Source of the DNA: a virus | Virus record (IMG/VR): IMGVR_UViG_3300009159_000139 | Coordinates: 1 to 39,454 of that record | Length of the DNA stretch: 39,454 bases | Direction: 5' to 3' (one strand) | Shown: piece by piece, positions 1-39,454 of the stretch | Position numbering within the stretch: position 1 is the stretch's first letter | How the letters are laid out: the number at the start of each line of letters is the position of its first letter | The notes under the pieces: model-generated | The model's input: only the letters and a program-made list of their open reading frames with translations | Databases searched by the model: none | Told to the model about the DNA's origin: nothing | Made by a program: the position numbers and the translations under genes

Positions 1-1506
1 CTTGCCACAAGCGACAGCATGGTAACTAGTGGCTACAATGGCATGCGTATCGTTATCATCGACGGCACTGGGTTTGGACAAACAGGCATCATCAGTGCAT
101 ACAACGGCGGTACCAAGACAGCAACCATTGTGAACGAAGTTGGTTCATCTGGTTGGGATAGCATACAAAGTGCTGGTATTGCTTCGGCATTAGATTCAAC
201 CACACGATACACGATTGAGCCTCGCATACAGTTTTCAGGTGGTTCACCAAGCCGTGCGGCAAGTGCTCGAGTTGTAGTAGCCGCTGGCGCAATCACTGGT
301 ATCAGGATCATTGATTGCGGATCAGCATACGGCTCAACTCCTTCCATCATTGTTACCGATCCCAATGCAGTATCAACCGCAACCTTTACGACTACACTGG
401 CCAATGGCGTGATCAATCCACCCACTTTCAGCAGTAGAGGAACAGGTTTCACATCAGCCACTGCTGTGGTATCTGGTAATGGTTATGCCAACATAGAACA
501 AGTGGGCGGATATGTAAATGTTGCAAACTTGGCAGCAAGTCCAAAGGCCGGTTCAAACTTGGTACTGGCCAGTGATCCAAGTACCTACTATCGAATTGTT
601 GCTGTCACAAACTTAACACTGGTTGGTGCAACATACAAAGCTAGATTACAGATAAGTCCTTATATTTCTAGTGCGTCACCTCCAGCACACAACACAGCTA
701 TTACCATTTACGAACGCTATTCAAATGTTCGATTGACTGGACATGATTTCTTGAACATTGGCTATGGTAATTTAGCCGAAGCAAACTATCCAGGCATAAC
801 ATCCAATGCACTGGTACAGGCCAATGAAGTGGTTGAATATGGAGGCGGACGTGTGTTCTATACATCAACTGACCAAGACGGTAACTTCCGTGTTGGTGAA
901 TTGTTCCGAGTAGAACAGGCAACAGGTATTGCTACACTGAACGCTGATGCGTTTAACTTGAGCGGTTTGACATCATTGCAACTGGGTTCAGTTGCTCTAG
1001 GCGGCACAGGCGCAGTTATCAGCGAGTTCTCAACAGATCCAACATTTGTTGCCAACTCAGACAGCATATTGCCAACCCAACGTGCTATCAAGAGCTTTGT
1101 TACTAACTTAGTAGGCGGCGGCGGCTCAGCACTGGTCGCAACCAGTATTGAGCTAGGCGACATGTTCTTGACAGGTCAGACGATTACCAGCTTGCACAGC
1201 AAAGATTTGATCATTGCTGCCAACAGCACATATGAAGTATCGTTTACTAGCCGTCCCAAAACAACATTAGCACCGCTAACAAATGATCACTTGGCAAACA
1301 AGCTGTATGTTGATACAACTGCTCGTCCAACGGTACATGCATTGCAATGGGCACAAGAAACAGGTGAGATGACTTATGTGACTGAAACTGGCACATCGGC
1401 GGCTGTAGTGACCGTTAACCAGCAGAAAAATGACAGCGCATTTGTATCAACAACCACTGCTAGCGTATCGCTAAATAGTAGCGGACACATGATTATCAAC
1501 TTGTAA
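1..1506 (+). CDS. Virion structural / tail-fibre-associated protein, C-terminal part (5' truncated)
   Basis: The reading frame is open from the first base of the window, so the gene starts upstream; the ATG at 19 is probably internal. About 501 residues are visible. The sequence is Gly/Thr/Ser/Ala rich and low in charge, like beta-structured fibre proteins. The middle carries a segment with NVRLTGHDFLNIGYGN, then a GGRVFYTSTDQDGNFRVG stretch, then a DPTFVANSDSILPTQRAIKSF-like segment. I recognise this combination from large structural proteins of marine T4-like phages. The C-terminus has an LTNDHLANKLYVD motif, close to LTQLTNKRYVDKQF at the end of the protein at 9224. It is the first gene of a plus-strand run of tail genes, 10 bases before the first RCC1 gene. 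The exact role (fibre, baseplate-associated or whisker-like) cannot be assigned. Confidence 0.8.
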   Translation, partial: LATSDSMVTSGYNGMRIVIIDGTGFGQTGIISAYNGGTKTATIVNEVGSSGWDSIQSAGIASALDSTTRYTIEPRIQFSGGSPSRAASARVVVAAGAITGIRIIDCGSAYGSTPSIIVTDPNAVSTATFTTTLANGVINPPTFSSRGTGFTSATAVVSGNGYANIEQVGGYVNVANLAASPKAGSNLVLASDPSTYYRIVAVTNLTLVGATYKARLQISPYISSASPPAHNTAITIYERYSNVRLTGHDFLNIGYGNLAEANYPGITSNALVQANEVVEYGGGRVFYTSTDQDGNFRVGELFRVEQATGIATLNADAFNLSGLTSLQLGSVALGGTGAVISEFSTDPTFVANSDSILPTQRAIKSFVTNLVGGGGSALVATSIELGDMFLTGQTITSLHSKDLIIAANSTYEVSFTSRPKTTLAPLTNDHLANKLYVDTTARPTVHALQWAQETGEMTYVTETGTSAAVVTVNQQKNDSAFVSTTTASVSLNSSGHMIINL

Positions 1507-1516
1507 GGATTAGCAA

Positions 1517-3712
1517 ATGGCCACGACAGTATTAGGAAAAACACGATTTGACATCAAGGGCACCTGGTCCAGTGGTACCGCTACGTATCGCACTGATGAC
1601 ATCGTCTTTTACAACGGAGGATGGTACATAGCCACAGCGGCATCAATATCAGCTGGCACCTTACCAACAAATGCATCTTTTTGGGCACCATATCGTGTGA
1701 GTTTCAACTATCGCGGCACACATGTTAACACAACCGGTACCATATACAAAGCATACGACACAGTACTTTATACTGTGCAGAATACCAATACCACATTCAC
1801 TCAATTCAAGAGAGCAAACCTACAGGCTTATGTCTGTATCGCAGATCATACCGCAGACGGAACCAACACTTATCTGCCATTGAGTGCCACATACTGGCAA
1901 CCAATCATCAGCCAAGGCCAGCGCATTGGTACCAGCATCACTGTTGGTACTGCTACGTCTTTGGATGTATGGGGTGTTTACGGTAACGACCCGCGTAAGA
2001 TTCCTTTCAATGGCTTGGCCAACAAAGGCCGTGTTTGGGACAGCACAGACGTAACGATCAATCCTTACTATGCACGTGGTTCCGGTAAGAGTTCCACTGA
2101 TGCTTACCAAGGTACACATTATATTACAAGTGATGGCGGTGTTGGACTGACAGGGCAAAGCATAACTTCTGGGTCCTCGGGTCACGGTGGCACTGGCCAA
2201 GTTGGTCCACAATGTCACGTTATGAGTTTTATACATCACGACTGGTGGCGTTCAACATCAAACGGTGGTTCGGGTGTGCATTCAACACCAGACAACAATC
2301 CGCCACGTGCTGTACAAGTAGAACGCGGCTACGATCACGGTGCAGTACTGTTCAACAATGGCGAAGTGCATTGCTGGGGCAACGGAGCCAACTACGGCAA
2401 CGGTGATCGTACTACCACAGTACGTTATCAACCCGTACGTGCGGGCGGTACATATACTGAAGTCGCAGTCGCAGCCAACACCACAACACATACTTTCCGC
2501 AACGTAAAGATAGTTCGCATATCGCAGAGTTCTGCAGGCAACACCTGTTCAGGACAAGCAAATAGGCATACACTGGCACTGGATGATGCAGGCAACGTGT
2601 GGGCTTGGGGTTATAATGCTTATGGTCAGTGTGGTACCAATACCACTGCATCAATTCAGATTCCAACGCAGATCACATCGTCATATTTCAACAGTCGTCC
2701 TGTAGTTGCTATCTGGGCATTTGGTGGAGCATACGGTTGGAACTTTGCACTGAATGATCAGAACCAACTATATGGTTGGGGTTATAATGGTACAGGTCAA
2801 CTGGGCAATAGTACTACAACCACCTCAGGTGTATTGGTACCAACTGCTATCACCACACAAACATGGACGGTGGGCAACGCAGGTACCATCCGTAAGATCA
2901 CTTCCATGGGTGGACACGGTGTCACTGCCGGCGCAGGTTGCACAGCGATCCTGACTTCATCAGGTAAGATTTTTGTTGCAGGCAAACAAACAGTTGGTCA
3001 GTTCATGATCAACAGCACCACCCAGACCAACTCGTTTACGCAATGCACAAGTGGTCCAGGTTCTGTCTCAGGCAACGGTGCATACAACATGTGGTTCTGG
3101 GGTGATCCAGACAACGGCATCATGGTAGTTCGAGACACAGTTGACGGCACCACATGGACAGCAGGATACAACGGTCAGTATAACCTGGCAGACAGCACCG
3201 GCGGTACTACCAACTCATCAGTTGCAGTACAGTCCAAGAAACGCGAACGCGGTGCATATTCAAACATAACCAATATCGCAGACTTTGCCACCCTAAGCGG
3301 CGGCAGCAGTGGGTACGCAGCCATGTGTGTCACAGACGGCGGACTGGTATACGGTTTGGGAATGAACAGCTCGGGGCAGCTGGCACAGGGAAATCCTTAT
3401 AGTAGGTCTTTTGACGCACCCGGAGACGGCAACGGCATTGAACATGAAGCCAGCATAAGTGCCTGGATGCCGTCACGCTTGCCTAACAGCATGTACGGCA
3501 AGGTAAACCAAGTCATGCCGTTTGGTTATAAAGACAATGGCAGTACAAATTACGGTGGATTCATTATCGTCAGCAATACCGGAAGATCATTCTTGGCAGG
3601 AGACGGTGCGTGGACTGCCCTGGCTGGATTGCAAGTGGGCACCGTGGGCTATAACTGGTCAGGTAACCAAAGTTATTATCAGTCAATGTTCCGCGCATTG
3701 CTCATTGGTTAA
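1517..3712 (+). CDS. RCC1-repeat beta-propeller tail protein, paralogue 1
   Basis: 731 residues. The N-terminus has a carbohydrate-binding-module-5/12-like unit (GTWSSGTATYRTDDIVFYNG, residues about 12-35) and a weaker second one. The C-terminal two thirds contain about seven RCC1-type blade signatures near residues 285 (HCWGNG), 362 (WAWGYNAYGQCG), 418 (YGWGYNGTGQLG), 485, 547, 612 (YGLGMNSSGQLA) and 692, enough for one seven-bladed propeller. RCC1 propellers are protein- or ligand-interaction platforms. In a tail operon next to fibre genes the likely role is a receptor-binding adhesin at the fibre tip, which is inference. It is followed by two paralogues of the same architecture. The start follows an AAGGA about 9 bases upstream. 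No catalytic motif is visible. Confidence 0.85.
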   Translation: MATTVLGKTRFDIKGTWSSGTATYRTDDIVFYNGGWYIATAASISAGTLPTNASFWAPYRVSFNYRGTHVNTTGTIYKAYDTVLYTVQNTNTTFTQFKRANLQAYVCIADHTADGTNTYLPLSATYWQPIISQGQRIGTSITVGTATSLDVWGVYGNDPRKIPFNGLANKGRVWDSTDVTINPYYARGSGKSSTDAYQGTHYITSDGGVGLTGQSITSGSSGHGGTGQVGPQCHVMSFIHHDWWRSTSNGGSGVHSTPDNNPPRAVQVERGYDHGAVLFNNGEVHCWGNGANYGNGDRTTTVRYQPVRAGGTYTEVAVAANTTTHTFRNVKIVRISQSSAGNTCSGQANRHTLALDDAGNVWAWGYNAYGQCGTNTTASIQIPTQITSSYFNSRPVVAIWAFGGAYGWNFALNDQNQLYGWGYNGTGQLGNSTTTTSGVLVPTAITTQTWTVGNAGTIRKITSMGGHGVTAGAGCTAILTSSGKIFVAGKQTVGQFMINSTTQTNSFTQCTSGPGSVSGNGAYNMWFWGDPDNGIMVVRDTVDGTTWTAGYNGQYNLADSTGGTTNSSVAVQSKKRERGAYSNITNIADFATLSGGSSGYAAMCVTDGGLVYGLGMNSSGQLAQGNPYSRSFDAPGDGNGIEHEASISAWMPSRLPNSMYGKVNQVMPFGYKDNGSTNYGGFIIVSNTGRSFLAGDGAWTALAGLQVGTVGYNWSGNQSYYQSMFRALLIG

Positions 3713-3715
3713 ATA
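3708..3715 (+). promoter_or_regulatory. Possible T4-type late promoter (GTTAAATA)
   Basis: GTTAAATA lies 19 bases before the ATG of the second RCC1 gene and overlaps the stop codon of the first. It resembles the late -10 element TATAAATA and the CTAAATA variants elsewhere in the window. It matches the core TAAATA only, so it could be chance. Confidence 0.45.
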
Positions 3716-3733
3716 GGTTGAGGAAAACAAATA

Positions 3734-6160
3734 ATGGCAACTATAGATCTTGGTAAAGTTAAAATAGTATGGAAAGGTGCGTGGAGCGCCAGTACCACCT
3801 ATGAACCAAACGATGTAGTAACACAAAATAGTGCTACATGGATTTGTACTCAAGGTTATACATTTGTTTCAGGCAATCGACGCACTCCAGGCTTGCGGGA
3901 TCGTACAAATGCATACGGTGTACAGTTTGATCCAGATAAAAATCCCAGAGATGTTTATCTGTTGCAAAAAACAGGTGGTAAGTTTTACATAGATGGTCGT
4001 CGTAACCCAGGATACACTGGTACAGGTAGTCCGATCACCCTTTACCGTGGACAAACATATCGTTTCCAGACCTATCATAGCACAATGAGCGGTGTGACAT
4101 TCCAGTTCTGTACCTCAACAGACGGCACAACTTATACCAATGGTGTCACAGTAGTAGGCACACCAGGTATCTCAGGTTCTTATGTGCAGATAACTGTGCC
4201 ACAAGACGCACCAGCTACACTATACTACAAGCAAAGCGGCACAGCCGCAGTTGCTGATACTTCATCTTTTACCATTGCTGATACCTGGGAAGGATTCCTT
4301 TACTGGGAACAGATTTGCGAAGGCTTTACCTGGAAAGGCACATACAACGCCGCTACTCAGTACTATCGCAACGACGTGGTTGAACTGAACGGATCTTCTT
4401 TCATTGCCAAGGCAGACAGCTTGGGCAAGTATCCAGACATGAGCATGCAGGCAGTAGTAAGTGCTACCAATGCTCCAGGCAGCAGAGGTTTTTGGTCAAC
4501 GTTCTCTGGATCAGGCGCAATGCGTGATCCAGGACGCGGCGCATGGCTAGCAAATCATGGACCGATGGATTGGCCATATCCTCATACACAGAACACCAAT
4601 CCGGTCTTTTATGAAAACACCCAGCATATCGCCCGTGGCGGTCGCGTGTATGTTACAGGTACAGGTACTTCAAACTCAAGCGGTATCCTGCCTGCGCAGA
4701 ACAGCACTCGTGGCGGTGATGAGATTCAATTCTATTTTACCAATTGGTTGCGCAGTAGAGATAACCTACCTCGCTATACTACTACCAAGAGTGCCACAGC
4801 CACAGGTGCGCTGACTGGTGATACATTTGACTATGTGCAACGCAAGCCTGGCCAGCACGGCAATGCTTACTATGGTAAGAATGATCTAACAACACCGCAC
4901 GGTCAGCAACCACGTTGCATACAGATTGATGGCAGCTATGATCACAACTTGTATCTGTTTGACAACGGAGAAGTACATCACGGCGGTTATGCATCAAACG
5001 GTAACTCAGGCGCAGGCTCCACCAGCGTATATACAGGTATGCCACTGCGTGTGCAAAACCTTGAAGGGGTCAAGATCAAGAAAGTTGCTATTGGCATAAG
5101 CGGAACAGGCGATTCTACTCATCACTGCATGGCGCTGGACGAAGACGGTCGTGTGTGGACATGGGGCTACAATGCTTATGGTCAATGTGGCACTGGCCAC
5201 AGCAACAACGTATATGCAGCCTATCAGATTCCAAAAGAATATTTCAACAATCAGCGTGTGATTGATATTGCGATCACAGGCAATGCCACAGCGTCAAGCT
5301 ATGTCAGGACCGAGTCTAACGAAATTTGGTCCTGGGGCTACAACGCAGTGGGTCAGCTGGGACTAGGCGATACAACTAACCGCTGGCGCCCAAACAAAGT
5401 GACTGCATTTGACCCAGCTGCCAACAGTGGTATCCTCAAATGGCAAGTGTGTGGCGATGCAAGTTCTGCAAGTCTTTATATCCTAGACGGCGCTGGTTAC
5501 ATGTGGCATGCAGGTTACAACGGCTATGGACAAGGTATATCAGCTGATACTGCAAACCATCCTACACTGACAAGAAGCACACAGAGCCCCACAGCAGGAA
5601 CAACCACAAATTTCTGGGCATGCCATTCAAACGGTTATACCATGGTGTGGATGCGTACCAGCAACGGTAACACTTACTTCTGTGGTTACAATGCAAGTGG
5701 TTATTATCATGCAGGTACAGGCGACAACGTCAGCAAGAGCGTGCCAACACTGGTTGTAAACGTGACCAACTTGAAACAGGTCTGGAGCTTCTGGGATTAT
5801 ACCACCTTTGCCAAGACCATGTGGTTGACGGACAATGGTCAGCTGTGGGCACAAGGTTATGTCAACTTCTCCTGGAACAATAACTATCAAGCATCATCTG
5901 GTCCAAGCCTGATTGAAAATGGTGTAAACTACTATCCATATCGCTGTGCTATTCCAGGCGGTGCAAAAATTCAACAGATCTGGTGTAACAGTGACGATTC
6001 GTCCACCAACCAGTGGGGACCATACATACTAGGACTAGCGGACAATGGTACTGTTTACTTCTCTGGAGCGAATTTCCAGAACTACAATTACAGTAACAAG
6101 GGCGGAAATCACTACTACGTCCAGGGTACCGGATGGATGCCAATCACAAAAGGAAGATAA
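3734..6160 (+). CDS. RCC1-repeat beta-propeller tail protein, paralogue 2
   Basis: 808 residues, the longest of three tandem paralogues. It has two CBM5/12-like units: WKGAWSASTTYEPNDVVTQN (about residues 12-32) and WKGTYNAATQYYRNDVVELN (about 199-220). Between them is an extra beta-rich stretch containing YRGQTYRFQTYHS, absent from paralogue 1. About seven RCC1 blade signatures follow near residues 414, 475 (WTWGYNAYGQCG), 533 (WSWGYNAVGQLG), 591, 648, 704 and 773. The blade near 475 shares WGYNAYGQCG exactly with paralogue 1, and the DNA there is also close, indicating duplication. The start is supported by GAGG about 12 bases upstream. A role as host-surface or glycan-binding adhesin is inferred from domains and location. 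Confidence 0.85.
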   Translation: MATIDLGKVKIVWKGAWSASTTYEPNDVVTQNSATWICTQGYTFVSGNRRTPGLRDRTNAYGVQFDPDKNPRDVYLLQKTGGKFYIDGRRNPGYTGTGSPITLYRGQTYRFQTYHSTMSGVTFQFCTSTDGTTYTNGVTVVGTPGISGSYVQITVPQDAPATLYYKQSGTAAVADTSSFTIADTWEGFLYWEQICEGFTWKGTYNAATQYYRNDVVELNGSSFIAKADSLGKYPDMSMQAVVSATNAPGSRGFWSTFSGSGAMRDPGRGAWLANHGPMDWPYPHTQNTNPVFYENTQHIARGGRVYVTGTGTSNSSGILPAQNSTRGGDEIQFYFTNWLRSRDNLPRYTTTKSATATGALTGDTFDYVQRKPGQHGNAYYGKNDLTTPHGQQPRCIQIDGSYDHNLYLFDNGEVHHGGYASNGNSGAGSTSVYTGMPLRVQNLEGVKIKKVAIGISGTGDSTHHCMALDEDGRVWTWGYNAYGQCGTGHSNNVYAAYQIPKEYFNNQRVIDIAITGNATASSYVRTESNEIWSWGYNAVGQLGLGDTTNRWRPNKVTAFDPAANSGILKWQVCGDASSASLYILDGAGYMWHAGYNGYGQGISADTANHPTLTRSTQSPTAGTTTNFWACHSNGYTMVWMRTSNGNTYFCGYNASGYYHAGTGDNVSKSVPTLVVNVTNLKQVWSFWDYTTFAKTMWLTDNGQLWAQGYVNFSWNNNYQASSGPSLIENGVNYYPYRCAIPGGAKIQQIWCNSDDSSTNQWGPYILGLADNGTVYFSGANFQNYNYSNKGGNHYYVQGTGWMPITKGR

Positions 6161-6163
6161 ATC

Positions 6164-6589
6164 ATGTCAAACAAAATATTAACCTACAGAGAAGTATTGA
6201 TGGATCAATTCAATCAGCCTGTAGATCTGGATCCAACTGTGGTAGATTCAATAACATACGTGGGCCGTAAAGGCGCAGTGGTCATGTTTAGCTATGATCC
6301 AGCACAGATACAGCCACAGGAAAATCTGCCAGAACACGAACAGCGTGTGTGGGATCTTGATGATCCTGTACAGCTGGCTGAAATGAAAGAATTTGTTGCT
6401 GGTGTAGATGAAATCAAGCGCAAGATTGCTGATATTCAAGCCGGCATCAACAAAAAAGATATGTTCACGATTCTCAAAGGCATCATTGACAAAGACAAAG
6501 ATGTTCTTGCATTTATTAGGGCAATTGACACAGCTAAAGATGACTGGCTGAAAAGCATTGGTCTGCCAGGCGTAAGCATACTAGACTAA
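6164..6589 (+). CDS. Small tail-region protein, possible fibre assembly factor
   Basis: 141 residues, acidic, with a predicted mixed N-terminal part (residues 1-60) and a helical, charged C-terminal half (KIADIQAGINKKDMFTILKG). It sits three bases after paralogue 2 and 20 bases before paralogue 3. Small non-repetitive proteins beside phage fibre genes are often fibre chaperones or connectors, and this one could be either, but I recognise no family. It breaks the run of RCC1 paralogues, so it was either inserted between them or co-duplicated and then lost elsewhere. Start ATG 6164 has AAGGA about 10 bases upstream, inside the end of the preceding gene. Confidence 0.75.
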   Translation: MSNKILTYREVLMDQFNQPVDLDPTVVDSITYVGRKGAVVMFSYDPAQIQPQENLPEHEQRVWDLDDPVQLAEMKEFVAGVDEIKRKIADIQAGINKKDMFTILKGIIDKDKDVLAFIRAIDTAKDDWLKSIGLPGVSILD

Positions 6590-6609
6590 TTTAAGACAGG
6601 ACAAAAGAA

Positions 6610-8811
6610 ATGATTGATGTCAGCAAGTTAAAAAATCGTTGGTTTGGGGAATGGGATCCTTTATATCAATACAAAAAAAATGATGTTGTGCAATTCAGAG
6701 AGTCTTCTTATGTTTGCACTAGAGATATCCCAACGGAATTTGTCTCTGCTATGGATACCAATGTAAGTACTAATAACTATCAAGTGATGGCACCGGGTAT
6801 CTATATCAAGACCAAAGATCCAACTGACAGTACCTTCTGGACATTGATTTCTCCTGGTTCAAGTTTCAAAGGAAACTGGCGTCCTTTTATACGTTATGAG
6901 CGCGGTGATGTGGTTGATCTAGCAGGAGATGTCTACATCTGCATAGCCAACACATGGACACCATACGGATCAAACACTTCATCATATATCGCAAAAAACA
7001 CCTATCCAACAGACACAAACTATTGGACACAGATACTTGCAAGTGCTGATAGAGATCGTAGACTGTACGGCGTACAAACATACAATCAACAGCCATTGGG
7101 ATGGACACGTAACATTGGTGGCAAGTGGACCAATGGCGAAAATGGCAGCACCACCAGCGGCCCGGGTTACATTGACGTTGAAGGCAACTGCAACGGTGCA
7201 GGTTACAAGAACGGCGCATTTGGACAAGGATCCAGCAACAACGGTTATGAATCATATGGCTGGTTCCAGCAGAGCTTTTTGTTCACTGGCTGGCAAGACT
7301 CAACACAGAACGGTGGATCAGGTCGACTGACAACTCCAGATGCCGAAGCACCTAAATGCATACAATGGATGTACAACGCCCAACAGCTCAGCTATTTCTT
7401 GATGAACAATGGCGAACTATATGCATCTGGCACAGCAGGTAACGGACAGCTGGGCAATTCCAGCACCACAGTTCGTTACTATCCAGTGCGTGTGGATGCA
7501 ACAGATACCACTGACTGGCTGGGTAACACTATACCTTACACATTCCGTAACAGCAAGATCGTTAAATTTGCATCAAGCTGCCAAGGTTATAACACCACAA
7601 CAGGACATTGTATTGCACTTGACGACGTTGGCCAAGTATGGTCATGGGGCTACAATGCTTATGGCCAGCTGGGGCTTGGTCAGGACGGCGCCGCGGTAGC
7701 GTCTGTTGGTAACGCACAGACCAACCAAACTCGTCCGCGTTGCATCCCACGCAGTTTCTTCAACGGTAAGAAGATCGTTGACATCTACTCATGGGGCGGC
7801 AGCTACGGCTCAAACTTTGCTATAGACGAAGACGGCGGACTTTGGGGCTGGGGCTTTGACACAGTTGGTGAATTGGGTCTAGGTCATAGGGACGTAGGCT
7901 ATGGCGGTCCAGACTACGTGTGGACACCACAGAAGATAGCCATTGATTTCAACGTGTACGGTGGTATCCAGAAAATTTGGATACAGAACCACGGCACTAC
8001 ACAAAGATTTACCTGGATATTGGATGGCGAAGGCAAGATGTGGCTGGGCGGTCAATTGATTGACAACTCTATAGCCACAGCCAACTTCTGGACCAACTCA
8101 CAGAACTCCACACAGTACGCATCAGGTCGTTTCATACGACTAGTACACGGATGGTGGAAAGACCACGAAGTTGAAAACTTCTGGCTGATTGGTGACAAGA
8201 ACTTTGCCATGTACATGCGAGAAAAAGGCACAGGCATCACATACAGCGTGGGTCATAACTATCATGGCGTACTTGGACAAGCTGCTAATACAACTTACTG
8301 GTGGAACAATGGTGGTTTCAAGACAGAACCAGGTCGCGTGGATGGTGTGATGAACGTGGTTGAAGTATGGAACAATAATGGTAGCTTTAACACATCAACC
8401 TCTCCTAACAGGGCATATATGACACCTTGCTTGCTGACAGAAGAAGGTCAGCTGTGGGGCATGGGATCAAACGATTACGGTAGCTTGGGTCAAGGTTATA
8501 GCGGTAACAACTACAGTGATACCAACTATGATGAATTACATGCCTCAAGTAATCTGTTCAAGCGTATCCCGCACCCAGGCGGATACTCTGCCAAGTGGGC
8601 CAGTGGATCTGGTTGGCCACATGATGGTAGCACATACGACTGCGGTCAGTATCTGACAGATCAGGGTCAGTTGATGATAGCTGGTTTTGACGGTACCACA
8701 GGATATCAAAACTACCAAGGTAGCTACTGGTCACTTAGGTATTACGAAAGCGTCATCATTGATCCAGGTGGTTATCATAGGTATCACATACACGGTCTTC
8801 CAGGCGGATAA
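6610..8811 (+). CDS. RCC1-repeat beta-propeller tail protein, paralogue 3
   Basis: 733 residues, same plan as the two preceding RCC1 genes. Two CBM5/12-like units occupy the N-terminus: WFGEWDPLYQYKKNDVVQF (about residues 11-29) and FKGNWRPFIRYERGDVVDL (about 84-103). RCC1 blade signatures follow near residues 271 (LYASGTAGNGQLG), 344 (WSWGYNAYGQLG), 412 (WGWGFDTVGELG), 477, 545 (YSVGHNYHGVLG), 615 (WGMGSNDYGSLG) and 688, again about seven. Between blades it diverges from the paralogues more than within them, consistent with selection on exposed loops. Likely an adhesin or fibre-tip protein by context. Start ATG 6610 has AGGA 12 bases upstream. Confidence 0.85.
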   Translation: MIDVSKLKNRWFGEWDPLYQYKKNDVVQFRESSYVCTRDIPTEFVSAMDTNVSTNNYQVMAPGIYIKTKDPTDSTFWTLISPGSSFKGNWRPFIRYERGDVVDLAGDVYICIANTWTPYGSNTSSYIAKNTYPTDTNYWTQILASADRDRRLYGVQTYNQQPLGWTRNIGGKWTNGENGSTTSGPGYIDVEGNCNGAGYKNGAFGQGSSNNGYESYGWFQQSFLFTGWQDSTQNGGSGRLTTPDAEAPKCIQWMYNAQQLSYFLMNNGELYASGTAGNGQLGNSSTTVRYYPVRVDATDTTDWLGNTIPYTFRNSKIVKFASSCQGYNTTTGHCIALDDVGQVWSWGYNAYGQLGLGQDGAAVASVGNAQTNQTRPRCIPRSFFNGKKIVDIYSWGGSYGSNFAIDEDGGLWGWGFDTVGELGLGHRDVGYGGPDYVWTPQKIAIDFNVYGGIQKIWIQNHGTTQRFTWILDGEGKMWLGGQLIDNSIATANFWTNSQNSTQYASGRFIRLVHGWWKDHEVENFWLIGDKNFAMYMREKGTGITYSVGHNYHGVLGQAANTTYWWNNGGFKTEPGRVDGVMNVVEVWNNNGSFNTSTSPNRAYMTPCLLTEEGQLWGMGSNDYGSLGQGYSGNNYSDTNYDELHASSNLFKRIPHPGGYSAKWASGSGWPHDGSTYDCGQYLTDQGQLMIAGFDGTTGYQNYQGSYWSLRYYESVIIDPGGYHRYHIHGLPGG

Positions 8812-8840
8812 GGAGTCGACCCAATGAGTTGGATCGACTC
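8811..8840 (+). promoter_or_regulatory. Hairpin presenting the start codon of the 8824 gene in its loop
   Basis: Bases 8813-8823 pair with 8830-8840: 11 positions with a single C.A mismatch, core GAGTCGA/TCGACTC. The six-base loop at 8824-8829 begins with the ATG. The Shine-Dalgarno AGGAG (8811-8815) has its last three bases in the stem. The structure is read directly from the sequence; a role in controlling initiation is inference. Confidence 0.7.
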
Positions 8841-9234
8841 AATATTAGAACGCACAGCAAATGCCCTACGCTTCAAAGGCGTAGGGATTCGCAGTCAATC
8901 AACACCGGTTAGGTTGTTGGATACTGTGCCTGTTGAACTGGATCTCTTCTTCCACGCAGATGTTTCTTCAGCCAATTATATTGTGTTGGCTGAAACTGCC
9001 AGTGGACTCAAAGAAACGCTACAGGTAAACGTGATTGCTGGCATATCTGAAGATCGTCTTTCCTATCAAGGTCGTGTGGCAGTTTACGGTCGTGTGAACT
9101 TTGGTACACCACTACTGGACATCAACTGTGTGGTAGATGCATCCAAGTGTTCAGTACAGGCCACACCCAGCGTGGCTGAAGATGTACTGGTAAAGATATT
9201 CCCAACATACATGGAGACTATCTATGGCGGTTAA
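8824..9234 (+). CDS. Small virion structural protein
   Basis: 136 residues, beta-rich, no signal peptide or membrane segment. It opens with a short helix (SWIDSILERTANALRF) followed by alternating hydrophobic strands. I do not recognise the family. It lies 12 bases after RCC1 paralogue 3, and its last 11 bases overlap the start of the next structural gene, suggesting translational coupling. It may be a baseplate- or fibre-attachment subunit. The start is decided by AGGAG at 8811-8815. The initiation region folds into a strong hairpin, and a second perfect 8-bp hairpin lies at 8864-8886 inside the coding sequence. Confidence 0.8.
   Translation: MSWIDSILERTANALRFKGVGIRSQSTPVRLLDTVPVELDLFFHADVSSANYIVLAETASGLKETLQVNVIAGISEDRLSYQGRVAVYGRVNFGTPLLDINCVVDASKCSVQATPSVAEDVLVKIFPTYMETIYGG
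8864..8886 (+). repeat. Intragenic inverted repeat (8-bp stem)
   Basis: CCCTACGC (8864-8871) and GCGTAGGG (8879-8886) are perfect complements separated by seven bases. It lies in the codons for ALRFKGVGI, 24 bases after the start-codon hairpin. There is no T-run after it, so it does not look like a terminator. Confidence 0.65.
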
Positions 9235-10060
9235 CGCACAACAAGTCAAGTTTGAGTCAGACTATGGTTTCAATGTACCCGGTATAAATCTCAATCCAGA
9301 TGGCAGTTTGGTTGCAGTCAGTGTACGTGCTGGAGATCTACTGGTCAGTGGAACTGCTATTGCCGCCCAGGGCGCAAACAAAACAATCACGCTGACACCA
9401 ACAGGCACTGGCACAGTTTCAACACCCAGACTGACCATCACTGGATTGACAGATGATCACATAGCATACTCAAACAATGGCGCGATAGAAGGCAGCGCAA
9501 ATCTTAAATGGAACGGGACCACGCTGTCTGCTACCAATGTAAACACCCGTGGCGTTGCCAGCACAGATCCACTCAATGAACTGACTTTATCTAGCCCAAC
9601 ACTGGTCACAGTGAATGCTGCCTTGACATCAACTGGAAATATTACCGGTGCAAATCTGTCAGCAACAACAAAAATTTCAGCCAGCTATGTAGAAGCCAAT
9701 GGTACAGGTAGCAAGATACGTTTTTACTTTGCTGATACTGCGTCATTTCCAGCAGCCGCAAGCTGGGAAGGCAGCATTGCCTATGCAGGCAACACAGATA
9801 AGATTTACATATCAGACGGATCAGCTTGGCAAGAGCTTGCCAGGACCACATCTGGAATCAATACCACAGCATCATCCAGTTTCAGCAATGTGGCCATAAC
9901 AGGCGGATCAATTAACGATACACCAATAGGTGCATCAACTCCTGCTGCCGCTACGTTTACTTCTGTTAGTGTATCTGCTCAGCCAACATTGTTAACTCAG
10001 CTAACTAATAAGAGATACGTAGATAAACAGTTTTACCTAGCGTTAGCACTGGCGGGATAA
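9224..10060 (+). CDS. Virion structural / fibre protein
   Basis: 278 residues, Ala/Thr/Ser/Gly rich with few charges. Residues about 50-115 have the regular strand pattern seen in trimeric fibre shafts (NKTITLTPTGTGTVSTPRL, then LTGLTDDHIAYSNNGAIEG-like spacing). Near residue 160 is a conserved fibre-type segment (KIRFYFADTASFPAAASWEG, then YAGNTDKIYISDGSAW). The C-terminus LLTQLTNKRYVDKQF matches the end region of the protein at position 1-1506, so the two may share an assembly or attachment tail. The start overlaps the preceding gene by 11 bases. It is probably a fibre or fibre-adaptor subunit; which one is not known. Confidence 0.8.
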   Translation: MAVNAQQVKFESDYGFNVPGINLNPDGSLVAVSVRAGDLLVSGTAIAAQGANKTITLTPTGTGTVSTPRLTITGLTDDHIAYSNNGAIEGSANLKWNGTTLSATNVNTRGVASTDPLNELTLSSPTLVTVNAALTSTGNITGANLSATTKISASYVEANGTGSKIRFYFADTASFPAAASWEGSIAYAGNTDKIYISDGSAWQELARTTSGINTTASSSFSNVAITGGSINDTPIGASTPAAATFTSVSVSAQPTLLTQLTNKRYVDKQFYLALALAG

Positions 10061-10063
10061 AAA

Positions 10064-12937
10064 ATGTCAAAAAAACTAATAAGCAAATATATTTTTACAC
10101 CGGGCACACCAGGAACAGTAAAAGTTCCAGGTAAAGTTGCACTGGAAAACATCGTGTTGATTACCAACGTAGCAACTAATTCGGTAATCTACAACATGTT
10201 TGAGTCTACGCTCGGCGGAACAGCAACATATAACCCAAGCGATACGACCACTTTTCCAACTGGTATAAATGGTGTAACCACCATATCGTTACCAACTAGC
10301 ACAGCCGGCATGAGCGGTGCAAACGCATTGCAGATCATAGTAGATGACAAGCAGTTGATCACACGTCCTTGGGACTTTGGCACAGACGCAATCGAACGCC
10401 CACGCATGGCAGCGCCACAATCATTGATTGACGCTGACTTTGAATACGGGTTACAGCCTACCAAGTGGCAGAACTTCCAAACAGCTAGACAATATCCAGG
10501 TATCTTTGAACAGCCAGGTACTGATCTTGCTATAACTTCAATGACGTCAGATGGAAATAATCCAAGCCTGATCAGCATCACTACTGTTGCCGCACATACC
10601 CTGACGGCTGGTAATGCAATCACCATGGTAGGTGTAAACAAGACGATCACAGGATTTTCAGGATGTGAAGGATCTTTCCTAGTTGCCGCAACACCTGCTC
10701 CAGGTTCAACTACTTTTTCTTACTATGCCAGGACACAAGTAGGTACTGGCACGTCTAACATGTTAACAGATGCCACTGTATTGCGCAAGGGCGGTTTCTA
10801 TTCTGGCGCCGCACTGACACTCAGTTCAATATCATCAGATGGCGGAGCACCAAGCAATATTACCGTAACCACCGCATCAACCCACGGCTTGGTACCAGGC
10901 CAAGGCATCATGGTCGACGTTACATCAGCTGGAACAGGTCACGAACAAGCAGAAGGACCTTTCTTTGTATCACAGGTCATTTCTCCAACTAGCTTTCTCT
11001 ATGTTGCAAGAGCAGGTGCTGTAGTTACTACTGGTACGACACTCACTGCTACGATCTACAACAGGACAGATGGGTTCTTCGTGCATCGACCATTTGATGG
11101 CGGTGTTTTAGTTGGGTCTAACTGTCCTACATACGGCACACAAGCTGTACGTGCCAGCAAGAAATATTTCCGCTATCAGTCAGGTAAGGGTTTCTTCTTT
11201 AACACTGGTACGGTCATGCGACCAAACTACGATATCCAAAGCATAACTTCCAGTGGCACATCAGCTGGATCAACTATAACTGTGACAACTGATGGTGTTG
11301 ACCATGGATTACAAGTAGGTGCAGTTGTTAGGATTGAAGGCATTGTAACCAGCGGATATAACAATACCTATGCTGTTGCTAGCATACTTAATGATACATC
11401 TTTTACAGTATTAGCATTGACAGGCCTGGGGGATACTACTGGTACGCTGGCCGTTTCACCAAAGATATTCGTGATAAGCTGGTGGGGTTCAGCAGTACGT
11501 CTTGGCATGTTTGATGATCAAAACGGAATTTTCTGGGAATACAATGGCCAAGAACTAGCAGTATGTGTGCGTAACTCGATCATTCAGCTAGCAGGACAAG
11601 TATCTATCAATGCTGGTTCTAATAGCTTGGGCGGAAATAATACTCGATTCCAGGATCAGCTGAAAGTAGGCGATCAGATCGTCATACGTGGAATGACGCA
11701 CGAGGTAACCAGCATTACCAGCCAGACAGCACTAACAGTAGCACCTAACTTCCGCGGTGTAGCCAACGTAGCTGGTGTACGTGCCTGTCTTGTAACAACC
11801 ACACGCATACCACAAAGCCAGTTTAACCTTGATACCATTGACGGTACAGGTCCAAGCGGATACAGCATTGACCTTAACAAGATGCAGATGTTGGGCATGC
11901 AGTATACCTGGTATGGTGCTGGTTTCATTGATTTCATGCTACGTGGTCCAGACGGCAACTTTATCTTCGTACATCGCTTCAAGAACAACAACGTCAACAA
12001 CGAAGCATACATGCGTTCTGGTAACTTGCCAGCACGTTACAGCATCAGCAACGACACAGGCGTCAACAAACTTGCTACAGGTATAGGTGCCAGCGATAAT
12101 ACGCTTACCCTTACTGATGCATCTAAGTTTCCGCCAAATGGAACCATCTACATTGATAACGAGATCATCACCTACACCGGCAAGTCTACTAACACATTGA
12201 CAGGTTGTGTCAGGGCCGCAACGCATTCTCACTATATTGGTGGTACCACACGAAGCTTCACAGCAGCCGCTGCCGCAACACACGCAGCCAACGCAGGTGT
12301 GATACTGTTATCTACTACAGCAAGTCCTACGCTAAGCCATTGGGGTAGTGCGATCATAATGGACGGTTTGTATGATCAAGATCGTGGATACATTTTCAAC
12401 TATGCACGTACTAGCATTTCAGCAACAACCAGCCCGCAAACTGTGTTCATGATTCGACTTGCACCAAGCGTAAGCAACGCAACTGTTGGCGACTTGGGGT
12501 CAAGAGATCTTTTGAATCGTTCTCAGTTGTTGCTGACGGGCATTGAAGTTACTGGCGGTTCATTGAACCCGTTGATTATTGAAGCTGTATTGAATCCTTA
12601 CAACTATCCAACTAACACAGCAAGCGTTACTTGGTTTCCATTGACGCCATCGGCAGCAGGCGGCCTACCTAGCTTATGTCAGATCACGACTACTAACCCA
12701 ACATGGAACTCAACTCCGCAGTATGCGCTACCTGGGGAAACTGTGTTTTCATTCATTGCAGATGGTGCAGGTACAAAAACACTTGATTTGACTCCATTGA
12801 AAGAACTTACTGCGAGTCCGCTAGGCGGCACAGGCGCTTTTCCTAATGGCTCGGATATCTTGTGTGTCAATGTTCGTACTATTACAGGCTCATCGACTGT
12901 ACACGTGCTACTACGCTGGTCAGAAGCACAGGCCTAA
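10064..12937 (+). CDS. Large virion structural protein
   Basis: 957 residues. The N-terminus (about 1-130) includes a conserved block with RPWDFGTDAIERPRMAAPQS and DADFEYGLQPTKWQNFQ, which I associate with approximately 1000-residue structural proteins of marine T4-like phages. Three related modules of the type SITTVAAHTLTAGNAITMVG, VTTASTHGLVPGQGIMVD and VTTDGVDHGLQVGAVVRIEG occur near residues 170, 270 and 410: internal repeats of a beta domain. A later SKFPPNGTIYIDNEIITYTG segment (about 690) is another fibre-type domain. It is the last gene of the tail run before the heme oxygenase. Role likely baseplate or fibre, not resolved. Confidence 0.85.
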   Translation: MSKKLISKYIFTPGTPGTVKVPGKVALENIVLITNVATNSVIYNMFESTLGGTATYNPSDTTTFPTGINGVTTISLPTSTAGMSGANALQIIVDDKQLITRPWDFGTDAIERPRMAAPQSLIDADFEYGLQPTKWQNFQTARQYPGIFEQPGTDLAITSMTSDGNNPSLISITTVAAHTLTAGNAITMVGVNKTITGFSGCEGSFLVAATPAPGSTTFSYYARTQVGTGTSNMLTDATVLRKGGFYSGAALTLSSISSDGGAPSNITVTTASTHGLVPGQGIMVDVTSAGTGHEQAEGPFFVSQVISPTSFLYVARAGAVVTTGTTLTATIYNRTDGFFVHRPFDGGVLVGSNCPTYGTQAVRASKKYFRYQSGKGFFFNTGTVMRPNYDIQSITSSGTSAGSTITVTTDGVDHGLQVGAVVRIEGIVTSGYNNTYAVASILNDTSFTVLALTGLGDTTGTLAVSPKIFVISWWGSAVRLGMFDDQNGIFWEYNGQELAVCVRNSIIQLAGQVSINAGSNSLGGNNTRFQDQLKVGDQIVIRGMTHEVTSITSQTALTVAPNFRGVANVAGVRACLVTTTRIPQSQFNLDTIDGTGPSGYSIDLNKMQMLGMQYTWYGAGFIDFMLRGPDGNFIFVHRFKNNNVNNEAYMRSGNLPARYSISNDTGVNKLATGIGASDNTLTLTDASKFPPNGTIYIDNEIITYTGKSTNTLTGCVRAATHSHYIGGTTRSFTAAAAATHAANAGVILLSTTASPTLSHWGSAIIMDGLYDQDRGYIFNYARTSISATTSPQTVFMIRLAPSVSNATVGDLGSRDLLNRSQLLLTGIEVTGGSLNPLIIEAVLNPYNYPTNTASVTWFPLTPSAAGGLPSLCQITTTNPTWNSTPQYALPGETVFSFIADGAGTKTLDLTPLKELTASPLGGTGAFPNGSDILCVNVRTITGSSTVHVLLRWSEAQA

Positions 12938-12960
12938 AGGATGTAGGCATAATTAACATT

Positions 12961-13467
12961 ATGTCTACACTTAAAGAACTCACCCAAGAAAATCATCGCA
13001 AGGCAGAACGCTCTGCCTTCGTTAGCGCCATGATGCGCAATCAACTCACTGCTCAGCAGTGGGTAAATTATCTGCTGTGGAAACGCGACTTATTGGTTGT
13101 GCTAGATCGCAAGCTAGGGCTAACTGAGTCTCATCCAGAATTCAATCGATCCTTGCAGTTTGACAATGATATCGTTGCAACAGGTCCTGGACCAACTGGA
13201 TTAACATCCACCCTAGACTATATCAAACGAATAGAAAACATCACTAATGAACAGGCCTGGGCACATGTTTATGTGCATTACCTGGGTGATCTGCGTGGCG
13301 GACAAATGCTGAAGAAGATGGTCAAACAGTCCATGCATCATGTGGACTATGATGATGCAACAGGGCTGGAAGCAATCATCCGTGCCAACGTATCTGATGC
13401 TCTAGCAGATGAAGCCAATGTTGGATTTGATTTGACCATGCAAGCCATGGAAGAGATCATGCTATGA
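12961..13467 (+). CDS. ho: Heme oxygenase (viral, short form)
   Basis: 168 residues from ATG 12961. A longer frame starting upstream at 12862 would overlap the preceding gene by 76 bases and adds no family sequence. Heme oxygenase opens heme to biliverdin, CO and iron with electrons from ferredoxin. The N-terminus LKELTQENHRKAERSAF holds the proximal heme ligand His12. The distal-helix motif HVYVHYLGDLRGGQ (residues about 102-115) matches the family LGDLSGGQ, with Arg in place of Ser and Asp110 at the catalytic Asp position. Length is well below the approximately 230-240 residues of cyanobacterial enzymes, mainly from a shorter C-terminus. The next gene overlaps by 4 bases (ATGA), giving a heme-to-bilin operon. 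No strong Shine-Dalgarno lies close to the ATG. Confidence 0.9.
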   Translation: MSTLKELTQENHRKAERSAFVSAMMRNQLTAQQWVNYLLWKRDLLVVLDRKLGLTESHPEFNRSLQFDNDIVATGPGPTGLTSTLDYIKRIENITNEQAWAHVYVHYLGDLRGGQMLKKMVKQSMHHVDYDDATGLEAIIRANVSDALADEANVGFDLTMQAMEEIML

Positions 13468-14135
13468 GCAAGGTATGGGATACCATGCTTGAGCTTCAGG
13501 CAAACATTGAGCAACAATTAAATGCAGTAGGCTATCCGGTTGAAGAAGGACATACGTTTGATTGGCCAAATCATGTGTGGAGTTCACCTACATTCAGGCG
13601 AGCACATCTTGATGCAGTAGATGCACGTAAGACCAAGGGTCTTTACATGTTGCATGTCACTGTGTTCCCACACATTATTGATCCCAGTCCTATATTTGGA
13701 TTTGATATCATCTGCGGCGAGCGCAAGATAACCGGATGCTTTCATGACTTCAGCGCCAGTAGTGATAAAGAACACCCAATGATGTCTTGGTTTCAGGACT
13801 ATGCCAAACAGTTTGAGTGGCGCAAAGCACGTGAACTTCCAGACTGGGCTCGTCGCATATTCAGTCCAGGAATGATTGCCGCAGGCAATGTCAGCGATGA
13901 GTTAGAAATAGATCAGATATTGCAGATTGTATCTACCACACTACCTTGGTACTTGGAGAACGTGGGCAAGACCAATGGCAAAGGCGATCCTCAAGAAATA
14001 CTAGAAGCACAGAACTATTACTGCAACAACCAACGTCAAAATCCACACACGCCGCGTGTGATGCAGAGCCTAGGGTTTGACGAAGAAACCGTTCACCGGT
14101 TCATAAACGATTGTCTATTTCCTGATTTAGTATAA
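13464..14135 (+). CDS. pcyX: Ferredoxin-dependent bilin reductase, viral PcyX/PebS type
   Basis: 223 residues, normal for the family. It would reduce biliverdin to a phycobilin using reduced ferredoxin. Signature: HVTVFPHIIDPSPIFGFDII (residues 64-83) followed by ERKITGCFHDFSA (86-98). Asp95 aligns with the essential central Asp (Asp105 in PcyA and PebS). Asn215-Asp216 in FINDCLFPD matches the C-terminal Asn/Asp active-site region. His70 in VFPH is a further pocket candidate, not aligned by computation. Phage bilin reductases fall into PebS (cyanophage) and PcyX (oceanic viral metagenomes); both yield phycoerythrobilin. I favour PcyX because no cyanophage photosynthesis genes are present, but only a phylogeny can decide. 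It is coupled to the heme oxygenase by ATGA overlap, and its 3' end overlaps the opposing minus-strand gene by 35 bases. Confidence 0.88.
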   Translation: MSKVWDTMLELQANIEQQLNAVGYPVEEGHTFDWPNHVWSSPTFRRAHLDAVDARKTKGLYMLHVTVFPHIIDPSPIFGFDIICGERKITGCFHDFSASSDKEHPMMSWFQDYAKQFEWRKARELPDWARRIFSPGMIAAGNVSDELEIDQILQIVSTTLPWYLENVGKTNGKGDPQEILEAQNYYCNNQRQNPHTPRVMQSLGFDEETVHRFINDCLFPDLV

Positions 14136-14505
14136 GCGCGGCAAACTTGTTGTGCCATATGATAAGTCTGCGCCGCTGTGACGCACTACTTTCTCTGTAG
14201 ATGGGATTTTCAGCTAACGTCTGCAATAGTTTGATATCCTCTAGGCAACACCACCGTAACAGCCGATTAAATTCTCGATCTTCTCTCACAGCCTTAATGA
14301 TAGGATGATCCCATTCTTCTTTGTTGGCCAAGTGTCTTGCTTCAAGATACCAACGCTCAATCCAGCTGATACTGTCTTTGTATGTTTTCTTCAATCTTGG
14401 ATTGGCTAGTCTTTTGTCCCAGCAATGATATAAATCTACACCGCGCTTGGTCACTGGCATCTTGGCAGGCTTGGGAAAAATGATTATTTCTGCTTCACTG
14501 GACAT
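14101..14505 (-). CDS. Unknown small protein
   Basis: 134 residues, basic and Trp/Arg-rich (HCWDKRLANPRLKKTYKD; LLRWCCLEDIKLLQ). I do not recognise a family. It is the last gene of the minus-strand gp14-gp15-Nudix unit. Its start overlaps the Nudix stop by 11 bases and its 3' end overlaps the convergent bilin reductase by 35 bases. A compact helical, possibly nucleic-acid-binding protein is possible from composition, but nothing specific supports it. Confidence 0.7.
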   Translation of the reverse strand: MSSEAEIIIFPKPAKMPVTKRGVDLYHCWDKRLANPRLKKTYKDSISWIERWYLEARHLANKEEWDHPIIKAVREDREFNRLLRWCCLEDIKLLQTLAENPIYRESSASQRRRLIIWHNKFAALILNQEIDNRL

Positions 14506-14980
14506 GCTGATCTAACCATTTCTCCATGTTGACCAACTTGCTCATGAAACTGCTATTCTGCACCAGTTGTTTGCTTTTGTGATGCAGTGGTTTTGGTTGG
14601 ATGCCCAGAGGTAACCAGCAATAGCCATCGCTTTCATGATCTAGCACAGGCAGGAATTCTTTCTCCACCACCAAGCAAAATGTATCATAGATAAATTTCT
14701 TGTCTTTGCTAACGTATCTATGCAACGGTACGATCTTCTTCCACTCAGTCATTCCTGTTTCTTCTTGGCATTCTCTAAGTAGCGTATCTCGCGGACTTTC
14801 TTTGGGATTACTGCGGCCACCCCATAGACCCCAAGTGCCGCTCCACTTTTCTTCTGTGCTACGCAACTGCCAGCAATATCTGTGTGTGTCTAAGGCATAG
14901 ATCAAACCGCCAGCGGCACGGGTTACACCAGCAGGCGCCAGTATCCCGGTTGAAATATCCCCTCGTAGCTCAGTATCCAT
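14495..14980 (-). CDS. Nudix hydrolase
   Basis: 161 residues. It contains a complete Nudix box, G55-x5-E61-x7-R69-E70-C-x-E73-E74-x-G76-M77 (GGRSNPKESPRDTLLREC then QEETGM), which binds the metal and catalyses cleavage of a nucleoside diphosphate linked to another moiety. The substrate is unknown; candidates are oxidised dNTPs, ADP-ribose or NAD derivatives, or capped RNA. T4 also encodes a Nudix enzyme (NudE), but I see no particular similarity beyond the box. The first 58 bases overlap the end of gp15 in another frame. The N-terminal 20 residues could be leader sequence if a later start is used, but no good internal start is visible before the fold begins at about residue 21. Confidence 0.88.
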   Translation of the reverse strand: MDTELRGDISTGILAPAGVTRAAGGLIYALDTHRYCWQLRSTEEKWSGTWGLWGGRSNPKESPRDTLLRECQEETGMTEWKKIVPLHRYVSKDKKFIYDTFCLVVEKEFLPVLDHESDGYCWLPLGIQPKPLHHKSKQLVQNSSFMSKLVNMEKWLDQHVQ

Positions 14981-16269
14981 TGTCCATCCATGAAAGCTAA
15001 TTGCTGATTGCTCGCAATATTTAAGACATATTCGATTGCAGTAGAAGCAGCCGCATCAAAACTTATTACCCATGCACTACCGTTGTATTCAATGATGTCT
15101 TCGGGGTTTGCTACCAAGCCTCCCCATGCTGGAATTTCTGCAGGTGATGACACAACTATGTATCGCTGACCAACTGCCGCCGCTGGTAAACCCGCACCAG
15201 GTGCCGCACGTGTGGGGTCTATCACGCCGTCGATTGCTGTTTTTGTGTTTGCAGGCAAACTGTCGTGATCAATGTCAACTAACAGTTTGTTTGGATCAGT
15301 TGGGTGTTCGGTTAGCACACCAACATATTCGCCACCCCATACACCCGGACGATCTTGCCTATTAACACGGATCTGGCTGATACCATTGCGTATGCCACCA
15401 TATGACTCCAGGAACTTGTTCCACAGCAACAAGTCACCACCTACTGTGGTCTTTAGATCTCGCGTGAGCAATGTGAGTTCGCCATTGGCTAGACGCACAG
15501 CACGTTCAGGATCAGTGACACTTTGCCACTTGGATTGCACGTCACTGATGTAGGTATCATCCAGTAACTGATTAAGCTCATCCTGGTCACCTGCACGGAT
15601 CGTGTTGATCACGTTGTAGATCAACTGCTGGCGTTGTACCATTGCAGGAGGATTGATAAAGATAGGCAAGTTGAATATCATGCTGGCCACATCAAGCACA
15701 TCATCTGTGCCATTGGGAACTTGACGCACACTCCATACAGTATTGATCAGTTCCACAAAGTTCATGCGGCTCCAGTCAAACACGTTGTCGTTGTTGCGCA
15801 GGTCCAGCGACGGATTAAACAGTACCAATATCTGTTCCATCAACTGTAGCTTCTGATCAGTATTTGAAGTCCATATATCAACCTGTACGTTTAGATCATA
15901 CGGTACAGGCATATGACGCTTGATGGTATATGTCTGTCCCATCTGATCAAGAAACTGACCGCTGGCAGCATCGTATTGTTTTTCGTACACTTGTACCGAG
16001 TCGGTATGCGTGGGATTGAGCCTGCGTTCCGGTGCTGGTAGCAGTTCAGTGATATACACAGCAATGAATGGAACTGTGTTCATGGTGTTGTCACTGTTGT
16101 TCTTCAAGATGTGCGCTGCCATACGATTGATGTCACCATATCGCACAGGAACTTTTTGATATATGTCTAATCCATTTGCATCCTTGCCCATCTTCACACT
16201 GAAGCCTGCAAAGAATCGCATGAACTGTTGCAGGTAACGACGTATTTGGCGATCGTAGAAATAATTCAT
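14923..16269 (-). CDS. 15: Tail sheath stabiliser / completion protein gp15
   Basis: 448 residues, much longer than T4 gp15 (272). gp15 caps the tail tube and sheath and joins the tail to the neck. The N-terminus MNYFYDRQIRRYLQQFMRFF followed by KVPVRYGDINRMAAHI matches the T4 gp15 opening (YFYNSSFRRYATLMGDLFS, then VPITYASKEHF). The YDLNVQVDIWTSNTDQKLQLMEQIL region (about 126-150) and the FN PSLD segment also match. The extra C-terminal part, residues about 330-448, resembles phage GQRYIV...IEYNGSAW surface modules rather than a neck protein. Its start overlaps the gp14 stop (TAATG), so the two are translationally coupled. Transcription is from the late promoter at 17349-17356 on this strand. 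Confidence 0.85.
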   Translation of the reverse strand: MNYFYDRQIRRYLQQFMRFFAGFSVKMGKDANGLDIYQKVPVRYGDINRMAAHILKNNSDNTMNTVPFIAVYITELLPAPERRLNPTHTDSVQVYEKQYDAASGQFLDQMGQTYTIKRHMPVPYDLNVQVDIWTSNTDQKLQLMEQILVLFNPSLDLRNNDNVFDWSRMNFVELINTVWSVRQVPNGTDDVLDVASMIFNLPIFINPPAMVQRQQLIYNVINTIRAGDQDELNQLLDDTYISDVQSKWQSVTDPERAVRLANGELTLLTRDLKTTVGGDLLLWNKFLESYGGIRNGISQIRVNRQDRPGVWGGEYVGVLTEHPTDPNKLLVDIDHDSLPANTKTAIDGVIDPTRAAPGAGLPAAAVGQRYIVVSSPAEIPAWGGLVANPEDIIEYNGSAWVISFDAAASTAIEYVLNIASNQQLAFMDGQWILSYEGIFQPGYWRLLV

Positions 16270-17330
16270 TAGAAGTCTGTCCTTGGTTTAACCACACCGC
16301 TGATTGGTTGTCTTGTTGGATAAGCCTGCCCATCAAGATTGACACCTTGTGTGTCATTGTTGATAAAGCCACCTGCGTTGACAGAACGTGCAACAACATC
16401 TGTCCTGCTTGGGAACACGTTGTCGTAGAGCCTTGCCCAACGACCGCCGCGATACACAAACAAGCGATTTGGCAAGAAGTCTGTGCGTATGAACATTTCG
16501 CCCTGTTGCGGATTACCAGGAAATATCACACCACTTGCAATAGGTACACCGTAGTATTCTTCAAACCCGGCTGCGTCTGTGGGACCATTTGGATCAGGTG
16601 GTGTGTCGTAATTGAACAAGGTACTGACATCTGGATACAAATCTGGAACTTCCTGTGCTGCCGCTTCAACAATGGCATCAGAAATTTCTTTCTCTTTGAC
16701 ATAGGTGCTGATTTGATTCTTAAGGCTGTCTGGATCAGTTGCTTGCCCAAGGATGTCTTTGTATTCTTGTGCATCTGTCAACGGAGCAGCCTTGACACGC
16801 CATAGGTGTGGCCACCATGTTTGGCTGTAGCCTTCTGCTGCCTTGCTGGCATCCTGTACCACATACCATTTGTTGATGGCAGGTGCATTGGGATCAAGTA
16901 GCGTATCGTCACGCTGATGCGGAACTTCAAACACGTCACCTGCCATGATCTTGCGACCCAATCTTTCAATCATGTCATTCAAGTGGAACGTGATAAACAG
17001 CACGTCGGTATTGATGAACAATCCAAACTGTGTTAGGTCAAAGTCGTTGTCGCCTACATTGTACACACCGCGAAGATCGTAGATGTCTTTGTCATACTTG
17101 CGATCGCGATTTTCCAGGAACAGCAGATCCTGTATTTTTGTTTCATTGAACACATCATCAGCTTGATAGTTGGGCTGTGTTGGGTCTCCTGTTTCGCCTT
17201 GCGGGTCAGGACCAATGTATTTGTGGATCAGGATGGATGTTCCGCCAATCATGAACTGTTCTTTGATGTTGCGATCAATGAACTTGTAATCGTTGGTCTT
17301 ATCTTTGCGCCAAAGGCTTAAACGTGGCAT
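16269..17330 (-). CDS. 14: Neck protein gp14
   Basis: 353 residues, longer than T4 gp14 (256). gp14 forms, with gp13, the neck that seals the packaged head and receives the tail. The conserved core includes a GGTSILIHKYIGP stretch (about 29-41) and LFITFHLNDMIERLGRKIMAGDVFEVPH (about 109-136) followed by NKWYVVQDASKAAEGYSQTW and LWRVKAAPLTDAQEYKDIL. This is the organisation I know from marine T4-like gp14. The last 100 residues are less conserved and contain a WARLYDNVFPSRTD segment. First gene of the minus-strand late unit; GAGGAA lies about 9 bases before the ATG. Partner gp13 is encoded on the other strand at 19898. Confidence 0.8.
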   Translation of the reverse strand: MPRLSLWRKDKTNDYKFIDRNIKEQFMIGGTSILIHKYIGPDPQGETGDPTQPNYQADDVFNETKIQDLLFLENRDRKYDKDIYDLRGVYNVGDNDFDLTQFGLFINTDVLFITFHLNDMIERLGRKIMAGDVFEVPHQRDDTLLDPNAPAINKWYVVQDASKAAEGYSQTWWPHLWRVKAAPLTDAQEYKDILGQATDPDSLKNQISTYVKEKEISDAIVEAAAQEVPDLYPDVSTLFNYDTPPDPNGPTDAAGFEEYYGVPIASGVIFPGNPQQGEMFIRTDFLPNRLFVYRGGRWARLYDNVFPSRTDVVARSVNAGGFINNDTQGVNLDGQAYPTRQPISGVVKPRTDF

Positions 17331-17348
17331 TATGGGTTCCTCACAGTA

Positions 17349-17356
17349 TATTTATG
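17349..17356 (-). promoter_or_regulatory. Late promoter CATAAATA for the gp14-gp15 unit
   Basis: The minus strand reads CATAAATA, one base from the T4 late consensus TATAAATA. It lies 19 bases before the gp14 ATG, with GAGGAA between them. T4-type late promoters need only this -10-like element plus phage sigma gp55 and coactivator. It is the only late-type promoter seen on the minus strand. Confidence 0.75.
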
Positions 17357-17378
17357 GTGCCAGCCATCCAGCTGAGAC

Positions 17379-17398
17379 CTGTTGCAAAAATACAACAC
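17379..17398 (+). repeat. 20-bp near-palindromic element, copy 1
   Basis: CTGTTGCAAAAATACAACAC: inverted repeat TGTTG/CAACA around CAAAAATA. It differs at one base from copy 3 (35109-35128). It sits 20 bases before the -35 box at 17418 and between divergent promoters. Confidence 0.7.
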
Positions 17399-17417
17399 AA
17401 AAAGTGTCTAAAAACGG

Positions 17418-17446
17418 TTGACGCCCACGCTCGTTTCGTGCATAAT
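17418..17446 (+). promoter_or_regulatory. sigma70 promoter for the 17476 gene
   Basis: TTGACG (17418-17423), 17-base spacer, CATAAT (17441-17446). The predicted start is near 17453, and the leader carries CTAGGCAA and then AAGGAG. Bases 17438-17460 are identical to 35188-35210 in the promoter of the AAA+ gene. An A-rich stretch precedes the -35 box and could act as an UP element. Confidence 0.88.
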
Positions 17447-17475
17447 ACAAACACTAGGCAACTAAGGAGTCACAC

Positions 17476-17736
17476 ATGTCACAAGCTATTGCAAAGCTAC
17501 AGCAAGTTAAAACTTGGAGCGGCAAAAATACGGATCGTTTTGAACTTAAAATTGGGCTCGTTACAGACAATACTTCAAATAAAATTGTGCAAGTGTTAAC
17601 CACACGCTCAGTATTAGATGACGTAGAGGTAAAATTAGCTATCAAGCAAGCTCTTCAAGACTTGCGCATGCAAAATATAGTGCTAGTAGAGAGCTCTGCT
17701 ACCAAAGCATTTGCCAAAGCACAAAAAATCCAATAA
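17476..17736 (+). CDS. Small unknown early protein
   Basis: 86 residues, basic, with a strand-rich N-terminal half (FELKIGLVTDNTSNKIVQVL) and helical C-terminal half (EVKLAIKQALQDLRMQ). No family recognised. The start is fixed by AAGGAG (17464-17469) ahead of the ATG. It has its own sigma70 promoter and is followed by the hairpin at 17750-17777. Promoter strength and small size suggest an early or middle host-takeover or regulatory protein, which is inference. Confidence 0.8.
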   Translation: MSQAIAKLQQVKTWSGKNTDRFELKIGLVTDNTSNKIVQVLTTRSVLDDVEVKLAIKQALQDLRMQNIVLVESSATKAFAKAQKIQ

Positions 17737-17749
17737 AAACAACAACTTA

Positions 17750-17777
17750 GCGGGTGTTGTATTCTTGCAACACCCGC
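17750..17777 (+). repeat. Hairpin containing inverted copy 2 of the 20-bp element
   Basis: GCGGGTGTTG (17750-17759) pairs perfectly with CAACACCCGC (17768-17777) around TATTCTTG. Read on the minus strand, bases 17754-17773 are GTGTTGCAAGAATACAACAC, one base different from copy 3 at 35109. It follows the stop of the 86-residue gene and precedes the next promoter by 30 bases. It lacks a plus-strand T-run, so it is not a standard terminator. Confidence 0.7.
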
Positions 17778-17807
17778 AAAATAGTCCAAAAAAGTGGAAA
17801 AAAGTGG

Positions 17808-17836
17808 TTGACGGCCCGTCCGTTTTGTAGCATAAT
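17808..17836 (+). promoter_or_regulatory. sigma70 promoter for the 17867 gene
   Basis: TTGACG (17808-17813), 17-base spacer, CATAAT (17831-17836). The upstream sequence contains repeated A-tracts separated by GTGG, like an UP element. Predicted start near 17843; leader of about 24 bases with AAGGAG at 17855-17860. Confidence 0.87.
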
Positions 17837-17866
17837 ATGGGTATGATGAACGATAAGGAGCTAGCA

Positions 17867-18259
17867 ATGAGCCAGTACACATTTGATGCAGACATTGTGT
17901 CCGATTTGCACAAGGATGCATATGGCTTTCGTCCCCGTGAGGGCTTTTGGAATCACTGGAACTTGTCCACCACGGACGAGAAGCAGGCCATCTGGGACGG
18001 GTTACTCCGTGCGCTCGACGCTTCCATCAAGGAAGAAAATGCCCGCGAGGCAGAGGCTGTTGCTCAGTTCGAGTCGCAGGTTGCTAAAAATATTGAACTG
18101 GGTGCGCCCAGCCGCGAAGTGGCTGTGCGTTGGATCATTGACAGCCTCAACCTTACTGAGTACGACCGTGCATACGGCGGCTCTTACATTTGCTTTGAGC
18201 TGGGCCTGCCCTACAGCATGCAGGCTGAATTTGATGCCATCCTCAAGGAGGTTGCATAA
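17867..18259 (+). CDS. Unknown early protein
   Basis: 130 residues from ATG 17867, chosen because AAGGAG lies 6 bases upstream and because the longer frame from 17837 would start at or before the predicted transcript start. Helical, acidic, without signal or membrane segment (FWNHWNLSTTDEKQAIWDGL; SIKEENAREAEAVAQFESQ). No family recognised. Its last base is shared with the first base of the next ATG, so the pair is translationally coupled. G+C is higher than in neighbouring structural genes. Confidence 0.8.
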   Translation: MSQYTFDADIVSDLHKDAYGFRPREGFWNHWNLSTTDEKQAIWDGLLRALDASIKEENAREAEAVAQFESQVAKNIELGAPSREVAVRWIIDSLNLTEYDRAYGGSYICFELGLPYSMQAEFDAILKEVA

Positions 18260-18525
18260 TGAAGACACCACAAGTCCCAGCCTTGGCTGGTATGACTCCG
18301 TTGGGTTTCAAAGATGACCGCCCGTTTGATCGAAGCCGGTATGGCGGACTGTATGACCGTGGATCAGCAGACAGCTACTACCGTCGTGCTCCGGAACCAC
18401 ACTGGTATCCAGAAGGCACAAGCCGTGGCGATCGTATCGTAAATCTCACACCAGACGAAATTGCCGAGTACATGGCTGGCTATGATGAAAACGAGCGCAA
18501 CGGGGATTTCAAAGACTGGGGTTGA
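18259..18525 (+). CDS. Small unknown protein
   Basis: 88 residues, Arg/Asp/Tyr/Gly-rich and probably largely disordered (DRPFDRSRYGGLYDRGSADS). No family recognised. AAGGAGG lies 9 bases before the ATG, inside the preceding gene, and the TAATG junction couples them. The stop codon overlaps the -35 box of the next promoter (18522-18527). Confidence 0.75.
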   Translation: MKTPQVPALAGMTPLGFKDDRPFDRSRYGGLYDRGSADSYYRRAPEPHWYPEGTSRGDRIVNLTPDEIAEYMAGYDENERNGDFKDWG

Positions 18526-18550
18526 CCATAAACTGGTTCTCTCGTATAAT
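18522..18550 (+). promoter_or_regulatory. sigma70 promoter for the 18578 gene
   Basis: TTGACC (18522-18527), 17-base spacer, perfect TATAAT (18545-18550). Predicted start near 18557, then AAGGAG (18567-18572) and the ATG. It lacks the palindromic element seen beside the other early promoters. Confidence 0.9.
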
Positions 18551-18577
18551 TACACATTGAACACATAAGGAGCCAAC

Positions 18578-19843
18578 ATGGCAAGACTGCAATCAAAACG
18601 AATCGCTACGCCTGCACCCAAAGTGGTGTTTGCTGATACGTCTACTCCTTTGCCATTGCGTCCTCTAACGCAAGTGTTCAAGCTCAAGCCAGTCAAGGTC
18701 ACAGTTGGTGAAGTCAAGTATGTGGGCGAGGAGCCTGTGCCTCCACAGGACCGTGTGCTTGAAACAATAGAAATGGCACGTATCTACAACTGGTATTCCT
18801 ACAACTGCGAAGGTGCCGATGCTCGAGCCTGGACAGAACAGCTGATTGCCGCTATGCCCAAGCGCAAGCACCTGATTGAGCGTTACAAGAAGATGCAGGA
18901 CTGGCGCCTTAGTCGTACAGCAGGCTGGGTTGCACGGGTTATCATGCGAGGCGGCCACGTGCCTTACAGCACCCTGCGTTATCTCGCCAAAGCCATCAAG
19001 CTGGCTGAGATTGAGCACAAGAAGTTCCTTGCAGACGAAGCCGAAAAAGAAGAGAAGCTGGAAAAGCCCAAAGCCTATCAGCCCACCATCCAGGAGCGCA
19101 TGCGAGAAAAGCTGGGTGAGTGTCTGGGCGAAGCTGAAGGCTTGGTTGATGAGTTCGTAGGAAACGGACACACTGGCAAGGTAAACGTGTTTGGCTTGTT
19201 CAAGCAGTTCAACCTGCATCAGAACCAAGTGGGTGATGTGCTAAAGTGGGCTGAACCCAAGCTGGAGGAATACCTTGAGCTACAAGAAGCAATCTCTAAA
19301 AAAGTGTCTGAGCGATCAGATGACGAAGAGCAGTTGGTTGAAGGCTACAGGCATCTGAGCAAGAAGCAGATCAAGAGCACAATCGAGATGTGGACCACTG
19401 TGATCGATGCCGCCAACAGCTATGGCACTGTCAAGAAAGCAGAACGTGCGCCACGCAAGCGCAAGCCAGTTCCGCTTGAGAAGCAGGTCAAAGGTATCAA
19501 GTTCCTCAAGAAGGACGATGCAACTGGACTGGCCAGTATTGATCCAACTAAGCTGATTGGTTCAACTGAAATCTGGGTGTACAATGTGAAGACACGCAAG
19601 ATTGGTATCTATGTGGCAGACGACTACAGCAAAGTGCTGTCTGTCAAAGGAGCCAGCTTGCTAGGGTTCAGTGCAAAAGACAGCCGACAGAAGACCCTGC
19701 GCAAGCCAGAGGTACAGCTCAAAGAGTTCCTTACGCTGGGCAAGCCAGCGGCCCGTAAGTGGTTGGAAAAAGTCAAGAGCACAGATATTGCGCTCAACGG
19801 ACGTACCAACGAGCACACCATACTGCTGAGAGCATACAAGTAA
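18578..19843 (+). CDS. Unknown 421-residue protein
   Basis: 421 residues, very Lys/Glu-rich. Residues about 58-130 are helical (MARIYNWYSYNCEGADARAW). Residues 140-280 are strongly charged and coiled-coil-like (IEHKKFLADEAEKEEKLEKP). The C-terminal 120 residues return to mixed structure with STEIWVYNVKTRKIGIYVAD and a final LNGRTNEHTILLRAYK. I recall similar unassigned proteins in marine T4-like phages but cannot name a function. It has its own strong sigma70 promoter and ends at the composite terminator/late-promoter hairpin, so it is a single-gene early or middle unit. AAGGAG supports the start. Confidence 0.85.
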   Translation: MARLQSKRIATPAPKVVFADTSTPLPLRPLTQVFKLKPVKVTVGEVKYVGEEPVPPQDRVLETIEMARIYNWYSYNCEGADARAWTEQLIAAMPKRKHLIERYKKMQDWRLSRTAGWVARVIMRGGHVPYSTLRYLAKAIKLAEIEHKKFLADEAEKEEKLEKPKAYQPTIQERMREKLGECLGEAEGLVDEFVGNGHTGKVNVFGLFKQFNLHQNQVGDVLKWAEPKLEEYLELQEAISKKVSERSDDEEQLVEGYRHLSKKQIKSTIEMWTTVIDAANSYGTVKKAERAPRKRKPVPLEKQVKGIKFLKKDDATGLASIDPTKLIGSTEIWVYNVKTRKIGIYVADDYSKVLSVKGASLLGFSAKDSRQKTLRKPEVQLKEFLTLGKPAARKWLEKVKSTDIALNGRTNEHTILLRAYK

Positions 19844-19860
19844 TCCATCGCTGTCACACA

Positions 19861-19895
19861 AGCCTCCGGTAGCTAAATACTATCGGAGGCTTTTT
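19861..19895 (+). terminator. Composite hairpin: terminator with late promoter in the loop and gp13 ribosome site in the right arm
   Basis: AGCCTCCGGTAG (19861-19872) pairs with CTATCGGAGGCT (19880-19891), 12 positions with one G.T, followed by TTTTTC: an intrinsic terminator for the 421-residue gene. The seven-base loop is exactly CTAAATA (19873-19879), a late-promoter core. GGAGG at 19885-19889 in the right arm is the Shine-Dalgarno of gp13 (ATG 19898). In read-through RNA the site would be base-paired; in RNA started from the loop promoter the left arm is missing. Confidence 0.8.
19872..19879 (+). promoter_or_regulatory. Late promoter GCTAAATA for gp13
   Basis: It lies at the top of the terminator hairpin, 18 bases before the gp13 ATG. 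Predicted initiation near 19885 gives a leader of about 13 bases starting at or just before GGAGG. Confidence 0.7.
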
Positions 19896-19897
19896 CT

Positions 19898-20635
19898 ATG
19901 ACAACAAGAAACGATATAATCCGCGAAATTGAGCTACGTTTGGGTGGCGGTATGGTTGACGTCGAACTGGACCGAGATCACTACGACATTGCAATCAATC
20001 GTGCCATAAGCAAGTATCGTCAGCGCAGTTCTAATTCTGTAGAAGAAGGCTACCTAGTTCTCAATTTACAGCCTCAGCAGGACACTTATATCCTGCCCCA
20101 AGAAGTCATACAAGTACGCTATCTTTTCCGCAGTGGCGCAGGTGGTGTATCATCTGGTGTTTCCTTTGAACCATTTGGTGCCGCATACATCAATGCATAC
20201 CTACTGCAAAGCACAGGCTCTGGGTCGTTGGTAAACTACGAAATTTATTCTCAGTATCGTGAATTGCTTGGTAGGATGTTTGGTCAGGAAATCATATTTG
20301 ACTGGGTAGAACAAACCAAGACACTTAGGTTGCATCGCAACATCAAGTCGGAGAATGATTCGATCATCGTGCAAGCCTACATGTTCCGTCCGGATGTTTC
20401 GTTGTTCAATGACATATATGCTGGATCATGGATCAAAGACTATTCCACAGCACATTCCAAAATGATGTTGGGTGAAGCACGTAGCAAGTTTGCACAAATT
20501 GCTGGTCCGCAAGGCGGATCAAGTCTGAATGGTGAAAACCTCAAAGTTGAAGCACAAGCCGATCTAGAAAAACTAGAATTATCTATTGGACTCTACGAAG
20601 AAGGCGGAAAGCCACTTGGTATTGTTATAGGTTGA
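19898..20635 (+). CDS. 13: Neck protein gp13
   Basis: 245 residues (T4 gp13 is 309). gp13 forms the neck with gp14, joining portal and tail after packaging. The N-terminal block MTTRNDIIREIELRLGGGMV followed by DVELDRDHYDIAINRAISKYRQRS and a YILPQEVIQVRYLFR segment is the conserved start of gp13 in marine T4-like phages. The C-terminal half (RLHRNIKSENDSIIVQAYMF, then SWIKDYSTAHSKMMLGEARS) also fits. The start follows GGAGG at 19885-19889, which lies in the right arm of the terminator hairpin. Expression should be late. The stop codon lies inside the -35 box of the next promoter (20632-20637). Confidence 0.85.
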   Translation: MTTRNDIIREIELRLGGGMVDVELDRDHYDIAINRAISKYRQRSSNSVEEGYLVLNLQPQQDTYILPQEVIQVRYLFRSGAGGVSSGVSFEPFGAAYINAYLLQSTGSGSLVNYEIYSQYRELLGRMFGQEIIFDWVEQTKTLRLHRNIKSENDSIIVQAYMFRPDVSLFNDIYAGSWIKDYSTAHSKMMLGEARSKFAQIAGPQGGSSLNGENLKVEAQADLEKLELSIGLYEEGGKPLGIVIG

Positions 20636-20660
20636 CCTTGATCGTTGATCCTGCTATAGT
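20632..20660 (+). promoter_or_regulatory. sigma70 promoter giving an apparently leaderless dNMP kinase mRNA
   Basis: TTGACC (20632-20637), 17-base spacer, TATAGT (20655-20660). Only six bases separate the -10 box from the ATG at 20667, so transcription would start at about the A of the ATG. No Shine-Dalgarno is present. Confidence 0.8.
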
Positions 20661-20666
20661 AGCAGT

Positions 20667-21284
20667 ATGACAAAACTTATTGGCATCTGCGGTTTCATTG
20701 GTTCCGGCAAAGACACAGCCGCAGATTATCTAGTTAACATCCACGGGTTTCGAAGAGACTCATTTGCTGCCACCCTCAAAGATGCCGTTGCCGCTGTGTT
20801 TGGTTGGGACCGAGAAATGCTTGAAGGTCGCACCAAACACGCACGTGAATGGCGAGAACAAATTGATCCGTGGTGGGCAGAGCGGCTTGAAATGCCCAAC
20901 CTAACTCCTCGTCTTGTGCTACAGCTATGGGGTACAGAAGTGTGCCGCAAAGGCTTCCACAACGACATTTGGATTGCCAGCGTAGAAAACAAACTGCGCA
21001 CCAGCCAAGACAACATTGTTATCTCAGATTGCAGATTTCCAAACGAAATCAAAGCCATCAAGTCAGCAGGCGGCAAAGTCATCTGGGTACAGCGTGGCAT
21101 TTTACCGCATTGGCATGATGTTGCTGTGCAAGCAAACAAAGGCAGTGAGTCTGCACAACGATTCCTAGCACAAGAAGGCATACATGCTAGCGAAACTGCC
21201 TGGGTTGGAACCAATTTTGACTATATAGTAGACAACAATCAATCTTTTGACGAACTATACAATCAGCTTAATGCCGTGTTATGA
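20667..21284 (+). CDS. 1: Deoxynucleoside monophosphate kinase (gp1-like)
   Basis: 205 residues (T4 gp1 is 241). It phosphorylates dNMPs to dNDPs for phage DNA synthesis. The P-loop GFIGSGKDT (residues 9-17) is followed by the family pattern DSFAATLKDAVAAVFGWDRE (about 32-51), a PRLVLQLWGTEVCR helix (about 81-94) and DCRFPNEIKAIKSAGGKVIW (about 121-140). All match the T4 gp1 / dNMP kinase fold. It sits between structural genes gp13 and gp18 but has its own sigma70 promoter, so it can be expressed early regardless of its neighbours. No ribosome-binding site precedes the ATG. Confidence 0.9.
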   Translation: MTKLIGICGFIGSGKDTAADYLVNIHGFRRDSFAATLKDAVAAVFGWDREMLEGRTKHAREWREQIDPWWAERLEMPNLTPRLVLQLWGTEVCRKGFHNDIWIASVENKLRTSQDNIVISDCRFPNEIKAIKSAGGKVIWVQRGILPHWHDVAVQANKGSESAQRFLAQEGIHASETAWVGTNFDYIVDNNQSFDELYNQLNAVL

Positions 21285-21345
21285 TGCGCATGCTGGATAA
21301 CGAAATCTACAGTTCCTGGTAAATACCACCCATTTTCCTGAGCCT

Positions 21346-21365
21346 CAGCTAAATAGATACAGCTG
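21346..21365 (+). promoter_or_regulatory. Late promoter GCTAAATA (21348-21355) within a small inverted repeat, upstream of gp18
   Basis: CAGCT (21346-21350) and AGCTG (21361-21365) flank AAATAGATAC. The late core CTAAATA ends 37 bases before the gp18 ATG. A second TAAATA core (GGTAAATA) lies at 21318-21325. gp18 is a very abundant protein, so strong late promotion is expected. Confidence 0.65.
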
Positions 21366-21392
21366 AAAAGCCAATACTCAGGAGATTTGAAC

Positions 21393-23756
21393 ATGGCAAC
21401 TTTAACTTCACCAGGCGTAGCGATTAGCGTCATTGACGAAAGCATCTACGTTTCAGCCGGAAACGGCACAGTACCACTGATAGCGATTGCTACAGAGGCA
21501 AACAAATACAGCGTGGACGGATCCACGATTGCATCAAGTACATCACAATCAAATGTCTTGGAATTGTTAACTAGCCAACGCGATCTTTTGATCCGATACG
21601 GCAAGCCACAGTTCAAGATCGTTGATGGTACACCAGTACATGGATACGAAACAAACGAATACGGACTCTATGCAGCCTACAGCTTCTTGGGTCTTGCTAA
21701 CCGTGCATACGTTATCCGTGCTGATGTTGACCTAGCACAGCTAGAGCCATCCGCAGTAGAACCAACATCGCAGCCAGCCGCTGGCACTTACTGGATGGAT
21801 ATATCTGCCGCACGTTTTGGTCTTTTCAAATCAGCTGCCGCAGGCGATGCTTATGACAACTGGTCACCAGTTACTCTTCTGCTACCAGCTACTGCTAATC
21901 TAACAGGCAGCGCACCAGCATCCACATATGGATCAAATGGTGATTATGCTTGGGTAACACAGACCAACGTAAATCAGATCTACAAGAAAACCGCAGGTTC
22001 ATGGGCCGCAGTTACAACACTGGTAAACATTGCCCCACACTATAGCATTCCAAATGCATCAGCCGCAGGCGATCTATGGTTCAAGACAACTTCTCCAAAC
22101 AATGGTTTCTTGCCAGCATTGAAGAAGTATGTTATTGCAAATGGTCAAGTGGTAGGTACATGGGTGAATGCACAGACTGCTATATTAGCTTACCCAGATG
22201 ATTCAACAGCTAACACTAACGGTCAGAATGTTATCAACCGCGTGTATGCTAAGACCACAACAGGTTCAGCAGCCTTCAAGTTGCGCATCTACACATCCTC
22301 AGGTTGGGAAGATCTTACATACGAAGCCAATGCCAATGAGCCAGCTGGTGATCCAGCAGTAGGCACATTGTGGTACAACGACGAACTAACAGTTGACTTG
22401 TATCGCAAGAGCGCACTGGGTTGGGAACCAATCGACAATGCCAATGTATACATCAACACCGATGCACCTGCTGGTCCTTCAGTCGGCGACATCTGGGTTG
22501 ACAGTTCAGACATGGAAAACTATCCAAAGATTTATGAATACAATGGCGCCGCATGGGACTTGCATGACAATTCAGATCAAACAACACCAATGGGTGTAGT
22601 GTTTGCTGACTTGACAACAACTGCCAATGACGACACAGATGGTGGCGCGGCAACATTGATCGACGTTGATGCACCAGATCCATTGTTCTACCCAACTGGC
22701 ATGCTGTGCTGGAACGCAATCGTTTCAACAGGTAACGTCAAGACATACAACGGCACATACTGGCAGACAGAATCAGGCAACTACGATTCAGGCTTCAATG
22801 CTGGCGCACCTTACATGTTGCGCAAAGCACAGCGTCGTGTGGTTGTCAAGCGTTTGCAGGCAGCTCTTCGTGAAGAAGTACTTGCTGATGAAACAGTAAG
22901 CTTCAGCTTAATTGCTTGCCCATCTTATCCAGAGACAATCGACGAGATGATCGAGTTGAACGTGAACCGCAAGGAAACAGCGTTTATTATCGGTGATACT
23001 CCATTGCGTCTAAGCGGACGTGGTTCAGCTGTTGAGACATGGGCAACTGGTACCAATGCTGGTGTAAACGGCGAAGACGGTCTTGTTACACGCAATACCA
23101 ACGTAGCTGTTTACTATCCAAGTGCAATCACATCAGACCTAGACGGTAATGATGTTGTTGTTCCTGCTAGCCATGCAGTACTGCGCACTTATGCCTACAA
23201 CGACCAGGTAGCTTATCCATGGTTTGCTCCAGCTGGTCTACAGCGTGGCGCAGTAAGTAACGTAACAAACTTTGGTTATGTCAATGGCGAAAGCGAATTC
23301 GTACCATTGGCATTGAGCCAAGGCATGCGCGATGCATTGTACTACAAGCGTATCAATCCAATGACAAACTTCCCAGGACAGGGCTTGTTTGTGTTTGGTC
23401 AGAAGACATTGCATCCATATGATAGCGCACTTGATCGTGTTAACGTAGCACGTTTGGTTTGCTACTTGCGTGAACGTTTTGAGCCACTAGCTCGTCCGTT
23501 CATCTTTGAACCAAACGACAAGCAGACACGTGCATCTGTTAAGAATCGTTTTGATGACTTCTTAACTGATATGATCAGTAAGCGAGCATTGTACGACTTC
23601 TTGGTTGTTTGCGACGAAACAAACAACACACCAGCTCGAATCGATAGAAACGAGTTGTACGTGGACGTTGCTATTGCTCCTGTAAAAGCCGCGGAATTCA
23701 TCTACATTCCAATACGTGTAGTTAATACCGGTAGCCTTGGACCTGCAGGGGTCTAA
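21393..23756 (+). CDS. 18: Tail sheath protein gp18
   Basis: 787 residues (T4 gp18 is 659). It polymerises around the tube and contracts. The N-terminus MATLTSPGVAISVIDESIY and the C-terminal half (VVVKRLQAALREEVLADETV; then YPWFAPAGLQRGAVSNVTNF; LDRVNVARLVCYLRERFEPL; VVCDETNNTPARIDRNELYV) are typical sheath. Residues about 125-470 hold at least five tandem modules with a G-x-x-W or Y ... Y-x-x-NG-x-W pattern (AGTYWMDISAARFGLF; GDLWFKTTSPNNG; VGTLWYNDELTVDLY; VGDIWVDSS; YNGTYWQTES), forming an enlarged, probably surface-exposed insertion as in other marine T4-like sheaths. ATG 21393 is preferred over TTG 21387 because AGGAGA lies 8 bases before it. Confidence 0.93.
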   Translation: MATLTSPGVAISVIDESIYVSAGNGTVPLIAIATEANKYSVDGSTIASSTSQSNVLELLTSQRDLLIRYGKPQFKIVDGTPVHGYETNEYGLYAAYSFLGLANRAYVIRADVDLAQLEPSAVEPTSQPAAGTYWMDISAARFGLFKSAAAGDAYDNWSPVTLLLPATANLTGSAPASTYGSNGDYAWVTQTNVNQIYKKTAGSWAAVTTLVNIAPHYSIPNASAAGDLWFKTTSPNNGFLPALKKYVIANGQVVGTWVNAQTAILAYPDDSTANTNGQNVINRVYAKTTTGSAAFKLRIYTSSGWEDLTYEANANEPAGDPAVGTLWYNDELTVDLYRKSALGWEPIDNANVYINTDAPAGPSVGDIWVDSSDMENYPKIYEYNGAAWDLHDNSDQTTPMGVVFADLTTTANDDTDGGAATLIDVDAPDPLFYPTGMLCWNAIVSTGNVKTYNGTYWQTESGNYDSGFNAGAPYMLRKAQRRVVVKRLQAALREEVLADETVSFSLIACPSYPETIDEMIELNVNRKETAFIIGDTPLRLSGRGSAVETWATGTNAGVNGEDGLVTRNTNVAVYYPSAITSDLDGNDVVVPASHAVLRTYAYNDQVAYPWFAPAGLQRGAVSNVTNFGYVNGESEFVPLALSQGMRDALYYKRINPMTNFPGQGLFVFGQKTLHPYDSALDRVNVARLVCYLRERFEPLARPFIFEPNDKQTRASVKNRFDDFLTDMISKRALYDFLVVCDETNNTPARIDRNELYVDVAIAPVKAAEFIYIPIRVVNTGSLGPAGV

Positions 23757-23768
23757 AGGATAGCATAG

Positions 23769-23795
23769 GAAAGAGGTCAACTAGGCCTCTTTTCT
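23769..23795 (+). terminator. Terminator after gp18
   Basis: AAAGAGG (23770-23776) pairs with CCTCTTT (23786-23792) around a nine-base loop, followed by a short TC-rich run. It lies 13 bases after the gp18 stop. The stem is A+T-rich at its base, so termination may be partial. Confidence 0.6.
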
Positions 23796-23825
23796 AGGCG
23801 TACTAAATGAATATGAGCCCGGCAG

Positions 23826-23833
23826 TATAAATA
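23826..23833 (+). promoter_or_regulatory. Late promoter TATAAATA (perfect consensus) for gp19
   Basis: An exact match to the T4 late promoter, 26 bases before the gp19 ATG, with AGGAGG at 23845-23850. Confidence 0.85.
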
Positions 23834-23858
23834 AACATAGATTCAGGAGGAATACCAA

Positions 23859-24497
23859 ATGGCCACCGTTATAAATTTTGGCGTACCACAGCTCTCAGGA
23901 GGCGGAAGCGATTCCCCTATCCTGATGCCCAAGTTAGCTTATCGTTTCCGTGTCACACTATTGAACTTTGGTGGACTTGCGGCAACTAGTACTTTGACAT
24001 CACAAGTTGTCAGCGTAACCAAGCCTAACTTAACACACGAAGAAATTACTGTTGATGTATACAACTCAAAGATTTACCTTGCTGGTAAACACACTTGGGA
24101 TCCAATCACATTGACTGTGAAGGATGATATCAGCGGAAACGTAGATAGAAATATTGCCGCCCAGCTTCAACGTCAGTTGAACCACGCGGCACAAAGCGCA
24201 CCTGTTGCAGGCGCCAACTACAAGTTCTCAATGAAAATTGAAGCACTTGATGGTGGTAACAATGTAAACATATCAGGCGACACTCCGATCGTTCTTGACG
24301 AATGGACATTGGCTGGTTGTTTCTTACAGAATGTGCAATACGGTGAAAACAACTATGCAACCAGCGACGTTGTTAACATCACAATGCAAATTCGTTACGA
24401 CAACGCCGATCACGTTGTAAACGGTAGCTCACAACTATCACGTCAACCAAATAGAGCAACTGGACTTTCAACAGCAACCGCTAACGGCTCTAACTAA
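23859..24497 (+). CDS. 19: Tail tube protein gp19
   Basis: 212 residues (T4 gp19 is 163). It polymerises into the inner tube under the sheath. PKLAYRFRVTLLNFGGLA (about 25-42) starts the tube fold, followed by SQVVSVTKPNLTHEEITVDV, a LAGKHTWDPITLTVKDD strand pair (about 73-89) and a C-terminal VVNITMQIRYDNADHV strand. The SKPNLT...ITVDVYNSKIYLAGKHTWDPITLTV order parallels T4 gp19 (LPAGIVEKIPVGF...INVAGDRTFDDWTVTV). It has its own perfect late promoter and a strong AGGAGG site, as expected for an abundant virion protein. Confidence 0.87.
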   Translation: MATVINFGVPQLSGGGSDSPILMPKLAYRFRVTLLNFGGLAATSTLTSQVVSVTKPNLTHEEITVDVYNSKIYLAGKHTWDPITLTVKDDISGNVDRNIAAQLQRQLNHAAQSAPVAGANYKFSMKIEALDGGNNVNISGDTPIVLDEWTLAGCFLQNVQYGENNYATSDVVNITMQIRYDNADHVVNGSSQLSRQPNRATGLSTATANGSN

Positions 24498-24512
24498 TAA
24501 AGGTGATGGCTC

Positions 24513-25448
24513 ATGACTACAGTTGATACTGGTGGCAAGGGCCTGATCCAATTTGATAACGTAGCTGTTCAATATGGTCCGGGTCAAACTGCTGAAGTTA
24601 GAAATCTTTATCAGTGGACAATGCAGTTTGGCCCAACCGCTGAATTAACAGGCGGAGCAGTTGGTAGCCTAATAGGATCGGCTGCTTCTCGCATAGTTAA
24701 CGGTGTTGGTTTTTATGTTAAATCAACTGACTTACCGCGAGTCACAGTTGAAACACAAACCCTGAATCAGTACAACATTCGTAGGAACGTGAATACTCAT
24801 GTTTCCTACGAACCGTTGACTATGACGTTCTATGATACGCAAGATAATGCTTTCCAACAATATCTCATGGCGTATATGACCTTCAAATCTAAAAACTGGG
24901 ATAATGCTCCTAACGTGCGAGCACCGTTCCAACTTGGATCGGGATATGTACCAGAATTTGGTATGCGTTCTCCTAAAACAGGTTTTGGTCAAGGCGGTAT
25001 CATTGATGGCATCAACTTTGGTGACCAGAGCCTTACGTCAACATCCAATGATAACTTTGCTAGTCATATTGTTATTACCAAAGAAATGAGGGGCGCTGGT
25101 GCAGCCAGCACCACTGCAACCATGCCGCAAGTGAATCAAATGGGTGATGCAACAGGTCTCACCGACACAATTACCAGTCCAGAAGGTGCACCTACTGATA
25201 AGTCTCAACAGATTACTTTGTATAATCCCAAGATAGTAGATGTTAGTCAAGATCAATTAGATTATGCCAATGGCGGATCTGTATTGACCTGGACGATTAC
25301 TTGGCGATATGAAAGCTATGCATATGGGCCTCCAGCAACAACAGGACTTACTGCTGTTGGGGGAGTTGTTGGGGATGCCGCACGTGGTGTACAGGAAATT
25401 GGTCGTAGTGTTGGCAGATTCTTTGAGAACGTTATCAGAAGGTTTTAA
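24513..25448 (+). CDS. Second tube-type protein, candidate baseplate-tube component
   Basis: 311 residues. The central part (FYVKSTDLPRVTVETQTLNQ, then VSYEPLTMTFYDTQDNAFQQ at about 90-112) has the same strand order as gp19-type tube proteins, with a long C-terminal extension ending in GRFFENVIRRF. In T4 the tube fold is shared by gp19, gp48 and gp54, the last two being tube initiators on the baseplate of about 320-364 residues. Size and position after gp19 fit a gp54/gp48-like role, but I cannot confirm which. N-terminal residues 45-70 are Gly/Ala-rich and hydrophobic (GGAVGSLIGSAASRIVNGVG). AAGGTGA precedes the ATG. Confidence 0.65.
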   Translation: MTTVDTGGKGLIQFDNVAVQYGPGQTAEVRNLYQWTMQFGPTAELTGGAVGSLIGSAASRIVNGVGFYVKSTDLPRVTVETQTLNQYNIRRNVNTHVSYEPLTMTFYDTQDNAFQQYLMAYMTFKSKNWDNAPNVRAPFQLGSGYVPEFGMRSPKTGFGQGGIIDGINFGDQSLTSTSNDNFASHIVITKEMRGAGAASTTATMPQVNQMGDATGLTDTITSPEGAPTDKSQQITLYNPKIVDVSQDQLDYANGGSVLTWTITWRYESYAYGPPATTGLTAVGGVVGDAARGVQEIGRSVGRFFENVIRRF

Positions 25449-25450
25449 CA

Positions 25451-25873
25451 ATGGCTGAATTAAACAACATAGTGACTGCATCAGTTACACAAGAAGAATT
25501 TGGTATTTTCAGGACTACTATTGTTGAGTACAATGGAAATTTTGAGAATGCAAGTGCGTCCAATAAAGCTGATATGACTAGCCTTAACCTTGGACAATTT
25601 GATAGATTGCGTAGTCAGCTGGCATCACAGGGCATTGATAAATTTGGATGCCAGTTAATTGCAAAAGAAATGCTCAAGCTGGTCAAAGCAGGAACATTTA
25701 CTTTCAACGAAATATCTAATATAGCAAGCACTTATGCAGTAGCACAAGGTGGTTTCAAGTTCACACAACAATATCTTGATTCGCTAAATGCAGAACGTGC
25801 TACTACCAGTCGATTGGATCTTATAGGCGACGAGGTAATACCCATGCATGTAAGCAGAGCGATCATATATTGA
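25451..25873 (+). CDS. Unknown structural-region protein
   Basis: 140 residues, mostly helical after residue 45 (DRLRSQLASQGIDKFGCQLI; TFTFNEISNIASTYAVAQGG). No family recognised. It begins two bases after the tube-like gene and ends one base before gp4, so it is part of a tight late unit. A tail or head-completion accessory role is plausible only from position. Confidence 0.75.
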   Translation: MAELNNIVTASVTQEEFGIFRTTIVEYNGNFENASASNKADMTSLNLGQFDRLRSQLASQGIDKFGCQLIAKEMLKLVKAGTFTFNEISNIASTYAVAQGGFKFTQQYLDSLNAERATTSRLDLIGDEVIPMHVSRAIIY

Positions 25874-25874
25874 T

Positions 25875-26315
25875 ATGGCAAGAAATTATGTACAAGGTTT
25901 TTACATACCTCAAAACCCAGCAAAATATATAGGCTCAAATAGGCCAAAATATCGCAGTGGTTGGGAATTAACATTCATGCGTTTTTGCGACAACCATCCC
26001 AGCATTGTTGGCTGGGCCAGCGAAAGCATACGCATACCCTACAAGAATCCCTTTACAGGTAAGCCAACAACTTACTATCCAGACTTCCTGATCACATATC
26101 AAGACAAAGATGGCAATAAGAAAGCTGAAGTGATTGAGATCAAACCCAAGGGACAAGCACTCTTGGAAAAAGCCCGAAGCCAAAGCGAAAAAGCCGCTGT
26201 GGTATTAAACATGGCCAAGTGGGAAGCCGCACGTGCATGGTGCAAACAAATGGGCATGCAGTTCCGTGTGGTGACCGAAACAGAGCTATATAATAACATG
26301 GGCGGCAAACGATGA
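25875..26315 (+). CDS. 4: Head completion protein gp4 (PD-(D/E)xK fold)
   Basis: 146 residues (T4 gp4 is 150). gp4 is needed to finish packaged heads before tail joining. YRSGWELTFMRFCDNHPSIV followed by GWASESIRIPY (residues 26-56) matches T4 gp4 (YRSNWEKFFFEWLDKNPEIIAWGSE). The nuclease-like residues are in place: Glu31, Asp70 in YYPDFL, and Glu88-x-Lys90 in VIEIKP, the TnsA-like PD-(D/E)xK arrangement. The C-terminus WEAARAWCKQMGMQFRVVTE also matches. Its stop overlaps the gp16 start (ATGA). This is a highly conserved T4-core gene and the call is firm. Confidence 0.92.
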   Translation: MARNYVQGFYIPQNPAKYIGSNRPKYRSGWELTFMRFCDNHPSIVGWASESIRIPYKNPFTGKPTTYYPDFLITYQDKDGNKKAEVIEIKPKGQALLEKARSQSEKAAVVLNMAKWEAARAWCKQMGMQFRVVTETELYNNMGGKR

Positions 26316-26809
26316 ACAAAAAACTTGAAAACTTATTCAATCTTCCAGAAACGGAAACTGAACAACCCTCTGCTGAAGAAACTCAGATTGAAATCATGGA
26401 ACTCCGCTCGACACTAGACATGAGCAAGAGAATTGATGCGGCACTTGACGAAGTAAAAGACATAAGCGAAACAGAACGAGCATTAGACAATCTTGCAACC
26501 AAAGCAGAAGAAGCATTTGACCAGTTAATGGTGTTGGGTGCTAATATGGATGATCGTAATTCTGGAAAGATATTTGAAGTAGCATCAACAATGTTGAAAA
26601 ATGCAGTAGATGCTAAAACTGCCAAACTTGAAAAGAAATTGCGCATCGTTGAGCTACAGATGCGCAAGGAAAAGATGGACAGAGATGCTAACAAAGCAGG
26701 ACCAAATGGCCCAGTTGTTGATGCTGTGATGGTAACCGACAGAAACAGCATTATCCAGGAAATGATGAAAAAGCTCAAGGATACAAACAGCTTGCCTGAA
26801 GATAAATAA
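26312..26809 (+). CDS. 16: Terminase small subunit gp16
   Basis: 165 residues, matching T4 gp16 (164). gp16 oligomers recognise DNA and stimulate the gp17 motor. The protein is acidic at the N-terminus, then a long helical hairpin (TERALDNLATKAEEAFDQLM, then GKIFEVASTMLKNAVDAKTA, then KLRIVELQMRKEKMDRDANK), and a short C-terminal tail (VMVTDRNSIIQEMMKKLKD). This central coiled-coil layout is that of T4-type gp16. Coupled to gp4 by ATGA overlap. Unlike in T4 it is not adjacent to gp17: two unknown genes intervene. Confidence 0.78.
   Translation: MNKKLENLFNLPETETEQPSAEETQIEIMELRSTLDMSKRIDAALDEVKDISETERALDNLATKAEEAFDQLMVLGANMDDRNSGKIFEVASTMLKNAVDAKTAKLEKKLRIVELQMRKEKMDRDANKAGPNGPVVDAVMVTDRNSIIQEMMKKLKDTNSLPEDK
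26801..26808 (+). promoter_or_regulatory. Possible late promoter GATAAATA
   Basis: One base from TATAAATA; it overlaps the gp16 stop codon and lies 20 bases before the next ATG (26829). Suitable for late transcription of the two following genes. Confidence 0.6.
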
Positions 26810-26828
26810 ATCAGAGGTGATAAAAACC

Positions 26829-27425
26829 ATGTCCAGTCTAAAACAATTCATTTATAACAGTCAGCCCGAGTACGAGTACAGGGTTAAAATGACTGCTGAG
26901 CCAGTAGAAGAGCTTATGTCTCGATTTGAAGCACATCTAGTCAAATACGATGTTAAGAAAGTGGCCAAGCCTGTTAAGTTGATGCTTCAGTCACACAATA
27001 TTGATTTCCCGGACAGCCGTGGCGTTGAAATTTGGTACATTGATATCACACTGGGTCTTCCATCCCAGCCACGTGCGCTGGCAATGGAACTGGGTGAAGC
27101 AATGGGCATCAGTGAAAATCAAATAAAGATTCGTGGTGCCAATGAACCAATTGAACAAGAACAAGAAGCTGATATAGCCGATGGTAAGAAAGAATACAAA
27201 GTCAAGATGGGCACAACCTACAGCGACGATGAAGGTCCAAAAAAAGAACCATTGTTTGGTGATGAGTATAACAGCATGTTCATGAAAGAACTGGCCAAAG
27301 CCCAAAAAGATCGTGTGTTCAAATACGAATATTCTGCCAAAGTTCCAGACGGTAAAAGAGAACCACTTGAGTCTACTAACTCTCCAAGTCCTATTAGCGG
27401 TGCTGAACAGGAGAAATACAGATGA
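26829..27425 (+). CDS. Unknown protein between gp16 and gp17
   Basis: 198 residues from ATG 26829, preferred over 26817 because AGAGGTG lies 9 bases before it. The fold looks mixed alpha/beta at residues 10-115 (YEYRVKMTAEPVEELMSRFE; VEIWYIDITLGLPSQPRALA), resembling a ferredoxin-like or DNA-processing small domain. A charged tail follows (EQEQEADIADGKKEYKVKMG). No family recognised. The stop overlaps the next start (ATGA), so both are co-translated. Confidence 0.8.
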   Translation: MSSLKQFIYNSQPEYEYRVKMTAEPVEELMSRFEAHLVKYDVKKVAKPVKLMLQSHNIDFPDSRGVEIWYIDITLGLPSQPRALAMELGEAMGISENQIKIRGANEPIEQEQEADIADGKKEYKVKMGTTYSDDEGPKKEPLFGDEYNSMFMKELAKAQKDRVFKYEYSAKVPDGKREPLESTNSPSPISGAEQEKYR

Positions 27426-28627
27426 GAGAACTCAAAACAATCACAGAAGCCAACGCATTAGTTGATGCCGCAGACAAGTTTGACGACATCTACCTTCGCA
27501 TTGAAGCATTGGCCAATCATGCACATGACCTTATCAAGTACGCTGGTGAAGAACAAGCCGTTGGCGATTGGTGGCAAGGTATGCAAGATGCCATGCAAAA
27601 GATGCAAGCAGTGACAAATGAAATACGCCAGCCTAACCTACCAGGCATGGAATCAGTTGAAGAACAACCACAAGATGCGCCACAGGTGCAAGAGGAGATT
27701 CAGATGTCAAACATTGACGATATGATCGCTAGCTTATCAAAGTTGGCAGGACTGCCTGTAGCAGAAGGTAGCAAACCAGATTTCTTAGACGTTGACAAAG
27801 ACGGCAACAAGAAAGAACCTTTCAAAGCAGCCGTAGACGACAAAGAAGACGACGACAAGGATGTCAAGGAAAGTGTTGAGCTCGACGAGTGCGGCATGCC
27901 AATTCAGATCGCATCAAGCGATGCTGAATATGGTAACCCAGCTGAAATGATGCCACACATGGAACCAGATGCAGACAACATGCAAGGAGACATGTACAAG
28001 TTGGATGTTAAGACAGCCAACAAGACAATGACATTTATTACTGACAATCCAGAAGAAATCATGCAAGTGCTGAAAGCATCTGGTATTGATGTCAAGTCAT
28101 CGGAGGCAGTTGGTTATCAGCCACCAGCACAGGCTCCTGCTCCGCAGGTAAATTCAACACCAGCAAGTCCTGCACCTGCTGAAGAAGAAAAGACTGAAGA
28201 AGCAGTAGGCGATACCACACGTTCATCAACTGGCGGTACAACTACTCAAACTGCAACAGGTCAAGTACACAAGGCTGGATCTGGCAACTATGGCGGCGCA
28301 AGCACCGGTGTACCAGATGAAGATGAAGAAGAAGCAGACGAAGAAGACAAGAAGATAGCCGAAAACATTGCTATCCTTCGCAAGATGTCTGGATTTGCTC
28401 CTGTATCAGAAGGCAAGTTTGGCAACAGCGTTGCTGGTCCTAAAGGTGATCCACGCATCATTGGTGACACTATTGACTTTGCAGTAGCCGGAACAGGTAA
28501 TGGCAAGAGCGGACGCGGTGACAAGGGTCTGAGCACAATGGGTGACAATCCTTTGGGTCGCAACGATCGCGATGTTACAGAATCAATCCATCGTGAATTT
28601 GCTGAATTTCTTAAAGAAGGCAAGTGA
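27422..28627 (+). CDS. Acidic structural-region protein with an EF-hand-like motif
   Basis: 401 residues, very acidic and low-complexity. Residues about 1-75 are helical (FDDIYLRIEALANHAHDLIK). Near residue 118 there is a DFLDVDKDGNKKEPFKAA segment whose D-x-D-x-D-G spacing resembles a Ca2+-binding loop, but the last ligand position is Phe, not Glu. Residues 225-300 are Pro/Thr/Gly/Glu-rich and likely disordered (PAQAPAPQVNSTPASPAPAE). The C-terminus carries ENIAILRKMSGFAPVSEGKF and ends with a short helix. The acid-rich, helical, disordered nature would suit a prohead-core or scaffold-like protein, but that is a guess. Confidence 0.75.
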   Translation: MRELKTITEANALVDAADKFDDIYLRIEALANHAHDLIKYAGEEQAVGDWWQGMQDAMQKMQAVTNEIRQPNLPGMESVEEQPQDAPQVQEEIQMSNIDDMIASLSKLAGLPVAEGSKPDFLDVDKDGNKKEPFKAAVDDKEDDDKDVKESVELDECGMPIQIASSDAEYGNPAEMMPHMEPDADNMQGDMYKLDVKTANKTMTFITDNPEEIMQVLKASGIDVKSSEAVGYQPPAQAPAPQVNSTPASPAPAEEEKTEEAVGDTTRSSTGGTTTQTATGQVHKAGSGNYGGASTGVPDEDEEEADEEDKKIAENIAILRKMSGFAPVSEGKFGNSVAGPKGDPRIIGDTIDFAVAGTGNGKSGRGDKGLSTMGDNPLGRNDRDVTESIHREFAEFLKEGK

Positions 28628-28642
28628 GATAATGGAACAAGG

Positions 28643-28666
28643 AAGCCCCTCTGGGGGCTTTCTCTT
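28643..28666 (+). terminator. Intrinsic terminator between 27422 gene and gp17
   Basis: AAGCCCC (28643-28649) pairs with GGGGCTT (28654-28660) around a four-base loop, followed by TCTCTT. It lies 16 bases after the stop and 15 bases before the gp17 ATG. gp17 therefore needs read-through or its own promoter. Confidence 0.78.
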
Positions 28667-28680
28667 GGCTACATACTAAT

Positions 28681-30222
28681 ATGGTAACAGAAGTAAATCT
28701 AACAAAACGTGCTCATCAAGTTGAATCATGGTCTCTTGCAGAAATACAAGAGTTGGCACGATGTGCCGCGGACCCAATTTACTTCTTAGAGACTTACGCA
28801 TACATCCAGCACCCTACAAAAGGTCGTGTCAAATTTATATTGTTTGACTATCAACGAGACCTGTTGAAGTGCTATCACGAAAACAAATACAGCATCAACA
28901 TGCTAGGACGTCAGATGGGTAAAACCACTGTGGCGGCTGGTTACTTGTTGTGGTACGCAATGTTTGTGCAGGATTCAACTATCCTTATCGCGGCACACAA
29001 GCATACAGGCGCACAGGAAATCATGGGTCGTATCAGATTCATATACGAAAATCTTCCAGACCATATACGTGCAGGTGTCACCAGCTACAACAAAGGTAGT
29101 TTGGACTTTGAAAATGGCTCACGCATTGTTTCAGCAACAACTACTGAAACAACAGGACGCGGTATGTCACTTACCATCGTATACCTAGACGAGTTTGCAT
29201 TCGTTCCGCCTCGTATTGCCAAAGAATTCTGGACAGCTATCAGTCCTACATTGTCAACAGGTGGTAAGTGTATTATCACAAGCACACCTAACCAAGACGA
29301 TGACCAGTTTGCTCGCATCTGGAAAACAGCTATTCGCACACTGGATGAGTTTGGTAATGACACAGGTGGCGTTGGCCCCAACGGTTTCCGTGCGCTGAAG
29401 TTTTCATGGAACCATCATCCAGACCGGGATGACGCATGGGCGGACGAAGAGCGTAGCAAGATTGGACACGAACGTTTCTTGCGTGAACACGAATGCGACT
29501 TCGTCACAGCAGACGAAACATTAATCAGTCCTATCAAGCTACAGATACTTGAAAGCTATGAGCCTATAATGAAACTGGGTCAGATCCGCTTCTTTGACAA
29601 GATCACGCCGAGAATGACTTATGTACTGGGATGGGATCCTAGCCTAGGCACAGGAGGCGACAATGCTGCCATACAGGTATTTGAATTGCCAGCAATGAAG
29701 CAGATAGTTGAATGGCAACATAACAAGACAGACATCTCAGGACAGTTGCGAAATGTGGTTGAGATATTGACCTATATTAAACAGCAAACAAATGACACCG
29801 CTGAAATATATTGGAGTGTGGAAAATAACACGCTGGGCGAAGCCGCGCTGTTGGCAATCCGTGAATATGGCGAAGAACGTATTCCAGGTATGATGATTAC
29901 CGAAGCAGGCAACAAGCGCAGAGGATTTACCACAGGCAACAAGAACAAAGTAGCTGCCTGTATGAAACTAAAGTTCTACATTGAAAACAATCGCATGCAA
30001 CTGATGAGCCCTAACTTGGTGCGCGAGATAAAAACATTCGTAGCACGTGGCGCAGGCTTTGCAGCCAAGGATGGCGAAACAGACGATCTAGTAATGGCAA
30101 CGATTCTTGTTGTGCGCATAGTACAGCACATGCTGAGTTGGGATCAGAAATTGTACAATCAGTTGACAGATCGTACCGAGATTTCATCTGATACCATTAT
30201 GCCCATGCCCATAGCATTCTAA
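28681..30222 (+). CDS. 17: Terminase large subunit gp17 (packaging ATPase-nuclease)
   Basis: 513 residues, about 100 shorter than T4 gp17 (610), mainly at the N-terminus. It drives ATP-dependent DNA packaging and cuts the concatemer. Walker A is GRQMGKTT (76-83), Walker B VYLDE (167-171) with catalytic Glu171, and coupling motif ITSTPN (199-204). The RNase H-type nuclease domain has Asp319 (LGWDPSLG), Glu381 (WSVENNT) and Asp468/Asp469 (GETDDLVMA), the positions expected for the metal-binding triad. A terminator lies just upstream and no clear Shine-Dalgarno precedes the ATG (CTACATACTAATATG), so how translation starts is uncertain. The next conserved-position MetVal (ATG 28681) is the only good start. 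Confidence 0.95.
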   Translation: MVTEVNLTKRAHQVESWSLAEIQELARCAADPIYFLETYAYIQHPTKGRVKFILFDYQRDLLKCYHENKYSINMLGRQMGKTTVAAGYLLWYAMFVQDSTILIAAHKHTGAQEIMGRIRFIYENLPDHIRAGVTSYNKGSLDFENGSRIVSATTTETTGRGMSLTIVYLDEFAFVPPRIAKEFWTAISPTLSTGGKCIITSTPNQDDDQFARIWKTAIRTLDEFGNDTGGVGPNGFRALKFSWNHHPDRDDAWADEERSKIGHERFLREHECDFVTADETLISPIKLQILESYEPIMKLGQIRFFDKITPRMTYVLGWDPSLGTGGDNAAIQVFELPAMKQIVEWQHNKTDISGQLRNVVEILTYIKQQTNDTAEIYWSVENNTLGEAALLAIREYGEERIPGMMITEAGNKRRGFTTGNKNKVAACMKLKFYIENNRMQLMSPNLVREIKTFVARGAGFAAKDGETDDLVMATILVVRIVQHMLSWDQKLYNQLTDRTEISSDTIMPMPIAF

Positions 30223-30223
30223 G

Positions 30224-30231
30224 GATAAATA
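30224..30231 (+). promoter_or_regulatory. Possible late promoter GATAAATA at the 30236 gene
   Basis: One base from the late consensus, but only five bases before the ATG. If used, its RNA would start at about the ATG and lose the AAGGA at 30221-30225, so it may be chance or may feed a leaderless message. Confidence 0.4.
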
Positions 30232-30235
30232 ACTC

Positions 30236-31444
30236 ATGAGCATCAGTATAGAGAACGTATCTAGGGCAATATTGCAAATCATGAAAGGCAATGGACTTGG
30301 TGTCCAGACTTTCTTGGCAACCCTGCGCCCAACATTAAACATCCAAGACGCACGTTGGTTTTATGTCAAAGACCTTGGCATAATGGTACACCTAACTGAT
30401 GACAAAACCAAACCTGAGCTCAAGATCATGTTGAGCCAAGGCCTAGACACAGCCAAGATCAAGGACATGTATATGTCTTTGCGTGAGATGGCCAAGAACT
30501 ACAACCTATTGCCAACCGTGCGTATATTTGGCAAGCATCTTGAGCCAAAAGATTTTGAATCATTTGTTGCCAGCTCTACTGTGTCAGAATCAGCATTTGG
30601 TTCTACAAAGACCAGCTATCATCCACAACCGCAGGCCAAAGTAGTGCTACGTCACTCAAAGCCTGTTGGGGAAGAAAAGCCAGGATCACGCAGTCGCAAC
30701 ATCAAGCAGATTTACATCGACAACAATCAAGGCGAGCGGTTCAAGTTTGACGTTCCGTACCTTACAGCCGCACGTGCTATGGCACGACATGTAAGCGATG
30801 GCGGAGCACCGTACGATGAAAAAGGTCGTGTGATATATGACATGGCAGTTGAACGCCAGGACCTGCGTAAACTCGTATCCTATGCTCGTAAAAATGAGCT
30901 CATGGACGGACTAGATGAAGAACTGGGATTGGCACTGGGTCGTGTGGACGAAATCGACCGCGCTCTAAAGCGTTTCCATCGTGTGGGTGGAGAGATATCT
31001 AATACGATTCCAAAAGTAGAACCAACTGAAAGTAGCAGGATCAAATTCACAGTACAGCAATTTGATGAAGCATTGCTACCAGGGCTACGTGCTGTGGAGC
31101 AACAGCGTTTGCGTGTGGCTGAAACACTACGAGCTAAATTCAATCTCGGTGAGTTTGAAAAGAAAGTGGCCAAATACGATGGCTCCGAGCAGAAGTTGGC
31201 ATTTGATCCATTGAGTGAAATGGACGACACAACTGAGTTCTTGCTCAAAGCAGGACTCAAAGAATCATATGATTTGGTCATGGTGAGATCGCACCACCTG
31301 GCCGAAACACACATGCAGAGGATGGAGCAGGCTGTTAAATTGGCGAAGACCAAGCTAGCGGTACCTGATGATAAATTTAAGATGAGCCTACACGAAGAAG
31401 CGATGCAATCAATTCTTGGTAGGATCAATAATCTGGGTGTTTAA
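30236..31444 (+). CDS. Unknown structural-region protein
   Basis: 402 residues. N-terminal domain (1-120) is mixed alpha/beta (ILQIMKGNGLGVQTFLATLR; YVKDLGIMVHLTDDKTKPEL). Residues about 150-205 hold a SRNIKQIYIDNNQGERFKFD segment followed by AARAMARHVSDGG, which I have the impression of having seen in unassigned virion proteins of marine T4-like phages. The C-terminal 150 residues are long charged helices (LLPGLRAVEQQRLRVAETLR; DLVMVRSHHLAETHMQRMEQ). It follows gp17 by 13 bases. Function unknown; a minor virion or packaging-associated protein is possible. Confidence 0.8.
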   Translation: MSISIENVSRAILQIMKGNGLGVQTFLATLRPTLNIQDARWFYVKDLGIMVHLTDDKTKPELKIMLSQGLDTAKIKDMYMSLREMAKNYNLLPTVRIFGKHLEPKDFESFVASSTVSESAFGSTKTSYHPQPQAKVVLRHSKPVGEEKPGSRSRNIKQIYIDNNQGERFKFDVPYLTAARAMARHVSDGGAPYDEKGRVIYDMAVERQDLRKLVSYARKNELMDGLDEELGLALGRVDEIDRALKRFHRVGGEISNTIPKVEPTESSRIKFTVQQFDEALLPGLRAVEQQRLRVAETLRAKFNLGEFEKKVAKYDGSEQKLAFDPLSEMDDTTEFLLKAGLKESYDLVMVRSHHLAETHMQRMEQAVKLAKTKLAVPDDKFKMSLHEEAMQSILGRINNLGV

Positions 31445-31468
31445 GTTACCTTTTGGTAAATACACTCG

Positions 31469-31497
31469 TTGACATACAGAGACATACAGCATATACT
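31469..31497 (+). promoter_or_regulatory. sigma70 promoter for gp32 (consensus -35)
   Basis: TTGACA (31469-31474), 17-base spacer, TATACT (31492-31497). Predicted start near 31504, leaving a leader of about 73 bases. A GGTAAATA late-type core lies just upstream at 31455-31462, so gp32 may have both early/middle and late transcripts. Confidence 0.9.
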
Positions 31498-31509
31498 ACA
31501 CGTGTGCTT

Positions 31510-31567
31510 TCGCTAGAAGCGACTGCACTCTAGGCAACATTTAGGCAGCTTAGGCACAACTTAGGAG
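31510..31567 (+). promoter_or_regulatory. gp32 mRNA leader: hairpin plus repeated TTAGGCA
   Basis: A short hairpin, TCGCT/AGCGA around AGA (31510-31522), is followed by CTAGGCA (31530), TTAGGCA (31541), TTAGGCA (31550) and TTAGGAG (31561), the last acting as Shine-Dalgarno for ATG 31577. T4 gp32 represses its own translation by binding a structured, then unstructured, leader. A similar role here is inference. Confidence 0.55.
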
Positions 31568-31576
31568 AAACAAACC

Positions 31577-32554
31577 ATGGCCTCATTAGCAGAAATCCGT
31601 GCTCGACTACAAGAGCAAGAACAAAAGTCCGGCAACAAGTCCGGTGGTGGCGACTCAGCCATTTATCCTTTCTGGAACATCCCAGAAGGTACAACAGCAA
31701 CAATCCGATTCCTTCCAGACGGTGACAACAGCAACACATTCTTTTGGCTTGAACGTCAAATGATTCGTTTGCCATTCCCTGGCGTTAAGGGTGGAGACGA
31801 AGGTCGCGCAATTGGTGTTCAGGTACCGTGCGTTGAAATGTGGGGCGAGTCATGTCCTATTCTAGCAGAGGTTCGTCCTTGGTTTAAGGACAAGGGCCTT
31901 GAGGATCTTGGTCGCAAGTATTGGAAGAAGCGTTCATACATTTTCCAAGGCTTTGTTGTGAGCAATCCGCTCAACGAAGACAGCGAGCCAGAGAATCCTA
32001 TCCGTAGGTTCATTATCAACCCATCAATCTTTAATATCATTAAGGGTGCATTGATGGATCCAGAGATGGAAAATATCCCAACCGACTACATGAACGGTAC
32101 GGACTTCCGTCTTATCAAGACCACTAAGGGTCAGTACGCTGACTACTCCACGTCCAACTGGGCACGTAAGGAACGTGGTCTCAACGAGCAAGAGCTTGAA
32201 GCAGTTTCCAAGCACAGTCTGTTCAACTTGAACGACTTCATGCCCAAGCGTCCTAGCAAGGATGAGTTGGTGCTTATCAAGGAAATGTTTGAAGCAAGTG
32301 TCAACGGTGAACTGTTTGATCAGGACCGTTGGGGCTCGTTCTATCGCTCGGGTGGCGGCGGCAACAGCCCAGCACGTTCGGCAGTTGTAACAGATGTGGA
32401 CGACGAGCCAGCAGTGGCCGCGCCAGTTACACGTCCGGCTGCAACACCTGCTCCAGTAGCGGCTGCACCAGCAGAAGCTCCCAAGGAAGAAGGCAAGAAG
32501 ACTAATGTTGACGACATCCTCAAGATGATCCGTGAACGTAAGACTCAGGCCTAA
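31577..32554 (+). CDS. 32: Single-stranded DNA-binding protein gp32
   Basis: 325 residues (T4 gp32 is 301). It coats ssDNA and organises replication and recombination. An N-terminal basic segment (LAEIRARLQEQEQKSGNKSG) serves cooperative binding. The OB-fold core includes YPFWNIPEGTTATIRFLPDG (30-49), WKKRSYIFQGFVVSNPLNED and RRFIINPSIFNIIKGALMDP. Residues from about 255 are acidic and Ala/Pro-rich, the usual protein-interaction tail, ending in VDDILKMIRERKTQA. The T4 zinc ribbon uses one His and three Cys; here only Cys85 and Cys93 exist, so a T4-like zinc site cannot form. Strong dedicated promoter, and a terminator 10 bases after the stop. Confidence 0.93.
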   Translation: MASLAEIRARLQEQEQKSGNKSGGGDSAIYPFWNIPEGTTATIRFLPDGDNSNTFFWLERQMIRLPFPGVKGGDEGRAIGVQVPCVEMWGESCPILAEVRPWFKDKGLEDLGRKYWKKRSYIFQGFVVSNPLNEDSEPENPIRRFIINPSIFNIIKGALMDPEMENIPTDYMNGTDFRLIKTTKGQYADYSTSNWARKERGLNEQELEAVSKHSLFNLNDFMPKRPSKDELVLIKEMFEASVNGELFDQDRWGSFYRSGGGGNSPARSAVVTDVDDEPAVAAPVTRPAATPAPVAAAPAEAPKEEGKKTNVDDILKMIRERKTQA

Positions 32555-32563
32555 AGCACTATC

Positions 32564-32596
32564 AGTAGGGGAGGCGAACTCCCCTACTTCTTCTTT
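32564..32596 (+). terminator. Intrinsic terminator after gp32
   Basis: GTAGGGGAG (32565-32573) pairs perfectly with CTCCCCTAC (32579-32587) around GCGAA, followed by TTCTTCTTTG. It separates gp32 from uvsX. Confidence 0.85.
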
Positions 32597-32611
32597 GACA
32601 GGTAAAAAATA

Positions 32612-33718
32612 ATGACAAAACCATTTGACGTTTCAAAATTCAGGAAGAGCCTCACGAAGGCTGTACCTGGTATGGCTGTAGGTTTCCATGATCCACGTGA
32701 TTGGGTTTCTACAGGCAATCACACACTAAACTATCTTATCAGCGGTGATTTCACACGCGGCATACCGCTGGGCAAGGTAACCATGTTCGCAGGCGAATCA
32801 GGCTCGGGCAAGAGCTTTATTTGTAGCGGTAACATAGTTAAAAATGCACAACTACAGGGCATCTTGCCCATCATCCTTGACACTGAAAACGCACTGGACG
32901 AAGACTGGCTCAAGGCATTGGGCGTTGACACCAGCCCAGACAAGCTGATGCGCTTTGGTGTCAGCATGGTAGATGATGTTGCCAGTATCATCCACAGCTT
33001 CATGAAAGAATATAAAACTGAAGCAGAAGGCCAGCAGTATGATGACCAACAGAAGGTACTGTTTGTTATTGACTCGTTGGGTATGTTGTTGACTCCTACT
33101 GATGTGAATCAGTTCCAAGCAGGTGATATGAAAGGTGACATGGGTCGTAAGCCCAAGGCACTGGCTGCATTGATCCGTAACTCAGTTAACCTTATTGCAC
33201 CACACCCAGTTGGTATCGTTGCAACTAACCATACCTATGCCAGCCAGGACATGTTTGATCCAGATGACAAGATCTCCGGCGGCCAAGGCTTCGTATATGC
33301 CAGCAGTATCGTTGTTGCCATGCGCAAGCTCAAGCTGAAGGAAGACGAAGACGGTAACAAGATCTCCGACGTAGTTGGTATCCGTGCCGCATGCAAGGTC
33401 ATGAAGACACGCTATAGCAAGCCGTTTGAAAGTGTCCAGGTCAAGATTCCTTACAACTCAGGCATGAATCCATACTCAGGTTTGGTTGACATGTTTGAAG
33501 GAAAGAACATGCTCAAGAAGGAAGGCAACAGCTTGGTGTATACTACACAGCATGGTGAGATCATCAAGCAGTTCCGCAAGGCTTGGGAACGCAATGACAA
33601 TGGATCGCTTGACAAGCTGATGGCTGATATTGTTGAACGCGATAAACTCGAAGTGTTAAATAAGCCAATCGTAGCTATGAGCGACGATGTGGATGAGGAA
33701 TCCGTTCAAGGAGAATAA
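32612..33718 (+). CDS. uvsX: UvsX recombinase (RecA-like)
   Basis: 368 residues (T4 UvsX is 391). It forms filaments on ssDNA and drives strand invasion for recombination-dependent replication. Walker A is GESGSGKS (61-68), the DTENALD segment (90-96) holds the catalytic-Glu position, and Walker B is VLFVIDS (149-155). The L1/L2 DNA-binding region falls around residues 168-240 (DMKGDMGRKPKALAALIRNS; TNHTYASQDMFDPDDKISGG). Downstream lie a small acidic gene and then UvsY, its loading partner. Start has AGG 9-11 bases upstream. Read-through of the gp32 terminator or an unseen promoter must supply transcription. Confidence 0.95.
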   Translation: MTKPFDVSKFRKSLTKAVPGMAVGFHDPRDWVSTGNHTLNYLISGDFTRGIPLGKVTMFAGESGSGKSFICSGNIVKNAQLQGILPIILDTENALDEDWLKALGVDTSPDKLMRFGVSMVDDVASIIHSFMKEYKTEAEGQQYDDQQKVLFVIDSLGMLLTPTDVNQFQAGDMKGDMGRKPKALAALIRNSVNLIAPHPVGIVATNHTYASQDMFDPDDKISGGQGFVYASSIVVAMRKLKLKEDEDGNKISDVVGIRAACKVMKTRYSKPFESVQVKIPYNSGMNPYSGLVDMFEGKNMLKKEGNSLVYTTQHGEIIKQFRKAWERNDNGSLDKLMADIVERDKLEVLNKPIVAMSDDVDEESVQGE

Positions 33719-33720
33719 AA

Positions 33721-34008
33721 TTGAGTCTATATGATAGTGAAGCATCCATGGTAGTTGATGCATGGGCGGCAATCAAACCCTATCTGAATAAAAAAGATAG
33801 GGATGATGCGGCTCAAGCATTTTTACGCACCTTAGAAAATTATGTTGACATTGAAAGCATGGCTAATGATATTGCTGGACATGACGGGCCGTTAGACCGT
33901 GCTCTTTCCACGCTCTACGGCGGACACACAAGCGACGAGGACAACTACAATGATCCAGAAGGCGATGAAGAACTGTTTAGCGGTAGCTACGATGATGAAG
34001 ACGAGTAA
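33721..34008 (+). CDS. Small acidic protein between uvsX and uvsY (TTG start)
   Basis: 95 residues. AAGGAG lies 6-7 bases before TTG 33721 and no in-frame ATG exists until residue 10, so TTG is the supported start. N-terminal half is helical (DAWAAIKPYLNKKDRDDAAQ, then AFLRTLENYVDIESMANDIA). The last 30 residues are almost all acidic (DEDNYNDPEGDEELFSGSYD). No family recognised. Position inside the uvsX-uvsY pair suggests a recombination accessory, and the acidic tail could mimic DNA or bind the recombinase; this is inference. Confidence 0.8.
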   Translation: MSLYDSEASMVVDAWAAIKPYLNKKDRDDAAQAFLRTLENYVDIESMANDIAGHDGPLDRALSTLYGGHTSDEDNYNDPEGDEELFSGSYDDEDE

Positions 34009-34011
34009 TCG

Positions 34012-34470
34012 ATGAGTAATTGGTTCCGGAAGGTTACTGCGGACATTGGAAATCTACCAGACGCAATAGATTGGTTTGAGGCCCAGCTTCAAGAAGCCAA
34101 AGCAGAAATCAGTCTACGCGGCAATGTAGAAAAGAATGCCCGAGACCTTCCGGGTATCATTGAGCATAGGTTTAACCAACTGCAAGAAATAGAAGCGATC
34201 CTAGAACATCTTAACATTGAACTAAGACGTTTGCGGAGCAATCACTTCAAACGGTATCTAGAGCATTACAACAGGGCCATGAGCAGTCGCGATGCTGAGA
34301 AATACAGCGATGGCGAACCAGAAGTGTTGGAAATGCAAAAGCTCATAAACGAGTTTGCTCTAGTACGCAATACCTTCCAAGGCCTGATCAAAGCGATTGA
34401 TACAAAGAACTTCATGATTAGCAACATCACGCGACTGCGAGTCGCTGGAATGGAAGATGCAAGCGTCTGA
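34012..34470 (+). CDS. uvsY: UvsY recombination mediator
   Basis: 152 residues (T4 UvsY is 137). UvsY loads UvsX onto gp32-coated ssDNA. Overall helical; the pattern RRLRSNHFKRYLEHYNRAMS (residues about 77-96) followed by SDGEPEVLEMQKLINEFALV and ending LIKAIDTKNFMISNITRLRV parallels T4 UvsY (KARLDYYSGR..., ...LDAIKSRGFAIKHIQDMRAF). Gene neighbourhood with uvsX strengthens the call. The next gene overlaps its last 14 bases. Confidence 0.82.
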   Translation: MSNWFRKVTADIGNLPDAIDWFEAQLQEAKAEISLRGNVEKNARDLPGIIEHRFNQLQEIEAILEHLNIELRRLRSNHFKRYLEHYNRAMSSRDAEKYSDGEPEVLEMQKLINEFALVRNTFQGLIKAIDTKNFMISNITRLRVAGMEDASV

Positions 34471-35023
34471 TATTTCATGTGTGGCAGATATCGTTGGTGC
34501 TAAGTTCAATGCATTGCAAAGTACCAACCAACGTGCTTATGCAGACTATCTTGAGTTCTATGTATGCAAGCTGATTGAAGACACCTACCCAGAACTTTAC
34601 AAAGCATCAACCAGTGTACGTAGTCCAGAAGACTTCATGCTAGGCAACATCCTTGTTGATGTAAAAACTAGATGCATAGGCAGAGAGTTCAGCATGCCCA
34701 ACCTCATCAGTGTTGACCGTGCAAGCAAGATCCTAGCAGACCAAACACGCGACATTTGGTATTGGTTCATTGACTATGAAGTGCATGCTGATGGCACGTT
34801 TAGCATAGTGAGCTCAGAACTCACACCCATATGGCATCTCAACTGGGACGCCCTCAGCATACAGAACCTTGGGCTTGGGCAGATACAGATATCCAACTGG
34901 GCTGTGCTACAGGACCCAGCACCTGCTAGGGCATCTTGGTGCTTGAATTTAACGAAAAAAACACGTGAATTCTATGTGCGCCTGCAACAAAAGCTGGAAA
35001 AACGCATAAAAGCACTGGGCTAA
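34457..35023 (+). CDS. Putative PD-(D/E)xK nuclease
   Basis: 188 residues. The ILVDVKT motif (65-71) gives Asp68-x-Lys70, with upstream Glu33 in a helix (DYLEFYVCKLIEDTYPE) and Asp59, the layout of PD-(D/E)xK nucleases of the restriction or resolvase type. The next segment (MPNLISVDRASKILADQTRD, then IWYWFIDYEV) is a typical second half-core. C-terminus is basic (KKTREFYVRLQQKLEKRIKA). No closer family recognised. It overlaps uvsY by 14 bases and is therefore co-translated with the recombination genes, suggesting a DNA-repair or host-DNA-degrading role. Confidence 0.68.
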   Translation: MQASDISCVADIVGAKFNALQSTNQRAYADYLEFYVCKLIEDTYPELYKASTSVRSPEDFMLGNILVDVKTRCIGREFSMPNLISVDRASKILADQTRDIWYWFIDYEVHADGTFSIVSSELTPIWHLNWDALSIQNLGLGQIQISNWAVLQDPAPARASWCLNLTKKTREFYVRLQQKLEKRIKALG

Positions 35024-35082
35024 GTGCTTGATTTTCAAGGGATTTTTAGCCCTGCTAAGTCATTGATTTTCAAGGGATTTTT
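35019..35082 (+). repeat. Two direct repeats of 29 bases, period 35
   Basis: Copies at 35019-35047 and 35054-35082 share GCTAAGT, two variable bases and then TTGATTTTCAAGGGATTTTT. The first overlaps the stop codon of the nuclease gene. Each contains the small inverted repeat TTGATTTTCAA. No function is evident. Confidence 0.8.
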
Positions 35083-35108
35083 CTAGTACTTTATGCTAAA
35101 TTCTGTGG

Positions 35109-35128
35109 GTGTTGCAAAAATACAACAC
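35109..35128 (+). repeat. 20-bp near-palindromic element, copy 3
   Basis: GTGTTGCAAAAATACAACAC: perfect GTGTTG/CAACAC arms around CAAAAATA. It lies 39 bases before the -35 box at 35168, with A-tracts in between. Confidence 0.75.
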
Positions 35129-35167
35129 AAAAAAGTGAAAAAAAGTTCAAAAAAGTGGCAAAACCGG

Positions 35168-35196
35168 TTGACTGCAACCCTGCTCTAGTGCATAAT
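35168..35196 (+). promoter_or_regulatory. sigma70 promoter for the AAA+ gene
   Basis: TTGACT (35168-35173), 17-base spacer, CATAAT (35191-35196), preceded by A-tracts. Bases 35188-35210 are identical to 17438-17460, so this promoter and leader were duplicated. Confidence 0.88.
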
Positions 35197-35231
35197 ACAA
35201 ACACTAGGCAATAACACAAAGGAGCTTGTAT

Positions 35232-36311
35232 ATGTCAACAGTAACAATTTTGCGCGGTAGCTACCGCAATGTGCCCGTCCGTAATCGTACGTTCCGTATG
35301 CTTAAGGACTTCCAAGTTGGAGCCAAGGGCGGCTTCGTCACTGTGCTAGGTGATGGCAGTGATGCTTTTCCTGCTAAAGCAATCCGGGTTCGTGTAAGCG
35401 GGCTCAAAGACATTGTAGCAGATTCTTCAATTGGTAATCGTAACGAGGAGGACATTATGGGTCTAGCTACCCAAGATGACGGCTCCGTGCTTCGCATTGA
35501 GAAGCCAGCGGATCCAGAAGTTTACACTGAAACTGACGAGGAAGCAATTGAACGCATCCGTCAGCGTTTTGATATTTTGGATGAGATGACACACGGTACC
35601 ACAACTGGTGCTGTACGTGCAATGATTGTCAGCGGCCCTCCGGGTGTTGGCAAGAGCTTTGGTGTTGAGAAGGTGCTGGAAGAAGCCGCGCTGTTTGACA
35701 AGATTGCTCAACGCAAGCAGAAGTTTGAAGTGGTCAAGGGCGCCATGAGCGCATTGGGCCTCTACGCCAAACTGTTCAAGTATGCAGATGAAGGTTGCGT
35801 GGTAGTGTTCGACGACTGCGACAGCGTGTTGTTGGACGACTTGAGCTTGAACATCCTGAAGGCAGCTTTGGATTCTAGCAAGAAGCGTTACATTAGCTGG
35901 AACACGGACTCGCGCTTGTTGCGTAGCGAAGGCATTCCGGACCGTTTCGAATTCAAGGGCTCGGCAATCTTTATTACGAACATCAAGTTTGAGCACGTTC
36001 GTAGCAAGAAGCTGAAGGACCATTTGGATGCGTTGGAGTCACGTTGCCACTATCTGGACTTGACTTTGGATACCACACGTGACAAGTTGCTCCGCATCAA
36101 GCAGATTGTCAAAGACGGCATGCTTGACAGCTACGACTTTGAAGATGGTGCCAGCGATGAGATCGTTGAGTACATGGAAACCAACGTCAAGCGACTGCGT
36201 GAGTTGAGCTTGCGTACTGTGCTCAAGCTGGCAGACTTGCGCAAGATGAGCGCAGGCACTTGGAAGAAGATTGCGGAAGTGACCATCATCCGCAAGGGTG
36301 TTGAAGCCTAA
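35232..36311 (+). CDS. AAA+ ATPase
   Basis: 359 residues from ATG 35232, chosen over TTG 35226 because AAAGGAG lies 9 bases upstream. The N-terminal 95 residues contain a small beta domain (VRNRTFRMLKDFQVGAKGGF). The ATPase core has Walker A GPPGVGKS (135-142), Walker B VVVFDDCD (190-197) and a sensor-1 Asn in AIFITN. The lid is helical (LRELSLRTVLKLADLRKMSA). Walker B has Asp-Asp rather than Asp-Glu, so the usual catalytic Glu is replaced, as in some slow or remodelling ATPases. Substrate unknown; a DNA-replication or protein-remodelling role is possible. Strong early promoter; a terminator follows. Confidence 0.85.
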   Translation: MSTVTILRGSYRNVPVRNRTFRMLKDFQVGAKGGFVTVLGDGSDAFPAKAIRVRVSGLKDIVADSSIGNRNEEDIMGLATQDDGSVLRIEKPADPEVYTETDEEAIERIRQRFDILDEMTHGTTTGAVRAMIVSGPPGVGKSFGVEKVLEEAALFDKIAQRKQKFEVVKGAMSALGLYAKLFKYADEGCVVVFDDCDSVLLDDLSLNILKAALDSSKKRYISWNTDSRLLRSEGIPDRFEFKGSAIFITNIKFEHVRSKKLKDHLDALESRCHYLDLTLDTTRDKLLRIKQIVKDGMLDSYDFEDGASDEIVEYMETNVKRLRELSLRTVLKLADLRKMSAGTWKKIAEVTIIRKGVEA

Positions 36312-36358
36312 AGTTTAAGATGGGGTGATTGCCTAGTAAACAACTCCTCCCTATCTTG

Positions 36359-36392
36359 GCCTTGGATGCGAAAGTGTCCAAGGCTTTCTTTT
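36359..36392 (+). terminator. Intrinsic terminator after the AAA+ gene
   Basis: GCCTTGGA (36359-36366) pairs with TCCAAGGC (36377-36384). The inner TGC/GTG closes a GAAA tetraloop, and TTTCTTTT follows. A weaker stem, AAGATGGGG/CCCTATCTT, lies just upstream (36317-36358). Confidence 0.85.
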
Positions 36393-36406
36393 GGATGCAT
36401 TAGAGG

Positions 36407-36435
36407 TTGTTCATAATGCAATGATGTAGTATATT
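36407..36435 (+). promoter_or_regulatory. Probable sigma70 promoter for the ParB-like gene
   Basis: TTGTTC (36407-36412), 17-base spacer, TATATT (36430-36435). Weaker than the other promoters but in the only gap that could serve the 36511 gene after a terminator. Confidence 0.55.
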
Positions 36436-36440
36436 AAAAA

Positions 36441-36458
36441 CATAGCAATAGTGCTATG
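36441..36458 (+). repeat. Hairpin in the 5' leader of the ParB-like gene
   Basis: CATAGCA pairs perfectly with TGCTATG around ATAG, just after the predicted transcript start. No T-run follows. It may stabilise the RNA or bind a regulator. Confidence 0.6.
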
Positions 36459-36510
36459 GTTGCAACTGGACATGAAAACCAGAAGCAAATAAAACATGAA
36501 GGAAAGTACC

Positions 36511-37731
36511 ATGTCAGCAAATTCAATGGCCCTAAAAGTGGTTCCCCAGGTAAAGAACCAAACATACGCGACACAAAAAAATTCTCAATATAATGATCAA
36601 ACGTCAGTCTTTGTAGACTTGTCCAAGAGGCTAAATGATGCCATCTCAAATACTCCACATTTCCGTGCAATAGGACTCAGAGGTAGTCTTAAGTCTGCAT
36701 GTGACGAATGGCAAAAGAAATTCAACCATATTACAAAATTTGATGACCTGAACTTAGTTCAGACACTCACAATACCACTCTCGGATATTCTTATTGATAT
36801 ATCATTGCAACGCAAACTAGATCTAGTTTGGGTCATTGAAATCTTGAAGAAGTTTCGTGAAGTGCAAGCATCTCCTTTGCAAGTATATCAGGTAATTGAT
36901 AACAAGGGTAAGCTGGGATATTATCCAAAAGGAAAAAGTTTATATGCCAGTTGGGACGCACAGCATACCGGGATAGTATATTACATTATTGCAGTATGGA
37001 TTCTTAAAGAAGATCCATCTAAGGTTATGGTACCGGTAAACATTTATCCTGTAAGCCTTAAGAGTGAGATCCGTCAAAATTTTGTTAGCACAAACAGTTC
37101 TGACGGTAAAAAGCTTCTAGAGGACATTGACCTTTTCCAGCAAATGGTTTATGGTGTGCGTCTTGATGGTAACAAGAATCCGGACTGGATTGATGCTGAA
37201 CGTAAACAACAGTTCCTTGAACAGGCTGATTTGTTTGTAACCAATGCAAAATTTGCTGACACTGATCAACCAGGCGCTATCAGTCGTATGCAAGAAATCA
37301 ATCACTATTCAGCAGACATTATCAGAAAATTTTGTGTATATGCGGGCGGAACGATTCCAATCCCTCGTCCGATTGCATCCCAGGAGATAGAAATTCTTTG
37401 CAAGTTCTTTGATATTGCTAAAAAAGATGGTATAGATTACACAGATGCTGAGATTGTTGAAATTGGTAATCATCTGCATATGAAATTTGATTCTAATTTC
37501 CACGAGTCAAGTCCTTTTTGGGAAAAGGTAAGAAAAGCATACGAGAACTGGTGGAACGACTTTTATAAGGATGTTCCAGACGATCGCCGTCCGAGCAATT
37601 CTAGGGTAAGCAAGAACTGGAATACAGGTGGATCATTTTTGTGGCATCAGCTACACAAAACACTTCCAAACATCAAACTGCCTCGTATGCCGTCGGGCAA
37701 CTTTATACCTGACACAAAGGACTTGTACTAA
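36511..37731 (+). CDS. ParB/sulfiredoxin-fold protein
   Basis: 406 residues from ATG 36511, preferred to 36496 because AAGGAAAG lies 5-6 bases before it. Residues about 88-180 follow the ParB N-terminal plan: IPLSDILIDISLQRKLD, a helix with ILKKFREVQASPLQVYQVID, SWDAQHT (147-153) in place of the canonical DGQHR, then MVPVNIYP. ParB-type folds bind CTP or nucleotides or act as nucleases; which applies here is unknown. The C-terminal half is helical and unassigned (ENWWNDFYKDVPDDRRPSNS). Base composition is more A+T-rich than the flanking recombination genes, suggesting separate acquisition. Two bases separate it from the next gene, a likely partner. Confidence 0.65.
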   Translation: MSANSMALKVVPQVKNQTYATQKNSQYNDQTSVFVDLSKRLNDAISNTPHFRAIGLRGSLKSACDEWQKKFNHITKFDDLNLVQTLTIPLSDILIDISLQRKLDLVWVIEILKKFREVQASPLQVYQVIDNKGKLGYYPKGKSLYASWDAQHTGIVYYIIAVWILKEDPSKVMVPVNIYPVSLKSEIRQNFVSTNSSDGKKLLEDIDLFQQMVYGVRLDGNKNPDWIDAERKQQFLEQADLFVTNAKFADTDQPGAISRMQEINHYSADIIRKFCVYAGGTIPIPRPIASQEIEILCKFFDIAKKDGIDYTDAEIVEIGNHLHMKFDSNFHESSPFWEKVRKAYENWWNDFYKDVPDDRRPSNSRVSKNWNTGGSFLWHQLHKTLPNIKLPRMPSGNFIPDTKDLY

Positions 37732-37732
37732 C

Positions 37733-38293
37733 ATGAGCACAATTAAAACATTAGTTGAGGGCTTTATTAAGCCAGCCAGAGTGAAAGGAGTTGTACGCAA
37801 CCAGGTTGCGTACACTCAGTGCTTTGAATTTACATCAAGTGAACTAGAAAGATTGGTTACCCTTTATAAGGAAACTGTCTTTCTAGAAGATATGCGGGCC
37901 AGGCTAATACGTGATAGCATTGATCATTGGATTCGTCGATACCATGGATACGCAATTGAAGGAAAAATAAAAAGTCACTACAGAGAAGTAGGCGTAATCG
38001 AACGAGAGTCTGTCTTTGAACATGTTATTCCTGCAAGTTCTGTCAGAGACATGTTAATGCAGGACAGGCTTACGATTAATCAAGCACTAAATACCCCTGT
38101 GTGCTTGATTAAAAGATCAAGCGATAAGGTGTTGTCGGATAATGGATTGACTAAGACTAGTCCTAGCAATTACTATTTCTTTCAACGATACCTTGTCTTG
38201 AACTCATCGTTTACAACATACGATGGGATACCAATTACTGATTTATCAAAATGGTCACTTGAAGATCATTTTGAGTATTTTGGAATAGCATAA
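37733..38293 (+). CDS. Unknown partner of the ParB-like protein (possible HNH-like motif)
   Basis: 186 residues from ATG 37733, in tight linkage (TAACATG) with the preceding ParB-like gene; a longer frame from 37628 would only overlap that gene. The stretch ESVFEHVIPASSVRDMLMQD (about residues 98-117) followed by INQALNTPVCLIKRSSDKVL and LSDNGL has the E-H-x-I-P and downstream Asn/Leu spacing of HNH-like endonucleases, but the fit is partial and unverified. C-terminus is aromatic-rich (SPSNYYFFQRYLVLNSSFTT). Unknown function. Confidence 0.6.
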   Translation: MSTIKTLVEGFIKPARVKGVVRNQVAYTQCFEFTSSELERLVTLYKETVFLEDMRARLIRDSIDHWIRRYHGYAIEGKIKSHYREVGVIERESVFEHVIPASSVRDMLMQDRLTINQALNTPVCLIKRSSDKVLSDNGLTKTSPSNYYFFQRYLVLNSSFTTYDGIPITDLSKWSLEDHFEYFGIA

Positions 38294-38302
38294 AGTAAGG
38301 CA

Positions 38303-38310
38303 TCTAAATA
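38303..38310 (+). promoter_or_regulatory. Possible late promoter TCTAAATA upstream of uvsW
   Basis: It contains the CTAAATA core found in other late promoters here, 37 bases before the uvsW ATG. UvsW is a late protein in T4, consistent with this. Confidence 0.6.
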
Positions 38311-38312
38311 GG

Positions 38313-38341
38313 TAGACAAACAACATGGCACCTGCTATACT
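38313..38341 (+). promoter_or_regulatory. sigma70-like promoter at uvsW, apparently leaderless
   Basis: TAGACA (38313-38318), 17-base spacer, TATACT (38336-38341), then six bases to ATG 38348. This is the same spacing as at the dNMP kinase gene, so transcription would begin at about the ATG. Confidence 0.6.
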
Positions 38342-38347
38342 TGCACA

Positions 38348-39454
38348 ATGAGAACATGTGTCATACGTATAACCGATGAAGTCAATGCTAAACTGGTTGG
38401 GTTAGAAGTAACCACTCGCAACCGTTTGGCCAAAGAACTCAAGTTCTTTATGCCCTACGCATTCCACGTTCCAGCCTACAAGCTGGGACGTTGGGATGGT
38501 TGCGTCAGCTTCTTTTCATTAGGTGGAGCCACCTTTGTAAACTTGCTTGAACGCATCCTTCCTGTGCTGTATGAGGAACATTATGAAGTGTCCGTTGAGG
38601 ACCAAAGAGAACAGCATGACTTAGATTTTGTCCCCATTGATGAAGAATATCATGGGGATATGGTTTGGCCAGACAAGCATCCAATGGCAGGTCAGCTGGT
38701 ACGACTGCGCGACTATCAAGTGGATGCAGTCAATCACTTCCTTACCACTCCACAAAGCATCCAGGAGATTGCCACAGGTGCAGGCAAGACCTTGATGACT
38801 GCTACCATGAGCAAGTGCATAGAACACATTGGTCGTAGCCTGGTCATCGTTCCCAACAAGGATCTTGTGCGGCAGACATACGAGGACTATCACAACCTAG
38901 GACTTGATGTGGGTGTGTACTTTGGTGATGAGAAGCAAACAGACAAGACACATACCATTGCCACATGGCAAAGCCTCAACGTGCTAGACAAGCGTTTCAA
39001 AGATGGTGAAACTAATGTCAGCTTGGATGTGTTCTCAACAGGCCTGGCAGCTATCATTGTAGACGAAGTACACCAAGCCAAAGCTGATGTGCTGAAGAAA
39101 TTGCTCACAGGACCTTTTGCCAACGTACCCATACGTTGGGGACTGACAGGAACTGTGCCTAAAGAAGACTGGCAGAAGATCAGTCTTGAAGTAAGCCTTG
39201 GTCCTGTTGTGAGCAGTCTCAGTGCCGCTACATTGCAGGACATGGGTGTGCTTGCTGAGTGCCATGTGAATGTGGTGCAGATGGAAGAAACTGCTGAGTA
39301 TGGCAGTTACCAAGAAGAGTTAGAATATCTCACTACCAACAGCACACGATTAGACTACATTGCTGATCTAATCAAGAACATCTCAGATACAGGCAACACC
39401 TTGGTGCTGGTTGATCGTATTCGTGCTGGAGAACAGATAGTAGAGCGCATTGAA
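38348..39454 (+). CDS. uvsW: UvsW-type helicase, N-terminal part (3' truncated)
   Basis: 369 residues visible; the frame runs to the end of the window without a stop. UvsW is an SF2 helicase that processes R-loops and stalled forks and switches T4 from origin to recombination replication. The N-terminal domain ends near VRLRDYQVDAVNHFL (118-132, Q motif region). Motif I is ATGAGKT (142-148), motif Ia SLVIVPNKDLVRQ (164-176), motif II DEVH (239-242), motif III LTGT (266-269). The RecA-2 domain begins near residue 345 (NTLVLVDRIRAGEQIVERI). There is no Shine-Dalgarno; the promoter spacing implies a leaderless message. An 8-codon frame at 38325-38351 overlaps the start (ATGA) but is probably chance. 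Confidence 0.92.
   Translation, partial: MRTCVIRITDEVNAKLVGLEVTTRNRLAKELKFFMPYAFHVPAYKLGRWDGCVSFFSLGGATFVNLLERILPVLYEEHYEVSVEDQREQHDLDFVPIDEEYHGDMVWPDKHPMAGQLVRLRDYQVDAVNHFLTTPQSIQEIATGAGKTLMTATMSKCIEHIGRSLVIVPNKDLVRQTYEDYHNLGLDVGVYFGDEKQTDKTHTIATWQSLNVLDKRFKDGETNVSLDVFSTGLAAIIVDEVHQAKADVLKKLLTGPFANVPIRWGLTGTVPKEDWQKISLEVSLGPVVSSLSAATLQDMGVLAECHVNVVQMEETAEYGSYQEELEYLTTNSTRLDYIADLIKNISDTGNTLVLVDRIRAGEQIVERIE

Follow-up and report, generated by a model that had tools for sequence, protein, structure and literature searches.

A putative late promoter in the loop of a hairpin over a neck gene's Shine-Dalgarno sequence: a predicted early/late translational switch in giant T4-like phages

The gp13 locus and its hairpin

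The stretch of DNA analysed here (the window) is a virus record of 39,454 bases whose genes include T4-like ones for the virion and for replication. Judged by terminase and neck protein, the closest of the named phages include PA5oct, Atu_ph07, and Phosso, with about 41-54% amino-acid identity; megablast of named phages gave no match, and a scan of bacterial genomes gave no relative. In the tail-fibre region (1517-8811), three large proteins match regulator-of-chromosome-condensation (RCC1-like) families. Two late genes, gp13 and gp18, each lie behind a presumably early gene in the same orientation, and the features of this part of the window are as follows (SD, Shine-Dalgarno sequence).

18522-18550, + strand: sigma70-type (early) promoter TTGACC-17-TATAAT of the gene upstream of gp13, a promoter match
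18578-19843, + strand: upstream gene, presumably early, phrog_11903 (unknown function), 421 aa, codirectional with gp13
19860-19872, + strand: left arm of the gp13 hairpin (anti-SD strand), from sequence, fold, and covariation in relatives; predicted to be missing from late RNA
19874-19879, + strand: putative late promoter core TAAATA in the gp13 hairpin loop, preceding gp13 in all unique loci examined
19880-19892, + strand: right arm of the gp13 hairpin with the SD GGAGG (19885-19889), from sequence, fold, and SD opening energy
19885, + strand: predicted late transcription start, the sixth base after TAAATA, from leaderless relatives and a conserved purine
19891-19895, + strand: T-run after the gp13 hairpin, a possible intrinsic terminator tail by sequence, not conserved
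19898-20635, + strand: gp13-like neck / head-tail adaptor Ad2 gene, 245 aa (phrog_211, E 4.5e-35)
20632-20660, + strand: sigma70-type (early) promoter TTGACC-17-TATAGT of the deoxynucleoside monophosphate (dNMP) kinase gene, a promoter match
20667-21284, + strand: dNMP kinase gene, presumably early, codirectional with gp18 (phrog_139)
21334-21342, + strand: left arm TTTCCTGAG masking the gp18 SD, from sequence and fold
21350-21355, + strand: putative late promoter core TAAATA inside the gp18 masking hairpin
21377-21385, + strand: right arm CTCAGGAGA of the gp18 hairpin with the SD AGGAGA (21380-21385), predicted to be masked
21393-23756, + strand: gp18-like tail sheath gene (phrog_10581, E 4e-227)

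At 16 of 19 loci, the phrog_11903 gene has a sigma70 promoter (TTGACA-17-TATAAT) that matches at 11-12 of 12 positions, a level seen in none of the shuffles, and TAAATA precedes this gene in just one of the 19. For the dNMP kinase gene, 11-12 of 12 matches were found in 31 of 105 loci, a level never reached in shuffles. Early genes thus appear to bear sigma70 promoters and late genes TAAATA, the timing of both promoter types being presumed. The dNMP kinase start is located 6 nt past the -10 box (TATAGTAGCAGTATG; 20632-20669), a spacing common to 11 loci, and a leaderless early mRNA is predicted there.

Positions 19860-19900 read AAGCCTCCGGTAG-CTAAATA-CTATCGGAGGCTT-TTTCT-ATG, in which 19860-19892 form a hairpin with a loop of exactly CTAAATA (19873-19879). 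The original prediction on this DNA had described a 12-position stem that is followed by TTTTT and carries GGAGG for gp13 in its right arm. GGAGG is indeed present at 19885-19889, and so is the stem, but it counts 13 pairs including one G·U; the T-run also exists at 19891-19895, but its first two T (19891-19892) are already paired in the stem, and the unpaired U-tract is hence short (TTTCT). The predicted folding energy is -25 kcal/mol over 71 nt (z -6.2), and none of 200 shuffles was as strong; the hairpin element is real and not a product of chance. Masking of the SD was then evaluated from the energy needed to open it in read-through RNA, with shuffles of the untranscribed part serving as the control. 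Opening the gp13 SD would cost 17.5-18.1 kcal/mol on read-through RNA (0/200 shuffles) versus 0.2-2.3 kcal/mol on RNA from the predicted late start; shuffled controls are at about 5. As in the SD-masking switch of T4, the gp13 SD is hence predicted to be paired in the read-through transcript, and the promoter in the loop seems to be placed so that late RNA is devoid of the 5' arm. Rfam covariance models at gathering thresholds gave no match over the whole window.

TAAATA as the putative late promoter core

The original prediction regarded CTAAATA as the late-promoter core. The loop letters are exactly CTAAATA and contain TAAATA, but the leading C is not conserved; the base before TAAATA is G in the relatives L009-L011 and mostly A in relatives. 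CTAAATA was rejected as a 7-mer signal, since it is not enriched in the window (5 seen versus 3.4 expected). The conserved late core is, as judged by comparison of loci, TAAATA just before late genes, not CTAAATA. Indeed, every unique locus examined has TAAATA no more than 62 nt upstream of gp13 (about 9% expected by chance), with a mild bias in that, among several possible start codons, the one suitably distant from TAAATA was preferred. TAAATA is also found within 120 nt upstream of all 119 sheath homologues and all 56 tail-tube genes.

The distance from the first base of TAAATA to ATG is 11 nt in leaderless relatives (13 in one), and the offset of the leaderless start is occupied by a purine in all sheath and gp19 tail-tube promoters. 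Based upon this spacing and the conserved purine, we put the late start at G19885, and the late mRNA of gp13 is predicted to begin GGAGGCUUUUUCUAUG with the left arm missing. In T4, the TATA box of late promoters spans 8 bp and is located roughly one helical turn ahead of the transcription start (PMC2988020). Also, 10 of 13 related records encode a member of the gp55-like late sigma family phrog_12791 (best E 6e-118), the window itself being a fragment, and Atu_ph07 was reported to encode a gp55-type late sigma factor (PMC6102473). With respect to T4-like late transcription (gp55 sigma and the TATAAATA box), the putative late sigma factor is thus found in the relatives only.

Elsewhere in the window, the hairpin at the CTAAATA of 1471 is not significant (z 0.8). 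A perfect 12-bp hairpin at 38076-38112 (TTAATCAAGCAC-TAAATACCCCTGT-GTGCTTGATTAA; z -4.0) has TAAATA in its loop and sits inside an ORF, with no obvious gene start adjoining.

Covariation of the arms and specificity of the masking

In five close relatives, the arms of the gp13 hairpin are invariant while the flanks differ, and the loop is CTAAATA, GTAAATATA, or GTAAATA. In relatives at about 50% identity, the arms differ yet remain complementary (e.g., GTGCCTCCGG-TAAATAGCAA-CCGGAGGCAC, AATCCCTCGATAAATATATTATCGGGGGATT, and GGTCTCCCGATAAATAGTTTATTGGGAGACC), and across relatives TAAATA is located within the loop or at its edge with the SD in the right arm. Among 33 distinct masked gp13 sequences, 9 of the 11 pairs have changed on both sides; such both-side changes amount to 80 cells, compared with 30 in shuffled and at most 22 in slid alignments, and the covariation score is 0.574 versus 0.266 (shuffled) and at most 0.193 (slid). 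Paired cells account for 89.8% versus 71% (shuffled) and 39-47% (slid), a percentage inflated by the choice of the set for masking. Despite this selection, covariation of this extent that is lost on a one-base slide appears hard to explain otherwise. The excess of G·U over A·C (26 versus 13, p 0.053) favours RNA over a DNA palindrome only weakly. Loss of the loop motif and the complementary arms in relatives had been named in advance as grounds against the proposal; no such loss was found, and the arms change together. Compensating mutations conserve the predicted switch on core structural genes across many giant phages.

The next late gene after gp13, gp18, has the same design of hairpin and promoter, albeit with a modest mask in the window (6 of 200 shuffles as strong), and gp13 (0/200) and gp18 are the only TAAATA-preceded genes masked in the window. 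A z of 11 for the ssb gene was rejected as an artefact of near-zero null variance. Separately, the gene start at 36496 has a masked SD (z 3.9, 0/200) with no TAAATA nearby. Among unique sheath loci, 29 of 59 are masked at 1% or better and 39 of 59 at 5%; because the arms fall out of register when sheath leaders are aligned with MAFFT, opening energies of individual sequences were used here instead of pair counts. For the tail-tube gene gp19 with the same promoter in the same phages, in contrast, 54 of 56 are unmasked and two masked (median z 0.0). When the masking test was applied to T4, e, 49, and I-TevII (0/200) were flagged, while soc was not recovered (27/200), nor were 13, 15, 18, and 19 flagged. 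The likeness to T4 drawn in the original prediction is apt for e, which scores as masked in the same test as gp13; soc does not. T4's own 13 and 18, which are unmasked, follow other virion or packaging genes.

With a codirectional upstream gene, the gp13 SD is masked in 30 of 49 loci, versus 1 of 20 with a divergent one (Fisher 1e-5, kinship ignored); on the tree, this link rests on two to three independent contrasts, is not significant after phylogeny, and cannot be called a demonstrated evolutionary correlation. Codirectional relatives with no gp13 mask are L050, L139, L142, and L145. In two large related contigs, for which the gene calls are crude, 11 of 71 SD-type TAAATA genes are masked and none of eight with a divergent neighbour; three of the 11 are the contigs' own gp13 or sheath genes, leaving about eight further genes. 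The masked genes in these two contigs showed no enrichment behind genes for which a sigma70 promoter was detected.

A predicted early/late switch and its alternatives

From sequence, structure prediction, conservation, covariation, and the specificity among control genes, the gp13 element is very probably a promoter-coupled early/late translational switch. Early RNA from the sigma70-promoted upstream gene would read through and carry both arms of the hairpin, which would lock the gp13 SD away, and no neck protein would be made early. Later, RNA polymerase carrying the gp55-like late sigma factor of the phage would start at TAAATA in the loop, and the mRNA from about G19885, having no left arm, would be translated. 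The same logic would apply to gp18, where the putative late promoter is also in the hairpin loop. The opening energies and the covariation of the arms support the masking on early RNA and release on late RNA that the original prediction had proposed; we infer the promoter timing, the start site, the early read-through, and the effect on translation. As for read-through into gp13, a codirectional upstream gene with a sigma70 promoter was found.

The hairpin may also stop some early RNA in this genome as a secondary role. By pairs and by GC pairs, no other terminator-like match in 15-34 kb (19 kb scanned) is as strong, and in the window its GC-rich stem is directly followed by a U-tract as in rho-independent terminators; termination at this hairpin is plausible. 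Termination and masking might even both operate here as a compact double lock, a stronger form of the switch rather than an exclusive alternative, and we regard this as possible but somewhat short of an even chance: both features are in the sequence, and similar combinations occur in relatives, L218 (AACCCTTGCTAAATATAACATTAGCAGGGGTTTTTT) and L224, while the unpaired U-tract is short and not conserved. Indeed, the T-run is 5-6 long in the window, L008, and L011 but 3 in L009 and L010, and 4-6 in the CTCCCG clade but 1-2 in the whole CTCCGG-TAAATA clade; the U-tract is thus not retained in all relatives that keep the stem. Since the T-run varies across clades, termination would be optional at most, and the terminator role that had been proposed is possible in the window but not a conserved one.

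It is unlikely that the hairpin serves chiefly as an intrinsic terminator for the upstream early gene, with the overlap of promoter and SD being incidental packing. Its rank among terminator-like matches would fit such a role, as would the tail of TTTTT or TTTTTT in most of the CTCCCG clade as well as in the window, L008, and L011, and L138, L146, and L147 have a separate terminator before the same promoter, suggesting that stopping early RNA is useful there. Nonetheless, the stem, the loop core, and the position of the SD are kept where the tail is shortened (L009 and L010) or absent (the CTCCGG-TAAATA clade), and the gp18 mask in the window has no T-run after it. Much less probable still is a palindrome in the DNA to which a regulator binds at the late promoter; the arms are symmetric around the promoter core and I-TevI binds its own operator (PMC2988022), but the arms vary freely in sequence from clade to clade yet remain complementary and keep the SD in the right arm, and control promoters of the same type have no such repeats. 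A chance hairpin can practically be dismissed, given 0/200 shuffles and the covariation that already contradicts it.

Besides the translational switch, relatives show other architectures at gp13. In L138, L146, and L147, the mask is missing and the same promoter is directly preceded by a separate, clean terminator; in L012-L035 and a subset of L163-L194, TAAATA is exactly 11 nt before the gp13 ATG, predicting a leaderless late mRNA; and the L158-L201 group mostly has a divergent neighbour (MPRLSLYKP... protein, a virion gene) with back-to-back late elements (TATTTA...TAAATA). All of these would keep early RNA from making the neck protein. As a tentative rule, for which we would not claim even odds, late virion genes behind an early gene in giant T4-like phages might be translatable only via the 5' end made by the late promoter, through alternative devices: namely, an SD-masking hairpin with the promoter in its loop, a promoter-adjacent terminator, a leaderless late mRNA, and a divergent neighbour, with some elements, including that of gp13, fusing terminator, promoter, and mask of the ribosome-binding site.

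Such a switch has been described in reviews for T4 e, soc, 49, I-TevI, I-TevII, I-TevIII, and segB and for Aeh1 mobE, late genes on long early/middle transcripts (PMC2988022, PMC3014915). In e, soc, and 49, the SD or AUG is sequestered on early RNA, and the late promoters are in the 5' strand of the structure (PMC3014915). The layout of I-TevII and I-TevI is near-identical to that of gp13, with the late promoter inside an SD-masking hairpin (CCTCGTATAAATATGAATACGAGG before ATG in I-TevII), and early/middle read-through RNA is masked while late RNA is free (PMC2988022). These two are, however, intron homing endonucleases, whereas here we find a core virion gene, a T-run, and compensating changes across distant phages. 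In Aeh1 mobE and T4 segB, a hairpin sequesters the ribosome-binding site along with a late promoter (PMC2988022); both are homing endonuclease genes, unlike the neck gene here. The gp13 element would join this T4-type switch, its sequence-testable features being present, early read-through indirectly, and its function predicted. No report of such a switch on giant-phage neck or sheath genes was found in the open-licence literature.

Studies of the mechanism have so far dealt with a few T4 genes, many of them dispensable or selfish (soc, homing endonucleases), while the switch predicted here is on core virion genes (neck and sheath) of giant phages. The differing architectures at gp13 offer a natural comparison of the ways in which phages keep late proteins off early RNA, and the covariation is strong enough for building a searchable model. 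TAAATA inside or beside an SD-masking hairpin was also observed at L211:10075(-), L216:16750(-), L218:6514(-), and L224:12228(+) (0-based, oriented strand), and the hairpins in L218 and L224 also run into a T-tract.
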